NCBI RefSeq assembly: GCF_000428825.1
Contig: NZ_AUAR01000013.1
Span: 62,001-126,000 of the forward strand
Length of the DNA: 64,000 bases
Reading direction: 5' to 3'
DNA from: Desulfomicrobium escambiense DSM 10707
Lineage (GTDB): Bacteria; Desulfobacterota; Desulfovibrionia; Desulfovibrionales; Desulfomicrobiaceae
Shown: piece after piece, positions 1 to 64,000 of the stretch
Position numbering within the stretch: the stretch's first letter is position 1
Layout: every line of letters begins with the position of its first letter
Translations under genes and position numbers: made by a program
Notes under the pieces: model-generated
Told to the model about the DNA's origin: nothing
Databases searched by the model: none
What the model saw: only the letters and a program-made list of their open reading frames with translations

Positions 1-377
1 TCCGAGAGGCCTGTCCCTACAACATTCCGCGTCAGAACGCGGAAACAAAGGTCATGACCAAGTGCACCATGTGCCTTGACCGCGTGCAGAACGGCCTGAA
101 GCCAGCCTGCGTGCAGTCATGCCCCACCGGAACCATGAACTTCGGAGATCGGGACGAAATGCTGGCGTTGGCCGAAAAACGACTGGCCGAGGTGCAGAAG
201 AAATACCCGGACGCGGTGTTGGGCGACGCCGAGTCCACCAGGGTCATCTATCTGTACCAGGTTGATCCCAAATCGTACCACCCGTACTCGGTGGCCGACG
301 CGTCGATGCCCGGCCTCATGAACCGCAAGGCCATGTTCGCCAGACTGTTCGGCTCGAGATCCAGAAGCAAGGCCTAA
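1..377 (+). CDS. fdhB: Formate dehydrogenase iron-sulfur (beta) subunit, C-terminal part
   Basis: The open frame enters from the left edge (codons start at base 3) and ends in TAA at 375-377, so only about the last 124 residues are present. They carry the ferredoxin-type cysteine pattern of formate dehydrogenase beta subunits: CPYNIPR, then TKCTMCLDRV, then PACVQSCPTGTMNFGDR. The family moves electrons from the molybdenum or tungsten catalytic subunit to a cytochrome or quinone partner through four [4Fe-4S] clusters, usually on the periplasmic side in sulfate reducers. The wording around VLGDAESTRVIYLYQ resembles Desulfovibrio-type enzymes (family recall, not a search). A strong terminator follows at once, so this is the last gene of its operon. 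A related oxidoreductase beta subunit is possible because the N-terminal half is missing. Confidence 0.8.
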   Translation, partial: REACPYNIPRQNAETKVMTKCTMCLDRVQNGLKPACVQSCPTGTMNFGDRDEMLALAEKRLAEVQKKYPDAVLGDAESTRVIYLYQVDPKSYHPYSVADASMPGLMNRKAMFARLFGSRSRSKA

Positions 378-394
378 GGGCCTCCTCCATCGGC

Positions 395-427
395 AGGCCG
401 GGAAGGCAACTTCCCGGCCTTTCTTGC
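395..427 (+). terminator. Intrinsic terminator after the formate dehydrogenase gene
   Basis: An 11-bp GC-rich stem (AGGCCGGGAAG / CTTCCCGGCCT) closes a GCAA tetraloop and is followed by a T-rich run (TTTCTT). It sits 17 bases past the stop codon. Confidence 0.9.
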
Positions 428-557
428 GTGCCACTGGCGTGTTCGACATGCCACAAGCGATAGGAGTTTTCGATTGCGGCCCGGCGCATCCATCGCATCA
501 ATCGTTTTGACATAGCCCCAGGTTGCATTCACAGGCTGAATGAAGGAGCACGCCGCA

Positions 558-1349
558 ATGCATATCGAACACATTCTCGAACAGGGCTCCGGAGCCCGCA
601 ACGAAGACTGCCTGATCATGGACGGCAACATCTTCGGTGTGTTCGACGGCGCCACCAGTCTGGACGGGGCCTGTTTCGGGGACGGTGAGAGCGGCGGATC
701 CCTGGCTTCTTCCATCGCCGGGCAGGCATTTCTGCGCAACCATCATCCCCTGCTGCGGCTCGGAGTGGAGGCCAACGACGCCATCAGGGCCGGCATGGAG
801 TCCCGCCGGGTGGACATGTCGAGTCGCCGCGGACTGTGGAGCGCCAGCGCCGCCGTGGTCCGGCTCCGGGACGGGGCCGTCGAGTGGTTCCAGACCGGCG
901 ATTGCCAGGTGGTCTTCATCGACGGGGACGGAGGCTTCAGGCTGCCGGCTGTCAGGGAAGACCACGATTATTCGACCCTGTGCATGATCAGGGAGCGAGG
1001 TCGCTTTCACCCGGAGGTGCAGGCGCTGATTGAGACGGTGCGGGAAGGCATGAACCGCGACTATGGCGTGCTCAATGGAGAGCGGGAGGCGATCGGCTTT
1101 TTCCGTGCGGGCACGGAGCCTGTCGGCAACGTGAAGAGCGTGCTCCTGTTCACCGACGGGCTGGACGTGCCGTGCTCGTCCCCCGCGCGGAAAAAGGACT
1201 ACTCATGTCTGGTGGGCATGGCGTGCGAACTCGGACTGCGCGGACTTCGCGACCACGTGCGCGGCCGCGAGGCTGCCGACCCCGATATCGAGTACTATCC
1301 GCGCTTCAAGATGCACGACGACATCGCCGCTGTCGCAATCCATTTCTAA
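558..1349 (+). CDS. PP2C-family (PPM) serine/threonine phosphatase-like protein
   Basis: This 263-residue protein shows reduced PPM-phosphatase motifs: NEDCLIMDGN and GVFDGATS near the N-terminus (metal-binding Asp residues), LLFTDGLD about two thirds along, and MHDDIAAVAI at the C-terminus. PPM enzymes dephosphorylate Ser/Thr using two metal ions. The protein has no signal peptide or membrane segment and should be cytoplasmic. I chose the ATG at 558 because GAAGGAG at 542-548 is correctly spaced for it; an in-frame ATG at 540 overlaps that Shine-Dalgarno and is unlikely. The gene follows the formate dehydrogenase terminator by about 130 bases. It is convergent with the glycosyltransferase gene, with stop codons overlapping at 1346-1349. 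No cognate kinase is nearby, so the target is unknown. Confidence 0.75.
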   Translation: MHIEHILEQGSGARNEDCLIMDGNIFGVFDGATSLDGACFGDGESGGSLASSIAGQAFLRNHHPLLRLGVEANDAIRAGMESRRVDMSSRRGLWSASAAVVRLRDGAVEWFQTGDCQVVFIDGDGGFRLPAVREDHDYSTLCMIRERGRFHPEVQALIETVREGMNRDYGVLNGEREAIGFFRAGTEPVGNVKSVLLFTDGLDVPCSSPARKKDYSCLVGMACELGLRGLRDHVRGREAADPDIEYYPRFKMHDDIAAVAIHF

Positions 1350-2581
1350 ACCTCCGCTTGAGCGTTCATGGCGTTCCCGTACACCACTTCGACGCGGGCG
1401 TAGATGCCCTCCCAACCGAAGGGCTCCGTGGTTATGCGGACATAGTCCTGGTCAATTCCCACTCCCCTCGTCACATCCGCGACGGCGTCCCGCAGCGCCC
1501 GCGACAGCCGCAGTTCCAGCAGCGGTTCGTCGGCCTTGAACGGTCTGTCCACGGTCTCCAGGGGTGGCAGTTCCACCATGCGCACCATGGGCGGCGGCGA
1601 GTCGCCGAACAGCTCCCTGGAACCGGGCAGGTCCGTGGTCACGATCCGGCAGCCGCAGGCCATGGCTTCCAGCAGGACCAGCGGCAGGCCCTCGAAGAAC
1701 GAGGGTAGCACGAAGATGTCGCTTAGCCGCATGAGGCCCCCGAGTTCCCGGTGGGACAGAACGCCGTGAACCGTGACCCGGTCACCGTGCTCGGCGGCCA
1801 GCCGCAGGCACAGGTCCCGTTCCGCCCCGCTGCCGCCGCCCACCAGATGCAGGTGCCACGGCGCCTCGACCTGGCGCAGGCTGCGCAGGAGCCAGGGCAC
1901 GCCCTTGGAGGAATCGAGCTTGCCCGCGTAGAGTAGCTGCACCCGGCCGGGAATCCGGTCCCGGCCCTCGGAGAAAAAACACAGTTCGTTGTACCCGCCG
2001 CTGATGACGTCCACCCTGTCCGGGTCGATGTCCAGCAGGTCCACGATCTCCCTTTTCTGCTGCCCGAAGAGCGCGATGATGCGATCGATGCGTTGCAGCG
2101 GCCCGATCAGGGCGTTCCCCAGGTCAGGGCAGAGGCGATGCTGCCGCAGGCATGAACCGTGACAGGTGGTCACCAGGGGGATGTGCGGCGCGGCTTCGCG
2201 GGTCTCGGCCGTGACCATCCAGAGGTGGTTGCTGTGGATGACGTCCGGCCTGAAGTCGGCCACGGCTGCAGCGACGATCCTGCGGAAGGCCGCCCTGTAC
2301 TCGATGACCTGCAGCCTGGTCAGGGAGGAGCAGACCGTGCTGGGGTACGGCATGACGTCGCTCATGCCCATGACCGGGAAATCGAGGTCGTGCCCGTCGA
2401 AACGGAGCAGTTTAACGTGCCGCGGCGCGATCAGTTCGGCCGGCACCGCGAAGTCCGCGGACACTCCGGCCACGAGGAACGGCTCATGCCCCCTGGCGCG
2501 GCCCTGCAGGATCATTTCCTGGACGTATTTCCCGCTGCCCGTGAAGTCCGGCTTCTGGCTGAGGACGTGGAGAATTCTCAT
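1346..2581 (-). CDS. Glycosyltransferase family 4 (GT-B fold)
   Basis: This 411-residue protein begins MRILHVLSQKPDFTGSGKYV, a GT4-type N-terminus. It carries LLYAGKLDSSKGVPWLLRSL at the start of the donor-binding domain and VLPSFFEGLPLVLLEAMACG, the E-x7-E signature that contacts the nucleotide sugar. Such enzymes retain the sugar configuration and build LPS, capsule or glycolipid sugars at the inner face of the membrane. The frame extends further upstream, but the ATG at 2581 gives the canonical N-terminus. It lies 79 bases after a sensor kinase on the same strand and may be its third operon gene, which would link the two-component system to surface glycans (inference). Acceptor and donor sugars cannot be read from the sequence. 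Confidence 0.85.
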   Translation of the reverse strand: MRILHVLSQKPDFTGSGKYVQEMILQGRARGHEPFLVAGVSADFAVPAELIAPRHVKLLRFDGHDLDFPVMGMSDVMPYPSTVCSSLTRLQVIEYRAAFRRIVAAAVADFRPDVIHSNHLWMVTAETREAAPHIPLVTTCHGSCLRQHRLCPDLGNALIGPLQRIDRIIALFGQQKREIVDLLDIDPDRVDVISGGYNELCFFSEGRDRIPGRVQLLYAGKLDSSKGVPWLLRSLRQVEAPWHLHLVGGGSGAERDLCLRLAAEHGDRVTVHGVLSHRELGGLMRLSDIFVLPSFFEGLPLVLLEAMACGCRIVTTDLPGSRELFGDSPPPMVRMVELPPLETVDRPFKADEPLLELRLSRALRDAVADVTRGVGIDQDYVRITTEPFGWEGIYARVEVVYGNAMNAQAEV

Positions 2582-2660
2582 GGCCTGCGTCCAACGCTTC
2601 CTGCACTGTCCCCGTGACGGGGTGCGGGTTGATTTTGATCGTTCCCGGGGGTGCACAACC

Positions 2661-3950
2661 TCATCCGTTTCGGGCCTCATCCATAGCCCGGCACGCGCCA
2701 AACGAAATCCTGAAACACGCCCCGGTCTCCTGACAGCTCGGGGCCGCGATCTCCCAGCCGTTGTGCTCGCAGATGCGCTTGACCAACGACAGCCCGAGCC
2801 CCAGGCCTTCGCCCCTGGCGGCCGCGCCGCGCACGAAGGGTTCGAAGATGCGGTCCCTCTCATGCTCGAGAATCCCCATGCCCGTGTCTTCGACCCTGAA
2901 GCCGTTCCGTTCCAGGACAAGGCGCACCGTGCCGCCGGCCGTGTAATGCAGCGCGTTGCGCAGCAGGTTGGCCATGACCGTGCGCAGGAAAGTCGGGTTG
3001 TGGCCGGCCGTGTCCGCTCCTTCGTCGATCAGCTCGAATGCCAGTCCCTTGGCGCGGATCGCTGGCTCCCACAATTCGGCCTGTTCACGCGCAACGTCGG
3101 CCAGCGTGGCCGCCTCAGCGGCTTCGGCCGGGCCTGACCGCGCGAGCAGCAGGAATGTCCGGACCAGGTCGTTCATGTCCCGCGCGGACCGGGCCATGCG
3201 TTCGAGCTGCGCGCGCTGGCCGTCCTGAAGCGGCTGTTCGAGCAGCAGTTCGCACGATGTCGAGATGACCATCAGCGGCGTGCGCAGCTCGTGGCTGACG
3301 TCGCTGGTGAAGAGGCGCTCGCGTTCGATGGACCGGCGGAGCCGTCCAAGGGTCGTGTCGAAGGCGGCCGCCAGATGCCCGATTTCGTCGTCCGCATAGT
3401 CCGGGGCCAGCGGGGCCGTGCTGGTGTCGAGCTGGTCCGGGTGCCGGACCTGTCCGGCGAGCCTGGCTACCGGCGCCATGACCTGCCGGGCCATGACCAC
3501 GCCAAGGCCCCAGGACAGGACGATGCACAGCAGAAAGCCCGCCAGAACCACCGAGAAGAGAATCTTCTCCCTTTCCTCGAAATCCCGTTGGTCCTGCAGA
3601 AGCATGTACCGCGCGCCGTTGGCCTCCAGGACGTAGACGTAGGTGGCCTCGTTCTCCTCCTCGATTTCCGTGAACCCCTCGGGATAGTCTGCGAAACGTT
3701 CCGGGATTGGATGATCTGCCGAGTTCGAGGCGAAAAAGCGGGTTCGGGCGTCGAGGCGCGGCTCCCTGCCGGCCTTGATGTCCTCGTGGAGGACCATGTT
3801 CAGCTTGCCGCGCAGCTCTTTCGAGATGAGCTGATCCTCGACGAAATGGACCACGGCCACGATCCCAAGGGAAAAGGAGCCGCTGACGACCACGGTCATG
3901 AGCACGAAGGCGATGGCGATGCGCCGGGAAAAGGGGAGCCTAGAGGTCAT
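2661..3950 (-). CDS. Sensor histidine kinase (OmpR-partner type)
   Basis: This 429-residue membrane kinase has a first transmembrane segment around residues 11-33, a periplasmic sensor stretch of about 100 residues (acidic, with TEIEEENEATYVYV), a second membrane segment around 135-158, and a HAMP-like linker. The HisKA box SDVSHELRTPL follows (phospho-acceptor His near residue 220), then an ATPase domain with NLLRNALHY (N box), VEDTGMGI (G1) and GLGLGLSLV (G2). The ATG at 3950 overlaps the end of the response-regulator gene by 11 bases, so the two are translationally coupled. The acidic periplasmic patch recalls kinases that sense cations or antimicrobial peptides (PhoQ/PmrB logic), but the ligand is inference. 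The divergent neighbouring operon of envelope-modifying enzymes is the obvious candidate target. Confidence 0.9.
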   Translation of the reverse strand: MTSRLPFSRRIAIAFVLMTVVVSGSFSLGIVAVVHFVEDQLISKELRGKLNMVLHEDIKAGREPRLDARTRFFASNSADHPIPERFADYPEGFTEIEEENEATYVYVLEANGARYMLLQDQRDFEEREKILFSVVLAGFLLCIVLSWGLGVVMARQVMAPVARLAGQVRHPDQLDTSTAPLAPDYADDEIGHLAAAFDTTLGRLRRSIERERLFTSDVSHELRTPLMVISTSCELLLEQPLQDGQRAQLERMARSARDMNDLVRTFLLLARSGPAEAAEAATLADVAREQAELWEPAIRAKGLAFELIDEGADTAGHNPTFLRTVMANLLRNALHYTAGGTVRLVLERNGFRVEDTGMGILEHERDRIFEPFVRGAAARGEGLGLGLSLVKRICEHNGWEIAAPSCQETGACFRISFGACRAMDEARNG

Positions 3951-4623
3951 CGGCCGTCTCCGCCAGTCGGAACCCGATACCGTGCACCGTGTGCAGCAGC
4001 GGCGAGCCGAAGGGCTTGTCCACAACCTGGCGCAGCTGGTGGATGTGGCTGCGCAGGCTGTCACTGTCGGGGCAGTCGTCGCCCCAGAGCTCACGCTCCA
4101 GTTCCTCGCGGCGAACCACGGCCGGGCTTTTGCGCATCAGGATCTCCAGCAGCTTCAGCCCGAAGGGATGCGGCTTGAGCGTTTTCCCCGCGCGGCGGAC
4201 CTGCAGGGTCTCCACATCGAAGGAAAGGTCGCCGACCCGCAACTCGCGGCCCCGCCCCCCCCTGCTCCTGCGCAGCACGGCCTGGATGCGCGCGTGCAGT
4301 TCGGACAGGGCGAAGGGCTTGACGAGATAGTCGTCGGCGCCGGTGCCGAACCCGCGGATGCGGTCGTCCAGCGTGTCGCGGGCCGTGAGCATGATGATCG
4401 GGACGTCGAGCCGGGCGTCCTCGCGCAACCGTCTGCAAATCTGGAAACCGTCGATGCCGGGCAGCATGACGTCCAGCACGATCAGGTCGTAGGTCTGGGT
4501 TGCGGCCAGGTGCAGGCCTCCGAGCCCGTCCTGGGCGCAGTCGACGCTGTACCCCTTGAGCTGGAGGTAATCGAGCACGTTGGCGAGGATGTCGGGGTTG
4601 TCTTCAACGATCAGGATGCGCAT
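3940..4623 (-). CDS. OmpR/PhoB-family response regulator
   Basis: This 227-residue regulator has an N-terminal receiver domain with acidic pocket EDN at residues 7-9, phospho-acceptor Asp51 (LIVLDVMLPG) and the conserved Lys in DYLVKPF. A C-terminal winged-helix DNA-binding domain carries RREELERELWGDD and SLRSHIHQLRQVVD. It is the first gene of its operon and overlaps the kinase start by 11 bases. Its start codon faces the LtaS-like gene across a 103-base intergenic region holding TTTCACGA direct repeats at an 11-base pitch. Family members bind such tandem half-sites as head-to-tail dimers, so self-regulation and control of the divergent operon are both plausible. Confidence 0.93.
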   Translation of the reverse strand: MRILIVEDNPDILANVLDYLQLKGYSVDCAQDGLGGLHLAATQTYDLIVLDVMLPGIDGFQICRRLREDARLDVPIIMLTARDTLDDRIRGFGTGADDYLVKPFALSELHARIQAVLRRSRGGRGRELRVGDLSFDVETLQVRRAGKTLKPHPFGLKLLEILMRKSPAVVRREELERELWGDDCPDSDSLRSHIHQLRQVVDKPFGSPLLHTVHGIGFRLAETADDL

Positions 4624-4645
4624 GGATGCGGGCCTTGGATTGGGG

Positions 4646-4672
4646 TTTCACGAATTTTTCACGACGGCACGA
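4646..4672. promoter_or_regulatory. Tandem direct repeat, candidate response-regulator operator
   Basis: TTTCACGA occurs at 4646-4653 and again at 4657-4664, exactly 11 bases apart; a third CACGA lies at 4668-4672. Head-to-tail sites one helical turn apart are the usual binding pattern of OmpR/PhoB-family regulators. The repeats lie in the divergent region between the response-regulator gene and the LtaS-like gene. Confidence 0.5.
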
Positions 4673-4701
4673 CATTAAGCTCACGGCCGGGCGGGTAGTA
4701 T
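4673..4701 (+). promoter_or_regulatory. Possible activator-dependent promoter of the envelope operon
   Basis: TAGTAT at 4696-4701 fits a -10 box. The -35 position 17 bases upstream reads CATTAA, a poor match, and lies directly beside the TTTCACGA repeats. A weak -35 touching activator sites is typical of regulator-dependent promoters. It would give a leader of only about 20 bases before the GGAGGA at 4715-4720. Confidence 0.35.
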
Positions 4702-4726
4702 GGGACAACACCATGGAGGAATGCAC

Positions 4727-6727
4727 ATGTCCCTTGTACGATATGCCCAGGTCCGCTGTTTGGCCATCATCCTGGGCGCCTGGTTGGCCGTTTTTTCTCT
4801 GACACGCCTCGTTTTGCTGGCAAGTCATCTGGGCGATGTCAATGCCGGCGTGGTCGGCATGCTGGGCATCTTCGGCCTCGGCCTGGTCCATGACCTGAGT
4901 TTCCTCAGCTATGCGGCGCTGCCCGTGGCACTGCATTTCGCCCTGTGCCCGGCATCGGTCTGGGAATCAGGGTGGCACAAGGGCCTGCTGCGCGGCCTGA
5001 TGGGGGTCAGCCTTTTCGTCATGCTCTTCACGGCCGTCTCGGAATGGCTGTTCTGGGACGAGTTCGGCGTACGATTCAACTTCATCGCCGTCGACTACCT
5101 CGTCTATTCGAACGAAGTCATCAACAACATCCTCGAATCGTACCCCGTCTATCCCCTCCTGGCCATGCTCGTCGTGCTCTCGGCGGCCGGGGTCGCCCTG
5201 TCGGGCAAGGTCATGGACAGGGCCTTCAGGGCGCCCCAGCTGTCGCGGCGCGGTCGATGGCGGCTGCTCGCGACCGTCGCCGGGACGAGCCTTCTTGTGA
5301 CCGCATTCGTGGGGCAGAATTTCGCCGCAGGCGGCAGCACCATGCAGCGCGAACTCGCGGCCAACGGCCCGTTCCAGTTCTTCGCGGCGTTCCGCAACAA
5401 CGAACTCGACTACGCCCAGCTCTATGCCACCCTGCCGGACGAGGAAGTCGGGGCGTTGCTGCGCCGGGAGGTGGCCGAACCCGGCGCCCGCTTCGTCAGC
5501 GACGACCCGCAGGACATTCGCCGCAAAATCGACAACCCGGGAGCCTTCCGGCGCATGAACGTCATCGTCGTCACGATCGAGAGTTTGAGCGCGAAATATC
5601 TCGGCTGTTTTGGCGATGAGCGGGGCCTGACCCCAAATCTGGACCACCTCAAATCCGAGAGTCTCTTTTTCCGCAATTTCTACGCGACTGGCACACGCAC
5701 GGACCGGGGCCTTGAGGCCATCACCCTGTCCATGCCCCCGACCCCCGGGCGCTCCATCGTCAAGCGCCTGGGACGGGAATCCGGGTACGCGAGCCTCGGC
5801 CGCCAACTGGAAGCGCGGGGTTACGACAGCGTCTTCCTGTACGGCGGGCGCGGCTATTTCGACAACATGAACGCCTTCTTCGGCGGCAACGGGTACCGCA
5901 TCATCGACCAGACGAGCGTTCCGGAGGAGGAAATCACCTTCAAGAACGCCTGGGGCATGTGCGACGAGGACCTATACGCCCAGGCCCTACGGCAGGCGGA
6001 CATCGACCACGCCGTGGGCAGGCCGTTTTTCCTCCAGCTCATGACCACGTCCAACCACCGGCCCTACACCTACCCCGAAGGCCGCATCGACATCCCGTCG
6101 GGGTACGGCCGTGAGGGGGCCGTCAAATACGCGGACCACGCCATCGGCGCATTCCTGAAAGAAGCGCGTCACCGCCCTTGGTTCGGGTCCACGGTTTTCG
6201 TCTTCGTCGCGGACCACACAGCGAACAGCGCCGGCAAGGAAGACCTGCCAGTGGAGAAGTACCGCATCCCCCTCTTCATTTTAGCGCCCGGAATCCTCGA
6301 ACCGCGTGAAGTACCGACGTTGGCTAGCCAGATCGACCTGGCCCCGACCCTGCTCGGCCTGCTGAACCTCGACTACACTTCGACCTTCTTCGGCCGGGAC
6401 GTGCTGCGCGAGGATGCCTCGGTAGGCCGAGCGCTCATCGGCAATTACCAACATCTGGGCCTCTTTGACGGGCACAACCTCGCCATCCTGAGTCCGAAAA
6501 AGGGAATTCGCCGCCACGACGACGCCCTGGGCCTGAGCGACGAATCGGCCGGCAGCGAGCAGGACCCCCTCGTGCGTAGGGACATCGCCTACTTCCAGGG
6601 CGCAAGCCACATGTTCCAGCATGGCCTCCTGCGCTGGTCCCCTGACGCCATGTTGAAGGCGGACGATGGGGAAACGTCGCCAGCAGGCGCTGCCACGCTC
6701 CCGTCGCCGACGCACAAGGAGGGCTGA
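4727..6727 (+). CDS. LtaS/MdoB-like phosphoglycerol (or phosphoethanolamine) transferase, alkaline-phosphatase superfamily
   Basis: This 666-residue protein has about five N-terminal membrane segments (from residue 10 to about 190) followed by a large periplasmic sulfatase-fold domain. The metal and nucleophile motif is NVIVVTIESLSAKYLGCFGD, and the catalytic Thr region is ATGTRTDRGLEAITLSMPPT, as in LtaS-family enzymes. FVADHTAN supplies late metal ligands. The family transfers a phospho-head group from a membrane phospholipid to a surface glycan or lipid. GGAGGA at 4715-4720 favours the ATG at 4727 over in-frame ATGs at 4721 and 4700. It is the first gene of a four-gene operon and overlaps the next gene by one base (TGATG). 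Which head group and acceptor are used cannot be decided here; the ArnT-like and lipid A-like neighbours suggest LPS or lipid A. Confidence 0.85.
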   Translation: MSLVRYAQVRCLAIILGAWLAVFSLTRLVLLASHLGDVNAGVVGMLGIFGLGLVHDLSFLSYAALPVALHFALCPASVWESGWHKGLLRGLMGVSLFVMLFTAVSEWLFWDEFGVRFNFIAVDYLVYSNEVINNILESYPVYPLLAMLVVLSAAGVALSGKVMDRAFRAPQLSRRGRWRLLATVAGTSLLVTAFVGQNFAAGGSTMQRELAANGPFQFFAAFRNNELDYAQLYATLPDEEVGALLRREVAEPGARFVSDDPQDIRRKIDNPGAFRRMNVIVVTIESLSAKYLGCFGDERGLTPNLDHLKSESLFFRNFYATGTRTDRGLEAITLSMPPTPGRSIVKRLGRESGYASLGRQLEARGYDSVFLYGGRGYFDNMNAFFGGNGYRIIDQTSVPEEEITFKNAWGMCDEDLYAQALRQADIDHAVGRPFFLQLMTTSNHRPYTYPEGRIDIPSGYGREGAVKYADHAIGAFLKEARHRPWFGSTVFVFVADHTANSAGKEDLPVEKYRIPLFILAPGILEPREVPTLASQIDLAPTLLGLLNLDYTSTFFGRDVLREDASVGRALIGNYQHLGLFDGHNLAILSPKKGIRRHDDALGLSDESAGSEQDPLVRRDIAYFQGASHMFQHGLLRWSPDAMLKADDGETSPAGAATLPSPTHKEG

Positions 6728-8343
6728 TGACTGCAGATCGATCTCGCCTGATTCCTCTGCTGGGAGCCCTGGTCGGCCTGGCGCTCCTGCTGTACGCCAC
6801 GCTCTTCGCGCACCGGGACGTGCTCGGCGTGGACATCATGGAGGCCCGCAACCTGATCACGGCCCGGGAAATGATCGAGACGGGACATTGGCTCCTGCCC
6901 ACGTTGCACGGGGAGCCGCGCCTGGCCAAGCCGCCCTTGCCGACCTGGCTCACGGCAGCGGCCATGCTCACCGGCAACGAAGGGCAGGACACGGACCTGT
7001 CCGTGAACCGCATACCGTCGGCCCTGGCCGGATTGCTTCTTGCTGTATCGCTCTTCGGGCTGACCCGCCACTGGACCAGGAGTACGGCCGCCGCCGCGTG
7101 GGCCACGGCCTTTTTGGCCACCAGTTACATGTTCGTGCTCATGGCCCGGCGCAACAGCTGGGACATCTACTGCCACGCCTTCATGCTGGCTGCCCTGTGG
7201 GGCGTGGCGGTGATTGTCGACTCGCCCGGTCCCAGAAGAAAATTGGCCGCAGGGACGGGGCTGCTGCTCGGTCTGTCCGGCCTGAGCAAAGGGCCGGTCA
7301 GTTACTATGCCCTGCTGCTGCCCTTTGCCGTGTCCTTCGTCTCGACAGGCGGCTTGAACGGGGTCCGGGCGCACGGGAAGGAACTGGGTCTGGCTCTTGG
7401 AATCGGAATCGCGCTGTCATCCGTCTGGTTTGCGGCCGCCTGGCTGGCCATGCCGCATGACTTCTCCCGCATGGTGGCCACGGAGCAGGCGGCCTGGATC
7501 GTGGAGCATACCAAGCCGTTCTGGTTCTACCTGCAATTTCCGCTCATGACGGGAATCTGGGTCCTGCTTGCCTGCGCCGCGCTTTGGCCGGGTCATGCGC
7601 GCCCGCTGATCGAACCGTTGCTGCCCTACTGGCGTCCGGTGCTGTGGAGTTTCGGCTGCGTCCTGTTGCTCATGCTCGTCCCGGAAAAGAAGGACCGGTA
7701 TCTGCTGCCCGTTCTCATCCCGCTTTGCCAGCTCATGGGCGTGTACGTGACGGGCTTGCTGCGCGACACGCACAAAGGCGGACGTTTGGGACGCATGCTT
7801 GTACAGGCGAACGCCGCGGTTTTCGGGTTTGTGTGCCTTGCTGTACCGATGGCACTGATCTGGTTGCGGCCACGATTTCCCGCCCTGGACGGTCTTGAAC
7901 TGGCCGCAGTCGCGCTGGCGGCCGCACTGGCTGCGGCGCTTCTGTACCGGCTCTGCCGCTCGCAGCATCCGACGGCTCTCTTCATGGCCGAGTTCTCGAT
8001 CCTTGGCATGTGCTGCCTGGCGCTGCCGGCCATTGTTCAGCCCGCCGCTGGGGACATGTCCATGCCTCTCGCGGAGATCCGCTCTTTCACCGCGGACGGA
8101 CCCGTCTTTTCCGACAGATCCCTCAAGTTCCAGGACGCGTGGGTCATCGGCAAGAAGCCTTTGGAACCTGACGAGTACTCCAGCATTGAACTCCCTGACA
8201 AAATTTACTTTGTTTCGCGCAGGGACAATCCTGCTCTGCCGGATATGCTGCAGGGGTATGGGCCTATGGAGCGATTGGCTGTGTCCGATTTTTCAGGGCA
8301 GAACATGTATTTTGTCACTCTCAAACGTCATAAAACGGAATAG
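6727..8343 (+). CDS. ArnT/PMT-type membrane glycosyltransferase (GT83-like)
   Basis: This 538-residue polytopic membrane protein has about 11-12 hydrophobic segments. Its first periplasmic loop contains VDIMEARNLITAREM and GEPRLAKPPLPTW, the ArnT/PMT pattern in which an acidic residue is catalytic and the KPPL motif binds the polyprenyl-phosphate sugar. ArnT moves 4-amino-4-deoxy-L-arabinose from undecaprenyl phosphate to lipid A on the periplasmic side; relatives use other sugars and acceptors. The start codon overlaps the stop of the LtaS-like gene, so translation is coupled. No arnBCAD genes are present, so a different sugar donor is likely. Confidence 0.85.
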   Translation: MTADRSRLIPLLGALVGLALLLYATLFAHRDVLGVDIMEARNLITAREMIETGHWLLPTLHGEPRLAKPPLPTWLTAAAMLTGNEGQDTDLSVNRIPSALAGLLLAVSLFGLTRHWTRSTAAAAWATAFLATSYMFVLMARRNSWDIYCHAFMLAALWGVAVIVDSPGPRRKLAAGTGLLLGLSGLSKGPVSYYALLLPFAVSFVSTGGLNGVRAHGKELGLALGIGIALSSVWFAAAWLAMPHDFSRMVATEQAAWIVEHTKPFWFYLQFPLMTGIWVLLACAALWPGHARPLIEPLLPYWRPVLWSFGCVLLLMLVPEKKDRYLLPVLIPLCQLMGVYVTGLLRDTHKGGRLGRMLVQANAAVFGFVCLAVPMALIWLRPRFPALDGLELAAVALAAALAAALLYRLCRSQHPTALFMAEFSILGMCCLALPAIVQPAAGDMSMPLAEIRSFTADGPVFSDRSLKFQDAWVIGKKPLEPDEYSSIELPDKIYFVSRRDNPALPDMLQGYGPMERLAVSDFSGQNMYFVTLKRHKTE

Positions 8344-8375
8344 TACGATCTTTTTCCGTCACATTTTCCGAGAAG

Positions 8376-9380
8376 ATGATGCACACATTTTATAGACGCT
8401 ATTTCGTATTGACCATGATTGTGTTATATGTACTCCTCGCCGGTATACAAATATATGCCTGTGTCGTGACATACGTCGCCCGTCAGGCTGCGCTCCCTCA
8501 AAATTTCGGAAATTTTGAAAAGGTGCGTGCATCCTTGCCCGCATCCGATCCGGAAAATCCGTTCACCTTCGTGGTGGTCGGCGATCCACGCAGCACGGGC
8601 ACCTTTGAAGGCTTGGCCGAGGAAATCAACAAGGCCCGGCCGGATTTCGTCGTCATTCTCGGCGACTGGGTCGACGGAGGTTCCATGGATCAGCACGCGT
8701 ATTACAAGCGGGAATCTGCGGAATACAATTTTGCCTGCCCGGTCTTTTTCACGCCTGGCAATCATGATGTTGATCCGGAAAAGTATCCTTTAGCCGCGTT
8801 TGAAAAGGACTACGGACCACGAAATTTTTCATTTGTTTACAATGACAATATATTCATTTTCATAAGTCATCTCGACAGCAGATTTTCCAATAATGAATCC
8901 TTGGAATATCTCCGCTCACTGGACACACGGACATTGGCATCATATCGCAATCGCTTCGTCTTTATGCATATACCGCCATGGGTTTCGCCGGACATCAAGG
9001 AACGCCATACCGCGGATGAGAATGAATTCATGCAGATTTTTAAAAAGTTGAAGATAGATTACGCCGTGGCCGCGGATTTTCATGGCTATAACCGCACACG
9101 GTTGAACGGAGTGGAATATATCATAACAGGTGGAGGAGGTTCTCATCTACATGAATCTCAAGGACGACAATTCCATCACGCCCTTGCGTTGACTGTCGGG
9201 AAAGATATGGTATCAGAAAGAATTTTGCCGGCATCTGCACACTTTGATTTTGACGACTGGGCTGAATTGAATTCAATCGTCCATATCGGACCATTCTTGT
9301 TTAGGCATCCTGTAATCATATTACTGGCGAACGCTTTGTTTCTATTTATTTTATTTAAAAATTTCAAATCAATCTATTAA
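8376..9380 (+). CDS. Membrane-anchored calcineurin-like metallophosphoesterase
   Basis: This 334-residue protein has an N-terminal membrane anchor (residues 11-32), a calcineurin-like fold and a C-terminal hydrophobic tail (about 305-330). Metal-site motifs in order are VVVGDPRSTG, VILGDWVDGG, FTPGNHDVD, FVFMHIPPW and AADFHGYN. The first motif has GDPR where the family usually has a D-x-H, so one ligand is unusual. The N-terminal anchor suggests the catalytic domain is periplasmic. Substrate is unknown; lipid or polyprenyl phosphates are reasonable given the neighbours. Base composition drops sharply here (long A/T runs, codons such as AAT, TTT, ATA), unlike the upstream operon genes, which suggests separate acquisition. 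ATGs at 8376 and 8379 are both possible starts. Confidence 0.8.
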   Translation: MMHTFYRRYFVLTMIVLYVLLAGIQIYACVVTYVARQAALPQNFGNFEKVRASLPASDPENPFTFVVVGDPRSTGTFEGLAEEINKARPDFVVILGDWVDGGSMDQHAYYKRESAEYNFACPVFFTPGNHDVDPEKYPLAAFEKDYGPRNFSFVYNDNIFIFISHLDSRFSNNESLEYLRSLDTRTLASYRNRFVFMHIPPWVSPDIKERHTADENEFMQIFKKLKIDYAVAADFHGYNRTRLNGVEYIITGGGGSHLHESQGRQFHHALALTVGKDMVSERILPASAHFDFDDWAELNSIVHIGPFLFRHPVIILLANALFLFILFKNFKSIY

Positions 9381-9438
9381 ATTTTGTAAAAAAATTTTCT
9401 AAATGTCCTTCGTCGCAATGGAGGAATAAATTCAAACA

Positions 9439-9750
9439 ATGTCTATATTCAGTGGATATGTCATGGAAATATCATCACAGTTCTGGTTGCTGGCAATTGG
9501 TTTTATCGGACAGTCCCTTTTTTTCATGCGCTTCTTCTGGCAGTGGATTGTCTCTGAAAAAGAGCGCCGCAGCGTAATTCCCGTCAATTTCTGGTATTTC
9601 AGCCTGTTTGGCAGTTTGTTCCTCCTCGTTTACGCGATTCTCCGTCGGGATATTGTCTTCATCATCGGACAATCCACGGGTTTCATCATCTACTTCCGCA
9701 ATATTTTTCTTATACGACACGAAAAAAGAAAAGCCTGCGCCATGTCCTAG
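9439..9750 (+). CDS. Lipid A biosynthesis N-terminal domain (LAB_N) small membrane protein
   Basis: This 103-residue protein has three hydrophobic segments with the LAB_N hallmarks GQSLFFMRFFWQWIVSEK and RRSVIPVNFWYFSLFGSL, then GQSTGFIIYFRNIFLI. This domain is named after the N-terminus of some LpxB proteins and also occurs alone beside ArnT/PMT-type glycosyltransferases and lipid-linked sugar genes. Its biochemical role is not settled. GGAGG at 9420-9424 is rather far (14 bases) from the ATG at 9439; the ATG at 9463 is an alternative. AT-rich composition matches the preceding gene, so the two likely arrived together. It ends the envelope operon; no clear terminator is visible downstream. 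Confidence 0.8.
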   Translation: MSIFSGYVMEISSQFWLLAIGFIGQSLFFMRFFWQWIVSEKERRSVIPVNFWYFSLFGSLFLLVYAILRRDIVFIIGQSTGFIIYFRNIFLIRHEKRKACAMS

Positions 9751-10010
9751 CCATCATCCACGCCTCAAAGTTGGAGGAATCCCTGCCTATGCAACGCGAG
9801 GTAGGCGTTCTTCAGTATTTCTACTCGAAGGAAGCTCTGGCGATACCTTCGTTGGGAACTGGTTGCGCCTGACTCGGACTGTCGGGTTGCCTCGCAAATC
9901 AGGGATTTTGAGGACATCGATGCCGAATTGTCAGTCGCATGTGGGTCTCGTTCGGCTTGAACAAGCCGGTCGCCATGAATGACAGAAGCCGCGCATCGAA
10001 TACCGGGACT

Positions 10011-11246
10011 TCAGCCCGCCAGGCATTTCAGCACGGTGTCCCTGTCCACCATGCCCAAAAGCCTCCCTCCGCCGTCCACGACCAGAATCCGCTTGACCTT
10101 GCGCTCGGTCAGGGTGCGGATGACCTCGGTCAGGGGCATTTCGGGGTGGATGGTGATGCTGTCCATGGTCATGACATCCCGCGCTGCGCCCTGTATATCC
10201 GGCTCTGCACCTTCTTTGCGGGAGAGCGCGGCGATGAGGTTTTTCAGGACCCCGGGCGCGTTTTTACGGGCGAAGTCGTTCAGGATGTCCCGGTCGTGGA
10301 CCAGTCCCATGACTTTCATGTCTTCGTCCACGATGACCACCCTGCGCAGGGGCGAGGCCAGAATCTGATCCAGGATGTCCGGGAGCGCGGTGTCTGGTCC
10401 CGCTGTGGGCACGTCGCGAAACATCACGTCTGCTGCCGTGCCGCGGGTCGTGTCGGGCAGAACGTCCAGATGCCCGGCCACAACGGACGCATGGCCGATG
10501 GCCCGGAGCACGTCGGCCCGGCTGACGATGCCCATGAGCGTGCCGTCGTCGGCCACGACCGGGAGGCGTTTCATGTCGCCCTTGGCCATGAGCTGCACCG
10601 CATCGCTGACCTTGGTCTTGATGTTCAGGGTCTGAACCGGCGAGGTCATGATGTCCCCGGCCACAAGGTTTCTGAAATCGAGGCAGCGCACATGCTCGTC
10701 CCGCATGTTCGCCGGCAGGCTGCACTGCGCGTCGAGGCTCAGTGGCATCCCGCCGCGCGAGAGGAGGTCGCCGCCGGTGATGATGCCCCTGATCGTCTTG
10801 CCCTCGAGGACTGGAACCGCCTTGACCTTTCTCTGCAGCAGCAGTTCGACCACTTTGGCAAGCGGGGTCGAAGGCGAGACGGTGGCCACGTCCTCGGTCA
10901 TGACGTCGCGGATGCGCAACGGCAGGTGGAAGACCGCCTGGGCCTCGCTGACAACGATGCTCCCCTCGTCGACCATGGAGTCGGCCACGGGCAGAAAGGC
11001 GTCTATCCGATCTGGCCTGTCGACGATCTCGACCACGACGGGCAGGTCTTCCGACAGGCGCAGTATCTTGGCCGTATGGATGAGGCTGTTGGCCCCGAAG
11101 CCCATGAATCCACGACAGACGGTCGCTCCGGCCATACCCCTTTGCCGTGCCGCCTCCACGATGGCCTCGTGCAGTACCTGGCCCTGGAAGCGGGCCGACT
11201 CGCCCATGAATATCCGCATGACCTTCACGCTGATCAAGGAATGCAT
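10011..11246 (-). CDS. DUF190 (PII-like) domain fused to four CBS domains
   Basis: In this 411-residue protein, residues 1 to about 105 form a DUF190 domain (HSLISVKVMRIFMGE; MAGATVCRGFMGFG; LPVVVEIVD), a PII-like fold often found beside crcB. Four CBS modules follow, each with a V-M-T-x-D start and a D-x-L end: IRDVMTEDVATVSP, GDIMTSPVQTL, AADVMFRDVPTAGP and ARDVMTMDSITIHP. CBS pairs bind adenine nucleotides, so this looks like a cytoplasmic energy or nucleotide sensor. GGAGGG precedes the ATG at 11246. It lies 13 bases after crcB and is the last gene of the fluoride-riboswitch operon, which suggests it tunes fluoride export or reports its cost (inference). DUF190 with four CBS domains is longer than the usual stand-alone DUF190 of about 110 residues. 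Confidence 0.88.
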   Translation of the reverse strand: MHSLISVKVMRIFMGESARFQGQVLHEAIVEAARQRGMAGATVCRGFMGFGANSLIHTAKILRLSEDLPVVVEIVDRPDRIDAFLPVADSMVDEGSIVVSEAQAVFHLPLRIRDVMTEDVATVSPSTPLAKVVELLLQRKVKAVPVLEGKTIRGIITGGDLLSRGGMPLSLDAQCSLPANMRDEHVRCLDFRNLVAGDIMTSPVQTLNIKTKVSDAVQLMAKGDMKRLPVVADDGTLMGIVSRADVLRAIGHASVVAGHLDVLPDTTRGTAADVMFRDVPTAGPDTALPDILDQILASPLRRVVIVDEDMKVMGLVHDRDILNDFARKNAPGVLKNLIAALSRKEGAEPDIQGAARDVMTMDSITIHPEMPLTEVIRTLTERKVKRILVVDGGGRLLGMVDRDTVLKCLAG

Positions 11247-11259
11247 ACAGGTCCCTCCA

Positions 11260-11634
11260 TTAAATGATTCTGCCCAGACCCGAGCCCAGATAGAGGGCCG
11301 CGAACCCGACGATGTTCTGCCCGCCGACATTGAGGGCGAGCTTGAGCCACTGGCCTTCGTTCAGGATGCCGCCGCTTTCGAAGATGAAGGTCGAAAACGT
11401 CGTGAACGCGCCCATGAAGCCCGTCAGGATCAGGATGCGCGCCTGCGCCGACAGGAAGCCGCGTTCCTCGGCCAGGACCGCGACCAGGCCGAACAGAAAG
11501 CAGCCCAGGATGTTCACGGCCCAAGTGCCCCAGGGGAAGTCGCGCCCCAGGATGTCGTAGGCCAGGCCGGACAGCCAGTAGCGGCTCAAGGTGCCGCAGG
11601 CCCCGGCCAGGGCGATCAGAAGGATTTTCATCAT
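11260..11634 (-). CDS. crcB: Fluoride channel CrcB/Fluc
   Basis: This 124-residue protein has four membrane segments. Family motifs are GACGTLSRYWLSG at the N-terminus, PWGTWAVNILGCFLFG (the conserved Asn of the fluoride path), and GFMGAFTTFSTFIFE, the break-helix and phenylalanine-box region. Fluc channels work as dual-topology dimers that let fluoride leave the cell. Length matches the family. Tandem ATGs at 11634 and 11631 overlap the stop codon of an upstream 58-codon frame, so translation may be coupled. The operon is headed by a fluoride riboswitch, which independently supports the function. Confidence 0.96.
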   Translation of the reverse strand: MMKILLIALAGACGTLSRYWLSGLAYDILGRDFPWGTWAVNILGCFLFGLVAVLAEERGFLSAQARILILTGFMGAFTTFSTFIFESGGILNEGQWLKLALNVGGQNIVGFAALYLGSGLGRII

Positions 11635-11807
11635 GGATTCCTCGTTGAAAGCATAGTGTCACTCTCCTCAATTCGCCACGCCGCTGTCGGCAACTGAGGA
11701 CGTGTTTCCAGGGCGGCCATACCGAGCATGTGGGCGCCCTCGTCCCGTCTGCGGCTGACGGAAAAATGCAGTTCGACCGTAATTTCCCGCAACTCATTGA
11801 CGCTCAT
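11631..11807 (-). CDS. Small ORF (58 aa) coupled to crcB
   Basis: The frame begins with ATG at 11807 preceded by GGGAGGGGAGGA, a strong Shine-Dalgarno. It reads MSVNELREITVELHFSVSRR and ends in TGA at 11633-11631, inside the tandem ATGs of crcB. It fills the 194-base gap between the MFS gene and crcB. The product is soluble, charged and matches no family I recognise. It could be a real small protein or a leader frame that delivers ribosomes to crcB. The ribosome site and exact overlap support translation; conservation is unknown. Confidence 0.45.
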   Translation of the reverse strand: MSVNELREITVELHFSVSRRRDEGAHMLGMAALETRPQLPTAAWRIEESDTMLSTRNP

Positions 11808-11828
11808 GGCGTGTCCTCCCCTCCCCTG

Positions 11829-13037
11829 CTAGACCGCGGCCCTGATTTTCGGACGAACCGCCAGGGCGACGATGACGGCCAGAAAGGCCGCCGAGCCGCC
11901 GAGCACGAACGGCGCGCGCGACCCGATCAAGTCCCAGCACAGTCCGGCCGTGACGCTGCCGGCCAGCATCATGAGCCCTACGCCCATGTGGAAGATGCCC
12001 ATGGCCGTGCCCTTGCGGTCTTCCGGTATGCGGTCGCGGATGAGCGCGCGGCCCACGCCTTCGGTCAACCCCATGAACAGCCCGTACAGGGCGAAAAGCC
12101 ACCACACGTCCCCCATGCCCGCATTGGCCACGCCGAGATAGACGAAGCCGTACAGCGTCCAGCCAGTCAGGACCATCTTCCAGCGTCCCATGCGATCGCT
12201 CAATATTCCGAGCGGGTAGGCGCTGAGCGCGTAGACGAGATTGAAGAGCAGGTAGGCCATGATGGACTGCGTGTCGGTGAGGCCCAGATCCTTGGCGCGC
12301 AGAATGAGGAAGGTGTCCGAGGAATTGGCAAAGGCGAAGACCAGAAGCGGGGCCAGGGTCAGCCAGAAGGCCTGCGGCAACCCGGACCACGGCTTGCCGC
12401 CCAGCGGCACTCGGGACGGGGAAGGCGCGCCCGTCGGGGTCTTGGCCGCCTCGCGCAGGCGGAAGGTCAGCCATACGGCGGCAAGGCCCGGCACTGTGGC
12501 GATGAGGAAGATGGTCCGGTAGTGGCCGGGGAGCAGGAAAAGGAGCATGGTGGCCAGCAGCACGCCGATCATGGCCCCGGCCGTGTCCATCATGCGGTGG
12601 AAGCCGAAGGCCTGGCCACCTCGGGACGCGTCCACGGCGTCGGCAATCAGGGCGTCCCTGGCCGTGGTGCGCAGCCCCTTGCCGGTGCGGTCCACGGCCC
12701 TGGCCAGCAGGATCATGGGCCAGGAAAAGGCCATGGCCATGAACGGTTTGGATATCGCCCCCAGCCCGTAGCCCCAGCGGATGTACGGCACGCGCCTGCC
12801 CAGCTTGTCGCAGTGCCAGCCGGAGACGCCCTTCATGATGCTGACGATGACCTCGGCGATGCCTTCGATGGCACCCAGCACGGCCACGGGCGCCCCGAGC
12901 ACTGCGGTCAGGAAGAGCGGAACCACGGGGTAGACCATTTCCGAGGCGACATCCATGAAGAAACTGACCCAGCCGAGGCGCTTGACCTCCTCGGGCAGGG
13001 CCGTGCGCGCACTGAATGTATTGTGTATGAGGCTCAT
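11829..13037 (-). CDS. Major facilitator superfamily transporter in the fluoride operon
   Basis: This 402-residue protein has 12 predicted membrane segments and the MFS loop 2-3 signature in the form SGWHCDKLGRRVPYIRWG, plus GRWKMVL in the second half. Early residues FFMDVASEMVYPVVPLFL are typical of a drug/sugar-type MFS subgroup. CAAGGAGAACGGC precedes the ATG at 13037. It is the first gene after the fluoride riboswitch and its terminator hairpin, so its expression should rise with fluoride. Substrate is not evident; export of fluoride-related or other toxic anions, or relief of a secondary effect of fluoride, would be inference. Two small genes and the CBS protein follow on the same strand. 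Confidence 0.88.
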   Translation of the reverse strand: MSLIHNTFSARTALPEEVKRLGWVSFFMDVASEMVYPVVPLFLTAVLGAPVAVLGAIEGIAEVIVSIMKGVSGWHCDKLGRRVPYIRWGYGLGAISKPFMAMAFSWPMILLARAVDRTGKGLRTTARDALIADAVDASRGGQAFGFHRMMDTAGAMIGVLLATMLLFLLPGHYRTIFLIATVPGLAAVWLTFRLREAAKTPTGAPSPSRVPLGGKPWSGLPQAFWLTLAPLLVFAFANSSDTFLILRAKDLGLTDTQSIMAYLLFNLVYALSAYPLGILSDRMGRWKMVLTGWTLYGFVYLGVANAGMGDVWWLFALYGLFMGLTEGVGRALIRDRIPEDRKGTAMGIFHMGVGLMMLAGSVTAGLCWDLIGSRAPFVLGGSAAFLAVIVALAVRPKIRAAV

Positions 13038-13075
13038 GCCGTTCTCCTTGAATTACGGTCAAGGCAGGACCGGCC

Positions 13076-13100
13076 AAAAAAAACCACGACTGAGCGTGGT
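13076..13100 (-). terminator. Leader terminator of the fluoride operon
   Basis: On the minus strand ACCACG, a 6-base loop and CGTGGT (13100-13083) are followed by eight T (13083-13076). It lies between the fluoride aptamer and the first start codon, so it can stop transcription inside the leader and serve as the expression platform. Confidence 0.85.
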
Positions 13101-13140
13101 ATCGTCGGACCGCAAAATTCCTACCATCGCTGCTGCAAAA

Positions 13141-13190
13141 GTAGGAGTCATCAGCGGCCATCGCGGTTCAAGGGGGACTCCATCCCCGCC
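13141..13190 (-). promoter_or_regulatory. Fluoride riboswitch (crcB motif) aptamer
   Basis: Read on the minus strand, the element has the stem GGGGATGGAGTCCCC, the AAC junction, a short second stem, then TGATGACTCCTAC. These match the crcB-motif consensus: GGNGATGG, CCC, AAC and TGATG followed by a CCTAC end. The pseudoknot strands are GGAGT in the first loop and ACTCC near the 3' end. The motif binds fluoride through magnesium ions. It sits about 100 bases upstream of the MFS gene, with a terminator between, and the operon carries crcB, so both sequence and context agree. Confidence 0.95.
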
Positions 13191-13422
13191 GTGAAAGGTA
13201 TTCCGAACGTATTGTCGAGTAAAGCTGAATTTCGGCGTCCTGTCTGCCGAATCCTCCACTGAGGCTCCGGTATGCGTCGGATTGAACGACGCGGGTCCGG
13301 GCAGAGGCGCACACGCTATCGGCATTGCCGATTCCGGCACGATGGACGCATTGAATATCGTGATTTGCCTCCCGTTCCGCTTTCCAGCAAAGAATGAAAA
13401 ATTTGACATGGAGGAAGCTGTG

Positions 13423-14697
13423 ATGAGCGAAGCGTACCGGGAAATGTGGGAGAACCTGAATCTGGATCTGGCCGCCCATGACGGGCTTCTGTCCGTGCTG
13501 GGCAAGTTCTACGGCGACATCTACATGAGCCAGCAGGGCCGCCTCAAGGGAATGGAGTACCTCGATTTCGTCCTGTCCGAGGTGCACGGCCTGCGCATCA
13601 AGGAATTGCAGGACGCCAAGGCCCAGGGGCGCAAGATCGTCGGCACCTTCTGCGTCTTCGTGCCCGAGGAGCTGGCCCTGGCCGTGGACGCCGTGCAGGT
13701 CGGCCTGTGCGCCGGGGCCGACGCGGGCCGCGAGGCGGCCGAGACGCTGGTGCCGCGCAATACCTGCGCGCTGATCAAGTCCTTCATCGGCTTCAAGCTG
13801 GCGCGGCTTTGCCCGTACACCGAATCCTGCGACCTCATCGTCGGCGAGACCACCTGCGACGGCAAGAAGAAGGCCTACGAGGCCTTCGCCGAGCACGCGC
13901 CCATGCATATCATGGAAGTTCCCCAGACCAAGACCGAAGCGGCCCGCGCCCTGTGGAAGGCCGAGGTGCTGCGCTACATGGAGAAGCTTGAAGAGCTGAC
14001 CGGGAAAAAGGTCACGGCCGAGAACCTCGCAGCGGCCATCAAGACCGTCAACGCACGCCGCCGCGCCCTGCAGCGTCTGAACGCCCTGCGCGCAGCCGTG
14101 CCCGCGCCCATCTCGGGACGCGACGTGCTGCTCATCAACCAGGTCAGCTTCTACGACGACCCGGTCCGCTTCACAGCCTCCATCAACACCCTGTGCGACC
14201 AGCTCGAAGAGCGCATCAAGGCCGGCGATGGCGTGGCCCCGGCGGACGCCCCGCGCGTCATGCTCTCGGGCTGCCCCATGGCCGTGCCCAACTGGAAGCT
14301 GCCCTACGTCATCGAGAGCTCCGGCGCGGTCATCGTCGGCGAGGAGTCGTGCATCGGCACGCGCAACACCCGTGATCTGACGGACGAGTCCGGCCTGACC
14401 CTGGAGCAGATGATCGACGCCCTGTGCGACCGTTACATGAAGATCGACTGCGCCTGCTTCACGCCCAACGCCGAGCGCCTGGACAACGTCGAGTCCATGG
14501 CCCGCGACCTGAAGGTCGACGGCGTGATCCAGTACGCGCTCATGTTCTGTCAGCCCTACGCCCACGAGGGCATCAAGGTCGAAAGGCGCCTCACGGCCGG
14601 CGGCATCCCGAGCATGTCCCTGGAGACGGACTATTCCATGGAGGACGTGGAGCAGCTCAAGACCCGCGTCGAGGCCTTCCTGGAAACAGTGAGATGA
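13423..14697 (+). CDS. Double-cubane-cluster / 2-hydroxyacyl-CoA dehydratase family protein
   Basis: This 424-residue protein of the HgdB/HgdC-associated dehydratase family (pfam HGD-D type) has conserved cysteine stretches GTFCVFVPEE, NTCALIKSF, CPYTESCDLIVGETTCDGKKK, LSGCPMAVPNWK, GEESCIGTRN and CACFTPN. Single-protein members with a dedicated activator include the double-cubane reductases, which hold an [8Fe-9S] cluster and reduce small substrates at the expense of ATP. GGAGGAAG at 13410-13417 points to the ATG at 13423. The gene overlaps the activator ATPase by 4 bases (ATGA), as in known reductase/activator pairs. The true substrate is unknown; a dehydratase role is less likely because only one dehydratase-type subunit is encoded here. 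Confidence 0.85.
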   Translation: MSEAYREMWENLNLDLAAHDGLLSVLGKFYGDIYMSQQGRLKGMEYLDFVLSEVHGLRIKELQDAKAQGRKIVGTFCVFVPEELALAVDAVQVGLCAGADAGREAAETLVPRNTCALIKSFIGFKLARLCPYTESCDLIVGETTCDGKKKAYEAFAEHAPMHIMEVPQTKTEAARALWKAEVLRYMEKLEELTGKKVTAENLAAAIKTVNARRRALQRLNALRAAVPAPISGRDVLLINQVSFYDDPVRFTASINTLCDQLEERIKAGDGVAPADAPRVMLSGCPMAVPNWKLPYVIESSGAVIVGEESCIGTRNTRDLTDESGLTLEQMIDALCDRYMKIDCACFTPNAERLDNVESMARDLKVDGVIQYALMFCQPYAHEGIKVERRLTAGGIPSMSLETDYSMEDVEQLKTRVEAFLETVR

Positions 14698-15467
14698 TCC
14701 TGGGCATCGACATCGGCTCACGTTCCATCGAGGTGGTCGGCATGGCCGGGGGCGAGGTGGTGGAAAAACGCCGCGCCCCCACCACCTTCAACCCCGTGGC
14801 CCAGGTGCGCGCGCTTCTGGACGGCCTTTCGGCCCGCCGGGCCGTGGCCACGGGCTACGGCCGCAAGCTGGTCCAGGACCTGGACCTGGGTTTTCCGGTG
14901 GAAACCATCACCGAGATCAAGGCCCACGGCCTGGGAGCGGCGCATCATTTCCCCGAGGGGCGCACGGTTCTCGACATCGGCGGCCAGGACACCAAGGCCA
15001 TCGCCCTGCTTCCCGGCGGCCGGGTCGGCAAGTTCGAGATGAACGACCGCTGTGCCGCCGGAACGGGCAAGTTCCTGGAGTACACGGCCCAGATCTTCCA
15101 GATCCCCGTGCAGGAATTCGGCCTCTACGCCCTCGGCGGGGACGCGCCGCCCATCATCAACTCCATGTGCACGGTCTTCGCCGAGACCGAGGCCACGTCC
15201 CTCATGGCCCAGGGGGTGCGCCCCGAGAACATCGCCCTTGGCCTGCACCTGTCCATCGCCCGGCGCACGGCGAACATGCTGCAGCGCGTCGGGCTGGCCT
15301 TCCCGCTCATCTTCGTCGGCGGCGTGGCGCACAACCCCTGCATGCGCAGGCTGCTGGCCGAGCAGACCGGCACCGTCGAAGGCGAAACATTGCTCGTCCC
15401 GGCAGAGCCGGACATGACGGGCGCTCTAGGTGCGGCCCTGTGGGGGGAGACGTTGGCCCGAAGCTGA
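14694..15467 (+). CDS. Activator ATPase of the double-cubane/dehydratase system (ASKHA fold)
   Basis: This 257-residue protein begins MILGIDIGSRSIEVVG, the phosphate-1 loop of the acetate kinase/Hsp70/actin fold. It continues with VLDIGGQDTKAIAL (phosphate 2) and FVGGVAHN (adenosine site). NDRCAAGTGKFLE and INSMCTVFAETEA carry the two cysteines that bind a [4Fe-4S] cluster between the subunits of the homodimer. Such activators use ATP hydrolysis to drive low-potential electrons into the partner cluster and are very oxygen-sensitive. The start overlaps the partner stop by 4 bases. It may also serve the second double-cubane-type protein encoded at 18341-19504, which has no activator of its own. 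Confidence 0.92.
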   Translation: MILGIDIGSRSIEVVGMAGGEVVEKRRAPTTFNPVAQVRALLDGLSARRAVATGYGRKLVQDLDLGFPVETITEIKAHGLGAAHHFPEGRTVLDIGGQDTKAIALLPGGRVGKFEMNDRCAAGTGKFLEYTAQIFQIPVQEFGLYALGGDAPPIINSMCTVFAETEATSLMAQGVRPENIALGLHLSIARRTANMLQRVGLAFPLIFVGGVAHNPCMRRLLAEQTGTVEGETLLVPAEPDMTGALGAALWGETLARS

Positions 15468-15486
15468 TTCCGGCATCGTTCCAGTG

Positions 15487-15527
15487 AAATGGCGGATATG
15501 GTCGTTGAGCCATGTCCGCCATTTTTC
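15487..15527. terminator. Bidirectional terminator between convergent operons
   Basis: AAATGGCGGA with TATGG pairs with CCATG and TCCGCCATTT around a short loop, followed by T5 on the plus strand and preceded by an A-rich side for the minus strand. It lies between the activator stop at 15467 and the ABC ATPase stop at 15537. Confidence 0.8.
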
Positions 15528-15536
15528 TTGCCGCCG

Positions 15537-16310
<774 letters not shown>

Positions 16311-16314
16311 CTTG

Positions 16315-17148
16315 TCACCTCGCCAGACGCTGCCACGAGAAGCAGCGGCGCTCCACGCGGCGGAAGAGCCAGTCCATGAGGGCCCCGGTCAGGCCGATGC
16401 CGACCATGCCGGCCACGACGATGTCCGTCGAGGCCATGGTGTAGGCGTGGGTGATGAGGTAGCCCACTCCCGAGATGCTGCCCGGCAGCATCTCGGCCGA
16501 GACCAGGCACATCCAGGCCACGCCCAGGCCGATGCGCATGCCGTTGACCATGGACGGCATGGCGGCCGGCAGGAGGATCTTGCGGAAAATGTCGAACTGG
16601 CTTGCGCCGAGGACCCTGGCGGTGTCGATGAAGACGCGGTTGGCGTTGCGTACGCCGTGGATGCTGCTGGTCAGCACCGGGTAGAAGGCGCCGATGAAGA
16701 TGATGAAGATCATCGAGTACTTGAAATTGCTCAGATAGACGAACCATTGGCCGCGGTCGACGCCGAACAGGTCGGCCAGGCTGGCGATGCCGAACCAGGC
16801 CATGACCAGGGGTACCCAGGCCAGGGGCGGAATGGGGCGGAAAAGATTCAAGAAGTCGCCGAGCATGGTGTGTATCACGCTGTAGTAGCCCATGCCGATC
16901 CCCAGGGGGATGCCGACAGCCACGGCCACGCCGTAGCCCAGCAGAACCCGGAGCAGACTGACCCCGATGTTGGTCAGCAGCGAGCCCATGCTGAGCAGGT
17001 CCTGGCCGGGGCTGGCCAGCAGTTCGGCGACTTGTCCGACTGTGGGCAGGATGACGCTGTTGCCGATGACGGAGGCGGCCCAGGCCCAGATGGCCAGAAA
17101 GGCGGCCAGGGTGGTCAGGGCCAGAACGCGGTGGGAGAATGTGTGCAT
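16315..17148 (-). CDS. ABC transporter permease, NrtB/SsuC/TauC family
   Basis: This 277-residue protein has about six membrane segments and the EAA loop RVLGASQFDIFRKILLPAAMP, the site that couples to the ATPase. PPLAWVPLVMAWFGI is a strong marker of the nitrate/sulfonate/taurine permease family. I placed the start at the ATG at 17148 (MHTFSHRVLALTT), just before the first membrane helix; the frame is open further upstream but overlaps the binding-protein gene. No strong ribosome site is visible, which fits coupling to the upstream gene 52 bases away. Confidence 0.9.
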   Translation of the reverse strand: MHTFSHRVLALTTLAAFLAIWAWAASVIGNSVILPTVGQVAELLASPGQDLLSMGSLLTNIGVSLLRVLLGYGVAVAVGIPLGIGMGYYSVIHTMLGDFLNLFRPIPPLAWVPLVMAWFGIASLADLFGVDRGQWFVYLSNFKYSMIFIIFIGAFYPVLTSSIHGVRNANRVFIDTARVLGASQFDIFRKILLPAAMPSMVNGMRIGLGVAWMCLVSAEMLPGSISGVGYLITHAYTMASTDIVVAGMVGIGLTGALMDWLFRRVERRCFSWQRLAR

Positions 17149-17200
17149 CTGCGGATACCGGGTATCCGCCGGCCCCCGCGCGGGGAGCCGGCGGTCGTGG

Positions 17201-18316
17201 TTATTTCGAGGTCGTGTAGCTGAGGTCGAAGAGGACGTCCTGGGCTTCATGCAGGGTCTTGCCCTTGAGCTGTCCCCGGAACTTGCCCATGGAGTTGAGC
17301 ATGTCCAGGTACGTGCCCTGCCCCTTCATCCAGTTTTCCGTGGCCGCCGTGGTGAAGACGATGTTGGACTTTTCGACGGCTTCGGCCGGCGATCCGGTCC
17401 AGGCCGCCATGGCCTTGCCCTCTTCGGCCTTGTGTCCGTTGCACCACTCGGCGCTCTTGCCCAGCAGTTCTACGGTCTTGCCGACCGCGGCCGGGTTGGC
17501 GGCGATGACCTCGTCCCGGGCGGCCAGCACGCAGCAGGGGAAGTTGTGCCAGGCGCCGGCGGGCGGCAGGTCGCGCAGGTCCAGGGCGATGTGCCCGACC
17601 TTCTTCATCTCGGAGACCTCGGGATGCGGCGCGGGCCCGACCCAGGCGTCCACCTGCCCGCTGGTCAGGGCCGGGATGAAGTTGGCGGTGTCCTTCAGGT
17701 CCACGAGCAGCACGTCGGCGTCCTGCTGGTTGGCGTCCTGGGTGACCGTGAAGCCGGCCTGCTTCAGGGCTCCCTCGATGACGATGCGCGGGGCGCTGGT
17801 CGGGGAATGGTAGCCGATCTTGACGGGCTGCGTGGCGGCCTTGATGTGCGCGGCCACCTGGTCCCAGCCGCTCAGGGTGCTCTGGGGCGGGAAGACGAGG
17901 CTCATGCCGTCGACGTGGGTGGGGCACAGGATCTTCATCTTCGTGCCCTGGTCGATGCCGGCCATGATGGCCGGGCCCGAGGCCAGGGCCATGTCCATGT
18001 TGCCTTGGGCGAACATGGTCGTGGTCTCGGCGCCGCTCTTGTTGACGATGATGTTGAGCAGGGCCAGGGGCGTGTCGCCGTCCATGAGCTCGTACTTCAT
18101 CTTGTCCACGACGGGGCGCAGGTACACCCCGAAATCGCGGAACTCCTCACCCTTGGCCATGGCCACGATGAAGGGCGAATGATGGGTGGTGTAGATGTAG
18201 CCCACGTTGAGTTCCGGGAGTTTGTCCCCCGCCGGGGACTGCGTCGCGGCCAGGAAAACAGCCGCGGTCATGAACAGGCCGATGAAACCGATGAGTCGTG
18301 TTGCCCGAAAAAACAT
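17201..18316 (-). CDS. ABC transporter substrate-binding protein, NrtA/SsuA/TauA-like
   Basis: This 371-residue precursor has a signal peptide (RLIGFIGLFMTAAVFLAATQSPAGD). The mature part follows the SsuA/NrtA pattern: LNVGYIYTTHHSPFIVAMAKG, FAQGNMDMALASGPAIMAG, IKIGYHSPTSAPRIV and LTSGQVDAWVGPAPHPEV. AAGGAG lies 7 bases before the ATG at 18316; a TTG 15 bases earlier is in frame but unnecessary. The pocket ligand cannot be read. The gene starts 24 bases after a double-cubane-type protein, so the imported compound may be the reduction substrate or a precursor of it (inference). Sulfonate, nitrate and thiamine-precursor transporters share this fold. Confidence 0.88.
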   Translation of the reverse strand: MFFRATRLIGFIGLFMTAAVFLAATQSPAGDKLPELNVGYIYTTHHSPFIVAMAKGEEFRDFGVYLRPVVDKMKYELMDGDTPLALLNIIVNKSGAETTTMFAQGNMDMALASGPAIMAGIDQGTKMKILCPTHVDGMSLVFPPQSTLSGWDQVAAHIKAATQPVKIGYHSPTSAPRIVIEGALKQAGFTVTQDANQQDADVLLVDLKDTANFIPALTSGQVDAWVGPAPHPEVSEMKKVGHIALDLRDLPPAGAWHNFPCCVLAARDEVIAANPAAVGKTVELLGKSAEWCNGHKAEEGKAMAAWTGSPAEAVEKSNIVFTTAATENWMKGQGTYLDMLNSMGKFRGQLKGKTLHEAQDVLFDLSYTTSK

Positions 18317-18340
18317 GCAGGTCTCCTTCAATGGATGAGG

Positions 18341-19504
18341 TTAGGATATCGCTTCCAGAAACGCTTCGACGCGCGTCCGGATCTGTTCGGTGTCGGATTC
18401 CGAGTACCCGGTTTCGACCTGCAGGAAGGGCGTGCTCAGCCGTTCGGCAGCCTCCCGCACGATGCGGGATTCGACGTTGAATCCGTGGCAACCCTGCCAG
18501 GTCAGGTCGACGATGCCCTGGATGCGGAAATCCAGGCAGAGGGCCTCGATGGTCGCCACTCGTCCCGGGTTGGGGCTCATGCAGGCGCAGGGGATGTCCA
18601 GATACCGGCGGGCCGCGTTCACCAAAAGGTCCCCGCCGGTCTCGACGGGCTTGTCCAACCCCTTGATCCCGCTGCAGTTGTCCATGCAGACCACCACGCC
18701 CCCGCTTTCTTCGATGAGCTGCAGGACCTTGTGGGACCCCTTGCCCACGGGCGTGCCGGTCAGCAGGATTCTGGGGCGGTGCGCCGGGACTCCGGTCTTG
18801 CCGCGTGCACGCCTGTCCACGAGTTCGTCGCGCAGGCCCTGAAGGGCGTCCAGGTAGGGTTCGGCCTCGACCATGAAGCTCTTGCTCTCCAGAACCGGCA
18901 GAAGCTGCATGCCCGTCAGGATTGGCGCGCCGTCGGCGTTGACCCGCACGATGTCCCACAGCAGGTCGCGGATGGCGTTCTGGACGGTGATTTCCTCCAG
19001 CAGCCTCGTTTCGGTGAGTTCGTTGCCGCCTTGCGAAGCCAGGAAACGGCAAAGTCGCCCGACCTCGTCCAGCCAGAACTGCAGCGCGCCCGGCAGGGAC
19101 GGATCGTAAGGCAGATGCATCAGGTGGAGGGGTTTGATCCGCCCGAGAAACTCGTACATCTTCTTCTTTCCGTCGCAGGTGGTTTCGGCGACGACGAAAT
19201 CCGAGGCCGAGAAGAAAGGACAGGTGTCGGTCTTAGCGTAGCCGAAGCTGGACTTGATCAGCGGGCAGAGGCTGGCCGGGAGGACTTCCTCGGCAGCCTG
19301 GATGGGCGTCTGACGCTTGCCGCACAACCCGATGGGGACGGCCCCGGCGGCGCGGATGACCTCCAGCGGGGCATAGATGCAATAGACGCCGGCCACGGGC
19401 ATTCCGGCTTCACGGGCCGTTTCCAGCGCCGCCAGAGCATGCTCGCTGAATTTTTCGAAAAACTGCAGCCCCTGGGGCGTTAATTCTGGTGTATTCATGG
19501 TCAT
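18341..19504 (-). CDS. Second double-cubane-cluster / 2-hydroxyacyl-CoA dehydratase family protein
   Basis: This 387-residue protein has the same cysteine architecture as the product of 13423-14697: GVYCIYAPLEV, ASLCPLIKS, DTCPFFSASDFVVAETTCDGKKK, VCMDNCSGIKG, CACMSPNPGR and WQGCHGFNVE. The two proteins are clearly related but far from identical, so this is not a recent duplication. ATGs at 19504 and 19498 are both possible starts. It leads a four-gene minus-strand operon with an NrtABC-like importer. It has no activator in its own operon; the nearest is at 14694-15467, transcribed toward it. A reductase for the imported substrate is the simplest reading, but no substrate is known. Confidence 0.85.
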   Translation of the reverse strand: MTMNTPELTPQGLQFFEKFSEHALAALETAREAGMPVAGVYCIYAPLEVIRAAGAVPIGLCGKRQTPIQAAEEVLPASLCPLIKSSFGYAKTDTCPFFSASDFVVAETTCDGKKKMYEFLGRIKPLHLMHLPYDPSLPGALQFWLDEVGRLCRFLASQGGNELTETRLLEEITVQNAIRDLLWDIVRVNADGAPILTGMQLLPVLESKSFMVEAEPYLDALQGLRDELVDRRARGKTGVPAHRPRILLTGTPVGKGSHKVLQLIEESGGVVVCMDNCSGIKGLDKPVETGGDLLVNAARRYLDIPCACMSPNPGRVATIEALCLDFRIQGIVDLTWQGCHGFNVESRIVREAAERLSTPFLQVETGYSESDTEQIRTRVEAFLEAIS

Positions 19505-19991
19505 GTGGCCTTGGGCGTCGATGACGCTGTAAAAAACTTTGTGAATGACGGTCCGATATCGAAATATCCGATGTTTCGACTAGCCTTCACCAGAGCGACG
19601 CGTCCAATATGGATTCGAAATATGAACGAGAAACATGCATTTGAATTTATAATACAAGTTCGCAACAAGAATGATGATGGTAAGCGTTCTTCTTATCGTT
19701 GCGTGAAATTGCATATGCCGCATGATATGAAAATACATTGCGCATCATAGGTGCGTGAGCGGACTTTGAAGTACGTGTGAGGCATGCGCTGTCCAATTTT
19801 AGCGTACTCAGGAAGAAACAGCGGACTTGGTCACAGTGTGACACGCGGCAACAAGCCCGGAACAGCAACCGCCGGTAGCGCCCCGTATCCCCGTTGCCCT
19901 TCCTTAAAAAAATACCTACATATCAAGAAACGTTACCACCCAATCCCCGGATGACGACGCGTTTCGCGAAGCCCGGTTTGGAGCCGCCAGT
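19505..19991. other. Intergenic region with AT-rich segment, no convincing gene
   Basis: This 487-base region separates the divergent double-cubane/ABC operon from the L,D-transpeptidase gene. Bases about 19600-19760 are markedly AT-rich. Visible symmetric sites are GATAT-N4-ATATC around 19556-19569, close to the minus-strand operon start, and GTCACA-g-TGTGAC at 19830-19842. The short open frames inside show no ribosome site or recognisable product. Promoters for both operons must lie here. Confidence 0.5.
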
Positions 19992-21575
19992 TTGAAAGCT
20001 GCATTTCGTCTCTCATGCGTCCCCCCGTGTTTCCTGCTGCCCTGCTCTTTGCTGTTGACACTCGCCTTATGCGCGACGGTTTTCGCGGCCGACGGGCGGC
20101 TCTGGTTCGACCAGGGGCGGCCAACGGAGCAGGCCCGGCAGGCCGTGGGCATTCTGGCCCATGCCGCGGACGATGGGCTCGACCCGGCGAATTACGATGC
20201 CGGGAGACTCGGAAGGGACGTGGCCGCCGCCGACAGGGACCCGGGTTGGACGGACGAGGCGCGAAGCCGGCTGGACAAGGACCTTGCAGCGGCCATGCGC
20301 CGCTACCTTTCGGACCTGCATTTCGGCCAGGTGGACCCGCGCCTGATAAGCGAGAACTATTCCCCCACCGCCAAAACCTTCGACGCAGCCAAGGTTCTCG
20401 AGGACGCCGTCCGCGGGAAGAGGCTGATCGAGGCCGTGGCCAAGGCAACGCCGCCCTTTCCGTTCTACGCCGAGCTCCGGCAGGCCCTGGCCCAGTACCG
20501 CAGGCTCGCGACGGACACGGCCCAGACCCCGCTCTGGAAAACCAAACTGCCCCCGCTACCCGACAAGAAGCTCGAACTCGGCCAGATGTACGAAGGCTTG
20601 CCCATGCTCATCCAGCGCCTCGAAGCCCTGGGCGACCTGCCGCGAGATTCGTTCATCTCCACGCAGTACTCCGGCGACGTGGCCAAAGGCGTCATGGCCT
20701 TCCAGGAGCGGCACGGGCTGGAGCCCGACGGCGTCATCGGCCGCCAAACCCTGGCCGCCCTGGACGTCTCACCGGCGGCCCGCGTGCGGCAGATAGAGCT
20801 GACCATGGAGAGGCTGCGCTGGACCCCGCTGCTGAAAGCGCCGCGGGTCATCGTCGTCAACGTGCCCGAGAACTATCTGGAAGCCTACGAGGTCAAGGGC
20901 GACGAGATCGAACTGAAGACGCGAATGCGCGTCATCACCGGCACCGCCCCGGACAACCGCACGCCCATCTTCGATCTGGAGATGACGGCCATCGAGTTCA
21001 GCCCGTACTGGAACGTCCCCTACTCCATCGCCAGCAAGGAGCTGGTCCCTGAGCTGCGCGCCTACCCGAACCGGTTCGACCGGCAGGGGTTTGAATTCGT
21101 GTCCGGCAACGGCGTCATCAGCCAGTTCTCCTACGCATCCCTTGATGCGGTCATGCGCGGGGAAATGCGTATCCGCCAGCGGTCGGGCCCCAAGAACGCC
21201 ATGGGCCCCATCAAGTTCGTCATGCCCAACAAGGACAGCATTTATCTCCACTACACGGCCTCGCCCCGCCTCTTCGAGCGCTATCGCCGGGACCTGAGCC
21301 ACGGGTGCGTGCGCGTCGAGCAGCCGGTGGAGCTTGCGAAATTCGTGCTCAGCAACCATCCTGAATGGGATGAGGCGCGCATCATGGCGGCCATGGATTC
21401 CGGCGAGGCCTACACGCTGTCCCTGCGCGAACCGGTCAGGGTCGTCATCGCCTACAAGACGGTCAAGATCCGGGACGACGGGCAGATCCTCTTCTTCGCC
21501 GACGTCTATGGCCAGGACAGGCTGCTGGACCGGGCCTTGCGCGGGGTCAAGGACACGGCGAACCGGGGGATTTGA
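19992..21575 (+). CDS. L,D-transpeptidase, YcbB/LdtD type
   Basis: This 527-residue exported enzyme begins with a signal peptide (PPCFLLPCSLLLTLALC, cut near VFA-AD). It has a helical scaffold region, a peptidoglycan-binding domain around residues 225-265 (FQERHGLEPDGVIGRQTLAAL), and a YkuD catalytic domain from about 285 to 480. The active-site motif is SHGCVRVE with Cys near residue 439 and a His three codons into the IYLHYTASP stretch. LdtD makes 3-3 crosslinks in the cell wall. The start is TTG at 19992 with GGAG 8 bases upstream. It is shorter than E. coli LdtD (615). The next gene is a MepK-like peptidase, the same order as ycbB-ycbK in E. coli. Confidence 0.92.
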   Translation: MKAAFRLSCVPPCFLLPCSLLLTLALCATVFAADGRLWFDQGRPTEQARQAVGILAHAADDGLDPANYDAGRLGRDVAAADRDPGWTDEARSRLDKDLAAAMRRYLSDLHFGQVDPRLISENYSPTAKTFDAAKVLEDAVRGKRLIEAVAKATPPFPFYAELRQALAQYRRLATDTAQTPLWKTKLPPLPDKKLELGQMYEGLPMLIQRLEALGDLPRDSFISTQYSGDVAKGVMAFQERHGLEPDGVIGRQTLAALDVSPAARVRQIELTMERLRWTPLLKAPRVIVVNVPENYLEAYEVKGDEIELKTRMRVITGTAPDNRTPIFDLEMTAIEFSPYWNVPYSIASKELVPELRAYPNRFDRQGFEFVSGNGVISQFSYASLDAVMRGEMRIRQRSGPKNAMGPIKFVMPNKDSIYLHYTASPRLFERYRRDLSHGCVRVEQPVELAKFVLSNHPEWDEARIMAAMDSGEAYTLSLREPVRVVIAYKTVKIRDDGQILFFADVYGQDRLLDRALRGVKDTANRGI

Positions 21576-21616
21576 CCTCGGCGTTTTTTTGGGTCACAAG
21601 GGCTTCCGTGAAACAC

Positions 21617-22177
21617 ATGACGCATTCCCGCCGTGATTTCCTGGGCAGCCTCGCCAGGCTGGCGGTGGCCGGCGCCGCCGTCACATTGTCGCCCTCCGCG
21701 CTGGCCGCGGCCGCCATGGCCGTCCAGCCGAAGTCGCGCCGCCTCTGCTTCGAGCACACCCACACGGGCAAGAGCCTGGACATCGTCTACGCCGTAGGCG
21801 ACCGCTACGTGCCCGAATCCCTGACCAAGCTGAACGCCTTTCTCCGCGACCACTACTCCGGCCGCATCGGCCGCATGGACCCCAGACTTTTCGACCTGCT
21901 CTACCGCCTCAGGCAGACCCTGGGCAGCAGGCAGCCCATCGAGGTCATCTCGGCCTACCGCACCGCTGCCACGAACCAGGAACTGCGCCGCAAGGGACAG
22001 GGCGGGGTCGCCAGAAAGAGCCTGCACATGGAAGGCAAGGCCATCGACCTGAACATTCCGGGGGTGTCCCTGGCCGACTTGCGCGACGCGGCCAAGGACC
22101 TGCGCAAGGGCGGCGTGGGCTACTACCCCCACGACGGCTTCGTCCACGTCGACACGGGTCCCATCCGTACCTGGTAA
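21617..22177 (+). CDS. MepK/YcbK-like murein endopeptidase (DUF882, M15 family)
   Basis: This 186-residue protein has a Tat signal (HSRRDFLGSLARLAVAGAA). Zinc-site motifs are SLHMEGKAIDLNIPG and GFVHVDTG, as in DUF882/peptidase M15 enzymes. E. coli MepK cleaves 3-3 crosslinks, the product of L,D-transpeptidases, so pairing with the LdtD-like gene 41 bases upstream makes functional sense. I chose the ATG at 21617; GTG at 21608 and ATG at 21572 (overlapping the preceding stop) are in-frame alternatives. Confidence 0.9.
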   Translation: MTHSRRDFLGSLARLAVAGAAVTLSPSALAAAAMAVQPKSRRLCFEHTHTGKSLDIVYAVGDRYVPESLTKLNAFLRDHYSGRIGRMDPRLFDLLYRLRQTLGSRQPIEVISAYRTAATNQELRRKGQGGVARKSLHMEGKAIDLNIPGVSLADLRDAAKDLRKGGVGYYPHDGFVHVDTGPIRTW

Positions 22178-22213
22178 GCACGGCGCGACGATGGCGCCTC
22201 CGACGAATTTCAG

Positions 22214-22250
22214 AGGGTGATCCCGGCCTGCAGGCTGCGACCACCCTTTT
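22214..22250 (+). terminator. Possible terminator after the MepK-like gene
   Basis: AGGGTG pairs with CACCCT, enclosing the palindrome GCCTGCAGGC, followed by TTTT. It lies 36 bases after the stop codon. Confidence 0.55.
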
Positions 22251-22335
22251 CCTTTGCGCTCCCCGGCCGTTGTGCCGCTTGCCGAAAACCGCTAATGGCC
22301 CCCTAGACTTCCCCGGCATTCCAGGAGCGCTTTCC

Positions 22336-22872
22336 ATGCACAAAAACCTCAGGCATCGCATGAGACTTTTCGACATCATTTGGAATTTGGCGACGGTCGG
22401 CGGCAGGCTGTGCGCGGTATTCCCGCTCATCGCCCTTGCGCTGCTCTGCACGCATGCCGAGGCCTGGGGGCAGGCCGCCGAAGGCATACCGCTGACGGAT
22501 CTCCCACGGGCGGTCCTCGTCATCGGCGGCCGGTCCGTGGACGTCCAGGTGGCCGCGACGCCCGAGGCCCGCCAGACGGGCCTCATGTTCCGCGCGAGCC
22601 TGCCCGCGGACGAGGGCATGCTCTTCGTCCACGACGCCCTGCGGGTGCGCTGCATGTGGATGCAGAACACCCTCATCCCCCTGACGGCGGCTTTTCTCGA
22701 CGAGGACGGGCGCATCCTGGGGTTTGCGGACATGGAGCCGCTGACCACGCAGAGCCACTGCTCGCCGGGGCCGGCCGCGTACGTGCTGGAGATGAACCAG
22801 GGATGGTTCGCGCGGCACGGCGTCGTCGCCGGGCAGCGGATCGATCTGGCGGGGGTCGGCGCGCGTCCCTGA
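22336..22872 (+). CDS. DUF192 family exported protein
   Basis: This 178-residue protein has an N-terminal hydrophobic signal (CAVFPLIALALLCTHAEAWG) and a DUF192 domain: PEARQTGLMFRASLPADEGM, FVHDALRVRCMWMQNTLIPL and YVLEMNQGWFARHG. The domain forms a small beta barrel found in many bacteria and archaea; its function is not established. AGGAG at 22323-22327 sets the ATG at 22336. It ends at a bidirectional terminator shared with katG. Confidence 0.85.
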   Translation: MHKNLRHRMRLFDIIWNLATVGGRLCAVFPLIALALLCTHAEAWGQAAEGIPLTDLPRAVLVIGGRSVDVQVAATPEARQTGLMFRASLPADEGMLFVHDALRVRCMWMQNTLIPLTAAFLDEDGRILGFADMEPLTTQSHCSPGPAAYVLEMNQGWFARHGVVAGQRIDLAGVGARP

Positions 22873-22917
22873 CGGCGCCGTGTCGGAGCGTGTCCGGCAA
22901 GGAAGCGGGTGACAAAA

Positions 22918-22957
22918 ACGGCCCGGCCCAAGGCACTCCGCCTTGGGCCGGGCCGTT
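22918..22957. terminator. Bidirectional terminator between DUF192 gene and katG
   Basis: A stem of about 16 bp (ACGGCCCGGCCCAAGG / CCTTGGGCCGGGCCGT) with a short loop has A5 on the left and TTTC on the right. It serves the convergent genes on both sides. Confidence 0.88.
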
Positions 22958-22970
22958 TCATGTGCGGGGA

Positions 22971-25555
<2,585 letters not shown>

Positions 25556-25596
25556 ATGGACGTTATGGACTGGATGGACGGTATGGACGGCGGACG
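25556..25596. repeat. Array A: four 9-base units ATGGACNNN
   Basis: ATGGAC recurs exactly every 9 bases at 25556, 25565, 25574 and 25583, with variable three-base spacers GTT, TGG, GGT and GGC, then a partial unit GGACG. It lies just upstream of the four-helix-bundle gene. Two matching arrays lie downstream of that gene. Confidence 0.9.
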
Positions 25597-25622
25597 AATT
25601 GCTTGAAACGGGAGGGGGTGCG

Positions 25623-26237
25623 TTGGAGCCGATCATTGCCAGGCATGGCGGGTACAGGAAGCTGAAGAGCTTTCAGCTGGCGCGGTTGTGCTACGACGTC
25701 ACGGTGCGGTTTTGCGAGCGCTATGTCCCGGCCGGCAGCCGGACGCGGGACCAGATGGTGCAGGCGGCGCGCAGCGGGGTGCAGAACATCGCCGAAGGCA
25801 GCGAGGCGAGCGGCACATCCAAGAAAACGGAACTCAAGCTCACCAGCGTGTCCAGAGCCAGCCTGGAAGAACTGCTTCTGGACTACGAGGACTTTCTGCG
25901 CCAACGCAACCTGCCCATGTGGCCCGCCGCCGACCCGCGTCGCGCCTCTCTGGTGGCCCGGCGCTGCCGGAACGCCGACGAGGTGGCAGCCTGGGTCCGG
26001 GGAGTTCGGGACGATGCGCTGCGTGCAGAACGAGACGGCGCTTGTAGCAACGCAGCGGCACCGGGCTACCCCGAAATTGCTGCCAACGCGGCCCTGACCC
26101 TTATCGGCGTGACCTGCGCCCTGTTGGACCGCCAACTGGCCGCCCTTGCCCAGGCCTTCGCGGAAGAAGGCGGTTTTACGGAGCGCCTCTACCGCGTGCG
26201 TACGGCGCAGAAAAGAAGAAAAGGGGAAATGGACTGA
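25623..26237 (+). CDS. Four-helix-bundle protein with suffix domain (S23/IVS-related family)
   Basis: This protein of about 204 residues resembles the family first seen in 23S rRNA intervening sequences: KLKSFQLARLCYDVTVRFCERYV, GSRTRDQMVQAARSGVQNIAEG, SKKTELKLTSVSRASLEELL and DYEDFLRQRNLP. A long C-terminal extension follows, with NADEVAAWVRG and AANAALTLIGVTCALLDRQLAAL, the suffix domain known from this family. GGGAGGGGG sits just before a TTG at 25623; a TTG at 25599 is an alternative. The last codons and stop (ATG GAC TGA) are themselves the first unit of repeat array B. The family is probably DNA- or RNA-associated, but its cellular role is unknown. The flanking arrays suggest it belongs to a mobile or repeat-linked unit. 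Confidence 0.85.
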   Translation: MEPIIARHGGYRKLKSFQLARLCYDVTVRFCERYVPAGSRTRDQMVQAARSGVQNIAEGSEASGTSKKTELKLTSVSRASLEELLLDYEDFLRQRNLPMWPAADPRRASLVARRCRNADEVAAWVRGVRDDALRAERDGACSNAAAPGYPEIAANAALTLIGVTCALLDRQLAALAQAFAEEGGFTERLYRVRTAQKRRKGEMD

Positions 26238-26264
26238 ATGGACGAGATGGACGTTATGGACGAA
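26229..26264. repeat. Array B: four 9-base units ATGGACNNN overlapping the gene end
   Basis: ATGGAC recurs at 26229, 26238, 26247 and 26256 with spacers TGA, GAG, GTT and GAA. The first unit supplies the stop codon of the four-helix-bundle gene. The segment AATGGACGAGATGGAC (26237-26252) is the exact inverse of array C at 26311-26326. Confidence 0.9.
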
Positions 26265-26289
26265 AGCCTTTGCAGGCCTCATCCCTGCC

Positions 26290-26326
26290 AGCGTCCATGT
26301 GGTCCATAGGGTCCATCTCGTCCATT
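26290..26326. repeat. Array C: four inverted 9-base units (GTCCAT)
   Basis: GTCCAT recurs at 26293, 26302, 26311 and 26320, the reverse complement of the units in arrays A and B. The 16-base exact inverted repeat with array B can fold into a hairpin with a loop of about 58 bases, close to the 3' end of the four-helix-bundle transcript. Confidence 0.9.
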
Positions 26327-26349
26327 ACCCTCTCCAAAACCCACAAAAG

Positions 26350-26384
26350 AAAAAGAGCCTGAAGTCTTGCAACCTCAGGCTCTT
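26350..26384 (-). terminator. Terminator of the tRNA-Val/tRNA-Asp transcript
   Basis: On the minus strand GAGCCTGA, a 12-base loop and TCAGGCTC are followed by T4 and CTTTTG. It lies 9 bases after the 3' end of tRNA-Asp. Confidence 0.85.
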
Positions 26385-26392
26385 GATTTCTA

Positions 26393-26469
<77 letters not shown>

Positions 26470-26481
26470 GCATGGTCTTCT

Positions 26482-26557
26482 TGGTGGGCGGTACAGGGAT
26501 CGAACCTATGACATTCGGCTTGTAAGGCCGACGCTCTCCCAGCTGAGCTAACCGCCC
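26482..26557 (-). tRNA. tRNA-Val (anticodon TAC)
   Basis: A 76-base cloverleaf with acceptor GGGCGGT/ACCGCCC and encoded ACCA. The D-arm is AGCTCAGCTGGGAGAGC, the anticodon loop is CTTACAA, and the T-arm is GGTTCGATCC. Confidence 0.97.
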
Positions 26558-26582
26558 TGCCCCGTCCAACGAGAAAATGTCT

Positions 26583-26609
26583 CTATATGTACGGACACCC
26601 GTTGTCAAA
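26583..26609 (-). promoter_or_regulatory. Promoter of the tRNA pair
   Basis: On the minus strand TTGACA (26609-26604) is followed after 15 bases by TATAGA (26588-26583), about 25 bases before tRNA-Val. The spacer is short by two bases, but both boxes are near consensus. Confidence 0.6.
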
Positions 26610-26724
26610 GACTTTTCTGCCGGATGGAAAAATCTTCTCTGATGCCCGACGGGCTTTGCTCTTCGCCGCTTGTGTACTATTGTTGAAGCAGGACTTTTCA
26701 CCCCCAGCCCCTGCGCAGGAGCCC

Positions 26725-27387
26725 ATGGACAATCCCAAAACCGCGACGATACAGTTGGCCAAGACATACGCCGACAGGGGCGATCCCGACGGGTGGTTCG
26801 AGGAATTCTACTCCTGGGCGGGCGGCGACATCGCCAAGGTCTACTGGGCCGACCTGGAGCCCAACCCCCTGCTTCTCGACTGGCTCGACGCGCACCCCGC
26901 GCCGGCCGGCAGGCGGGCCGTGGTGGTCGGCTGCGGGCTGGGCGACGACGCCGAGTCCCTGCGGGAGCGCGGTTACGCGGTCACGGCCTTCGACATCTCC
27001 CCTTCCGCCGTGGAGATGTGCCGCCGGCGCTATCCCGGCAGCCCCGTTTCGTACGTCGTGGCCGATCTCTTCGACCACCCCGCGGCCTGGCGGCGCGGCT
27101 TCGATCTCGTCTACGAGTGCAACACCATCCAGATCCTCACGGGCGGCAACCGGGTCAGGGCTCTGAACGCCATCGCCGAACTGGTCGCACCCGGCGGCGT
27201 GGCCGTCGTCTCCTGCCGCAGCCGCGAGAGCGACGACCATTCTCAGACCTTCCCCATCGCCCTGGACCGCCATGAGATCGACGGCTTCGTGCGCGCCGGT
27301 CTGACGGAAACGCACTTTCTGGCCTACGACGACCACCAGGACCCGCCCGTCCCGCACTTCTTCGCGGTGTACAGGCGGCCGGCCTGA
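26725..27387 (+). CDS. Class I SAM-dependent methyltransferase
   Basis: This 220-residue cytoplasmic enzyme has the SAM-binding glycine motif AVVVGCGLGDDAESL, the acidic end of strand 2 in VTAFDISPSAVEMC, VVADLFDHP (adenine side) and FDLVYECNTIQIL (motif II). YSWAGGDIAKVYW near the N-terminus resembles thiopurine-methyltransferase-like proteins, in which a tryptophan-rich lid covers the substrate. AGGAG at 26717-26721 points to the ATG at 26725, although the frame is open from 26587. The substrate is unknown. It stands alone between the divergent tRNA pair and a lipoprotein gene. Confidence 0.85.
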   Translation: MDNPKTATIQLAKTYADRGDPDGWFEEFYSWAGGDIAKVYWADLEPNPLLLDWLDAHPAPAGRRAVVVGCGLGDDAESLRERGYAVTAFDISPSAVEMCRRRYPGSPVSYVVADLFDHPAAWRRGFDLVYECNTIQILTGGNRVRALNAIAELVAPGGVAVVSCRSRESDDHSQTFPIALDRHEIDGFVRAGLTETHFLAYDDHQDPPVPHFFAVYRRPA

Positions 27388-27461
27388 GCGGTGTACACAC
27401 CGGCAACCGTTCCGGGCGCCGTGCCCGCACACGGACGAATCCATCCCAAGGAGGCTCACAG

Positions 27462-28010
27462 ATGAAATACGCTCTCTACGCAATCCTGGTCTTGCTCCTG
27501 GCCTCATGCGCCCCCAAGGTGCCACCCGGGAAGTCCGTCCCTCCCGGCAAGGCGTACATGGAGGAGCGCTACAAGTCCAAGGGCGCCGTCGACCGGGTGG
27601 TCATCGGCGGGACCGGGACGACCTTCTACTACGACAAGCGCCTGTGGACCGTGAAAAGCGACGAGGGCTCGCGCATCGAGTTCAACGCCCGCAGGTTCGC
27701 CAATGCGCAGATATTCTCCTACGACGAAGCCGTCCCGATGACGGACATCTACAGGAAACTGGTGGAGGGCTACGGGCTCAAGGAGGCACAGCTCCTGGAG
27801 TCCGAATTCATCAAGGTCAACGGCGAGGTCGTCGTCTTCAACAAGATCGACGGGAAGTACGGGCGCAAGCACATCGTGATCCTGAGCTACGGGTATTCGG
27901 ACAAGGGCCGCACGGTCATCACTCACGGCTACATCTACAAGAGCATGCTGCGGGACGAGACCGAAGCGGAAATCGTGGACTTCCTGAACGGCTTCGTCGC
28001 CGGGAAGTAG
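27462..28010 (+). CDS. Lipoprotein of unknown function
   Basis: This 182-residue precursor has a signal peptide and lipobox LLLASC (Cys at residue 16), so it should be anchored to a membrane through lipid. The mature part starts with a proline/glycine-rich linker (PKVPPGKSVPPGKAY), then an alpha/beta region with GGTGTTFYYDKRLWTV and KYGRKHIVILSYGYSDKGRTV. The sequence resembles no family I can name. AAGGAGG precedes the ATG. It stands alone, with a terminator-like hairpin after it. Confidence 0.75.
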   Translation: MKYALYAILVLLLASCAPKVPPGKSVPPGKAYMEERYKSKGAVDRVVIGGTGTTFYYDKRLWTVKSDEGSRIEFNARRFANAQIFSYDEAVPMTDIYRKLVEGYGLKEAQLLESEFIKVNGEVVVFNKIDGKYGRKHIVILSYGYSDKGRTVITHGYIYKSMLRDETEAEIVDFLNGFVAGK

Positions 28011-28021
28011 GCGCGCGCCCT

Positions 28022-28055
28022 GAACGGGCCGGGGAAAGCCTTCCCGGCCCGTCTG
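28022..28055. terminator. GC-rich hairpin between convergent genes
   Basis: ACGGGCCGGGGAA pairs with TTCCCGGCCCGT around a short loop. The T-run is weak (TCTGT). It lies between the lipoprotein stop and the dehydrogenase stop and can serve both strands. Confidence 0.65.
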
Positions 28056-28079
28056 TAAGCGTCCCTGGGGCGCCGGTTC

Positions 28080-28940
28080 CTAGTCGTGCAGATACCTATA
28101 GATGGCCGCGAAGTCTTCGCGCCCCAGACCGTTCTCGTCGGCCCCGGCGTAGAGTTCCCGCGCCAAACGAGCCAGGTACAGCGGCTGGTCCGCTTCGGCG
28201 GCGGTCCGCTCGACCAGGCGCAGATCCTTGAGCATCCATTCCAGCGGGAAGTTCACCTCGTATTCGTCCTTGCGGATCATCTCGGCCTTGGCCTTGGTGA
28301 AGGGCGCAACCACGTGCGTGTTCGGCAGCGTGTCGAGCAGAAAGTTGCGGTCGAAGCCGAGCTTCTCGCCCAGCAGGACCGTTTCGGAGAAGACGACCAT
28401 GGCCTGGGCCAGGAGCGCGTTGATGAGCATTTTCAGGCCCGCCCCGCGTCCCGTCTCCCCGGCGTGGATGATCTTGCCGCCCATGACATTGAGCAGCGGC
28501 TCGATCTCCCGCACGTCCCCCGCGTCGCCGCCCACCAGGAACACGAGATCGCCGCGCTCGGCGTTGGGCTTGGTTCCCGACACCGGGGCGTCGACGAAGC
28601 GCACGCCGCGATCGCGGGCGGACTGCCCGGACCAGCGGGAGAAGGACGGGTCGACCGTGGAGCAGTCGACCCAGATGGCGCCCGCCTTCATGGCGGACAC
28701 GAAGCCGGACTCCGACAGGGCGACGTCCCGCACGACCTCGGGCGTGCTGAGCATGGTGAAGACGACATCCGCGTCCCGCACGGCCTCCGCGCACGACGCA
28801 GCGGCCCGCGCCCCTAGACGCTCCAGTTCCTGTGCGGGTCCGGCTGAACGGTTGAACACCGTCAGCTCGGCGCCGCTTTTGAGCAGATTGGCGGCCATGC
28901 GGCTGCCCATGATCCCGAGTCCGATGAACGCAGTCTTCAT
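28080..28940 (-). CDS. NAD(P)-dependent beta-hydroxyacid dehydrogenase (3-hydroxyisobutyrate dehydrogenase family)
   Basis: This 286-residue protein has the Rossmann loop AFIGLGIMGSRMAANLL at the N-terminus, the substrate-binding stretch FVDAPVSGTKPNAERGDL (family motif D-A-P-V-S-G), and the catalytic-Lys helix GRGAGLKMLINALLAQ. The family oxidises 3-hydroxyacids or reduces the semialdehydes with NAD(P), as in tartronate semialdehyde or succinic semialdehyde reductases. Length is normal. It is 59 bases downstream of an alpha/beta hydrolase gene on the same strand, possibly one unit. Cofactor preference and substrate are not resolved; an Asn-Arg after the second strand (TVFNRS) hints at NADPH. 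Confidence 0.88.
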   Translation of the reverse strand: MKTAFIGLGIMGSRMAANLLKSGAELTVFNRSAGPAQELERLGARAAASCAEAVRDADVVFTMLSTPEVVRDVALSESGFVSAMKAGAIWVDCSTVDPSFSRWSGQSARDRGVRFVDAPVSGTKPNAERGDLVFLVGGDAGDVREIEPLLNVMGGKIIHAGETGRGAGLKMLINALLAQAMVVFSETVLLGEKLGFDRNFLLDTLPNTHVVAPFTKAKAEMIRKDEYEVNFPLEWMLKDLRLVERTAAEADQPLYLARLARELYAGADENGLGREDFAAIYRYLHD

Positions 28941-28999
28941 TATGCGCCTCCTTCCGTCAGATGCGGTCCGCCCGTGGGGCGGGATAGGGTTTGGTTCCT

Positions 29000-29863
29000 T
29001 CAGCCGTGCCGGCCGCACCAGCGTTCGATGGCTTCGCGCATGGCCAGGGGCTGTTCCGTCGGGATCCAGTGCACGGCGTCGAGATGTTCGATGCGGCAGT
29101 CGGGAAGCGCTTCCAGACAGCGGACGGTCATGCCGGGGTCGCCGAAAATGCCGCCGCTGGACAGCAGGGCCAGGGCCGGCGCGCGGACGGCCGAGAGGTC
29201 CGGCAACGGGTCGGTGACGGCGAGCAGGTCCTGCAGGTACACGACCGTGGGCAGGATGCGCAGCTCGTGCATCGGCGAGGAAAAGCGCTTGGTCGGGAAC
29301 GCCCCGTTCGTCCGGGCCATGGCCTCGTGGGCGAGCCGGTCGAGTTCGGCCAGGTCCAGGGGCGGCAGGCTTCCCCGGTGCACGCCCCGGGCCGCAAGGG
29401 CCAGCAGGGGCCGCACCATGGCCGCCAGCACGGGGCGCAGGTGCAGCACTCGGGTCATCTGCCCGGTGATGGCGGCGCGGAACATGGGCTCGATGAGCAC
29501 CAGGCCCGAAACCAGGTCCGGGTGCAGCCAGGCGAACCACAGGGCGAGGTTTGCGCCCAGGCAGTGCCCCACCACCTCCGCCTGTTCAACGCCCTCGTGC
29601 CGCAGCAGGGCGGCGAGGTCGGCGCTCCAGACGTCCATACCCACCCGGCCGCGACACAGCGACCCGCCGTGGCCGCGCAGGTCCAGGCGCAGGATGTCCC
29701 AGCCTTGGGCCAGGCTCGTGCCGCCCACGAAATTCCACCATCTGGTCATGTTGCTGGCCACGCCGTGCAGCAGGACGAGAGTCCGCCGCGGCGCCCCGGC
29801 CCGCGTGATGCGGTAGGCGATGCGCGCGCCGTCCGCGGCCGTGAATACGCTCTCCCGTTCCAT
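29000..29863 (-). CDS. Alpha/beta hydrolase
   Basis: This 287-residue protein has LVLLHGVASNMTRWW (oxyanion region), LRLDLRGHGGS, and the nucleophile elbow VVGHCLGANLAL, where Cys replaces the usual Ser of G-x-S-x-G. The late His is in LDAVHWIPTEQP and the acid probably in GIFGDPGM. A cysteine nucleophile is found in dienelactone hydrolases and some thioesterase-like members, so substrate prediction is unsafe. The start at 29863 (MERESVFTAADG) is chosen over an upstream in-frame ATG at 29941 inside the lut terminator. No strong partner gene is seen apart from the dehydrogenase downstream. Confidence 0.82.
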   Translation of the reverse strand: MERESVFTAADGARIAYRITRAGAPRRTLVLLHGVASNMTRWWNFVGGTSLAQGWDILRLDLRGHGGSLCRGRVGMDVWSADLAALLRHEGVEQAEVVGHCLGANLALWFAWLHPDLVSGLVLIEPMFRAAITGQMTRVLHLRPVLAAMVRPLLALAARGVHRGSLPPLDLAELDRLAHEAMARTNGAFPTKRFSSPMHELRILPTVVYLQDLLAVTDPLPDLSAVRAPALALLSSGGIFGDPGMTVRCLEALPDCRIEHLDAVHWIPTEQPLAMREAIERWCGRHG

Positions 29864-29904
29864 GTCACCTTCCCTTTTGAGCGTCAGGTATCCCAGCAAA
29901 CCCG

Positions 29905-29952
29905 GAAAAAGAAAAGCCCGGACGCATCGCCGCAAGGCCATGCGTCCGGGCT
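29905..29952 (-). terminator. Terminator of the lutABC operon
   Basis: On the minus strand a 13-bp stem, AGCCCGGACGCAT with ATGCGTCCGGGCT, is followed by TTTTCTTTTT. It lies 23 bases after the stop of the LutC-like gene. Confidence 0.92.
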
Positions 29953-29974
29953 ATGTTCCCGAAAGTGCTGCGCC

Positions 29975-30694
29975 CTAATGCGCGGCGCCGACCACGAAGA
30001 GGTGCATCTCGCGCGGCCCGTGGGCCCCGTGCACGAGGGTGGCCTCGATGTCGGCCGTCTTGCTCGGGCCGGTGATGACGGTCACGTTGGACGGCAGGCT
30101 CCGGGCGTTCAGGCTGGAGAGCATCCGCCGGTAGGAGCCGACGATGCGTTCTGCCGGAACCACGGCGATGTGGATGGACGGCACCAGGGACACGGACCGC
30201 GCCCGGCCTTTGCCGCCCAGCAGCACGATGGAGGCGGTGTCGGCCAGGAGGTAGTCGGCCGTGGTGATGCCGATGTATGAGGCCACGACCTCGCGGCGGA
30301 ACTCCTGGCGCTCGCTCTCACCGAAGCTGTCGGCCTCGGGCACGACCTTGACGGCGATGTCGGCCGGCAGCAGCTTTTCGAGTTCCAGGCTTGCGAGCAG
30401 AGGGTCGCTCCAGCGCACGATCTGCCGCGCGGTGTCCCACTCGGGGCTGCGTTCGGCGGCCAGGGCCGCGATGGCCCGGCCGCAGGCGGCCGCGTCGGGG
30501 CACTCGTGGACCTGCAGGTTCAGGGCCTTGGCCTCGGCCCGGATGCTGTCCATCCAGCCGGCACATTCCTCGGCCGGGACAGGGGTGCCGGCGCAGTTCA
30601 CGAAGTCCTCGCTCTTGGCGAAGACGATGCGCTCCCGGCCGTCGCCGGCCTGGACGCCGAGGGCCTTGCGGACCCGTTCGATGATGGGGTTCAT
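29975..30694 (-). CDS. lutC: LutC-like LUD-domain protein (lactate utilisation)
   Basis: This 239-residue protein of the LUD/YkgG family ends with the family core: YIGITTADYLLADTASIVLLG, SLVPSIHIAVVPAERIV and ITGPSKTADIEATLVHGAHGP. Together with LutA and LutB it forms the non-flavin L-lactate oxidation complex described in Bacillus and widespread in sulfate reducers. ATGA overlap with lutB (30691-30694) couples translation. It is the last gene of the operon, followed by a strong terminator. Confidence 0.92.
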   Translation of the reverse strand: MNPIIERVRKALGVQAGDGRERIVFAKSEDFVNCAGTPVPAEECAGWMDSIRAEAKALNLQVHECPDAAACGRAIAALAAERSPEWDTARQIVRWSDPLLASLELEKLLPADIAVKVVPEADSFGESERQEFRREVVASYIGITTADYLLADTASIVLLGGKGRARSVSLVPSIHIAVVPAERIVGSYRRMLSSLNARSLPSNVTVITGPSKTADIEATLVHGAHGPREMHLFVVGAAH

Positions 30695-32136
30695 GCGTCC
30701 CTCCCGTCCCGGTTTCGCCGGGCCCATCTTTCGCCGAAACTTTCCTCGGCCAGAGGCGGAAAATCGCGTCCCCTGGTCCACCCTCCCAGCGGTCCGGGCA
30801 GCCTGACGATCCACCCGTCGCGGCGCGGCAGCAGGCGCTGACCCATACGGGCCAGGCCGCGCAGGGCGTCGTAGAGGCCGCGCCGACTCATGACGAGGGA
30901 CCAGGCCGTGAAGGCGAGCTTGGCCGCCCTGCTCTGGGGCAGCACGTCCCACTTGGGGTCGCCATCGGCCAGCTTGGCGCGCAGCAGGGAGAGCATGCGC
31001 GGCAGGTCGTTGTCCACGGGGCAGACCTGCTTGCAGGCGCCGCACAGGGTCTCGCCCTGGCAGAGGTGGCTGCATTCGCCTATGCCCCGGGTCAGGGGCG
31101 TGAAGACGGCGCCGATGGGGCCGCAGTAGGGCGAGCCGTAACTGTGTCCGCCGATGTTCAGGTACACGGGGCAGACGTTGAGGCAGCCGCCGCAGCGCAC
31201 GCAGTGCAGGACCTCCCGGAAGTCGGGATCGGCCAGGATGCGGCTGCGGCCGTTGTCCACGAGGACGAGGTGGAACTCCTCGGGCCCGTCGGGTTCGTCG
31301 GGCAGGCGCGGCCCGCCGACGTAGCTGATGTAGGTGGATATCTTCTGTCCGGCCGCGGCGCGGGTCAGCATGCGCAGGAGGATGTCGTGGTCCTCCAGGG
31401 TGGCGGCGATCTTCTCGATGCCCAGGAGCACGATGTGCACGCGGGGCATGGTCGAGGTCATGCGGATGTTGCCCTCGTTGGAGACGATGGTCACGTGTCC
31501 GGTCTCGGCGCAGGCCGTGTTGCCGCCGGAGATGCCCATGTCGGCCGTGAGCATCTTCTCGCGCAGAGCCTTGCGCGCCATGGCGGTCAGGCTGGGCGGG
31601 TCGTCGGTGTAGGGCTCGCCGAGCTTTTCGGCGAAGAGCGCGCCGACCTGCTCGCGGGTGTAGTGGATGGCCGGGGCGATGATGTGCGAGGGGGCCTCGC
31701 CCTTGAGCTGCACGATGTACTCGCCCAGGTCCGTCTCCACGGTCTCGATGCCGGCGGCCTCCAGGGCGGGGTTGAGGCAGATCTCTTCGCTGAGCATGGA
31801 CTTGCCCTTGACCACGCGGCGGACCTGATGGCGGCGGGCGACCTGCAGGCAGTACTCGACGGCGTCGGCGCCGGTGTCGGCCAGGTAGACCTGTCCTCCC
31901 CTGGCCCGGATATTTTCTGTCAGGGTTTCGAGGACCACGTCGAGGTTGTCGACGATCCTGCTGCGCACGGCCTTGGCGGCCCGGCGCGAGTCCTGCCCAG
32001 GGGCGATCTGATTGTAGAGATTCACGGCATTGCGACCGACCTTGTCGCGCATCATGCCCAGGGCCCGGTGCAGCTGCGAGTCCTTGACGGCGCCGGCGGC
32101 GAGTTCCCGGTATTTCAGAGGGGTCTGGCTGTGCAT
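30691..32136 (-). CDS. lutB: LutB-like iron-sulfur protein (lactate utilisation)
   Basis: In this 481-residue protein, the N-terminal LUD domain (residues about 60-300: GMMRDKVGRNAVNLY, ADMGISGGNTACAETG, SNEGNIRMTS) is followed by a ferredoxin-like module with CVRCGGCLNVCPVY and LCGACKQVCPVDNDLP, binding two [4Fe-4S] clusters. It carries electrons within the LutABC complex during lactate to pyruvate oxidation. The gene starts one base after lutA ends and overlaps lutC by 4 bases. Length is typical. Confidence 0.95.
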   Translation of the reverse strand: MHSQTPLKYRELAAGAVKDSQLHRALGMMRDKVGRNAVNLYNQIAPGQDSRRAAKAVRSRIVDNLDVVLETLTENIRARGGQVYLADTGADAVEYCLQVARRHQVRRVVKGKSMLSEEICLNPALEAAGIETVETDLGEYIVQLKGEAPSHIIAPAIHYTREQVGALFAEKLGEPYTDDPPSLTAMARKALREKMLTADMGISGGNTACAETGHVTIVSNEGNIRMTSTMPRVHIVLLGIEKIAATLEDHDILLRMLTRAAAGQKISTYISYVGGPRLPDEPDGPEEFHLVLVDNGRSRILADPDFREVLHCVRCGGCLNVCPVYLNIGGHSYGSPYCGPIGAVFTPLTRGIGECSHLCQGETLCGACKQVCPVDNDLPRMLSLLRAKLADGDPKWDVLPQSRAAKLAFTAWSLVMSRRGLYDALRGLARMGQRLLPRRDGWIVRLPGPLGGWTRGRDFPPLAEESFGERWARRNRDGRDA

Positions 32137-32137
32137 G

Positions 32138-32872
32138 TCACTGCCTCCCGGCCAGGATTTCGGCGATGTGGTGGACGCTGATGGGCAGTTCGCGGCGGCG
32201 GATCATACCCTGCATGTGCATGAGGCACCCCATGTCGCAGCCGACCACGGCGCCCGCGCCGGTGGCCTGGATGTTGGCCAGCTTGGTTTCGAGAAGGGCC
32301 TCGGAGATCTCGGGGTATTTGGCCGAAAAGGTGCCGCCGAAGCCGCAGCACTCGTCGGAGCGGGTCATCTCGATGAGGTTCAGCCCCCGCACGGCTGCCA
32401 GGAGCGCCCGCGGCTGGTCCTTGACGCCGAGCCCGCGCAGGAGGTGGCAGGAATCATGGTAGGTTACGTCCCCATGCCACGACGCACCCACGTCGGTCAC
32501 GCCGAGCACGTCGACCAGAAATTCCGTGAACTCGAAGGTCCGCGCTCCCACCCGCTCAGCCCGCGCCAGAAGCCTGGGCTCCTTGGCAAAAAGCTCGCGG
32601 TAGTGATGACGGACCATGTGCACGCAGGAGCCCGAGGGGCAGACGATGCATTCGGCGTCCTCGAACACGTCGAGAAAGCGGCGGGCCAGGCGGGCGGCCT
32701 CGTTGCGGTACCCGGCGTTGAAGGCCGGCTGTCCGCAGCAGGTCTGGTCCGCCGGGTATTCGAGGGTGAGCCCCTGCCGTTCGAGGACCGCGACCATGGC
32801 CTCCCCGACCTGGGGGAAGCACGAGTCGACGATGCACTGCATGAACAGGGTCACCCGTTGCGGTTTGTTCAT
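32138..32872 (-). CDS. lutA: LutA-like CCG-domain protein (lactate utilisation)
   Basis: This 244-residue protein has two cysteine-rich CCG motifs, [15 protein letters not shown] and [16 protein letters not shown], with [15 protein letters not shown] and [11 protein letters not shown], the pattern that binds noncubane iron-sulfur clusters in LutA, heterodisulfide reductase and related proteins. It is the first gene of lutABC. No lactate permease, GntR/LutR regulator or pyruvate gene lies next to it, so the promoter region at 32873 onward is the only local control region. Confidence 0.95.
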
Positions 32873-33185
32873 TCAAACACCTCTCCGGCGCTGCTGCGCC
32901 ATTGCAGATCAGGTACGTCCGTTGTGGTCGAAACCGGGAAACCCACTACGCCCCACACAACAGACACGCAATAAAAAACAATCCAACAATCTAAAATAAT
33001 TCTCAAAAACACCAAGCCCTAGTCAGTAGGCATCCCCTCCCCCATAACCGGGTCAAGGGGCGAGCACCTTGCGGGGCCCGGGGCAGCGCCCCGGATCTTA
33101 ACTGACTAACGTCGACCGTCTCTCCCCCATCCCCTAAAATACGGGGCGCGGGGCAGCGCCCCGCCTCTCTTCTCCCACCACTCCC
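32873..33185. repeat. Intergenic region with two related GC-rich hairpin repeats
   Basis: CGGGGCAGCGCCCCG-type palindromes occur at about 33078-33097 (next to GCGGGGCC) and at 33147-33166 (CGCGGGGCAGCGCCCCGC). On the minus strand the second is followed by GTATTTTAGG and could end the liv operon. The rest carries the lutA promoter; an AT-rich stretch at 32970-33010 is the likely place. No gene is visible. Confidence 0.6.
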
Positions 33186-33896
33186 CTACGCCCCGAGGTA
33201 CGCCGCCAGCACGCGTTCGTCTTCGAGCAACCCCTTGGCGTCGCCGGAGGCGGCGATCTGTCCGGATTCGAGGACGTAGCCGCGGTGCGAATGGGCCAGG
33301 GCGAGGCGCGCGTTCTGTTCGACGAGGAGGATGGTCATGCCCTGGCTGTTCAGGCGGTCGAGGATGGCGAAGATCTCCTCGACGACGAGGGGGGCCAGGC
33401 CCAGGGAGGGCTCGTCGAGGAGGAGCAGGCGCGGCGAGCTCATGAGGGCGCGGGCGATGGCGAGCATCTGCTGTTCGCCGCCCGAGAGGGTCCCGGCGAG
33501 CTGGGTGCGGCGTTCGAGAAGTCGCGGGAACATGAGGTAGGACTTTTCGAGGTCGCGGGCGATGCCGGCCTTGTCCTTGCGGATGTAGGCGCCGAGCAGA
33601 AGGTTGTCCTCGATGGTCTGCGCGGCCAGGACCTGGCGCCCTTCGGGGCAATGGGCGAGGCCGGCGCGGACGATGACGTCGGGTCGGGCCTTGGAGATGT
33701 CGGCGTCGTTGAAACGCAGGGAGCCGGAGGCGATGCGGGCCAGGCCGGAGACGGCGCGCAGGATGGTGCTCTTGCCGGCGCCGTTGGCGCCGATGAGGGT
33801 GACCATCTCGCCGCGGTCGACGTGCAGGCTGACGTCGCGCACGGCCTGGACGGGGCCGTAGCTGACGCTGACGTGATCAAGTTCGAGGAGCGGCAT
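33186..33896 (-). CDS. livF: Branched-chain amino acid ABC transporter ATPase LivF
   Basis: This 236-residue protein has Walker A GANGAGKST, Q-loop HCPEGRQVLAAQT, signature LSGGEQQMLAIARAL, Walker B LLLLDEPSLGL and switch LLVEQNARLAL. The form EGRQ and the VEQN switch are diagnostic for LivF. Its start overlaps livG by 20 bases. It is the last gene of livKHMGF. Confidence 0.95.
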   Translation of the reverse strand: MPLLELDHVSVSYGPVQAVRDVSLHVDRGEMVTLIGANGAGKSTILRAVSGLARIASGSLRFNDADISKARPDVIVRAGLAHCPEGRQVLAAQTIEDNLLLGAYIRKDKAGIARDLEKSYLMFPRLLERRTQLAGTLSGGEQQMLAIARALMSSPRLLLLDEPSLGLAPLVVEEIFAILDRLNSQGMTILLVEQNARLALAHSHRGYVLESGQIAASGDAKGLLEDERVLAAYLGA

Positions 33897-34662
33897 GGCT
33901 GTCTCCGAGGTAGGCGTCGATGACGGATTTGTCGCAGCGGACCTCTTCGGGCCGCCCCTGGCAGATGAGGCGGCCGAAGTTGAGGACGGCCAGGCGGTCG
34001 CACAGGCCCATGACCAAGGGCACGTGGTGCTCGATGATGAGCACGGTCAGGTCGAAACGGCTGCGCAGGTCGCGGATGAAGTCGCTCAGTTCGGCCTTTT
34101 CGGCGAGGTTGAGTCCGGCGGCCGGTTCGTCGAGGAGCAGAAGTTTTGGCCGCAGGGCCAGGGCGCGGGCGATCTCGAGTCGGCGGCGTTCGCCGTACGG
34201 CAGGGACGATGCGGCGGCGCGGGCCTTGGCGCCCAGTCCGACGAGGTTCAGGAGGTCCATGGCCGTGGCCATGATCTGCGTCTCCTGGTCGCGGCTGGCG
34301 GGCAGGCCGAGGAGGTCCGAGAAAAAGCCGGTGCGCGAGAAGGCCTGCATGGGCGCGCGGACGTTGTCGAGGACGCTCATGCCGGCGAAGAGTCGGATGT
34401 TCTGGAAGGTGCGGTCCATGCCCATGCCGGCGACCTTGTGCGGGGCGAGTCCCAGGATGTCGCGGCCAAGGAAGCTGACGCGGCCGGAGGACACGGGGGT
34501 GATGCCGGAGACGAGGTTGAAGAGCGTGGTCTTGCCCGCGCCGTTGGGCCCGATGAGCCCGAAGATCTCGCCGGCCTGAACGGAGAAGCTGACGTCGCCG
34601 ACGGCCATGAGGCCGCCGAAGGAGCGGGACACGCCGTCGAGCTGGAGGATGGTCTCGCTCAT
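33877..34662 (-). CDS. livG: Branched-chain amino acid ABC transporter ATPase LivG
   Basis: This 261-residue protein has Walker [11 protein letters not shown]-loop [19 protein letters not shown] (typical LivG), signature [15 protein letters not shown], Walker [13 protein letters not shown] and switch [10 protein letters not shown]. The pair LivF/LivG forms the heterodimeric ATPase. It overlaps livM by 4 bases (ATGA at 34659-34662). Confidence 0.95.
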
Positions 34663-35537
34663 GCAACCTCCCTTCTGCGCAGGGAGGCCAGCAGCCCGGC
34701 GATGCCCTGGGGCAGGTAGATGCAGGCCACGACGAGGACGATGCCGTTCATGATCAGGCGTGCGTCCTTGAGGGGCCGCAGGACTTCGGGCAAGGCGACC
34801 AGGAGGGCAGCGCCCAGGAGCGGGCCCCAGACGGAGCGGGCGCCGCCGATGAGCACGTAGGCCAGGCAGGCCACGGAGGCGTCGAAGCTGCTCTGGCGGG
34901 CGTTCCAGGTGTTGAGGAACGGCGCGCTCATGGCCCCGACGACGCCGGCCAGGCCGCAGCCGATGACGAAGGCCCGGACCTTCTCGAAGGTCGTCGGGAT
35001 GCCCATGGCCTGGGCGGCCAGTTCGTCCTCGCGGATGGCCATGAAGGAGCGGCCGGCCACGGTGCGCGTCAGGCGGGCGGAAAAGATGAGCATGACGGCC
35101 AGGAGCGGCCCGAAGAACCACAGGTAGCCGAGGCGGCTCTCGAAGGGCTGCGGGATGCCGAAGAGGCCCACGGCGCCGCCGGTCACGTCGAGGACGAGGA
35201 CGACGACGTTCAATACCTGGACGAAGGCGATGGTGGCCAGGGCGAGGTAGATGCCGCGCAGGCGCAGGGCCGGGATGCCGACGGCGAGGCCCAGCAGCGC
35301 GCTGGCCGCCAGGGCGATGAGCCATTCGACGGGATAGAGGGCGGGGCCCAGGGCTTCGCGCCAGGCGGCGAAGGCGGGGCTGGTGCCCATGATGGCGGCG
35401 ATGTAGCCGCCCATGGAGTAGAAGCCGATGCTGGCCAGGGACAGCTGCCCGGCCATGAGCGGGTACCACAGGCTCATGCCCAGCAGGGCCTGCTGGACGA
35501 TGGCCACGATGAGGAATCCGTAGTTTTCGAGGAACAT
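34659..35537 (-). CDS. livM: Branched-chain amino acid ABC transporter permease LivM
   Basis: This 292-residue membrane protein has about eight hydrophobic segments. Family motifs are MAGQLSLASIGFYSMGGYIAAI, GIYLALATIAFVQVLN, GRSFMAIREDELAAQAMGI (the ATPase-coupling loop) and PFLNTWNARQSSFDASVACLAYVLIGG. It starts two bases after livH ends and overlaps livG. The open frame continues upstream into livH in another phase, but the ATG at 35537 gives the normal family length. Confidence 0.95.
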   Translation of the reverse strand: MFLENYGFLIVAIVQQALLGMSLWYPLMAGQLSLASIGFYSMGGYIAAIMGTSPAFAAWREALGPALYPVEWLIALAASALLGLAVGIPALRLRGIYLALATIAFVQVLNVVVLVLDVTGGAVGLFGIPQPFESRLGYLWFFGPLLAVMLIFSARLTRTVAGRSFMAIREDELAAQAMGIPTTFEKVRAFVIGCGLAGVVGAMSAPFLNTWNARQSSFDASVACLAYVLIGGARSVWGPLLGAALLVALPEVLRPLKDARLIMNGIVLVVACIYLPQGIAGLLASLRRREVA

Positions 35538-35539
35538 GC

Positions 35540-36490
35540 CTAGACCTTCTGGATGGTTTGCCGTCCCAGAAGCCCCTGGGGGCGGGCCAGGAGGATGACG
35601 AAGAGCATGACGAAGGCCACGGCCTCCTTCATGGACGAGTAGTCGGGCGGGAGGAAGGCCTCGCCCAGACCGATGACGAGTCCGCCGAGGACGGCGCCGG
35701 GGATGCTGCCGAGTCCGCCGAGGACGATGACGGCCAAGCCCTTCAGACCGTAGCTGACGCCGAAATACGGCCCGGCCAGGCCGAAGCTGGCGCCGATGAG
35801 TGTGCCGGACAGGCCGCCGAGGGCGCCGGAGATGAAAAATGTGGACAGGATGTAGCGGTCGACGTGGATGCCCAGGAGGCTCGCGGTCTCGGGGTTCTCG
35901 GCCGTGGCCTGCAGGGCCTTGCCCATGCGCGTGCGGTTCATGAACCAGGCCAGGGCCAGGAGCATGGCCAGGCTGACGACGAGGATGATGATCTGCACGG
36001 TGCGCACGGCCAGGACCTTGCCGTCCATCTTGAAAACCATGGCCATGGGCAGGGAGCCGAAGATGCCCGAGGGGAAGGCGTAGATCTCGGCGCCGACCAG
36101 GAACTGCAGGCAGTTGACGAGAATGAGGGCCACGCCGAGGCTGCTGACCAGGGCTAGGAGCGGGTCCGCGCCCTTGGCGCGCAGGGGCCGGAAAGCCAGA
36201 CGCTCGACGAGGACGCCGATGCCGCCGGCCAGGAGGGAGCCGCCGAGCAGGGCCAGGGGAAACGGCAGGCGGAACGGCAGGCTCATGCCGGCCAGGAGTC
36301 CGTTCAGGCCGAAATCGCCGACGGCCAGGGCGTAGGTGCAGTAGGCTCCGAGAGTGAAGACGGCGCCGTGGGCGAAATTGATGATGCCCAGGATCGAGAA
36401 CACCAGCGTGTAGCCGAGGGCGAAGATGGCGTAGACCGAGCCGATGGACAGGCCGTTGATGAAGCTTTGCAGCAGAAAGACGATGTTCAT
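35540..36490 (-). CDS. livH: Branched-chain amino acid ABC transporter permease LivH
   Basis: This 316-residue membrane protein begins FLLQSFINGLSIGSVYAIFALGYTLVF, the LivH hallmark. It contains IINFAHGAVFTLGAY, RTRMGKALQATAENPETASLLGI (coupling loop) and LGGLGSIPGAVLGGLVIGL. It forms the membrane channel with LivM. It lies 48 bases after livK. Confidence 0.95.
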   Translation of the reverse strand: MNIVFLLQSFINGLSIGSVYAIFALGYTLVFSILGIINFAHGAVFTLGAYCTYALAVGDFGLNGLLAGMSLPFRLPFPLALLGGSLLAGGIGVLVERLAFRPLRAKGADPLLALVSSLGVALILVNCLQFLVGAEIYAFPSGIFGSLPMAMVFKMDGKVLAVRTVQIIILVVSLAMLLALAWFMNRTRMGKALQATAENPETASLLGIHVDRYILSTFFISGALGGLSGTLIGASFGLAGPYFGVSYGLKGLAVIVLGGLGSIPGAVLGGLVIGLGEAFLPPDYSSMKEAVAFVMLFVILLARPQGLLGRQTIQKV

Positions 36491-36538
36491 GATGGAGCCG
36501 GAAGCCGGGGAAGCTGGGCCTCCCCGGCCTGGGAAGCG

Positions 36539-37711
36539 TTATTCGGGCAGCAGTTCCATGGTCCCGGTCTTGCCGTCGTCGGCGACCTTGATCTGCGAGA
36601 CGTAGAAGGTCTTCTGGGTGATCTCGCCGTCGGCATCGAGGACGATCTCGCCTAGGGGCGTGTCGTAGGAACTGGAGACGATGGCGGCGTTGAGGGCAGT
36701 GCGCAGTTCGGCGGTGTCCATCTCGGCGATCTTTTTGCCGGAGCTCTTCTCGACTTCGTTCAGGGCGTCCACGACGACCTTCACGCTGGTGTAGGCCTGG
36801 GCCGAGAACTGGGCCGGGTCCTTCTTGAACATGTCCTTGAAGGCGGCGGAAAAGGCCTTGTTCTCGGCGTTGTCGGCTTTCGGGCTGTAGGCCTGGGCGA
36901 CGATGACGCCGGTGCACTCCTGTCCGCAGACGGGGTACATGTTCGGGGAGTTGAAGCCGTTGCCGCCGACGATGAGGCCCTCGTAGCCGAGCTGTCGCAG
37001 CTGCTTGACCATGTTGCCGCCGTCGGCGGCCAGGCAGCTCATGACGACCATGTCCACGCCGGCGCCGAGGATGGCGGTGACCTGGGTGGTGAAGTCCGTG
37101 TCCTTGACGCTGGTCTTCTGGATGGTGGTGATGTTCAGGCCCATGCCCTTGATGGCCTCCTGGAAGATGCCGGTCTCGGAGACGTTGAAGGCGTCGTCCT
37201 GGGCATAGACCACGGCCACGTTCTTCACGTTCGGGTTGAGCTTCAGGGCGCGCTTCAGGGCGTTGGGGGCGACGAGGGTCATGGGCGCGGAGATGCGGGA
37301 GACGTACTCGCCGATCTGGGCGATGCCCTTGGCCGTGTTGGACGGGCCGACAACGGGGACCTTGGCCTGGTTGGCGATGGGGTTGGCGGCGAAGGCCTGT
37401 TGGGACAGGGTCGGCCCGATGATGGCCACGACCTTGTCGCGGGAGATGAGGTTCTGGAAGGCGTTGATGGCCCCGGCCTCGTCCCCGCCGGTGTCCTGAA
37501 AGGCCAGTCTGATGGGCGTGCCGCCGACGCCGCCCTTCTCGTTCAGGAGCTTCTCGGCGACCTTGGCGCCGTTGACCTGCTCCTCGCCGAACAGGGCGAC
37601 ATTGGTGGTCTGGCCCACGGCGATGCCGACGGGGATGGGGCTGCCGACAGGCTCGGCCAGGGCCGTATTGGCGAGGAACAAGCCCGCCAAAAGAATGATG
37701 AATGAACGCAT
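36539..37711 (-). CDS. livK: Branched-chain amino acid ABC transporter substrate-binding protein
   Basis: This 390-residue precursor has a signal peptide (SFIILLAGLFLANTALA). The mature protein is a type I periplasmic binding fold: IPVGIAVGQTTNVALFGEEQVNGAKVA, VVAIIGPTLSQQAFAANPIAN, VPVVGPSNTAKG, VKNVAVVYAQDDAFN and GLIVGGNGFNSPNMYP. It delivers leucine, isoleucine, valine or similar amino acids, though relatives bind urea, amides or aromatic acids, so specificity is open. GGAGG precedes the ATG at 37711. It is first in livKHMGF. Confidence 0.92.
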   Translation of the reverse strand: MRSFIILLAGLFLANTALAEPVGSPIPVGIAVGQTTNVALFGEEQVNGAKVAEKLLNEKGGVGGTPIRLAFQDTGGDEAGAINAFQNLISRDKVVAIIGPTLSQQAFAANPIANQAKVPVVGPSNTAKGIAQIGEYVSRISAPMTLVAPNALKRALKLNPNVKNVAVVYAQDDAFNVSETGIFQEAIKGMGLNITTIQKTSVKDTDFTTQVTAILGAGVDMVVMSCLAADGGNMVKQLRQLGYEGLIVGGNGFNSPNMYPVCGQECTGVIVAQAYSPKADNAENKAFSAAFKDMFKKDPAQFSAQAYTSVKVVVDALNEVEKSSGKKIAEMDTAELRTALNAAIVSSSYDTPLGEIVLDADGEITQKTFYVSQIKVADDGKTGTMELLPE

Positions 37712-37928
37712 GTATGCCTCCGTGAAGGTGCGGTTGGCCCGAGGCGATCTCAGGGCCATCGATAAACGATTGGTTGACCTATCAAAGAAGAAATACGTAC
37801 GCAACCGGCAAATATGTCTGGCAAACGACATGGGGAATCGCGCACGGTCCGGGTCGGGCCGGGATGGCGTCCCTCCCCGTCACGTGCGGCAGATCATGGT
37901 TCGGTCGGAGCGGCAAGCCGTTCCAGAG

Positions 37929-40900
37929 TCATGAGTCTGAAAACAGGCGGGTGATGACGGAGTCCAGGTCGCGGATGCCGACGGGCTTGCTGAGATAGGC
38001 GTCCATGCCCTGTTCGAGGAAGTTCTCCCGGTCCCCGACCATGGCGTGGGCAGTGAGGGCCACGACGGGAATGTCTCTGGAGGCGGCGTGGGCCGGGTCC
38101 GTGCGGATGGCCTTGAGGGCTTCGATGCCGGTCATGACCGGCATCTGGATGTCCATGAGGATGAGGTCGAACTCCTGGGCGGCCAGCAGTTCCAGGGCCT
38201 CCCGGCCGTTTTCGGCCACGCTGACGCTGTGCCCCATCTTTTTGAGGAGCGCGGACGTGGCGATCTGGTTGATCTTGTCGTCCTCGGCCAGCAACACGCG
38301 CACGGGCCGGCCAGACGTCGGCAGTCCGGCCGGGGCAGGCGAAGACTCGACGCGCGCTTTCGGCACGGCGAAGGGCAGGTCGACCATGACGGACGTGCCC
38401 TGGCCCAGGACGCTTTGAATCTCCAGGCTGCCGCCCATGAGCATCACGAGGCGATGGGTGATGGCCAGGCCGAGGCCGGCGCCCTGGTAGGCCCGGGTGT
38501 AGGAGCCGTCGACCTGGTAGAACGGGGCGCAGAGCTGGTCCAGACTGATCTCAGGCATGCCGATGCCCGTGTCGCTGACGGTGAAGCGCAGCCTGGCATC
38601 CCCGGCCGGAGCCGGCAGCGGCTCCATGTCCAGGCGCACACTCCCGTGCGGCGTGAATTTCAGGGCGTTGCCCAGGAGGTTGCCAAGGATCTGCATGACC
38701 CGCGTCTCATCGCCGACAACGCGTTCCGGCACCCCTTCGGCCATGCGGCAGGCCAGGTCCAGGCCCTTTTCACGGGCCGTTTGGAAAAAGAGCTCCATGA
38801 CCGAGTCGCGCAGTTCCTCAGTGGAGAATTCGGCCGAGCGCACGGCCAGCCGCCCGGCTTCGATGCTTGAGATGTCGAGGATGTCGGCCAGAAGACGCGT
38901 CAGACGGTTGGCGGATTTGACGGCCAGCGTGATGCATTCGACCTGCTCCGTACTGGGGTCCGTGGTCTGGAGAAGCTGCAGCATGCCCATGATGCCGTTT
39001 AAAGGGGTCCTGACCTCGTGGCTCATGTTGGCCAGGAACTCGGATTTGGCGTGGTTGGCGCTCTCGGCCGCCTCCTTGGCCCGGACCAGATCGGACTCGG
39101 CCTCCTTCTGTCCGGTGATGTCCTCGGTAAAGATGACGATACCGCCCACGTCCCCCCGGACCGTGTGCCATGGCCGCACTTCCCAACGCACCCACTGGCT
39201 TGAGCCGTCTGCGCGCTCGAAGTGGTCCTCTTCCTTGCGGATGATCTCCCCGCCCAGGCCACGGCGATGGACGTCCCTCCATTCCGGTCCGATCTCGGGG
39301 AAGACCTCGTAATGGGAGAGGCCCAGAATGTTCCGCTCGCCCAGGCGGTAGTCGTCCAGCCAGCGTTGACTGGCCGCGATGTAGCGCATCTCCCAATCGA
39401 ACATTGCCAGGGAGGCGGGGGCATACATGACGAAGATCTGCAGCCGCTCCTCGCTCTCGCTCAGGGCGGCCAGGGCTTCCTCGGCCCTGGCGCGGGCGCT
39501 TCTGGCCTCCTCCATCTGCTGCAGGGCGGCGATCCTGGCCCGTTTCTGCTGTTCCAGGGCCGCGGCCTGGACCTCGGCCAGGGCCGCCTCGGCCTGCTTG
39601 CGCTCGGTCAGGTCCAAGGCGTAGGCGACCCGGCTCATGGGCCTGCCTGTCTCGTCCCTGAGGACCGTGATGTCCAGGAGCACCGGGAAGCGCCGGCCGT
39701 CCCGGGCCATGTGTTCGCTTTCGAAGACGGCGTGGTTCGAGGCGTTGAGGGTCTCGACCATCTGTTGAAGCTGGCCGTGCCTGTCTTCGGCGAAGAGCGC
39801 GGAGATGGGCAGTCCGACCATCTCCGCCGGTTCATAGCCGCGCAGCCGGGCGAAGGCCGGGTTGACGGCCAGCATCGAATCGGTTCGGGCGTCGACGATG
39901 GCCAACCCCAATTCGGCGTTCTCGAAGGCTTGGGCCCACAGCCGCAGCTCGGTTTCGGCCAGGCGCAGGGGGGTGAGGTCGACGAAGGAAGACAGAACTC
40001 CCTCCTCCAGGAAAATTCCCGAAATCCGGACGGAGCGCTCCAGGCCGTCCTTGCAGGCCACACGGAATTCTCCGGCGTCGAATTCCCTGCCGCCGCGACG
40101 GGCCCCGTCCAGGGCCTCCTGCCAGCGCGACATGGCCTCGGAACGGGCGTCGGGATCGGGGAAGGCCAGGGACCACCATGTCGCCATGTCGGGCACGTCG
40201 TCCAAGGTGTAGCCGAAAAGCTGCTCGAAACTCCTGTTGCCGGCGGTGATGCGCCCTGTCCCGTCGGCCATGGCCATGGCCACGGGCGCCTTGAGGAACA
40301 TGTCCCTGAAGCGCGCCTGACTGTATTCGAGGGCCTTGTCCTGCCGGACTCGTTCGAGCAGGGCCGCGCGCTCCTTGCGCACCGCGGTCAGGACGATGCC
40401 CAGGATGACACTCAGGGCCAGCAGGGAGCCGAGCAGACTGACGACATACGTGCGGCGGGCCTTGGCGGTCAGGCTTTCGATCCGTTCCTGGAGCAGGGCG
40501 TCCACCTCCGCCGCACGCATTTCGAGGCCGGTATGGGCGACGCGCAGGGACACGGCCAGTCGCTGATCCTGCCTCGTGCCCCCCCCCCAGTCCTGCAGGA
40601 GCAGGCTGAAGCTCCGGATGCTGCGGGCATACTGTTCGGTTTCCGCCGCGTCGGCCGGATCCAGCCGCGCCGCCGACGCTTCGAAGGACCGCAAGGCCTG
40701 ACGCAGCAGGTTCATTCCGGCGTCCTGGCTGAACGGCGACTGCGGGTCTGCGCCGAGGCTGGCCTGCATGAACCCTTTGGCCAGATCGATCCTGGCCTGG
40801 CGCAGTTCTCCGAGATAGGCCGTGGTCTGCCGCAGGGCCGTGGTCTGCACCCAGTGCATCCACGCGAGCAGGCCGACGCTGCACAGGGCCAGCAGCACGG

Positions 40901-40961
40901 CGGCAAAAACCCACCGCGATGGCCTCCATTCTCCGGGCTGGTCGACGCGCGGCATGTTCAT
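37929..40961 (-). CDS. Hybrid sensor histidine kinase with three PAS domains and a receiver
   Basis: This 1010-residue protein has a transmembrane segment at 18-37, a periplasmic helical sensor (about 40-170) and a second membrane segment at about 172-192. PAS domains follow at about 210-325, 340-455 and 500-620, with a coiled coil (residues about 455-495, rich in Ala/Glu/Arg) between the second and third. The HisKA box is NMSHEVRTPLNG with His near 648. The ATPase domain carries NLLGNALKFT, VSDTGIGMP and GAGLGLAITHRLV. A C-terminal receiver has LAEDDKINQ and phospho-Asp near 937 (LILMDIQMPV). It overlaps by 4 bases an upstream gene for a membrane-anchored solute-binding protein, which probably presents a ligand to it. 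No HPt or output regulator is adjacent. Confidence 0.93.
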   Translation of the reverse strand: MNMPRVDQPGEWRPSRWVFAAVLLALCSVGLLAWMHWVQTTALRQTTAYLGELRQARIDLAKGFMQASLGADPQSPFSQDAGMNLLRQALRSFEASAARLDPADAAETEQYARSIRSFSLLLQDWGGGTRQDQRLAVSLRVAHTGLEMRAAEVDALLQERIESLTAKARRTYVVSLLGSLLALSVILGIVLTAVRKERAALLERVRQDKALEYSQARFRDMFLKAPVAMAMADGTGRITAGNRSFEQLFGYTLDDVPDMATWWSLAFPDPDARSEAMSRWQEALDGARRGGREFDAGEFRVACKDGLERSVRISGIFLEEGVLSSFVDLTPLRLAETELRLWAQAFENAELGLAIVDARTDSMLAVNPAFARLRGYEPAEMVGLPISALFAEDRHGQLQQMVETLNASNHAVFESEHMARDGRRFPVLLDITVLRDETGRPMSRVAYALDLTERKQAEAALAEVQAAALEQQKRARIAALQQMEEARSARARAEEALAALSESEERLQIFVMYAPASLAMFDWEMRYIAASQRWLDDYRLGERNILGLSHYEVFPEIGPEWRDVHRRGLGGEIIRKEEDHFERADGSSQWVRWEVRPWHTVRGDVGGIVIFTEDITGQKEAESDLVRAKEAAESANHAKSEFLANMSHEVRTPLNGIMGMLQLLQTTDPSTEQVECITLAVKSANRLTRLLADILDISSIEAGRLAVRSAEFSTEELRDSVMELFFQTAREKGLDLACRMAEGVPERVVGDETRVMQILGNLLGNALKFTPHGSVRLDMEPLPAPAGDARLRFTVSDTGIGMPEISLDQLCAPFYQVDGSYTRAYQGAGLGLAITHRLVMLMGGSLEIQSVLGQGTSVMVDLPFAVPKARVESSPAPAGLPTSGRPVRVLLAEDDKINQIATSALLKKMGHSVSVAENGREALELLAAQEFDLILMDIQMPVMTGIEALKAIRTDPAHAASRDIPVVALTAHAMVGDRENFLEQGMDAYLSKPVGIRDLDSVITRLFSDS

Positions 40962-41851
40962 CCTCCGGTTTTCTGCGTTGCGGGTGGGGTCCAGGACAGG
41001 CCGAAGGAGGCCAGCATTGCGAGGTGTTCTTCGGACCCCAGGTATGCAGCCAGGGCCTCGTCCCAGACATCGCGGAATTTCGGCTCGTCCAGCCTGAAGG
41101 CGAACGCGGGCAACCCTGATTCCAATTCGTCGTCGACAGCCACCTCAAGTCGTGCCGGTTCGCCGCGCGACAGCATCCAGCGCAGGCTCGGCTCCGAGAG
41201 CAGCAATGCATCCGCCAGGCCCGTCTCCACGGCCCTGCGGCCCGTAAGGGCGTCGGGGACACGCAGCAGGCGTCCGCCGGCCACGCCAAGGCGCGCCATG
41301 AGCGTGTCTTCGATGGAACCGGCCAAGACAGCGACGGCGATGTCCCAACGGCCCGCCATCTCCATGTAGGAGCGGAGGCCGCGGGGATTGCCCGCAGGCA
41401 CCAGCATAGCCTGGCGCACGGCCATGGTGGGCCGGGAAAAAAGGACCTTTTCGGCGCGTTCGGGGGTGATGAAGAGGCCAGCGGCGATGACGTCGATGCG
41501 TCCCGCCCGCAGTTCGGGGATGAGGCCGCCCAGTTCCACCTGGTGCCACTCGATATGGGAGATGCCGAGGCGCTCGACCACGTGACGCGCGATCTCCGGA
41601 GCTTCCCCGGTGATCTCGCCGATGTCGCCAAGGACTGCGAACGGCGCTTCGACCGCATACCCGATGCGAACCACCCCCGTCTTCCGCAGCCGTCCGAGGG
41701 CGTCATCACCACCGGGCTGAAAGAAAAATATCGCCATGAGCGCCAGAACTCCCGCCACGCACAGGGCGATCAATCGCTGAACCCGTCCCACGCTCTCCTC
41801 ATGACTTACGTTTTGAGCCGAAGTGTCAGGATCGTCAGCAGAATCCGGCAA
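40958..41851 (-). CDS. Solute-binding protein (polar amino acid type, family 3), likely membrane-anchored sensor partner
   Basis: In this protein of about 297 residues, residues about 27-45 (ALCVAGVLALMAIFFFQ) form an uncleaved-looking membrane anchor. The periplasmic part is a family 3 binding fold: LRKTGVVRIGYAVEAPFAVL, ELRAGRIDVIAAGLFITPERAE (the R-x-D-x-I-A-G-x-x-x-T motif) and VFSRP-like VLFSRPTMAV. No ABC permease or ATPase gene is present; the next gene is a hybrid kinase whose start overlaps by 4 bases. A signalling role is therefore more likely than transport. Start codon is uncertain: TTG at 41851 or GTG at 41791, the latter directly after GAGGAG. Confidence 0.82.
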   Translation of the reverse strand: MPDSADDPDTSAQNVSHEESVGRVQRLIALCVAGVLALMAIFFFQPGGDDALGRLRKTGVVRIGYAVEAPFAVLGDIGEITGEAPEIARHVVERLGISHIEWHQVELGGLIPELRAGRIDVIAAGLFITPERAEKVLFSRPTMAVRQAMLVPAGNPRGLRSYMEMAGRWDIAVAVLAGSIEDTLMARLGVAGGRLLRVPDALTGRRAVETGLADALLLSEPSLRWMLSRGEPARLEVAVDDELESGLPAFAFRLDEPKFRDVWDEALAAYLGSEEHLAMLASFGLSWTPPATQKTGG

Positions 41852-41944
41852 GAACGCCGTATCCGCTCCGATCCAGGCCTTTGTTCACAAAACCTGTAAC
41901 CCGTCCGGTGCGAAAAGAACAACCTCTATGCAGCGATTTTCCGG

Positions 41945-41971
41945 GTAAAAAATGTAACCGTCGCCCGTTAC
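41945..41971 (-). terminator. Terminator overlapping the LOG-family stop codon
   Basis: On the minus strand GTAAC (41971-41967) pairs with GTTAC (41958-41954) around a GC-rich loop, followed by ATTTTTTA. The stem includes the stop codon region. Confidence 0.6.
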
Positions 41972-42522
41972 GTCAGGGACGGAATCCTGCGCTGCAGCAT
42001 GTCCAGGAGTCCGGCCGGGTCCAGGGCCACGTCCAGGGCGTCGTGCATGGGCCTTTTCATGAACCCTTCACGCTCGGCCGTGACGAGCATGGCCCGCAGG
42101 GGTTCGAAAAAACCGTTCACGTTCAGCAGGCCGCACGGCTTGGCGTGAAAGCCGAGCTGACTCAGGGTGCAGACCTCGAAGAGTTCGTCCAGGGTGCCGA
42201 TGCCGCCGGGCAGCGCCAGGAAGGCGTCGGACAGTTCGATCATAAGGTTCTTGCGCTCGTGCATGGTCGACACGACGTGCAGACGCGTCAGCCCCCGGTG
42301 GAACTCCTCCTTGTCCTTGAGGAGCTGCACGGTCACGCCGACGACCTCCCCGCCCTCACCGAGAACGCTGTCGGCCAGGATTTTCATCAGCCCCGTGCGG
42401 GACCCGCCGTAGACGCAGGTGATCCGACGCTGAGCCAGTTCGCGGCCCAGTTCGGCCGTGGCGCGCGCATATGCCGGATGGTTGCCGTCGCTCGATCCCA
42501 GGAAAACGCAGACTGATTTCAT
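41968..42522 (-). CDS. LOG-family protein (TIGR00730; nucleoside 5'-monophosphate phosphoribohydrolase)
   Basis: This 184-residue cytoplasmic protein has the LOG signature: VCVFLGSSDGNHPAYARA, ITCVYGGSRTGLM, TMHERKNLMIELSDAFLALPGGIGTLDELFEV, where PGGxGTxxE binds the nucleotide phosphate. The family releases a base from a nucleoside monophosphate, known for cytokinin activation in plants; in bacteria the substrate is often unclear. CGGAGAG spaced 7 bases favours the ATG at 42522 over a GTG six bases earlier. It is a single gene with its own terminator. Confidence 0.92.
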   Translation of the reverse strand: MKSVCVFLGSSDGNHPAYARATAELGRELAQRRITCVYGGSRTGLMKILADSVLGEGGEVVGVTVQLLKDKEEFHRGLTRLHVVSTMHERKNLMIELSDAFLALPGGIGTLDELFEVCTLSQLGFHAKPCGLLNVNGFFEPLRAMLVTAEREGFMKRPMHDALDVALDPAGLLDMLQRRIPSLT

Positions 42523-42710
42523 GCTCACTCTCCGGTTTGGGGCGGGGTTCTGAATCCCAGCCAGATTCTGTGGAAGGTCGTCAATGGGCCGCTACGCCAA
42601 ACGGGCCCGAAACCCAAGGAAAAAGGCTCTCCCGGTCAGAGCGTCCAGGTTGTCATCGGATGCCCGCTGACGTCGTTGCACGTTGATCCGGGCGCATCAC
42701 CCAAGTAACC

Positions 42711-42836
42711 CGTCATCGCGAGCGCAGCGCGGCCTGGTCGGGCAACGCGCGAGATCCATCCTCGACGTGCTCTGGATTGCAACCGGAATAGACCGTGAAA
42801 AATGGATTGCCGCGTCGAAGACTCCTCGCAATGACG
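42711..42836. mobile_element. MITE-like element with terminal inverted repeats
   Basis: The left end CGTCATCGCGAG and the reverse complement of the right end, CGTCATTGCGAG, match at 11 of 12 bases, framing 126 bases. Inside are further partial inversions, with ATCCAT on the left and ATGGATTGCCGCG on the right. It encodes nothing. It lies in the 493-base gap 42523-43015; the rest of that gap shows only a terminator at 42928-42950. Confidence 0.6.
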
Positions 42837-42927
42837 AAGCACGGCACGTGAGGCGATGCGCAAGGCTCAACGTTCGATGACGTCAATAAGCGTCCAAAGA
42901 AAGGACTCACGGATCGGGCTACAAAGA

Positions 42928-42950
42928 AAGGGCCCGCTGCAGGGGCCCTT
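42928..42950 (-). terminator. Terminator of the 109-residue orphan gene
   Basis: On the minus strand AAGGGCCC and GGGCCCTT close a 7-base loop, followed by TCTTTGT. It lies 66 bases after the stop codon at 43016. Confidence 0.75.
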
Positions 42951-43015
42951 CCGGAATCGCCGAACGTCGAGGGTGCGGCAGAACTTTGGGTTTCCGCGCC
43001 GTCCGCACGGCTCCG

Positions 43016-43345
43016 TCAATGAAAGGTCTGGCCCTTGGTCAGGACGCGCCAGTGTTCCGCGGGGATGGGCAGGCAGTAGCACCGGCCGGGCAGGTCTGCG
43101 CACATGAAGAGCCTGCCTGAGGCCTCTTCCCAGCAGACGAGGTCCGAAAACATGGCCAGGATCTGGTGGAAGGAAAGTTCTTCCAGGTTGGCGACGGGCA
43201 TCCGCCCGCCGAGGATGGAAAAGGCGGCCCTGCGGACAAGGTCGAATCCTGTCGGCGTCAGGCCGACGTCTATGGAATCAAGGGGATGGAGGGTCAGTTC
43301 GACGTCTTCAACCATGATCTTCACGGATTGGTCTGCGCGTTCCAT
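43016..43345 (-). CDS. Small protein of unknown function (109 aa)
   Basis: The ribosome site GGAGGACACC stands before the ATG at 43345, and a terminator follows the gene, so it looks real. The protein begins MERADQSVKIMVEDVELTLH and contains LDSIDVGLTPTGFDLVRRAAF and VCWEEASGRLFMCADLPGRCYC. It has no signal peptide, membrane helix or motif I recognise; four cysteines lie in the last third without a CxxC pattern. Compact alpha/beta composition is likely. It lies downstream of the TrmO gene with a 137-base gap, so it may have its own promoter. Confidence 0.65.
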   Translation of the reverse strand: MERADQSVKIMVEDVELTLHPLDSIDVGLTPTGFDLVRRAAFSILGGRMPVANLEELSFHQILAMFSDLVCWEEASGRLFMCADLPGRCYCLPIPAEHWRVLTKGQTFH

Positions 43346-43482
43346 GGTGTCCTCCGGGGTTTGGACACAACATAGCAAAGAACAGACCGCAAAGGCAAAA
43401 AAAACTCGCACGCAAACGGCATCTTTTGCATGCCGCATGTCCCAACGCGCCAATGCCGGTTCCTGCGCGTTCGCCGCGGCGA

Positions 43483-43977
43483 TCAGCTCCTGGGATTTGC
43501 GAAGCGGCCGTCCGAACGCATGTCCCCGGCCGTGTGCTGATGCGCCTCGGCCCAGCCGCTGACGGCCTCGGGAAAGACGTCGAAGGCCCTGAAGTACGGC
43601 TTGATGTCGAGCAGCGGCGTGCCATTGAGGACATCCACGTCCAGGATGTGCAGGACGTTGCCGTCCACCCGCTGCAGGCGCACCACGGACAGGCCGATCT
43701 GGTTCGGCCGGCGGGGAGCGCGGGTGGAAAAAAGCCCCCGCTTCGCCGGCTCCATGAACGGGACCACGGTCAGGTCGAATCCGTGGCTCATATGAAAATG
43801 GTACAGCAGGTAGATGTGGGAAAACCCTTCCAGGTCGCGCAGGCCCGGGGCCAGGGCTTCGTCGATGACGACCGTGCCGGCCGTGTCGCGGGCGCCGCAG
43901 GGCTGGATGGGCATATTGGCCCGGTCGGTGAAGGGGGAATGGATGACGCCGATGGGGCGGATGACGATGTCGGTCAT
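43483..43977 (-). CDS. trmO: TrmO/TsaA-like tRNA N6-methyltransferase
   Basis: This 164-residue protein has the family motifs IGVIHSPFTDRANMPIQP, GFSHIYLLYHFH, GLFSTRAPRRPNQIGLSVVRL and LDVDVLNGTPLLDIKPYFRAFD. TrmO methylates N6 of the threonylcarbamoyl adenosine at position 37 of some tRNAs; archaeal and other homologues may differ. Length and motif order are normal for the single-domain form. Shine-Dalgarno is weak (GAGTTCCCC before the ATG). Confidence 0.9.
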   Translation of the reverse strand: MTDIVIRPIGVIHSPFTDRANMPIQPCGARDTAGTVVIDEALAPGLRDLEGFSHIYLLYHFHMSHGFDLTVVPFMEPAKRGLFSTRAPRRPNQIGLSVVRLQRVDGNVLHILDVDVLNGTPLLDIKPYFRAFDVFPEAVSGWAEAHQHTAGDMRSDGRFANPRS

Positions 43978-44106
43978 GGGGAACTCCGTGGTTCGGGACG
44001 GTCAGACGGCGAGGAACACCATGGTCCCGTCCCCAAGGGGTAAACGGCAGGAAGCATCCAGTTTTCCCCTGCGATGTCAAGGCATTTCCTCCCTCGCGCA
44101 GGCATT

Positions 44107-44661
44107 TCAGTCTTCCGCACCCTCTCCGGCTCCCATTTCCCGGCATTCCTGCCAGAGATCGCCCAACATCAGCTTCAGGATTTCGGCCGCAGCCATGCTC
44201 CCGGCCTCGTCGAGTTCGCCGAATTCCAAGGAACGGACGACAGTCGCGAAGAGCTCTTCGTACCGGTCGAACTTCTGGCCAGCCAAGATGTGGTGCACGC
44301 CGTCGCGCACGGCCACGCTGTCCACCCCCCGCTCGACCAGGCGCTGCAGGACCGGCTTCCAGGCCTCGCGGCCGAGCCTGTTCAAGGCCACGGCGGCCAG
44401 CCAGGCCACGTCGGAGTTACGGTCCTCCAGGGCGTCGAGCAGGGCCGGGATAGCGCCGGGGTCGAGAATCTCGCCCAGGGCCTTGGCCGCTCCCCAGCGG
44501 GCGTCCTTGGACGGCGAGTTCAGCATAACCCGGCACAGGCCGGGCACGGCCGCCTCCCCTGCCTCGACGAGCATCCGCCTCCCCTTCTGCCTGACCAGGC
44601 CGTCCCTGTGCTGCAGCATGGCCAGCAGTCCATCGATGCCGGCGTCCTTTTCGGTTGTCAT
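44107..44661 (-). CDS. HEAT-repeat protein
   Basis: This 184-residue all-helical protein has at least four HEAT/PBS-lyase-like repeats: GLLAMLQHRDGLVRQKGRRML, GLCRVMLNSPSKDARWGAAKAL, PALLDALEDRNSDVAWLAAVAL and PVLQRLVERGVDSVAVRDGV. Such repeats form a curved surface for binding other proteins. There is no signal peptide. GGAGGT lies before the ATG at 44661. Binding partner unknown. It is divergent from the molybdenum hydroxylase operon, 179 bases away. Confidence 0.85.
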   Translation of the reverse strand: MTTEKDAGIDGLLAMLQHRDGLVRQKGRRMLVEAGEAAVPGLCRVMLNSPSKDARWGAAKALGEILDPGAIPALLDALEDRNSDVAWLAAVALNRLGREAWKPVLQRLVERGVDSVAVRDGVHHILAGQKFDRYEELFATVVRSLEFGELDEAGSMAAAEILKLMLGDLWQECREMGAGEGAED

Positions 44662-44840
44662 GGATCACCTCCGCGTCGCGCCAGATTAGTCCATTCCCGC
44701 CGCCCGGACAACTCGTATGGTACAGATTCCGAATCTTGACGCCGGTGTTTGACCAAAACCGATTTTTGACCCAATACGGTGGCAGGTCCCCGGCGGCTTC
44801 CGACCGCCGGCCTATGTGCACGACAGCCAAGGGAGGCGAC

Positions 44841-45302
44841 ATGATCTCGTTGAAGGTGAACGGCACGGTTCATGAAGTTGACGCGGACCCGGGCACGCCC
44901 CTGCTGTGGGTGCTGCGCGACGGCCTGGGGCTGACCAGCGTCAAGTACGGATGCGGCGAAGGCATGTGCGGCATCTGCACCGTGCTGGTGGACGGACGCG
45001 CCGAACGGTCGTGCGTCACGCCGGTCGAAAGCGTACAGGGAAGCGAAATCCTGACCATCGAGGGTCTGCCGGAGGACCACCCCGTAAAGGTCGCCTGGAC
45101 CGAGCTGCAGGTGCCGCAGTGCGGCTACTGCCAGACGGGCATGATGCTGCAGGCCGTCGACGTCCTGACGGCCGGGCCCGGCATCACGGACGGGGAGATG
45201 GCCGCGGCCATGGACGGCATCGCCTGCCGATGCGGCTCGCACCCGCGAGTCATCCCTGCCATGCGCCGGGCCGCCGGAAAGATGAAGGAGGAAACGCCAT
45301 GA
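44841..45302 (+). CDS. [2Fe-2S] small subunit of a molybdenum hydroxylase
   Basis: This 153-residue protein has a plant-type [2Fe-2S] cluster, KYGCGEGMCGICTVLVDG then RSCVTPVES, and a helical [2Fe-2S] cluster, PQCGYCQTGMMLQA then CRCGSHPRV. This is the standard small subunit of the xanthine oxidase family (IorA/CoxS type). It carries electrons from the molybdenum site to an external acceptor. GGGAGG at 44832-44837 sets the start. ATGA overlap (45299-45302) with the large subunit shows a two-gene operon. Having no signal itself, it is probably exported with the Tat-signal-bearing partner. In this family the central Cys-x-x-Cys is usually GCGxGxCGAC; here CGIC is a mild variant. Confidence 0.93.
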   Translation: MISLKVNGTVHEVDADPGTPLLWVLRDGLGLTSVKYGCGEGMCGICTVLVDGRAERSCVTPVESVQGSEILTIEGLPEDHPVKVAWTELQVPQCGYCQTGMMLQAVDVLTAGPGITDGEMAAAMDGIACRCGSHPRVIPAMRRAAGKMKEETP

Positions 45303-47452
45303 ACGAAGACGTGTCGCGACGGTATTTCCTGAAAGGCGGCCTCCTGGTCCTGGCCGTGGCCATCACTCCCGGGGCGCTGGTGCTCATGAACGTCTCCCCG
45401 GGGGCGGCGGCCCCGGCGACCCCGTTCCGCCCCCACGCCTTCCTGGAGCTTGACGCCGACGGTTCCGTGACCGTGTGGGTCGGGCAGACGGACCTGGGCC
45501 AGGGCACCCACACCGGCATCGCCATGATCATCGCCGACGAGATGGACGCCGACTGGAACCGCGTGCGCGTCAGGATGGCACTGGCCGCAGAGCCCTTCAA
45601 GGACCCCGAATGGGGCATGCAGGCCACCGGCGGCAGCACCAGCATCAGGCATCGCTGGGACATGCTCCGCAAGGCTGGAGCGGCGGCACGGCTGATGCTC
45701 GTGCAGGCGGCGGCCCGGCAATGGGGCGTCGACCCGGCCGTCTGCACGACCGCAGCGGGCCAGGTCCGCCATCCCGACGGACGCGGCATCGGGTACGGAG
45801 ATTTGGCCGCCAAGGCGGCCGCGCTGCGGGTGCCCGCCGATCCGCCTCTGAAGAATGCCGCGGACTATGCCGTCATCGGCACCCTGAGAAGACGGTTGGA
45901 CATGGAGGACAAGGTCCAGGGACGCACGGCCTTCGGCATCGACTTCCGCCTCCCCGGCATGTGCGTCGCCGTGCTGGCTCGCCCCCCGCGCTTCGGGGCC
46001 AGGCCCGTCGCCGTGGACGCCGACGGGGCCAGGCAGGTGCGGGGGGTGCTGGACGTCATCCCCGTGGGCGACGCCGTGGCGGTCTGCGCGGAATCGACCT
46101 GGTCTGCCCTGCAGGGCCGGGACGCCCTGAAGATCACCTGGAGCGAGGGCAGCCGCCCGGATTTGAGCGATGCGGCCATCGCCGCGGAACTCCTGGCGAA
46201 GCTCGACGGCCCAGCCGCCGTGGCCGAGGACACGGGCAACGCCGCCGAGGCCCTTGCCGCGGCCGCGATGGTCGTCGAATCGGCCTACTCCGTACCATAC
46301 GTGGCCCACGCCCAGCTTGAGCCGACCAACTGCACCGCGCATGTGGAAAAGGACCGCTGCCGCATCTGGGCCCCCACCCAGGGGCAGACCGCGGCCCAGG
46401 ATGAGGGGGCCAGAATCTGCGGCCTGCCACCCGAAAAGGTCGAGGTCATGACCACGCCCTGCGGCGGCGGTTTCGGCCGCCGCGGCGAGACCGATGTCGT
46501 CACCGAGGCCGTCAGCCTGTCCAAGGCACTAGGGCGCCCGGTCAAGGTCGTCTGGACCCGCGGCGACGAGTTCGCCCACGACGTCTTCCGACCAGCCAGC
46601 GTCTGCCGCATCAGCGGCGGGCTGAACGGCGACGGCAAGCTCGTCGTCTGGTCCCACAGGCTGGTCTCGTCGTCGATCATGTCCCGCCTGTGGCCCTCGG
46701 CCGTGCAGAACGGCCTCGACCCGACCTCCGTGGAGGGCGTCGAGGGCATGCCCTACGCCATCCCCCACCGCCGCATCGAATACGCCATCCCCGACCTGCC
46801 CATCCCCGTGGGCTGGCTGAGGTCCGTGGGCAACTCGTACAACTGCTTCACCGTCGAGTCCTTCATGGACGAACTGGCGCTTGCGGCCGGGAAGGACCCC
46901 GTGGAGTTCCGGCTGGGGCTCATGGAGAAGGACTCCCGTGCCCACCGCACCCTGACCCTGCTGGCGGACAAGGCCGATTGGGGCGGCCCGGTTCCGGCGG
47001 GCCGCGGCCGGGGCGTAGCCGTGACGGAGTGCTTCGGCTCGGCCGTGGCCCAGATGGCCGAGGTTTCCGTGGACCGCGGGACCGGGGTCATTACCGTGCA
47101 CCGCGTGGTCTGCGCCGTGGACTGCGGCCCGGCCGTATACCCCGACGCCATCACTGCCCAGATGGAGGGCGCCGTGGTCATGGGCCTGAGCATCGCCCTG
47201 AACGAACGCGTGAGGTTCGCCAAGGGCGGCGTGGCCACGTCGGGTTTCTCGCAGTACCGTCTGCTCGGTATGAAGGAGGTCCCGGCCGTGGAGGTCTTCA
47301 TCGCCGAAAGCCGGCACCCGGTCGGCGGCATCGGCGAACCGGGTCTGCCGCCCATCGCCCCGGCCGTGGCCAACGCCGTCTTCGCCGCCACGGGCGTCAG
47401 GCTGCGGGAGCTCCCCTTCAGCCGGGAGGCGCTGAAGACGGCCGTGGCCTAG
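45299..47452 (+). CDS. Molybdenum hydroxylase large subunit (IorB/aldehyde oxidase-like), Tat-exported
   Basis: This 717-residue protein has a Tat signal ([18 protein letters not shown]). It contains family stretches [65 protein letters not shown] and [18 protein letters not shown]. The catalytic Glu is near the C-terminus in [19 protein letters not shown]. The size matches IorB-type enzymes (about 720-750) rather than the single-chain 907-residue Desulfovibrio aldehyde oxidoreductase. It likely oxidises an aldehyde or N-heterocycle in the periplasm; the substrate is not evident. No cytochrome or XdhC-type maturation gene is adjacent. Confidence 0.9.
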
Positions 47453-47604
47453 CAGTCCGTGGAAGAACGGCGATCTGCCGCGTCAGCGAAAAAAGCCAGG
47501 ACACGCAGTGTATTGCGTATACAAAAGGGTCCGGCTTTTTTCGCGTCCTTGCATCTCACCATTTTTAGATGATTGCGGACTTTGAGTTTTTCAACAGTCC
47601 GTGA
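47453..47604. repeat. Inverted-repeat element with strong internal hairpin
   Basis: GCGAAAAAAGCC at about 47487-47498 pairs with GGCTTTTTTCGC near 47535-47547, with inner pairing AGGAC/GTCC and ACGCA/TGCGT, so it can terminate transcription on both strands. The outer ends, CCGTGGAAGAAC and the reverse complement of GTTTTTCAACAG, match at 9 of 12 bases, which suggests a small MITE-like unit. The remaining bases to 47775 hold no gene. Confidence 0.55.
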
Positions 47605-47775
47605 GCGATCCGCCACTCACCAAAAAAGAGGGGTTCCGTCGAAGACGGACCAGGGTGCGGCGCAGGGTGAGCCGACAGAAGCGAGGATGGTGCCGGGGCT
47701 GGCGGACGTCTTGAGGACGGGATATGGTTGCGCTGTTCCGATGAGGGCGTCTCTTGTCACCCGAACGGGGTTGCC

Positions 47776-48288
47776 ATGAAGGACTGCATTCTCCGATCCA
47801 GTGCGGCGGTCACCTCTGCGCCAGTCGACGGTTCCCCCGGACGGGCAGTCCGTTACCTGCGCTGGGCCGTCCTCGCGTTCCTGCTTCAGGGCTGCGTCGT
47901 GATGCCTATCCCGACCGCCGAGGACAAGGTTCTCGAGGGCCGTCCCGTCACCGAATTCCAGCAATCCTTCCTGCGGCAGGGAGTGACCACCCGGGACGAG
48001 GTCGTCCGCCATCTGGGTCAGCCGTTCATCATCCTGGAGGACGCCAGGGTCTTCATCTATCGATGGGACATGCGTCAGGGAATTTTCGTCTGGGTCATTT
48101 TCGGCAGCACGGAGATCGCAGGCGACGCGCATGATGTGCCCCGACATTATCTTCTGCTGATCCAGTTCGACGGCGACAACGTGGTCAGGCGTTTCGAACG
48201 GACCACGCGACCTCTCTCCCGCTCCGCCCCGGAGTTTCTCATGGACTGGCTGGACGGCCGGACGCCGGCGCGCCGCACGGAGGAATGA
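47776..48288 (+). CDS. SmpA/OmlA(BamE)-like outer-membrane lipoprotein
   Basis: This 170-residue precursor has lipobox LLQGC (Cys near residue 41 after a long N-terminus, RAVRYLRWAVLAFLLQGC). The mature part carries FLRQGVTTRDEVVRHLGQPFIIL, the SmpA/OmlA motif also found in BamE, then ARVFIYRWDMRQGIFVWVIF. Such proteins support outer-membrane protein assembly or have unknown roles. The ATG at 47776 lacks a strong ribosome site (CGGGGTTGCC). It is followed after one base by a second lipoprotein gene, so the pair probably works together. Confidence 0.75.
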   Translation: MKDCILRSSAAVTSAPVDGSPGRAVRYLRWAVLAFLLQGCVVMPIPTAEDKVLEGRPVTEFQQSFLRQGVTTRDEVVRHLGQPFIILEDARVFIYRWDMRQGIFVWVIFGSTEIAGDAHDVPRHYLLLIQFDGDNVVRRFERTTRPLSRSAPEFLMDWLDGRTPARRTEE

Positions 48289-48289
48289 C

Positions 48290-48985
48290 ATGAGGAGCAC
48301 TCTGCCAGCAGTTCTTCCGGTTTCCGCCGTCAGGGTTCCGCTCGTCTGCACCATCCTTGTCATCGCGGCGGTTGTGGCGGCCTGCACGGCCGTCGGCCTT
48401 CCGGGGTCGCGGATGCCCGCCGCCTTCGACACGAGCGGCACGCGAGCGGTGTTGCTCAACGTGCAGTGCGTTGTGGACGGCAAACAGCGCGAGGCGTTTG
48501 CGGCGATTCCGCTGGTCCGGCTTTCCCTGGCCACCTTCGAAACCTTCGGGGAATTCTCGCCGATCGGGCTGAGCGGACTGACCAATGCGTCAACCCGGGA
48601 AGGCTGGGTCTGCCTCCGCCTCGCCCCCGGCAGCCATTACCTGCGCGTTTTCGGCCCCGCATCCGGCCCCCAGTACCCGCAGCCGCAAGGGCTGCCGCGC
48701 GTCAGCATCTGGAGGGTCGTGGTCCCGGAAGGAGACGCGCCGCTCTATATCGGTTCCCTGCTGCTGGCGGGCAGAACAGTGACGAGGAACTTTCTCGGTT
48801 TCAAGACGGTCGAACCGCTCGATTTCAGATTCGCCGACATGCGAGACGACAGTACTGCGGCGGAAGTCGTTGCCGCCCGGGAGTTCCCCGATGCGGGCGC
48901 CGGGCAGACCCAGCTTCTGCAGCCATGGAATCCCGGCGACCCCATGATCTTCCGCACGCCGCGGCCCTCCGCACCTACCAGATGA
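48290..48985 (+). CDS. Lipoprotein of unknown function
   Basis: This 231-residue precursor has a hydrophobic signal and lipobox VVAAC (Cys near residue 32). The mature part is beta-rich: STREGWVCLRLAPGSHYLRVFGP resembles Ig-like or PEGA-type surface folds, and APLYIGSLLLAGRTVTRNFLGF follows. GGAGGAATGAC just before the ATG overlaps the end of the preceding gene. It forms a two-gene unit with the SmpA-like lipoprotein. No family is recognised. Confidence 0.7.
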   Translation: MRSTLPAVLPVSAVRVPLVCTILVIAAVVAACTAVGLPGSRMPAAFDTSGTRAVLLNVQCVVDGKQREAFAAIPLVRLSLATFETFGEFSPIGLSGLTNASTREGWVCLRLAPGSHYLRVFGPASGPQYPQPQGLPRVSIWRVVVPEGDAPLYIGSLLLAGRTVTRNFLGFKTVEPLDFRFADMRDDSTAAEVVAAREFPDAGAGQTQLLQPWNPGDPMIFRTPRPSAPTR

Positions 48986-49079
48986 ACGATGTCGCGGCGC
49001 CGATTCCAGTGTCGCCCCGCCGGGCGAGTCCTCGTTGCGGGGTCGTGCCGATGCCCGACACGATCCCGCTCGAAGGTTC

Positions 49080-50621
49080 CTAGAGTTCGCGCACCAGGGC
49101 CTGCAGGAAGGCGGTGATCCGTTCCAGCGACGGAACGTGCACGCGTTCGCGCGGCGTGTGGACGTTCTCCATGGTCGGGCCGATGGAGATGATCTCGAGG
49201 CCCGGAGTGCTCGCGGCCATGTAGCCGCACTCCAGACCGGCGTGAATGATCTCCGTCTTCATGGGTGTCTTGAACACGCCTTCGTAGGCGGCCAGGGATT
49301 TCTTGTACAGGTCCGATTCGGGGTTGGGCGGCCACGCCGGGAACGTGCTGCGCCGCGTGGCGACCGCGCCGGACTTGGTGGCGGTCTGCTCGATGCCGCG
49401 CGCGACATCCTCCAGCTTCGCCAGGCTGAAACTGCGCTGGAAGGTGACGACGGTCAGGGTGTCGTCCCCGGTCTTGACGACGCCGATGTTGTTGGACGTC
49501 TCGGGCAGTCCGGGCAGCTGCTTGGACCATTCGATGACGCCCTGGGGGAAGTCCGCCACCATGCGCAGAGCTTTGGCGGAATCAGCCTCGGACAGAGTCT
49601 GCTGCGGGGAGTCGGCCGCAGGGGTCAGGGTCACGGCCAGCTGCGTCTCGTCCGGGAAACGTTTGCGCGCGTCCCGCTCGAAAACGGCCAGCCGCTTCTG
49701 CAGCGCATCCAGCCGATCCGCTGGCAAGGTAAAGACGGCCTCGGACGTCCTGGTTATGACGTTGTCCGCGGAGCCGCCGTTGAACGTGGCCAGGCGCAGG
49801 GGGATGTCCGCGGCCAGGGCCTCGGCCACCAGGGCATTGGCGTTCGCGCGGTTCTTGTCGATCTCCACCCCCGAATGCCCGCCCAGCAGCCCGTCGATGC
49901 GCAGGGAATACGCCTGCCGCCCCTGCTCCGCCGCAGCGTAGGCCAGGGGCAACGCCACCACGGTCTTGATCCCGCCGGCCGCGCCGATGGTCACCGTGCC
50001 CTCGTTCTCGGAATCGATGTTGATGAGCTTGCGTCCGGAGAAGAATCCCTCGGACAGGCCGCAGGCGCCCGACATGTCGATCTCCTCGTCGGTGGTGAAG
50101 AGGAGCTCCAGGGGCGGGTGCGGGCTCGAGGGGTCCTCGGCCAGGGCCAGAGCCACGGCTATGCCCATGCCGTCGTCGGCGCCGAGGGTCGTCCCGTCTG
50201 CCCGCAGCCACTCTCCTTCGCGCACGAGGGAGATGGGGTCCTTTTCGAAGTCATGGGTTGAAGCGTCGTCCTTCTGGCAGACCATGTCCATATGCGCCTG
50301 GAGCACCACCGGCACCCGGCCCTCGAAGCCCTTGGACGCAGGCACCGAGACGAGCACGTTGCGGTGGCCGTCGACCCTGGCCGTCCAGCCGCGTTCGGCG
50401 GCATGTCCGGCCAGCCACTCCGAGACCGCGGCCTCGTGCTTGGAGCAGCGCGGAATCCGGCTCAGGGCCTCGAACACGGCCAGGATTCTCCTGGTCGCTT
50501 CGCTGTCGCTGGCCAGAAAGGGACCGCCGCCGGCACCCTCCTGCCCGGCGGCACAGACACGGAAGGACATAGACGCGCAGGCCAGCCCTGCGCACAGGAG
50601 CATCGCCACAAATCGTTTCAT
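49080..50621 (-). CDS. PepD-like aminoacyl-histidine dipeptidase (M20C) with signal peptide
   Basis: This 513-residue protein has an N-terminal signal (FVAMLLCAGLACASMSFRVCA). The peptidase M20 metal-site motifs are VVLQAHMDMVCQK, LGADDGMGIAVALALAE and LLFTTDEEIDMSGA. Later come LLGGHSGVEIDKNRANAN (dimerisation domain side) and IHAGLECGYM near the end. PepD cleaves Xaa-His and other dipeptides. Cytoplasmic PepD is about 485 residues; the extra 28 residues here are the signal, pointing to a periplasmic enzyme. AAAGGAG sets the ATG at 50621. Confidence 0.9.
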   Translation of the reverse strand: MKRFVAMLLCAGLACASMSFRVCAAGQEGAGGGPFLASDSEATRRILAVFEALSRIPRCSKHEAAVSEWLAGHAAERGWTARVDGHRNVLVSVPASKGFEGRVPVVLQAHMDMVCQKDDASTHDFEKDPISLVREGEWLRADGTTLGADDGMGIAVALALAEDPSSPHPPLELLFTTDEEIDMSGACGLSEGFFSGRKLINIDSENEGTVTIGAAGGIKTVVALPLAYAAAEQGRQAYSLRIDGLLGGHSGVEIDKNRANANALVAEALAADIPLRLATFNGGSADNVITRTSEAVFTLPADRLDALQKRLAVFERDARKRFPDETQLAVTLTPAADSPQQTLSEADSAKALRMVADFPQGVIEWSKQLPGLPETSNNIGVVKTGDDTLTVVTFQRSFSLAKLEDVARGIEQTATKSGAVATRRSTFPAWPPNPESDLYKKSLAAYEGVFKTPMKTEIIHAGLECGYMAASTPGLEIISIGPTMENVHTPRERVHVPSLERITAFLQALVREL

Positions 50622-50871
50622 ACCGCGCACTCCTTTGTCGACATGCGACATGTTGCAGGTTCGCGAGAGACTTGCTTGGCTTTATCTCACGTTCTGTCCG
50701 TCCTTGTCACGGGACAAGAAGGGAAGACTGTACCCGCGGCCGAAGCGAGACGCCCAGGCATATGGAGGGCGTGCCAGGCTAGTCGTCAGCGGACAATCGG
50801 CTGGCCTGACAAACCTGATTTCTCCCCTGCGCCTTGGCCAGACAGAGGGGCTGGTGACGCCCCAGGCAGGG

Positions 50872-51558
50872 CTAGGCGTCGCCCAGGATCAGATCGACGA
50901 TGTCGTGGCAGCCCGGGCTGGGCCGCCTACTGGACACGATGCCGATGACCCGCGCCAGGCCCGTGGCGTAGGCCGTCTTGCCGAGCACCCGAGTCTGCAT
51001 GCGTATCTCGACCTGCTCGTCCCTGATCACGATGTCATGGTACGCATGACGGTCCAGGAATTTCTCGGGGATGCCGATGACCTCGCGCTGGACCTGCGGG
51101 TCGCGCTCGGAGCGGATGACGGCCGCGGGGACACCCAGGGAGGTGGCCAGATGGACGGCCGTGCCGGGGCTCGTCTTCTTGGCGGCCTGGTGGGATTCTG
51201 AAATGGCTATGTCGAGACCCCGGAAATACCCTGCTGCCTGCCTGACCATGGCCATGAAGGAGAGCATGATCATGTTCACGTTGGGGCAGACGACCAGCGG
51301 GAAGCCGGGCTCGGCCGGGTAGCGCGTGCCGGCCGTCGAGAGATCGAGGAGCACGGTCCCGCGCGCGCCGCAGAAGTCGAAAACGTCGCCCAGCTCTCTG
51401 CCGGAGCCCGCATGGACGACCATGCACGGCCCGTCTCCGGCCGCCGTCCGTTCGTCCCACGGCAGGACACTGCCGATTCCGGGCCCCTGCAGTCCGTGCA
51501 GCAATTCCGCGGCGAGCCTGCCGCGGCCGACGATGAGAATCGTATAGGTTTCCGTCAT
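50872..51558 (-). CDS. Dihydrodipicolinate reductase-like (DapB-fold) protein
   Basis: This 228-residue protein begins with a short Rossmann loop, TILIVGRGRLAAELL, that lacks the full G-x-x-G-x-x-G. The later motif SESHQAAKKTSPGTA matches DapB's E-H-H-x-x-K-x-D-x-P-S-G-T-A region in position and spacing. VVCPNVNMIMLSFM resembles the preceding DapB strand. True DapB is about 270 residues with a fuller NADPH loop, so this may be a divergent reductase with another substrate. GGACAGGAT precedes the ATG. It is not near other lysine biosynthesis genes. Confidence 0.7.
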   Translation of the reverse strand: MTETYTILIVGRGRLAAELLHGLQGPGIGSVLPWDERTAAGDGPCMVVHAGSGRELGDVFDFCGARGTVLLDLSTAGTRYPAEPGFPLVVCPNVNMIMLSFMAMVRQAAGYFRGLDIAISESHQAAKKTSPGTAVHLATSLGVPAAVIRSERDPQVQREVIGIPEKFLDRHAYHDIVIRDEQVEIRMQTRVLGKTAYATGLARVIGIVSSRRPSPGCHDIVDLILGDA

Positions 51559-51790
51559 ATCCTGTCCTTGTTGTCTATCTGCAGTCCGAACCGGACTGTG
51601 GAAGCGGCCGGGACGCGTCGCGCGTCGCCCTGCGAACGCAGCCCCACCCGTCAAGCCTCCCCGCGCGTGACCGTTCAGCCGCGACCCCGGGGTGGAAATC
51701 CGATTATGTCTTTGACGACCACATCAGGGCGAGGCTATGTCCCTGCCCTACCATCGGGCGAACTTGAAAATTTGCAGTACGGGGACGCAT

Positions 51791-52636
51791 ATGAAAAACG
51801 TCATCATCTGGGGCGCGGGACAAGGCGGGCGCATGGTCGCCAATCTGCTGCACGGCGACATCACGGTCAGAGCGTACTGTGACAGCGACGCGGCAAAATG
51901 GGGGACCAACCTGGGCGGCATACCCGTCGTGCCGCCCGAAGCGATCCCGGACCTCGCGCCCGACGCCGTGTTCCTTTCCATGCTCAACGCCGACGCCTGC
52001 GCCAGCGTGCGGGAACGCCTTGCGGCCATGAACGTGGGGGCGCGCATCGTCACGGCCCCTGAACTGCGCAGAACCTTCGACCTGCGCCTGGCGACCCTGC
52101 GCATGATCGCCGGAGAAGTGCGGGAGCGCGGGATCGACGGCGCCGTGGCGGAGCTCGGTGTATACCAGGGGGCCTTTGCCGCGGAAATGAACCGCCTGTT
52201 CCCCGAGCGCAGCCTCTACCTCTTCGACACCTTTGCCGGCTTCGACGGGCGCGACGTGGCCATTGAGGGGGAGCGTCGATTCTCGCGGGCCGAGGCGGGC
52301 AACTTCGCGGACACGAGCGTGGAGGCTGTGCTGGCGCGGCTGCCGCACCCGGAACGGGCCGTGTTCAGGGTCGGATATTTTCCCGAAACCGCCGATGGGC
52401 TGGAGGAATGCTTCGCCGTCGCGAGCCTCGACGCCGACCTGTTCAAGCCCCTCCTCGACGGCCTGCGGTACTTCTACCCGCGCATGTCGCAGGGCGGCTA
52501 CATCATCGTCCACGACTACAACAACGGGCGCTTCGCAGGAGCCAAGCACGCCGTGCGTCAATTCTGCGAGGAGCACCAAGCCTTCGTCGTCCCCCTGCCG
52601 GACCTGCACGGGACGGGGGTTATCGTCAAGGCGTAA
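51791..52636 (+). CDS. TylF/MycF-like O-methyltransferase with N-terminal Rossmann-like domain
   Basis: In this 281-residue protein, residues 1 to about 95 form a nucleotide-binding-like unit: NVIIWGAGQGGRMVANLL, VRAYCDSDAAKWG, GGIPVVPPEAI. Residues about 100-281 are a TylF-type methyltransferase: AVAELGVYQGAFAAEMNRLFP (SAM loop), YLFDTFAGFDGRD, DADLFKPLLDGLRYFYPRM and GYIIVHDYNNGRFAGAK with metal-site Asp residues. TylF enzymes methylate sugar hydroxyls using magnesium. The fusion suggests a surface-polysaccharide or natural-product sugar target. The start at 51791 is preceded by GGGGACGC, a weak ribosome site. Confidence 0.82.
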   Translation: MKNVIIWGAGQGGRMVANLLHGDITVRAYCDSDAAKWGTNLGGIPVVPPEAIPDLAPDAVFLSMLNADACASVRERLAAMNVGARIVTAPELRRTFDLRLATLRMIAGEVRERGIDGAVAELGVYQGAFAAEMNRLFPERSLYLFDTFAGFDGRDVAIEGERRFSRAEAGNFADTSVEAVLARLPHPERAVFRVGYFPETADGLEECFAVASLDADLFKPLLDGLRYFYPRMSQGGYIIVHDYNNGRFAGAKHAVRQFCEEHQAFVVPLPDLHGTGVIVKA

Positions 52637-52741
52637 AGGTCATGGCCCGCTTCCTCCCGGAGGCGGTTCCTTGCGCGCAAATGCGGTCGGGAAAGACGGC
52701 GGCGCAAAGGTCGCCCCGCATCGACCCGTGACCGCGAATCG

Positions 52742-52936
52742 CTATGCCCCGGCCTTTCTGGACGCACACTGGTCCAGTACCATCCGCCCTCTCTGCCCGC
52801 ACTTGGGGCACTTGATCCCGGACTCGGAACCCTCGCACATTACGCAATACTGCGCATGGCAGGATATGCACCGATACAGTACGGGATGGGGAATTTCCTT
52901 GCCGCAGGCCGGGCATGTTCCTTTCTGTTGTTCCAT
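52742..52936 (-). CDS. Small double zinc-ribbon protein (64 aa)
   Basis: GGAGAACAC precedes the ATG at 52936. Eight cysteines lie in four CxxC pairs: CPAC, CISC, CVMC and CPKC, binding two zinc ions (rubredoxin-like knuckles). The tail is basic (RGRMVLDQCASRKAGA). Such proteins often act as nucleic-acid or protein adaptors. No partner is evident. Confidence 0.75.
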   Translation of the reverse strand: MEQQKGTCPACGKEIPHPVLYRCISCHAQYCVMCEGSESGIKCPKCGQRGRMVLDQCASRKAGA

Positions 52937-53193
52937 GTGTTCTCCGTTCGGTTGAGTGTGGGGAAGGCCCCCTCTTCCTTCCTTCGGCCGATTCGTGTCA
53001 AGGCCGCACGTTCGCCGGGAGACGGGAGCGGCTTGCCGCGGGCTGAAATCAGGCGTAGAGGTGACGTATTTCCCGCAGTGAGGCGCCGAACGGGGGAGCC
53101 GGCTGTACGGCATCCCGGAAATGCGGCCGCCCGCCAGGCATTCTTTGATCTTCCGCCACGAATACCGGCACTCCAACAGAGAGGGATTCGCCG

Positions 53194-54393
53194 ATGATGC
53201 CAGAAATCCGACTGGAACCGTCATGGGTCACGAGGCTGTCGAAATGTGCCGGAATCATTCTCCTGGCCATGTGCCTGGGCGGCTGCGGCCAGGAAAAGGA
53301 TGCGCCGAAGCCGTCGACCTCGCCACCGGCCGTTTCGGTCATGGACATCGTCCCGCAGGACGTGCCGGTGAACTTCGAATACGTCGCCCGGACCCAGAGC
53401 TCGCATCTGGTCAACATCCAGGCCCGTGTCAGCGGCTTCCTCGATCGGCGACTGTACACCGAGGGCGCGCCGGTCAAGGAAGGCCAGATTCTCTTCCAGA
53501 TGGACAAGAAACCGTTTCAGGTCCAGCTGGCCCAGGCCGAAGCAGCCCTGAGCAAACAGAAGGCGGCCTACGAGACGGCCCGGCGCAACCTGGCCCGGAC
53601 AAAGCCCCTGACCGAGCAGAACGCCCTGTCCCAGAAGGACCTCGACGAAGCCACTGGCCAGTACCTGTCGGCGGCGGCCTCGGTCGAACAGGCCAGGGCT
53701 CAGGTCGAAGCGGCCAGGCTCGACCTCTCCTACACGACCATCACCTCGCCGGTGGACGGTGTCAGCAGCGCGGCCCAGCAGGCCGACGGCACCTACATCA
53801 ACCCCCAGAACAGCCTGTTGACGACGGTGGCCGTGCTCTCGCCCATATGGGTGAACTTCAATCTCTCCGAAAACGAGATGCAGCAGTTCCGGGACCAGAT
53901 CGCCCAGGGCAGGCTGATCACGCCGGCGGGCACGGAATACGAGGTCGAGATCATCCTCGTCGATGGTTCGGTTTTCCCCCACACCGGACGGATGACCTTT
54001 GCCGAGCCGTCCTACGATCCCCAGACGGGCACGTTCCTGGTCCGCGTCAGCGTCCCCAACCCGCAGGGAGTTCTGCGCCCGAACCAGTACGTACGGGCGC
54101 GCCTCACGGGGGCCATGCGGCCCGGGGCTGTCCTCGTGCCTCAGCGGGCCGTGCAACAGGGCGCCAAGGGCCACTTCGTGTGGACCGTCGGGCCGGACGG
54201 CAAGGCCGGACAGCGCCCCGTTCTCGTCGGGGACTGGCATGGGGACGACTGGTTCGTCTTCGAGGGCCTGCAGAGCGGTGAGCGGGTCGTCGTGGATGGC
54301 GCCCTCGCCCTCCAGCCCGGCATGGCCGTGTCCGCGCAACCCGTCGGGCGGCCAGCCTCCAATGGCGCAGGGCCCAAGACGGACGGCCAGTAG
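53194..54393 (+). CDS. RND efflux periplasmic adaptor (membrane fusion protein, lipoprotein)
   Basis: This 399-residue precursor has lipobox LGGC (Cys near residue 30). The MexA/AcrA-like order is visible: VPVNFEYVARTQSSHLVNIQARVSG (beta barrel start), DRRLYTEGAPVKEGQILFQMD (lipoyl half), a helical hairpin with repeated Ala/Gln/Glu (residues about 110-180), then second lipoyl half YTTITSPVDGVSSAAQQADG. It bridges the inner-membrane pump and outer-membrane channel. It starts a three-gene operon with the pump 12 bases downstream. No TetR or other regulator is adjacent. Confidence 0.95.
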   Translation: MMPEIRLEPSWVTRLSKCAGIILLAMCLGGCGQEKDAPKPSTSPPAVSVMDIVPQDVPVNFEYVARTQSSHLVNIQARVSGFLDRRLYTEGAPVKEGQILFQMDKKPFQVQLAQAEAALSKQKAAYETARRNLARTKPLTEQNALSQKDLDEATGQYLSAAASVEQARAQVEAARLDLSYTTITSPVDGVSSAAQQADGTYINPQNSLLTTVAVLSPIWVNFNLSENEMQQFRDQIAQGRLITPAGTEYEVEIILVDGSVFPHTGRMTFAEPSYDPQTGTFLVRVSVPNPQGVLRPNQYVRARLTGAMRPGAVLVPQRAVQQGAKGHFVWTVGPDGKAGQRPVLVGDWHGDDWFVFEGLQSGERVVVDGALALQPGMAVSAQPVGRPASNGAGPKTDGQ

Positions 54394-54405
54394 AGGGAGG
54401 GCGTC

Positions 54406-57400
54406 ATGTTCTCCAGATTCTTCATCGACCGCCCGATCTTCGCCACAGTCGTGGCCGTCATCATCTGCCTGGCCGGACTCGTGGCCATGACGGCGCTGTC
54501 CATCGAGCAGTACCCGCCCATCACGCCCGTACAGGTCACGGTCTCGGCCACCTACCCCGGCGCCGACTCCCGGACCCTGGCCGACTCCGTGGCCGCGCCC
54601 ATCGAGGCGCAGATCAACGGCGTGGACAACATGCTCTACATGTCCTCGGCCAGCTCCTCCACCGGGCAGCTGACCCTGACGGTCTATTTCGGCCTCGACA
54701 CGGATCCCGACATCGCCCAGGTGCAGGTCCAGAACCGGGTCAACCTGGCCCTGCCCCAGCTGCCCGAGGCCGTCTCGCAACTCGGCGTGTCGGTGCAGAA
54801 AAAGGCGTCGTCGATCATGATGTTCATCGCCGTCTACGCCGAAGGCGGTCGCTACAGCAGCGAGTACATCGCCAACTACGCCAATGTCTACGTGCTGGAC
54901 GCCATCAAGCGTGTGCCCGGCGCAGGACAGGCCCAGATCATGGGCATCCCGGACCAGGCCATGCGCATCTGGATGAACCCGGACCGCATGGCCGCCATGG
55001 GCATCACCACCAGCGACATCCAGCAGGCCGTGGCCAGTCAGAACGCCCTCTACGGTGCCGGACAGATCGGGCAGCAGCCCACCTCCGGCCCTGTGCAGCT
55101 GACGCTGCCCGTCGTCACCCAGCGGCCCTACACCGATCCGGCGCAGTACGAGCAGATCATCCTGCGCGCCAACCCCGACGGCGGCGGTATCGTGCGCCTG
55201 GGGGACGTAGCCCGGGCCGAGGTCGGCCTGCGGCAGTACATCATCGACGGCAAGCTCAACGGCACTCCGGCCACGTTCATCGCCGTGTACCAGCAGCCCG
55301 GCGCAAACGGCCTGCAGGTCTCCAAGGATGTCCGCAAGGCCCTGGAGCAGATGAAGAGCCGCTTCCCCAGCGGCCTCAACTACGTCATCTCCCTCGACAC
55401 CACGGACTTCGTCCGCCTGTCCATCGACGAGGTCATCCACACCCTGTTCGAAGCCATCGCGCTGGTCGTGCTGGTCGTCTACCTCTTCCTGCAGAACTTC
55501 CGCACCACGGTCATCTGCACCGTAGCCATCGTCGTGGCCCTGGTCAGCACCTTCGCCGGCATGCTGGCCCTGGGCTTCTCCATCAACCTGCTGACCCTCT
55601 TCGGCCTGGTCCTGGCCATCGGCATGGTCGTGGACGACGCCATCGTCGTGGTCGAGAACGTCGAACGCAACATGGTCCTGCACCGCCTCCCGCCAAAGGA
55701 GGCGACCATCCGGGCCATGGACGAGATTTCCGGCTCCCTGGTGGCCGTGGTCCTGGTCATGGCCTCGGTCTTCATCCCGGCGGCCTTCCTGCCCGGGTCC
55801 ACCGGGCAGCTGTACAAGCAGTTCGCCATCACCATCGTCGTGTCCGTGGCGGTCTCGGGGTTCGTGGCCCTGACGCTGACTCCGGCCATGTGCGGCGTGC
55901 TGCTGCGGCACAGCCAGCCGCCGACCCGCGGGTTCTTCGCCTGGTTCAACCGCGGCGTCGATGCCCTGACGAGGGGGTTCGGCCACGCCGTGACCCTGGT
56001 CATCCGGCGCATGCTCGTGGCCTTCGGCGTTCTGACGGTCCTGATCTACGCCATCGTCCACCTCTTCGAGGTGCTGCCCACGAGCTTCGTGCCCAACGAG
56101 GACCAGGGCTACGTCATGGCCGCCATCGTCATGCCCGACGGCGCCAGCCTGGACCGCACCGCGGCCGTGGCCGACCGCGTCGAGGCGATCTTCGGGAAGA
56201 TTCCCGGCGTGGACACGCGCACCCAACTCACGGGGTACAGCCTTCTCGACAGCGGCTTCAAGACCAACGCGGGAACGTTCTTCGTGACCCTGAAGCCCTT
56301 CGACGAGCGCTACGAGTCCGTCAGGCGGGCCAAGGCCGAGAACGCCCGGGCAGTGCTCCTGGCCCTGCACGGCGAGGCCGCCGCCATCGGCGAGGGCTTG
56401 GTCCTGCCCGTGGCGCCGCCTGCCATCCCCGGCATCGGAACCACGGGCGGCTTCGAGTTCTGGATTCAGGACACGGCCGCGGGCGAACCGGCCAGGCTGG
56501 ACGCCCTGACCCGCGAGTTCCTGGCCAAGGCGCGCACGCGGCCGGAGCTCACGGGACTGAGCAGCACGTTCCGGGCCACCACCCAGCAGCTGCGCATCGA
56601 CGTGGACCGGGAGAAGGCCAGCCTGCTGGGCGTGCCCGTCAAGGACGTGTACAGCGCCATCCAGGCCCAGTTCGGGTCCCTCACGGCCAGCCAGTACAAC
56701 GAGTACAGCCGGGTCTGGTGGGTCGTCCTGCAGTCCGAACCCGCTTACCGTCAGCATCCCGCGGACCTGACGCGCCTGTACGCCAGGTCCGGCGACGGAA
56801 TCATGGTCCCCCTCTCGGCCCTCGTGACTACAGGCTGGGTGTCGGGTCCGGACCTCCTGCCGCACTTCAACGGCTTCCCCGCCGCCAAGGTCAACGGCAA
56901 CGCGGCCTCAGGCTACAGCTCCGGCCAGGCCATCGCCGCCATGGAGGAGGTCGCGCGGGAGGTGTTGCCCGAAGGGTACGCCTTCGCCTGGTCCGGCCTG
57001 GCCTTCGAGGAGAAGCAGTCCGGCGGCACGTCCATGCTGGCCTTCGTCTTCGGGCTGGTCATCGTCTTCCTCGTGCTGGCCGCCCAGTACGAATCCTGGA
57101 CCCTGCCCGGGTCCGTGATGATGGCCGTGCCCTTCGGCGTGCTGGGCGCCCTGACGGCCAACTGGCTGCGGGGCCTGGAAAACGACGTCTACTTCCAGAT
57201 CGGCCTGCTGGTGCTCATCGGCCTGGGCGCCAAGAACGCCATTCTGCGCGTGTCCTTCGCCGTGGAACTGCGCCGCCAGGGGCGGTCCATCATGGAGGCC
57301 ACCATCGAGGCCGGAGAACAGCGCCTGCGGCCCATCATCATGACCTCCCTGGCCTTCGCCTTCGGCGTGCTGCCCCTGGCCATCGCCATGGGCGCGGGCG

Positions 57401-57579
57401 CCAACGCCCGCCATTCCATCGGCACCGGCATCATCGGCGGCATGATTGGCGAGACCACCCTGGCCATGCTCTACGTGCCGCTCCTGTTTTACCTCTTCGA
57501 CCGCTTCTCCGAACGCGCCGAGGCCAAGCGGGCGGCCGCACGCAACGCGAAATCGCCGGAACCGACGGAGGGACAGTGA
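54406..57579 (+). CDS. RND multidrug efflux pump, HAE1 (AcrB/MexB) type
   Basis: This 1057-residue inner-membrane pump begins FSRFFIDRPIFATVVAVIICLAGLVAM, as in AcrB. It has 12 membrane segments in two repeats. The proton-relay Asp pair is in LVLAIGMVVDDAIVVVENVER. Other family stretches are QYPPITPVQVTVSATYPGA, NVYVLDAIKRVPGAG, GQLYKQFAITIV and FQIGLLVLIGLGAKNAILRV. It exports hydrophobic compounds using the proton gradient. GGAGGGCGTC precedes the ATG. Length is typical. Confidence 0.97.
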   Translation: MFSRFFIDRPIFATVVAVIICLAGLVAMTALSIEQYPPITPVQVTVSATYPGADSRTLADSVAAPIEAQINGVDNMLYMSSASSSTGQLTLTVYFGLDTDPDIAQVQVQNRVNLALPQLPEAVSQLGVSVQKKASSIMMFIAVYAEGGRYSSEYIANYANVYVLDAIKRVPGAGQAQIMGIPDQAMRIWMNPDRMAAMGITTSDIQQAVASQNALYGAGQIGQQPTSGPVQLTLPVVTQRPYTDPAQYEQIILRANPDGGGIVRLGDVARAEVGLRQYIIDGKLNGTPATFIAVYQQPGANGLQVSKDVRKALEQMKSRFPSGLNYVISLDTTDFVRLSIDEVIHTLFEAIALVVLVVYLFLQNFRTTVICTVAIVVALVSTFAGMLALGFSINLLTLFGLVLAIGMVVDDAIVVVENVERNMVLHRLPPKEATIRAMDEISGSLVAVVLVMASVFIPAAFLPGSTGQLYKQFAITIVVSVAVSGFVALTLTPAMCGVLLRHSQPPTRGFFAWFNRGVDALTRGFGHAVTLVIRRMLVAFGVLTVLIYAIVHLFEVLPTSFVPNEDQGYVMAAIVMPDGASLDRTAAVADRVEAIFGKIPGVDTRTQLTGYSLLDSGFKTNAGTFFVTLKPFDERYESVRRAKAENARAVLLALHGEAAAIGEGLVLPVAPPAIPGIGTTGGFEFWIQDTAAGEPARLDALTREFLAKARTRPELTGLSSTFRATTQQLRIDVDREKASLLGVPVKDVYSAIQAQFGSLTASQYNEYSRVWWVVLQSEPAYRQHPADLTRLYARSGDGIMVPLSALVTTGWVSGPDLLPHFNGFPAAKVNGNAASGYSSGQAIAAMEEVAREVLPEGYAFAWSGLAFEEKQSGGTSMLAFVFGLVIVFLVLAAQYESWTLPGSVMMAVPFGVLGALTANWLRGLENDVYFQIGLLVLIGLGAKNAILRVSFAVELRRQGRSIMEATIEAGEQRLRPIIMTSLAFAFGVLPLAIAMGAGANARHSIGTGIIGGMIGETTLAMLYVPLLFYLFDRFSERAEAKRAAARNAKSPEPTEGQ

Positions 57580-57580
57580 C

Positions 57581-58990
57581 ATGCGCGCCCTCATGACCCT
57601 TGCCCTGATTCTGCTCGCGGCCGGCTGCACGGTCGGGCCGGACTACGCCCGCCCGCCCCTGGACGTGCCCCAGGCCTTCGCCAACGCCGACCGGGACGCG
57701 AACCAGACGGCGAACATCGACTGGTGGAGGCAGTTCGGGGACCCGGAGCTCGACGCCCTGATCGCCGAAGCCCTGACCGGCAACCGCGACATGGCCATCG
57801 CCGCGGCCAACATCGAGCAGGCGGCGGCGGTCTTCACCCAGGCCCGCTCGCCCCTGTTCCCCCAGATCGGCTACGGCGGCACCGCAACCGAACAACGCGC
57901 CAGCGAGACCGACGCGCCGATGCTCTATTCGGTCATGGACAACCCGAAGTCTTCCTACCAGACCCTGGCCAGCGCGAGCTGGGAGATCGACCTCTGGGGC
58001 CGCATCAGGCGGCTGTCGGAGGCCGCACGCGCCGAGCTGCTGGCCACCGAGGCGGCCTGGCAGGGCGTCACCCTGTCGCTGGTCTCGTCCGTGGCCCAGA
58101 GCTACATCCAGCTTCTGGGGCTCGACGAGCAGCTGCGAGTTGCGAAGCGGACACAGGCCGCCTACGCCGAGTCGCTGCGCATCTTCGAACTTCGCTTCGC
58201 CTACGGCCAGGTGTCGCAGATGACCGTGGCCCAGGCCCGGTCGCAGTACGAAACCGCCGAGGCAGCCATCCCCAGACTGCTGTCGCAGGTCGAGCAGACC
58301 GAAAACGCCTTGTCCATCCTGTTGGGACGCAACCCGGGGCCGATCCGACGCGGCACGCCCATCGGCGAACTCCGGCTGCCGCACGTGCCGGCCGGATTGC
58401 CGTCGGACCTCCTCGCCAGCCGGCCCGACATCCTCCAGGCCGAACAGCGCCTCGTCGCAGCCAACGCCAACATCGGCGCGGCCAAGGCCCTCTACTTTCC
58501 GACCATCTCCCTGACCGGCGCCTACGGCTTCACGAGCTCGGACCTCTCGGACCTGTTCAAGGGGACGTCGCGCATGTGGAGCTACGCCGGTTCCGTGACC
58601 GGACCGATCTTCACGGGCGGGGCCGTCACGAGCGGGGTCAGGCAGGCCGAGGCCGCCCACAAGGCGGCCCTCCTGGCCTACGAGGCGGCGATCCAGAACG
58701 CCTTCGCCGATGTCGAAAACGCCCTGATCGCGCAAGCGCGGCTCACGGAACAGATGCGCTCCGAGGAGCGCCTGGTCTACGCCAACAGCGAGTATGTCCG
58801 CCTGGCGCACCTGCAGTACGAAGGCGGGTACACGCCCTACTCGACGGTCCTCCAGGCCGAACAGCAGCTCTTCCCGTCGGAGATCAACGCGGTGCAGACC
58901 CGCACGGCGCTCCTGACATCGCTTGTGAACATCTACAAGGCCATGGGCGGCGGTTGGCGGACAGCCCTGTCCCATCCGGCCGCCCCCTGA
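57581..58990 (+). CDS. Outer-membrane efflux channel, NodT/OprM family lipoprotein
   Basis: This 469-residue precursor has lipobox LLAAGC (Cys near 16), then CTVGPDYARPPLDVPQAF, the OprM/NodT N-terminus. It contains WWRQFGDPELDALIAEAL, SYQTLASASWEIDLWGRIRRL, LPSDLLASRPDILQAEQRLVAANANIGAAKALYFPTISL and FTGGAVTSGVRQAEAA. It forms a trimeric channel through the outer membrane for the pump. It starts one base after the pump stop. A hairpin follows. Confidence 0.95.
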   Translation: MRALMTLALILLAAGCTVGPDYARPPLDVPQAFANADRDANQTANIDWWRQFGDPELDALIAEALTGNRDMAIAAANIEQAAAVFTQARSPLFPQIGYGGTATEQRASETDAPMLYSVMDNPKSSYQTLASASWEIDLWGRIRRLSEAARAELLATEAAWQGVTLSLVSSVAQSYIQLLGLDEQLRVAKRTQAAYAESLRIFELRFAYGQVSQMTVAQARSQYETAEAAIPRLLSQVEQTENALSILLGRNPGPIRRGTPIGELRLPHVPAGLPSDLLASRPDILQAEQRLVAANANIGAAKALYFPTISLTGAYGFTSSDLSDLFKGTSRMWSYAGSVTGPIFTGGAVTSGVRQAEAAHKAALLAYEAAIQNAFADVENALIAQARLTEQMRSEERLVYANSEYVRLAHLQYEGGYTPYSTVLQAEQQLFPSEINAVQTRTALLTSLVNIYKAMGGGWRTALSHPAAP

Positions 58991-58999
58991 CGATCCCGG

Positions 59000-59037
59000 G
59001 CCGTCCTGCGCATCCAGCCCCGGCTGCGCAGGACGGC
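59000..59037 (+). terminator. Strong hairpin after the RND operon
   Basis: GCCGTCCTGCGCA and TGCGCAGGACGGC form a 13-bp stem 9 bases after the stop codon. There is no T-run, so it may slow or protect the transcript rather than end it. Confidence 0.5.
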
Positions 59038-59191
59038 GCGCAGCATTCCCGTCCGGCCGGGCGCACAGATGCGCCGGCCGCGTATGACATTCTTGACCTT
59101 GAATCCCGACAGCGCTACTCGGCTTACGATTTTGTATGACATCATCCGCAGCGGCGCGACGCGCCGTTCCGTCAAAAAAGGAGAAGACGCC

Positions 59192-59452
59192 GTGATGTTC
59201 TACGTGATCGGTTGGGTCGCCGTGGGCGCATACGCCGGCCGCGTCGCCGGGGCCAAGGGCAGGAACCCCGTTCGATGGCTGCTCCTGGGGGCGTTTTTCG
59301 GTCCTCTGGCGACAATGGCCGCCTGCTTCATGCCCCCCGCCCTCGCCGCGCAGAAGGCCAACCCCGCCCCTGCCCGCAGGATTTGCCCGCATTGCTCAAA
59401 CGAACTCTCGCCGACCGCACGGATGTGCAGGTGGTGCAAGAGGCTCGTCTGA
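59192..59452 (+). CDS. Small membrane protein with C-terminal zinc ribbon
   Basis: This 85-86-residue protein has AAGGAG 8 bases before GTG at 59192 (ATG at 59195 is the alternative). Two hydrophobic stretches, FYVIGWVAVGAYAG and WLLLGAFFGPLATMAACFM, are followed by a ribbon with CPHC and CRWC pairs (SNELSPTARMCRWC). This layout is common in small uncharacterised bacterial proteins. It has a clean terminator after it and an AT-rich upstream, so it is a stand-alone gene. Confidence 0.75.
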   Translation: MMFYVIGWVAVGAYAGRVAGAKGRNPVRWLLLGAFFGPLATMAACFMPPALAAQKANPAPARRICPHCSNELSPTARMCRWCKRLV

Positions 59453-59502
59453 TCGACACGACTCTCTGCAGAAACCCGCGTGGGCCAGCCACCACGCCGA
59501 CA

Positions 59503-59530
59503 CGCCCCGGAAAACCGGGGCGTTTCTTTT
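59503..59530 (+). terminator. Intrinsic terminator after the small membrane protein
   Basis: CGCCCCGG and CCGGGGCG pair around AAAA and are followed by TTTCTTTT. Confidence 0.92.
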
Positions 59531-59601
59531 CGCAGGGGAAGGAAATGATGTGAGGGGCCGGGACCGTCTGGGCCCTGATCAGAACCGTGACCACGCGGCG
59601 G

Positions 59602-61191
59602 TCATGGCCGGGCGCTCCAAGCGCACCAGGTGTTCTTGCCGGAACATTTCGCGTCGTACAGCGCGACATCGGCCTTCTTGAACAGGGCTCCGAAATCCTC
59701 TTCCTGGTCGGACGCCGCCGCAATGCCGATGCTGACCGAAATGGCGTGGTGTATCGCGCGCCCCTCGGTTTCGGCGATGATCTTCTGCGCTGCATCGCGC
59801 GCACATTCCAACGCTGTTTCGGCCGACTGTCCCGTTGCGGGAAAGATGACGGCAAATTCATCGCCACCGAGACGAAAAATGTTTTCCGGGTCGAAATTGG
59901 CGCGCAGTATTTCTGAAAACGCCACGAGAATCCTGTCGCCTTCGTCGTGACCGTAAGTGTCGTTCATCTGCTTGAAGTCGTCGATGTCGGCGAGCAGCAT
60001 GGACGTCCCCGACGTGCATGGCGTATTTCGCAAAAAATCATGCAACTTTCGCCGGTTGTTCAACTTCGTCAGATAATCCGTGTTGGCGTCGATGATGAGT
60101 TCTTTTTTGCGGCGATGGTCTTCGGTCACGTCGAGGAAGAGATAGATGTACCCGGCAAACTCGGAAAATACATCGCGCAGATTTTCGTTGTGCAGCTTGA
60201 ACACCTTGTCCCGCTCCAGGAACAGCGGTTCATGCCCGTTGCGGTCGATCAGGGATCGCTGCGGCGACGCCCGCTTTGCCAAGGCCTTGAGGAGAGCGTC
60301 GAAATCCTGTCCGAGCAGAGGGGCGTCGCCGCCGGGGAGCAGTTCCCGGGCCTTGCCGTTCATGGCCGTGATGCGCTGGTTCTTGTCCGTGGCGACCACG
60401 CCGAAGGGCAGGCTCTCGAAGAGGATGTTCATTTCGATCTGTAAATTCTGCAGGTCCGTGACGTCCCTCGCCACGCCGACGGTGCCGAGGACGCAGCCGT
60501 CACGGTCGAATACGGGCGACTTGTAGGTCTTGAACTTGCGGAACGAGTCCTTGATCTTGACGGTCTCGTCGAAGAGGCAGTTCTTCTTCTCCCGGAGCAC
60601 GATCTCCTCGGACTCGAGGCAGACGTATTCGCCCTTGGCATACTCATCGGGTTCGATGTCCCATATGTAGTAATGCCCGCGGCCGCGGATGTCGGCCTTG
60701 GTCTTCCCGACCGCGTCGCAGAAGCTGTCGTTGACCCGCAGATGGGCGCCCCGGGCGTCCTTGAACCAGATGAGGTCGGGCAGGCTGTCGATGAGCGTCT
60801 CCAGCCAGACATCGGTGAGCCAGGCGTCCTCAATCATTTTGATGCGCGCGGCTATCCTGCCGAAGAGATACGCGATCTTCTCCTCGTCCAGAGGCCTGAG
60901 CCACAACTCGTCATAATGTCGGTACATTGCGCCGATGCCGGCGTCGCCGCTGTCGGCGCAGACCACGAAAACGGAACCCTCGCTTCGCGCATCGTCTATG
61001 CTGCGGATGGCGGCCTCGTCGTGCGGAAGGTCCAGGATGATGACCGAACTCTGCTTGGCCAGGCTCGCATCGAGAGTCTGGGACGTGCCGAGGACGTATT
61101 CGAGATTTTCAAGCGCCGCAGCGCCCTTCACGGCATTTTCGATGCAAAGGTCATCCGCGTAGATGCAGACATGGACACGTCGATGGTACAT
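59602..61191 (-). CDS. Diguanylate cyclase with receiver-like and PAS domains
   Basis: This 529-residue protein has no membrane segment. Residues 1 to about 115 resemble a degenerate receiver fold (VHVCIYADDLCIENAVKG, VIILDLPHDEAA, ELWLRPLDEEKI). Two PAS domains follow (about 125-260, with LIDSLPDLIWFKDARGAHLRVND, and about 265-375, with SLPFGVVATDKNQRITAMNG). The GGDEF domain (about 385-525) has FRLGGDEFAVIF intact, so c-di-GMP synthesis is expected. The four residues at the I-site position are FDPE, not RxxD, so product inhibition is probably missing. GAGGAG is 10 bases from the ATG at 61191; a TTG six bases upstream is possible. It is downstream of a second cyclase on the same strand. Confidence 0.92.
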   Translation of the reverse strand: MYHRRVHVCIYADDLCIENAVKGAAALENLEYVLGTSQTLDASLAKQSSVIILDLPHDEAAIRSIDDARSEGSVFVVCADSGDAGIGAMYRHYDELWLRPLDEEKIAYLFGRIAARIKMIEDAWLTDVWLETLIDSLPDLIWFKDARGAHLRVNDSFCDAVGKTKADIRGRGHYYIWDIEPDEYAKGEYVCLESEEIVLREKKNCLFDETVKIKDSFRKFKTYKSPVFDRDGCVLGTVGVARDVTDLQNLQIEMNILFESLPFGVVATDKNQRITAMNGKARELLPGGDAPLLGQDFDALLKALAKRASPQRSLIDRNGHEPLFLERDKVFKLHNENLRDVFSEFAGYIYLFLDVTEDHRRKKELIIDANTDYLTKLNNRRKLHDFLRNTPCTSGTSMLLADIDDFKQMNDTYGHDEGDRILVAFSEILRANFDPENIFRLGGDEFAVIFPATGQSAETALECARDAAQKIIAETEGRAIHHAISVSIGIAAASDQEEDFGALFKKADVALYDAKCSGKNTWCAWSARP

Positions 61192-61275
61192 CGCCAAAAA
61201 TCTCCTCAAGAAACGATAAAACTGATGCTGCGGGCTGCAGAACGCCCGAAAAAGAGGTTGTTCACGGCGTGAAAA

Positions 61276-63603
61276 TCAACCGGGGGCGGATCCGGCATCC
61301 CCGCGACCTTTCAGAAATGCGCCAAGGATCTTGTCCTGTTCCAGGATGTGTTCCAGAAGCCAGTGGCGCAGCTTGTCCGTCAGGAACAGCGCGCCTTCCT
61401 TGGAGAGTTCGGGCCTCATGTCGCGCAGTTCCAGCAGAAGGCTTCGGTGCCTTTCGTCATGACCGGCGCGGCCGGGAAACCCATGCCGGACCATGAGCCC
61501 GTGTTCCGTTGCGAAATGGTGTTCAGTACACGACTGCAGGTCGTCGAAGAACCCGAGGACCGCGGACTGCCCCTGCCCTTCCCGCAGAGCCTTGCAGAGG
61601 TTGCTGACGATGTCGGCGAGTTCGAGGTGCTGGGCATCGATGAGGTCGATGCCAACCAGATACGCGTCACCAAAGCAGACCCCATCGTGGCCGGGACAGC
61701 CTTCGAGGGCCAGGGTGAAGCGGTTCTTCCCCAACTTCTTGCTCTGGTACATGGCCATGTCCGCGGCCACGAGCACGTCGTCCACGCTTGCGCCGTTGTC
61801 CGGCCAGACGCTGATGCCGATGCTGGCTCCGACACGGCCCGCACTCCCGCGCCCCAAGGGGATTTCCTCGGCCACGGACTCCAGGACCTTGCGCGCAACG
61901 TTCGCTGCGTCGTCGGCGGAACCCACCTCGTGCAGAAGCACGACGAACTCGTCCCCGCCCAGGCGCGCAACCGTGTCGGCCTTGCGCACCAACCGCACGA
62001 GGCGTTTGGCCACGGTCTGCAGCACCTTGTCGCCGGCGTCGTGGCCGAAAGTGTCATTGATGTCCTTGAACCCGTCCAGGTCGATGAACATGACCGCCGC
62101 CTTTTTCCCTCCCCGTCTGGCCGCAGCCAGGACCTGCCGCAGACGGTCGAAGAACAGCACCCGATTGGGGAGTCCGGTCAGGCGATCGTGATAGGCCATC
62201 ATCTGCAGCTTGGTTTCCTCCGCCACGCGGTCGGTCACGTCGAGGGCGGCGACGAAGAGGGTCTCGTGACGGGCAGCCAGGGACCATTCGAGATGCCTGT
62301 ACTGCCCGTCTCTTTTCCTGAACCGCGCGACAAGGCTTTGCGCCTTGCCTCCGCGCCGCAGTTCATCGATGGCGGCGTTCAGTCCATCCATGTCCTCGGG
62401 GTGGAAAAAATCGAAAAAGGACGTCTCCCTGAAGTCATCGACCGCGTACTCCATCTCCCTTTCCCAGGCCGGATTGAGCTTCCGGCAGCCGCCGCCCATG
62501 TCCACGATGCCCAGGAGGTTCGGGGTGATCTCGAAGAAAGTGGCCAGTTCGGCGCTCAATTCGAGCAACTGCGCTTCCGCCCACTCAGCCTCCAGGGACG
62601 AGGCACGCCGGGCCCGTTGCGTCAGGTGCAGGACCACGCCGCCGAAGACGATGACCAGAATGTAGACGGCGAGATGGCCCACGGCGTACGCTGTCCAGTC
62701 CGTGTAAAAGGATTTCAGGCTGGAGCCGACCCCGATGACGAGGGGCGTGTTCATGTGCAGACCCTCGGGCTGCACGGTCCGCAGCGCGAGCATGGACTGT
62801 TCCCCGTTGGCCTTGACCAGGCCCTGGAAAAACGACGCCGGCCGGTTGCCGTTCAGGTGCTGCTCGAAGAATGTCCCGGGCTGGGCCAGGTTCATCCCCC
62901 CGAGATCACGCCCGGCGGGTTCCCAGACGAACATGGTGCCGTCGCCGTGGGCCAGGGCCGCCCAGGTCTGCGGCGTGTTGCGCACGGCGTCGAGGGTCAG
63001 CCGGAAGTCTTTGGGATCAAGGGTAACCAGCAGGACTCCGGCCAGGGCGCCGTCGGCCGTGACGATGGCCTTGGACATGGCGATGAGCCAGATCCCGGAC
63101 ACGGTTTCGAAAGGCGGGCTGAGGTAGAGCGTGTCAGGCACCGGGTTGGCTGCGGGAAGGCGGAAGTAGTCGCGGTGGGCGAAGGATTGCCCCATGAACT
63201 GCGGCTGGTTCGAGGCGATGACAGTGCCCTGCGCGTCGAGCACGGCCAAGGCGTGCACGCTGGTCATGGCGCTGGCCAGGATGCCGAGACGGTCCTTAAC
63301 GAAGAGCACCGACGCGTCGTCGGGGGTCAGGTTCGGACCCAGGCTCGCGCGGATGCCGTCCAGGGTCAGGCGGATCTTGTCGAGCTGGTCGCCGATCATG
63401 ATCCCGGCCACGGAAGCGGCCTGGACGAGGCGATCCTTCTCCCGGTCCGTGATGACCGCGTGCCTGAAATAGACCATGTAAGCGAACATCACCCCGAGAA
63501 CCACGGAGGCGGCGGCAAAGAGCAGCCATTCCTGCCGCAGGCTCGGACCAGACCGGCCGGCCCCGCCCATGCCCGCCGAAAGAACGCGGCCGTTGTCCGT
63601 CAT
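61276..63603 (-). CDS. Membrane diguanylate cyclase with extracellular sensor and C-terminal bacteriohemerythrin
   Basis: This 775-residue protein has a first membrane segment at about 25-46, a double-Cache-like extracellular sensor (about 50-280, with LAVLDAQGTVIASNQP and HRDYFRLP) and a second membrane segment at about 283-306. A PAS domain follows at about 335-455, with PNLLGIVDMGGG. The GGDEF domain at about 470-635 has RLGGDEFVV intact and an RKAD I-site five residues before it. The C-terminal part (about 645-765) is hemerythrin-like: IDLIDAQHLELADIV, HHFATEHGLMVRHG, GHDERHRSLL and HWLLEHILEQD supply the di-iron His and Glu ligands. Oxygen or redox binding there could tune c-di-GMP output. 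The start is ATG at 63603. Confidence 0.9.
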   Translation of the reverse strand: MTDNGRVLSAGMGGAGRSGPSLRQEWLLFAAASVVLGVMFAYMVYFRHAVITDREKDRLVQAASVAGIMIGDQLDKIRLTLDGIRASLGPNLTPDDASVLFVKDRLGILASAMTSVHALAVLDAQGTVIASNQPQFMGQSFAHRDYFRLPAANPVPDTLYLSPPFETVSGIWLIAMSKAIVTADGALAGVLLVTLDPKDFRLTLDAVRNTPQTWAALAHGDGTMFVWEPAGRDLGGMNLAQPGTFFEQHLNGNRPASFFQGLVKANGEQSMLALRTVQPEGLHMNTPLVIGVGSSLKSFYTDWTAYAVGHLAVYILVIVFGGVVLHLTQRARRASSLEAEWAEAQLLELSAELATFFEITPNLLGIVDMGGGCRKLNPAWEREMEYAVDDFRETSFFDFFHPEDMDGLNAAIDELRRGGKAQSLVARFRKRDGQYRHLEWSLAARHETLFVAALDVTDRVAEETKLQMMAYHDRLTGLPNRVLFFDRLRQVLAAARRGGKKAAVMFIDLDGFKDINDTFGHDAGDKVLQTVAKRLVRLVRKADTVARLGGDEFVVLLHEVGSADDAANVARKVLESVAEEIPLGRGSAGRVGASIGISVWPDNGASVDDVLVAADMAMYQSKKLGKNRFTLALEGCPGHDGVCFGDAYLVGIDLIDAQHLELADIVSNLCKALREGQGQSAVLGFFDDLQSCTEHHFATEHGLMVRHGFPGRAGHDERHRSLLLELRDMRPELSKEGALFLTDKLRHWLLEHILEQDKILGAFLKGRGDAGSAPG

Positions 63604-64000
63604 GCGCCCCCCTTCCCGCTTTCCGCCACGCAACGCAGGCCCCGCAGACGGCGGCAATGGGAGCGGACTCCCCGCTCATCGCCGCCTACGGCAGCCGCTC
63701 GGGGCATGGGCGAGCCGGCGAGATAGCTGGTTTCTTGCGGATTTGTTTCGGAGATCGGCATATCAGCGGCCACCAACACCTCCCGTCTGTGGAAATAATG
63801 GTTGCCAGCGAATCTGCGGATCGGACACGTCATGAGGCACGCAGGTACTCATCGCTGTGGCAGGGCAGAAATACGACATCAAGAGCGTTTTTGGACTACA
63901 ATAACGTAGTACGTAATCACTAGGGGAAATTATTACCATTGTCACTCATGGAATCGTTTGGGGGCTTTTGCCCGCGGATCGACACGGGACATGGCAGGTG
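63604..64000. other. Right-edge intergenic region, no gene called
   Basis: 397 bases upstream of the hemerythrin-cyclase gene to the window edge. Bases about 63880-63950 are AT-rich and contain ACTAC-N6-GTAGT around 63896-63911. The promoter of the cyclase gene and probably that of a rightward gene lie here. I see no c-di-GMP riboswitch consensus, tRNA or coding frame with a ribosome site. Confidence 0.5.

Follow-up and report, generated by a model that had tools for sequence, protein, structure and literature searches.

Organization of the locus

The window, i.e., the whole stretch of 64,000 nucleotides from Desulfomicrobium escambiense DSM 10707 that was analyzed here, carries on its minus strand a fluoride riboswitch leader followed by genes for an MFS transporter, a CrcB/Fluc channel and a DUF190-CBS protein. 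The following features were identified:

13135 to 13196, minus strand: fluoride riboswitch aptamer (RF01734), full-length covariance-model match
13119 to 13146, minus strand: P4-like switching hairpin of the apo state, from step-wise folding
13093 to 13131, minus strand: predicted antiterminator, lowest-energy fold with the aptamer held
13083 to 13100, minus strand: intrinsic terminator stem-loop ACCACG-CUCAGU-CGUGGU followed by U8, from the sequence
11829 to 13037, minus strand: MFS transporter, 402 aa (PF07690, E 3e-42)
11634 to 11807, minus strand: probable spacer ORF, 58 aa (ORF call without family match)
11260 to 11634, minus strand: putative CrcB/Fluc fluoride channel, 124 aa (PF02537, 93 bits)
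10011 to 11246, minus strand: DUF190 (PII-like) domain fused to four CBS domains, 411 aa (PF02641 and PF00571)

The leader (13196 to 13135) matches 64 of 64 positions of the RF01734 model with 54.0 bits (E 3.4e-12), compared with a gathering cut-off of 34 bits, so the covariance-model check proposed in an earlier note on this DNA did not end in a sub-threshold score. The two pseudoknot strands named there, GGAGU and ACUCC, can be seen both in the sequence itself and in the alignment to the model. Judged by its sequence, the leader is a fluoride riboswitch; by analogy with the known family, its aptamer would bind fluoride and switch the operon on. It is the only RF01734 match in the whole 3.78-Mb genome. 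A search for a promoter consensus upstream of the aptamer found none.

The first gene encodes an MFS transporter and not CrcB, as the same note had stated. The protein reaches 145 bits with the MFS_1 profile PF07690 (cut-off 33.4 bits), and its closest named relative, from a Desulfovibrionales bacterium, is 93% identical. The crcB gene also matches the NCBIfam model TIGR00494 (85 bits, cut-off 80.45), and its product aligns to a solved Fluc channel across TGFMGAFTTFSTF and AVNILG, with the conserved TTFSTF segment and an asparagine in the first half. It is a putative fluoride channel, as its family membership would lead one to expect. Frameshifts disrupt a second CrcB, located on contig 2 in front of an intact DUF190-CBS copy, and no intact CrcB other than that of the window occurs in the genome. 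The genome also encodes one CLC-family gene. The last gene of the operon codes, again as described before, for a DUF190 protein with four CBS domains; both matches lie above the cut-off (PF02641, 121 bits; PF00571, 168 bits in four stretches).

The earlier description as a complete operon of four genes holds for the contiguity of the riboswitch with the MFS, CrcB and DUF190-CBS genes, but not for the small ORF. This ORF begins 21 nt behind the MFS gene, its stop overlaps the crcB start by 4 nt (ATGA), and 13 nt separate crcB from the DUF190-CBS gene. Its start context is good, but its codon score is -0.8, compared with a minimum of 10.5 across windows of the same size (57 codons) in the three real genes of the operon, and no family was matched in the Pfam and NCBIfam searches. 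On this score and the absence of a family it was rejected as a protein gene and is probably a spacer, so that the four genes are better read as three genes and a spacer ORF, which may couple translation.

Expression platform

Step-wise folding of the leader revealed two mutually exclusive routes. In the first one, open if the aptamer does not retain its 3′ strand, this strand (UCCUACU, 13146 to 13140) pairs with GGUAGGA (13125 to 13119), so that the terminator stays free. The result is the switching hairpin, whose duplex energy was matched by none of 100 shuffles of the window leader. In the second one, AGCG/GGUA (13131 to 13122) pairs with UACC/CGCU (13101 to 13093). This antiterminator is the lowest-energy fold at 106 to 112 nt if the aptamer is held; 9 of 100 shuffles are equally good, so that it is not significant alone, and the relatives tend the same way. 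The terminator beats the antiterminator only when it is fully transcribed, and control would therefore be kinetic.

Among the 58 leaders of the order (Desulfovibrionales) with a placeable aptamer end, 44 have an intrinsic terminator, and in many of them a GGCG before GGUAGG is complementary to CGCC in the terminator arm. Since the leaders of the relatives are kin, the shuffle results were not merged into one probability. Regulation of the operon by the riboswitch can be regarded as well supported at the level of sequence. At another locus of the order (L128), the pseudoknot strand appears to pair with the Shine-Dalgarno sequence, and control seems to be translational there.

Terminators overlapping the crcB motif were already noted in the first description of the motif (PMC2864571). 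In a covariation model from the literature (PMC13273304), the pseudoknot strand is itself part of the terminating stem P4, whereas the window's leader uses this strand in a hairpin of its own and has its terminator in a second stem downstream; for this reason the two-stem layout looks like a variant platform. With the fluoride riboswitch systems controlling crcB or CLC-F, the window shares the full aptamer, a terminator-type platform and a CrcB in the unit, and it differs from them in having the MFS gene in the place of crcB as the first gene.

Recurrence of the MFS transporter

RF01734 was found in 54 of the 347 genomes of the order. To see how often the riboswitch precedes MFS genes, as had been suggested beforehand, up to about 9 kb were read behind each of 63 switches, i.e., 62 of those found in the order and that of the window; at L120 and L121, where one locus holds two switches, each was counted on its own. 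MFS is encoded by the first gene in 17 of the 63 units (the call at L112 being a fragment of 84 aa) and is present in 22, and CrcB is found in 37. Two quite different types of MFS proteins occur among them. On the Nitrospirota side, an order was surveyed starting from locus L030 (switch with 48.5 bits). Here, 48 of 147 genomes have the switch, and a relative of the window's MFS stands behind it in 5 of the 41 units read. Usually, the MFS gene of these units comes after a cation:proton antiporter gene and in some after uspA (names assigned by eye).

In a tree of 42 MFS proteins, that of the window falls into a clade with 24 members. The switch is present in 12 of these and absent from the other 12, and its state changed at least four to five times. 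A more distant MFS lineage is located behind CrcB, with the switch at L129, L135 and L136 and without it at L223 and L224; the MFS gene of L229 also adjoins crcB. With half of its closest relatives lacking the switch, the MFS was rejected as a fluoride-specific family, and its substrate may therefore be general. By its gene contexts, the family is not fluoride-specific, yet on more than one occasion it was placed under the control of fluoride.

The neighbors of the switch-less MFS genes are varied. Upstream of these genes, alignment found no degenerate riboswitch; only L211, from the same genus and with an MFS 82% identical to that of the window, retains the terminator hairpin while the aptamer is absent. 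By eye, the place of the aptamer looks to be filled by transposase sequence.

None of the NCBIfam MFS equivalogs with known substrate reaches its cut-off; the best one scores 49 bits versus 131, and all those listed are far below. The nearest solved relatives, with weak scores, are QacA-like and vesicular amine transporters. A proton-coupled antiporter would fit these relatives, which do not inform on the substrate.

The DUF190-CBS protein

In 27 of the 37 riboswitch units that contain CrcB, a DUF190 gene, alone or fused to CBS domains, directly follows crcB. The DUF190 part of the window's protein (N-terminal 100 residues) aligns over the whole domain with the solved structures 2DCL and 1O51, which we take to be PII-like proteins. 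The solved DUF190/COG1993 proteins are single-domain proteins of 114 to 127 residues, in contrast to the fusion with four CBS domains found here. CBS domains of other proteins bind adenine nucleotides. Because of the PII-like fold suggested by the alignment and the CBS domains, we infer that the protein is an energy-status sensor with putative adenine-nucleotide binding.

In several genomes, paralogues of the DUF190-CBS protein occur on their own, away from any CrcB gene. Among twenty copies examined, L235 to L242 have no CrcB motif nearby, and the protein was rejected as a partner of CrcB only. The proposal that the MFS and DUF190-CBS proteins are candidate parts of fluoride resistance is thus supported as a reasonable one by the recurrence of the MFS (first in 17 of 63 units) and of DUF190, alone or CBS-fused (27 of 37 units), with the correction that neither protein is exclusive to fluoride units.

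Proposed function of the operon

A fluoride riboswitch is a direct statement of which genes the cell wants as fluoride rises. We consider it reasonably probable that the window holds a fluoride-induced efflux operon, in which the riboswitch controls the MFS, CrcB and DUF190-CBS genes, with the MFS exporting a solute and the DUF190 protein with its four CBS domains sensing nucleotides. This is proposed because of the recurrence of the MFS, the position of DUF190 after CrcB, the several MFS lineages found by the switch or CrcB, and the fact that the sole intact CrcB of the genome is found here. Points that weigh against it are the 12 of 24 closest MFS relatives lacking the riboswitch, the DUF190-CBS copies away from CrcB, the promoter consensus that was looked for and not found, and an antiterminator that does not reach significance by itself. 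The parts of the explanation that come from the sequence are the aptamer, the terminator, the gene families, their contiguity and their recurrence.

When fluoride is absent, the aptamer would let its 3′ strand pair with the GGUAGGA downstream, the terminator would fold and transcription would end before the MFS gene. With fluoride, bound as Mg-F, the aptamer would retain its 3′ strand, so that the antiterminator could form first and allow read-through into all three genes. CrcB would then provide a passage for F- out across the membrane. The MFS would most likely be a proton-coupled exporter of a solute which is harmful or in surplus under fluoride stress, its direction and substrate being conjectural. 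The DUF190-CBS protein would most likely sense adenine nucleotides and tune CrcB, the MFS or both to the energy status, with ligand and target equally conjectural.

Alternatively, only the riboswitch and CrcB form the fluoride system, and the MFS and DUF190-CBS genes are co-transcribed general genes for solutes and energy status with little effect on tolerance. The lack of the switch in half of the closest MFS clade, the varied neighbors of the switch-less genes and the DUF190-CBS copies found alone are in line with this, which we nevertheless regard as unlikely, since the MFS is repeatedly the first gene, belongs to several separate lineages and recurs in Nitrospirota-side units, and since DUF190 mostly follows CrcB. 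It is improbable that the MFS itself exports fluoride or HF and so adds a third kind of exporter to Fluc and CLC-F. Such a role would account for five riboswitch units (L119, L141, L145, L163 and L165) in which the MFS is the sole exporter-like gene and neither CrcB nor CLC belongs to the unit as called, but two of these genomes (G073 with L141 and G148 with L163) carry a CrcB behind a second riboswitch (L166 and L162, respectively), the nearest solved relatives are distant drug and amine transporters, and many MFS relatives have no riboswitch link.

For the favored efflux operon, the known riboswitch with CrcB is the ordinary and best-supported part, whereas the repeated company of MFS and DUF190, together with an AAA+ ATPase in relatives, is the interesting part. 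Two kinds of fluoride exporters are known in bacteria, Fluc and CLC-F, and accepted helper genes are few (PMC11139923). A benzoate transporter of Pseudomonas putida was recently linked to fluoride tolerance (PMC13104614), so unexpected transporters can matter. Searches of titles and abstracts, which did not extend to the 2012 discovery paper, returned nothing on operons joining a fluoride riboswitch or CrcB with MFS, DUF190-CBS or AAA+ proteins; it is not certain that the association of the MFS with the riboswitch is new.

An AAA+ ATPase in related units

In four relatives (L144, L148, L120 and L159), a gene for an ATPase of about 490 aa is located between the MFS and CrcB genes, where the window has the spacer ORF. 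The protein consists of a VCP-like AAA module together with an N-domain in which four cysteines are invariant. It shares the AAA module and lid with VCP/Cdc48-type ATPases, but has a single AAA module and its N-domain matched no Pfam family; a comparison of this domain with solved sequences gave no convincing match either. The predicted structure of the whole protein was set aside (mean pLDDT 61). The N-domain alone was predicted at pLDDT 72 and matches only a generic alpha-beta sandwich, with no match at E<=0.001.

A profile of the N-domain found 12 places in 11 of the 347 genomes of the order, and in a sample of 297 genomes of the phylum only one genome, which was already among those known. 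All 12 places lie in fluoride, CrcB or DUF190 units: ten, including the broken remnants L128 and L113, are preceded by a fluoride riboswitch, and the other two come directly after DUF190-CBS, L244 with CrcB and L245 without CrcB nearby. With the MFS gene leading roughly one in four units of one order and recurring on the Nitrospirota side, and the AAA+ gene only in such units among the searched genomes, concrete candidates are available, and what cells need beyond a fluoride channel becomes a question for simple deletion experiments.

Where the relatives have the AAA+ gene, the window has its small ORF, which may have been left over from this gene. Against the profile of the AAA+ N-terminus the ORF scores 1.8 bits, which lies within the range of shuffles (up to 6.4). 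If the score is anchored by position, 21 of 2000 shuffles reach it, which is no more than suggestive, as 34 of 679 other N-termini reach the AAA+ median.

Enolase and the AAA+ protein are encoded in one unit at L118, L121, L144, L148 and L162, and at L113 the enolase gene precedes the AAA+ remnant. Enolase is also part of the fluoride operon of Enterobacter cloacae FRM, ppaC-uspA-eno-gpmA-crcB-orf5249 (PMC5533749), in which, as in the window, several genes with CrcB and helpers stand behind one fluoride riboswitch. The window's unit itself has no enolase, and the six named genes of the E. cloacae operon include no MFS, DUF190-CBS or AAA+ gene. A doubtful extension would be that the order has a fluoride-stress module of an MFS exporter, a DUF190-type sensor and a single-ring VCP-like AAA+ protein with the four-cysteine N-domain, often by enolase, and that the window's operon has lost the ATPase. 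Under the riboswitch, the task of the AAA+ protein would be to clear or reactivate enzymes that fluoride has locked, for example enolase, as Rubisco activase does with its target; this reactivation is speculation from the gene neighbors. Besides enolase, the riboswitch units of the order also hold genes for an NhaB-type antiporter, a DSP-type phosphatase and CLC. In some units, a MutS-like protein was recognized by eye.

Fluoride operon in related genomes

The nearest relative (locus L141, G073:C6:20300-32200) retains the riboswitch, the MFS gene and the beginning of the spacer ORF, CrcB and DUF190-CBS are missing from that locus, and the CrcB gene of this genome is located downstream of a second riboswitch (L166). 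The window's own genome carries a second CrcB gene, which is disrupted by frameshifts and followed by an intact DUF190-CBS gene.

L230:3330-3790, contig 2, second CrcB gene, frameshifted

An AAA+ ATPase with a four-cysteine N-domain, present in 11 of the 347 genomes of the order and absent from the window, is encoded in fluoride/DUF190 units of these loci and their relatives:

L006:6269-7747, AAA+ ATPase
L007:6218-7696, AAA+ ATPase
L003:6305-7783, AAA+ ATPase

At locus L128 (G193:C2:458200-469500), the leader (from 459747 onward) contains a fluoride riboswitch without a terminator and precedes an MFS gene and a truncated AAA+ gene. By its sequence, the 3′ strand of this aptamer could pair with the Shine-Dalgarno region.

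In a same-genus genome, the leader (L211:4657-5010) upstream of an MFS gene with 82% identity lacks an aptamer, holds transposase-like sequence and still keeps the terminator hairpin.

A Nitrospirota unit encodes a cation:proton antiporter, UspA, a DSP-type phosphatase and an MFS protein (assigned by eye); phosphatases of this type also occur in Desulfovibrionales-type units (L120, L144, L148, L162).

L030:868-5445, fluoride unit

The divergent neighbours of the window's operon are:

13342-14697 (+), double-cubane-cluster 2-hydroxyacyl-CoA dehydratase D-component-like protein
14694-15467 (+), activator-type ATPase, assigned by eye
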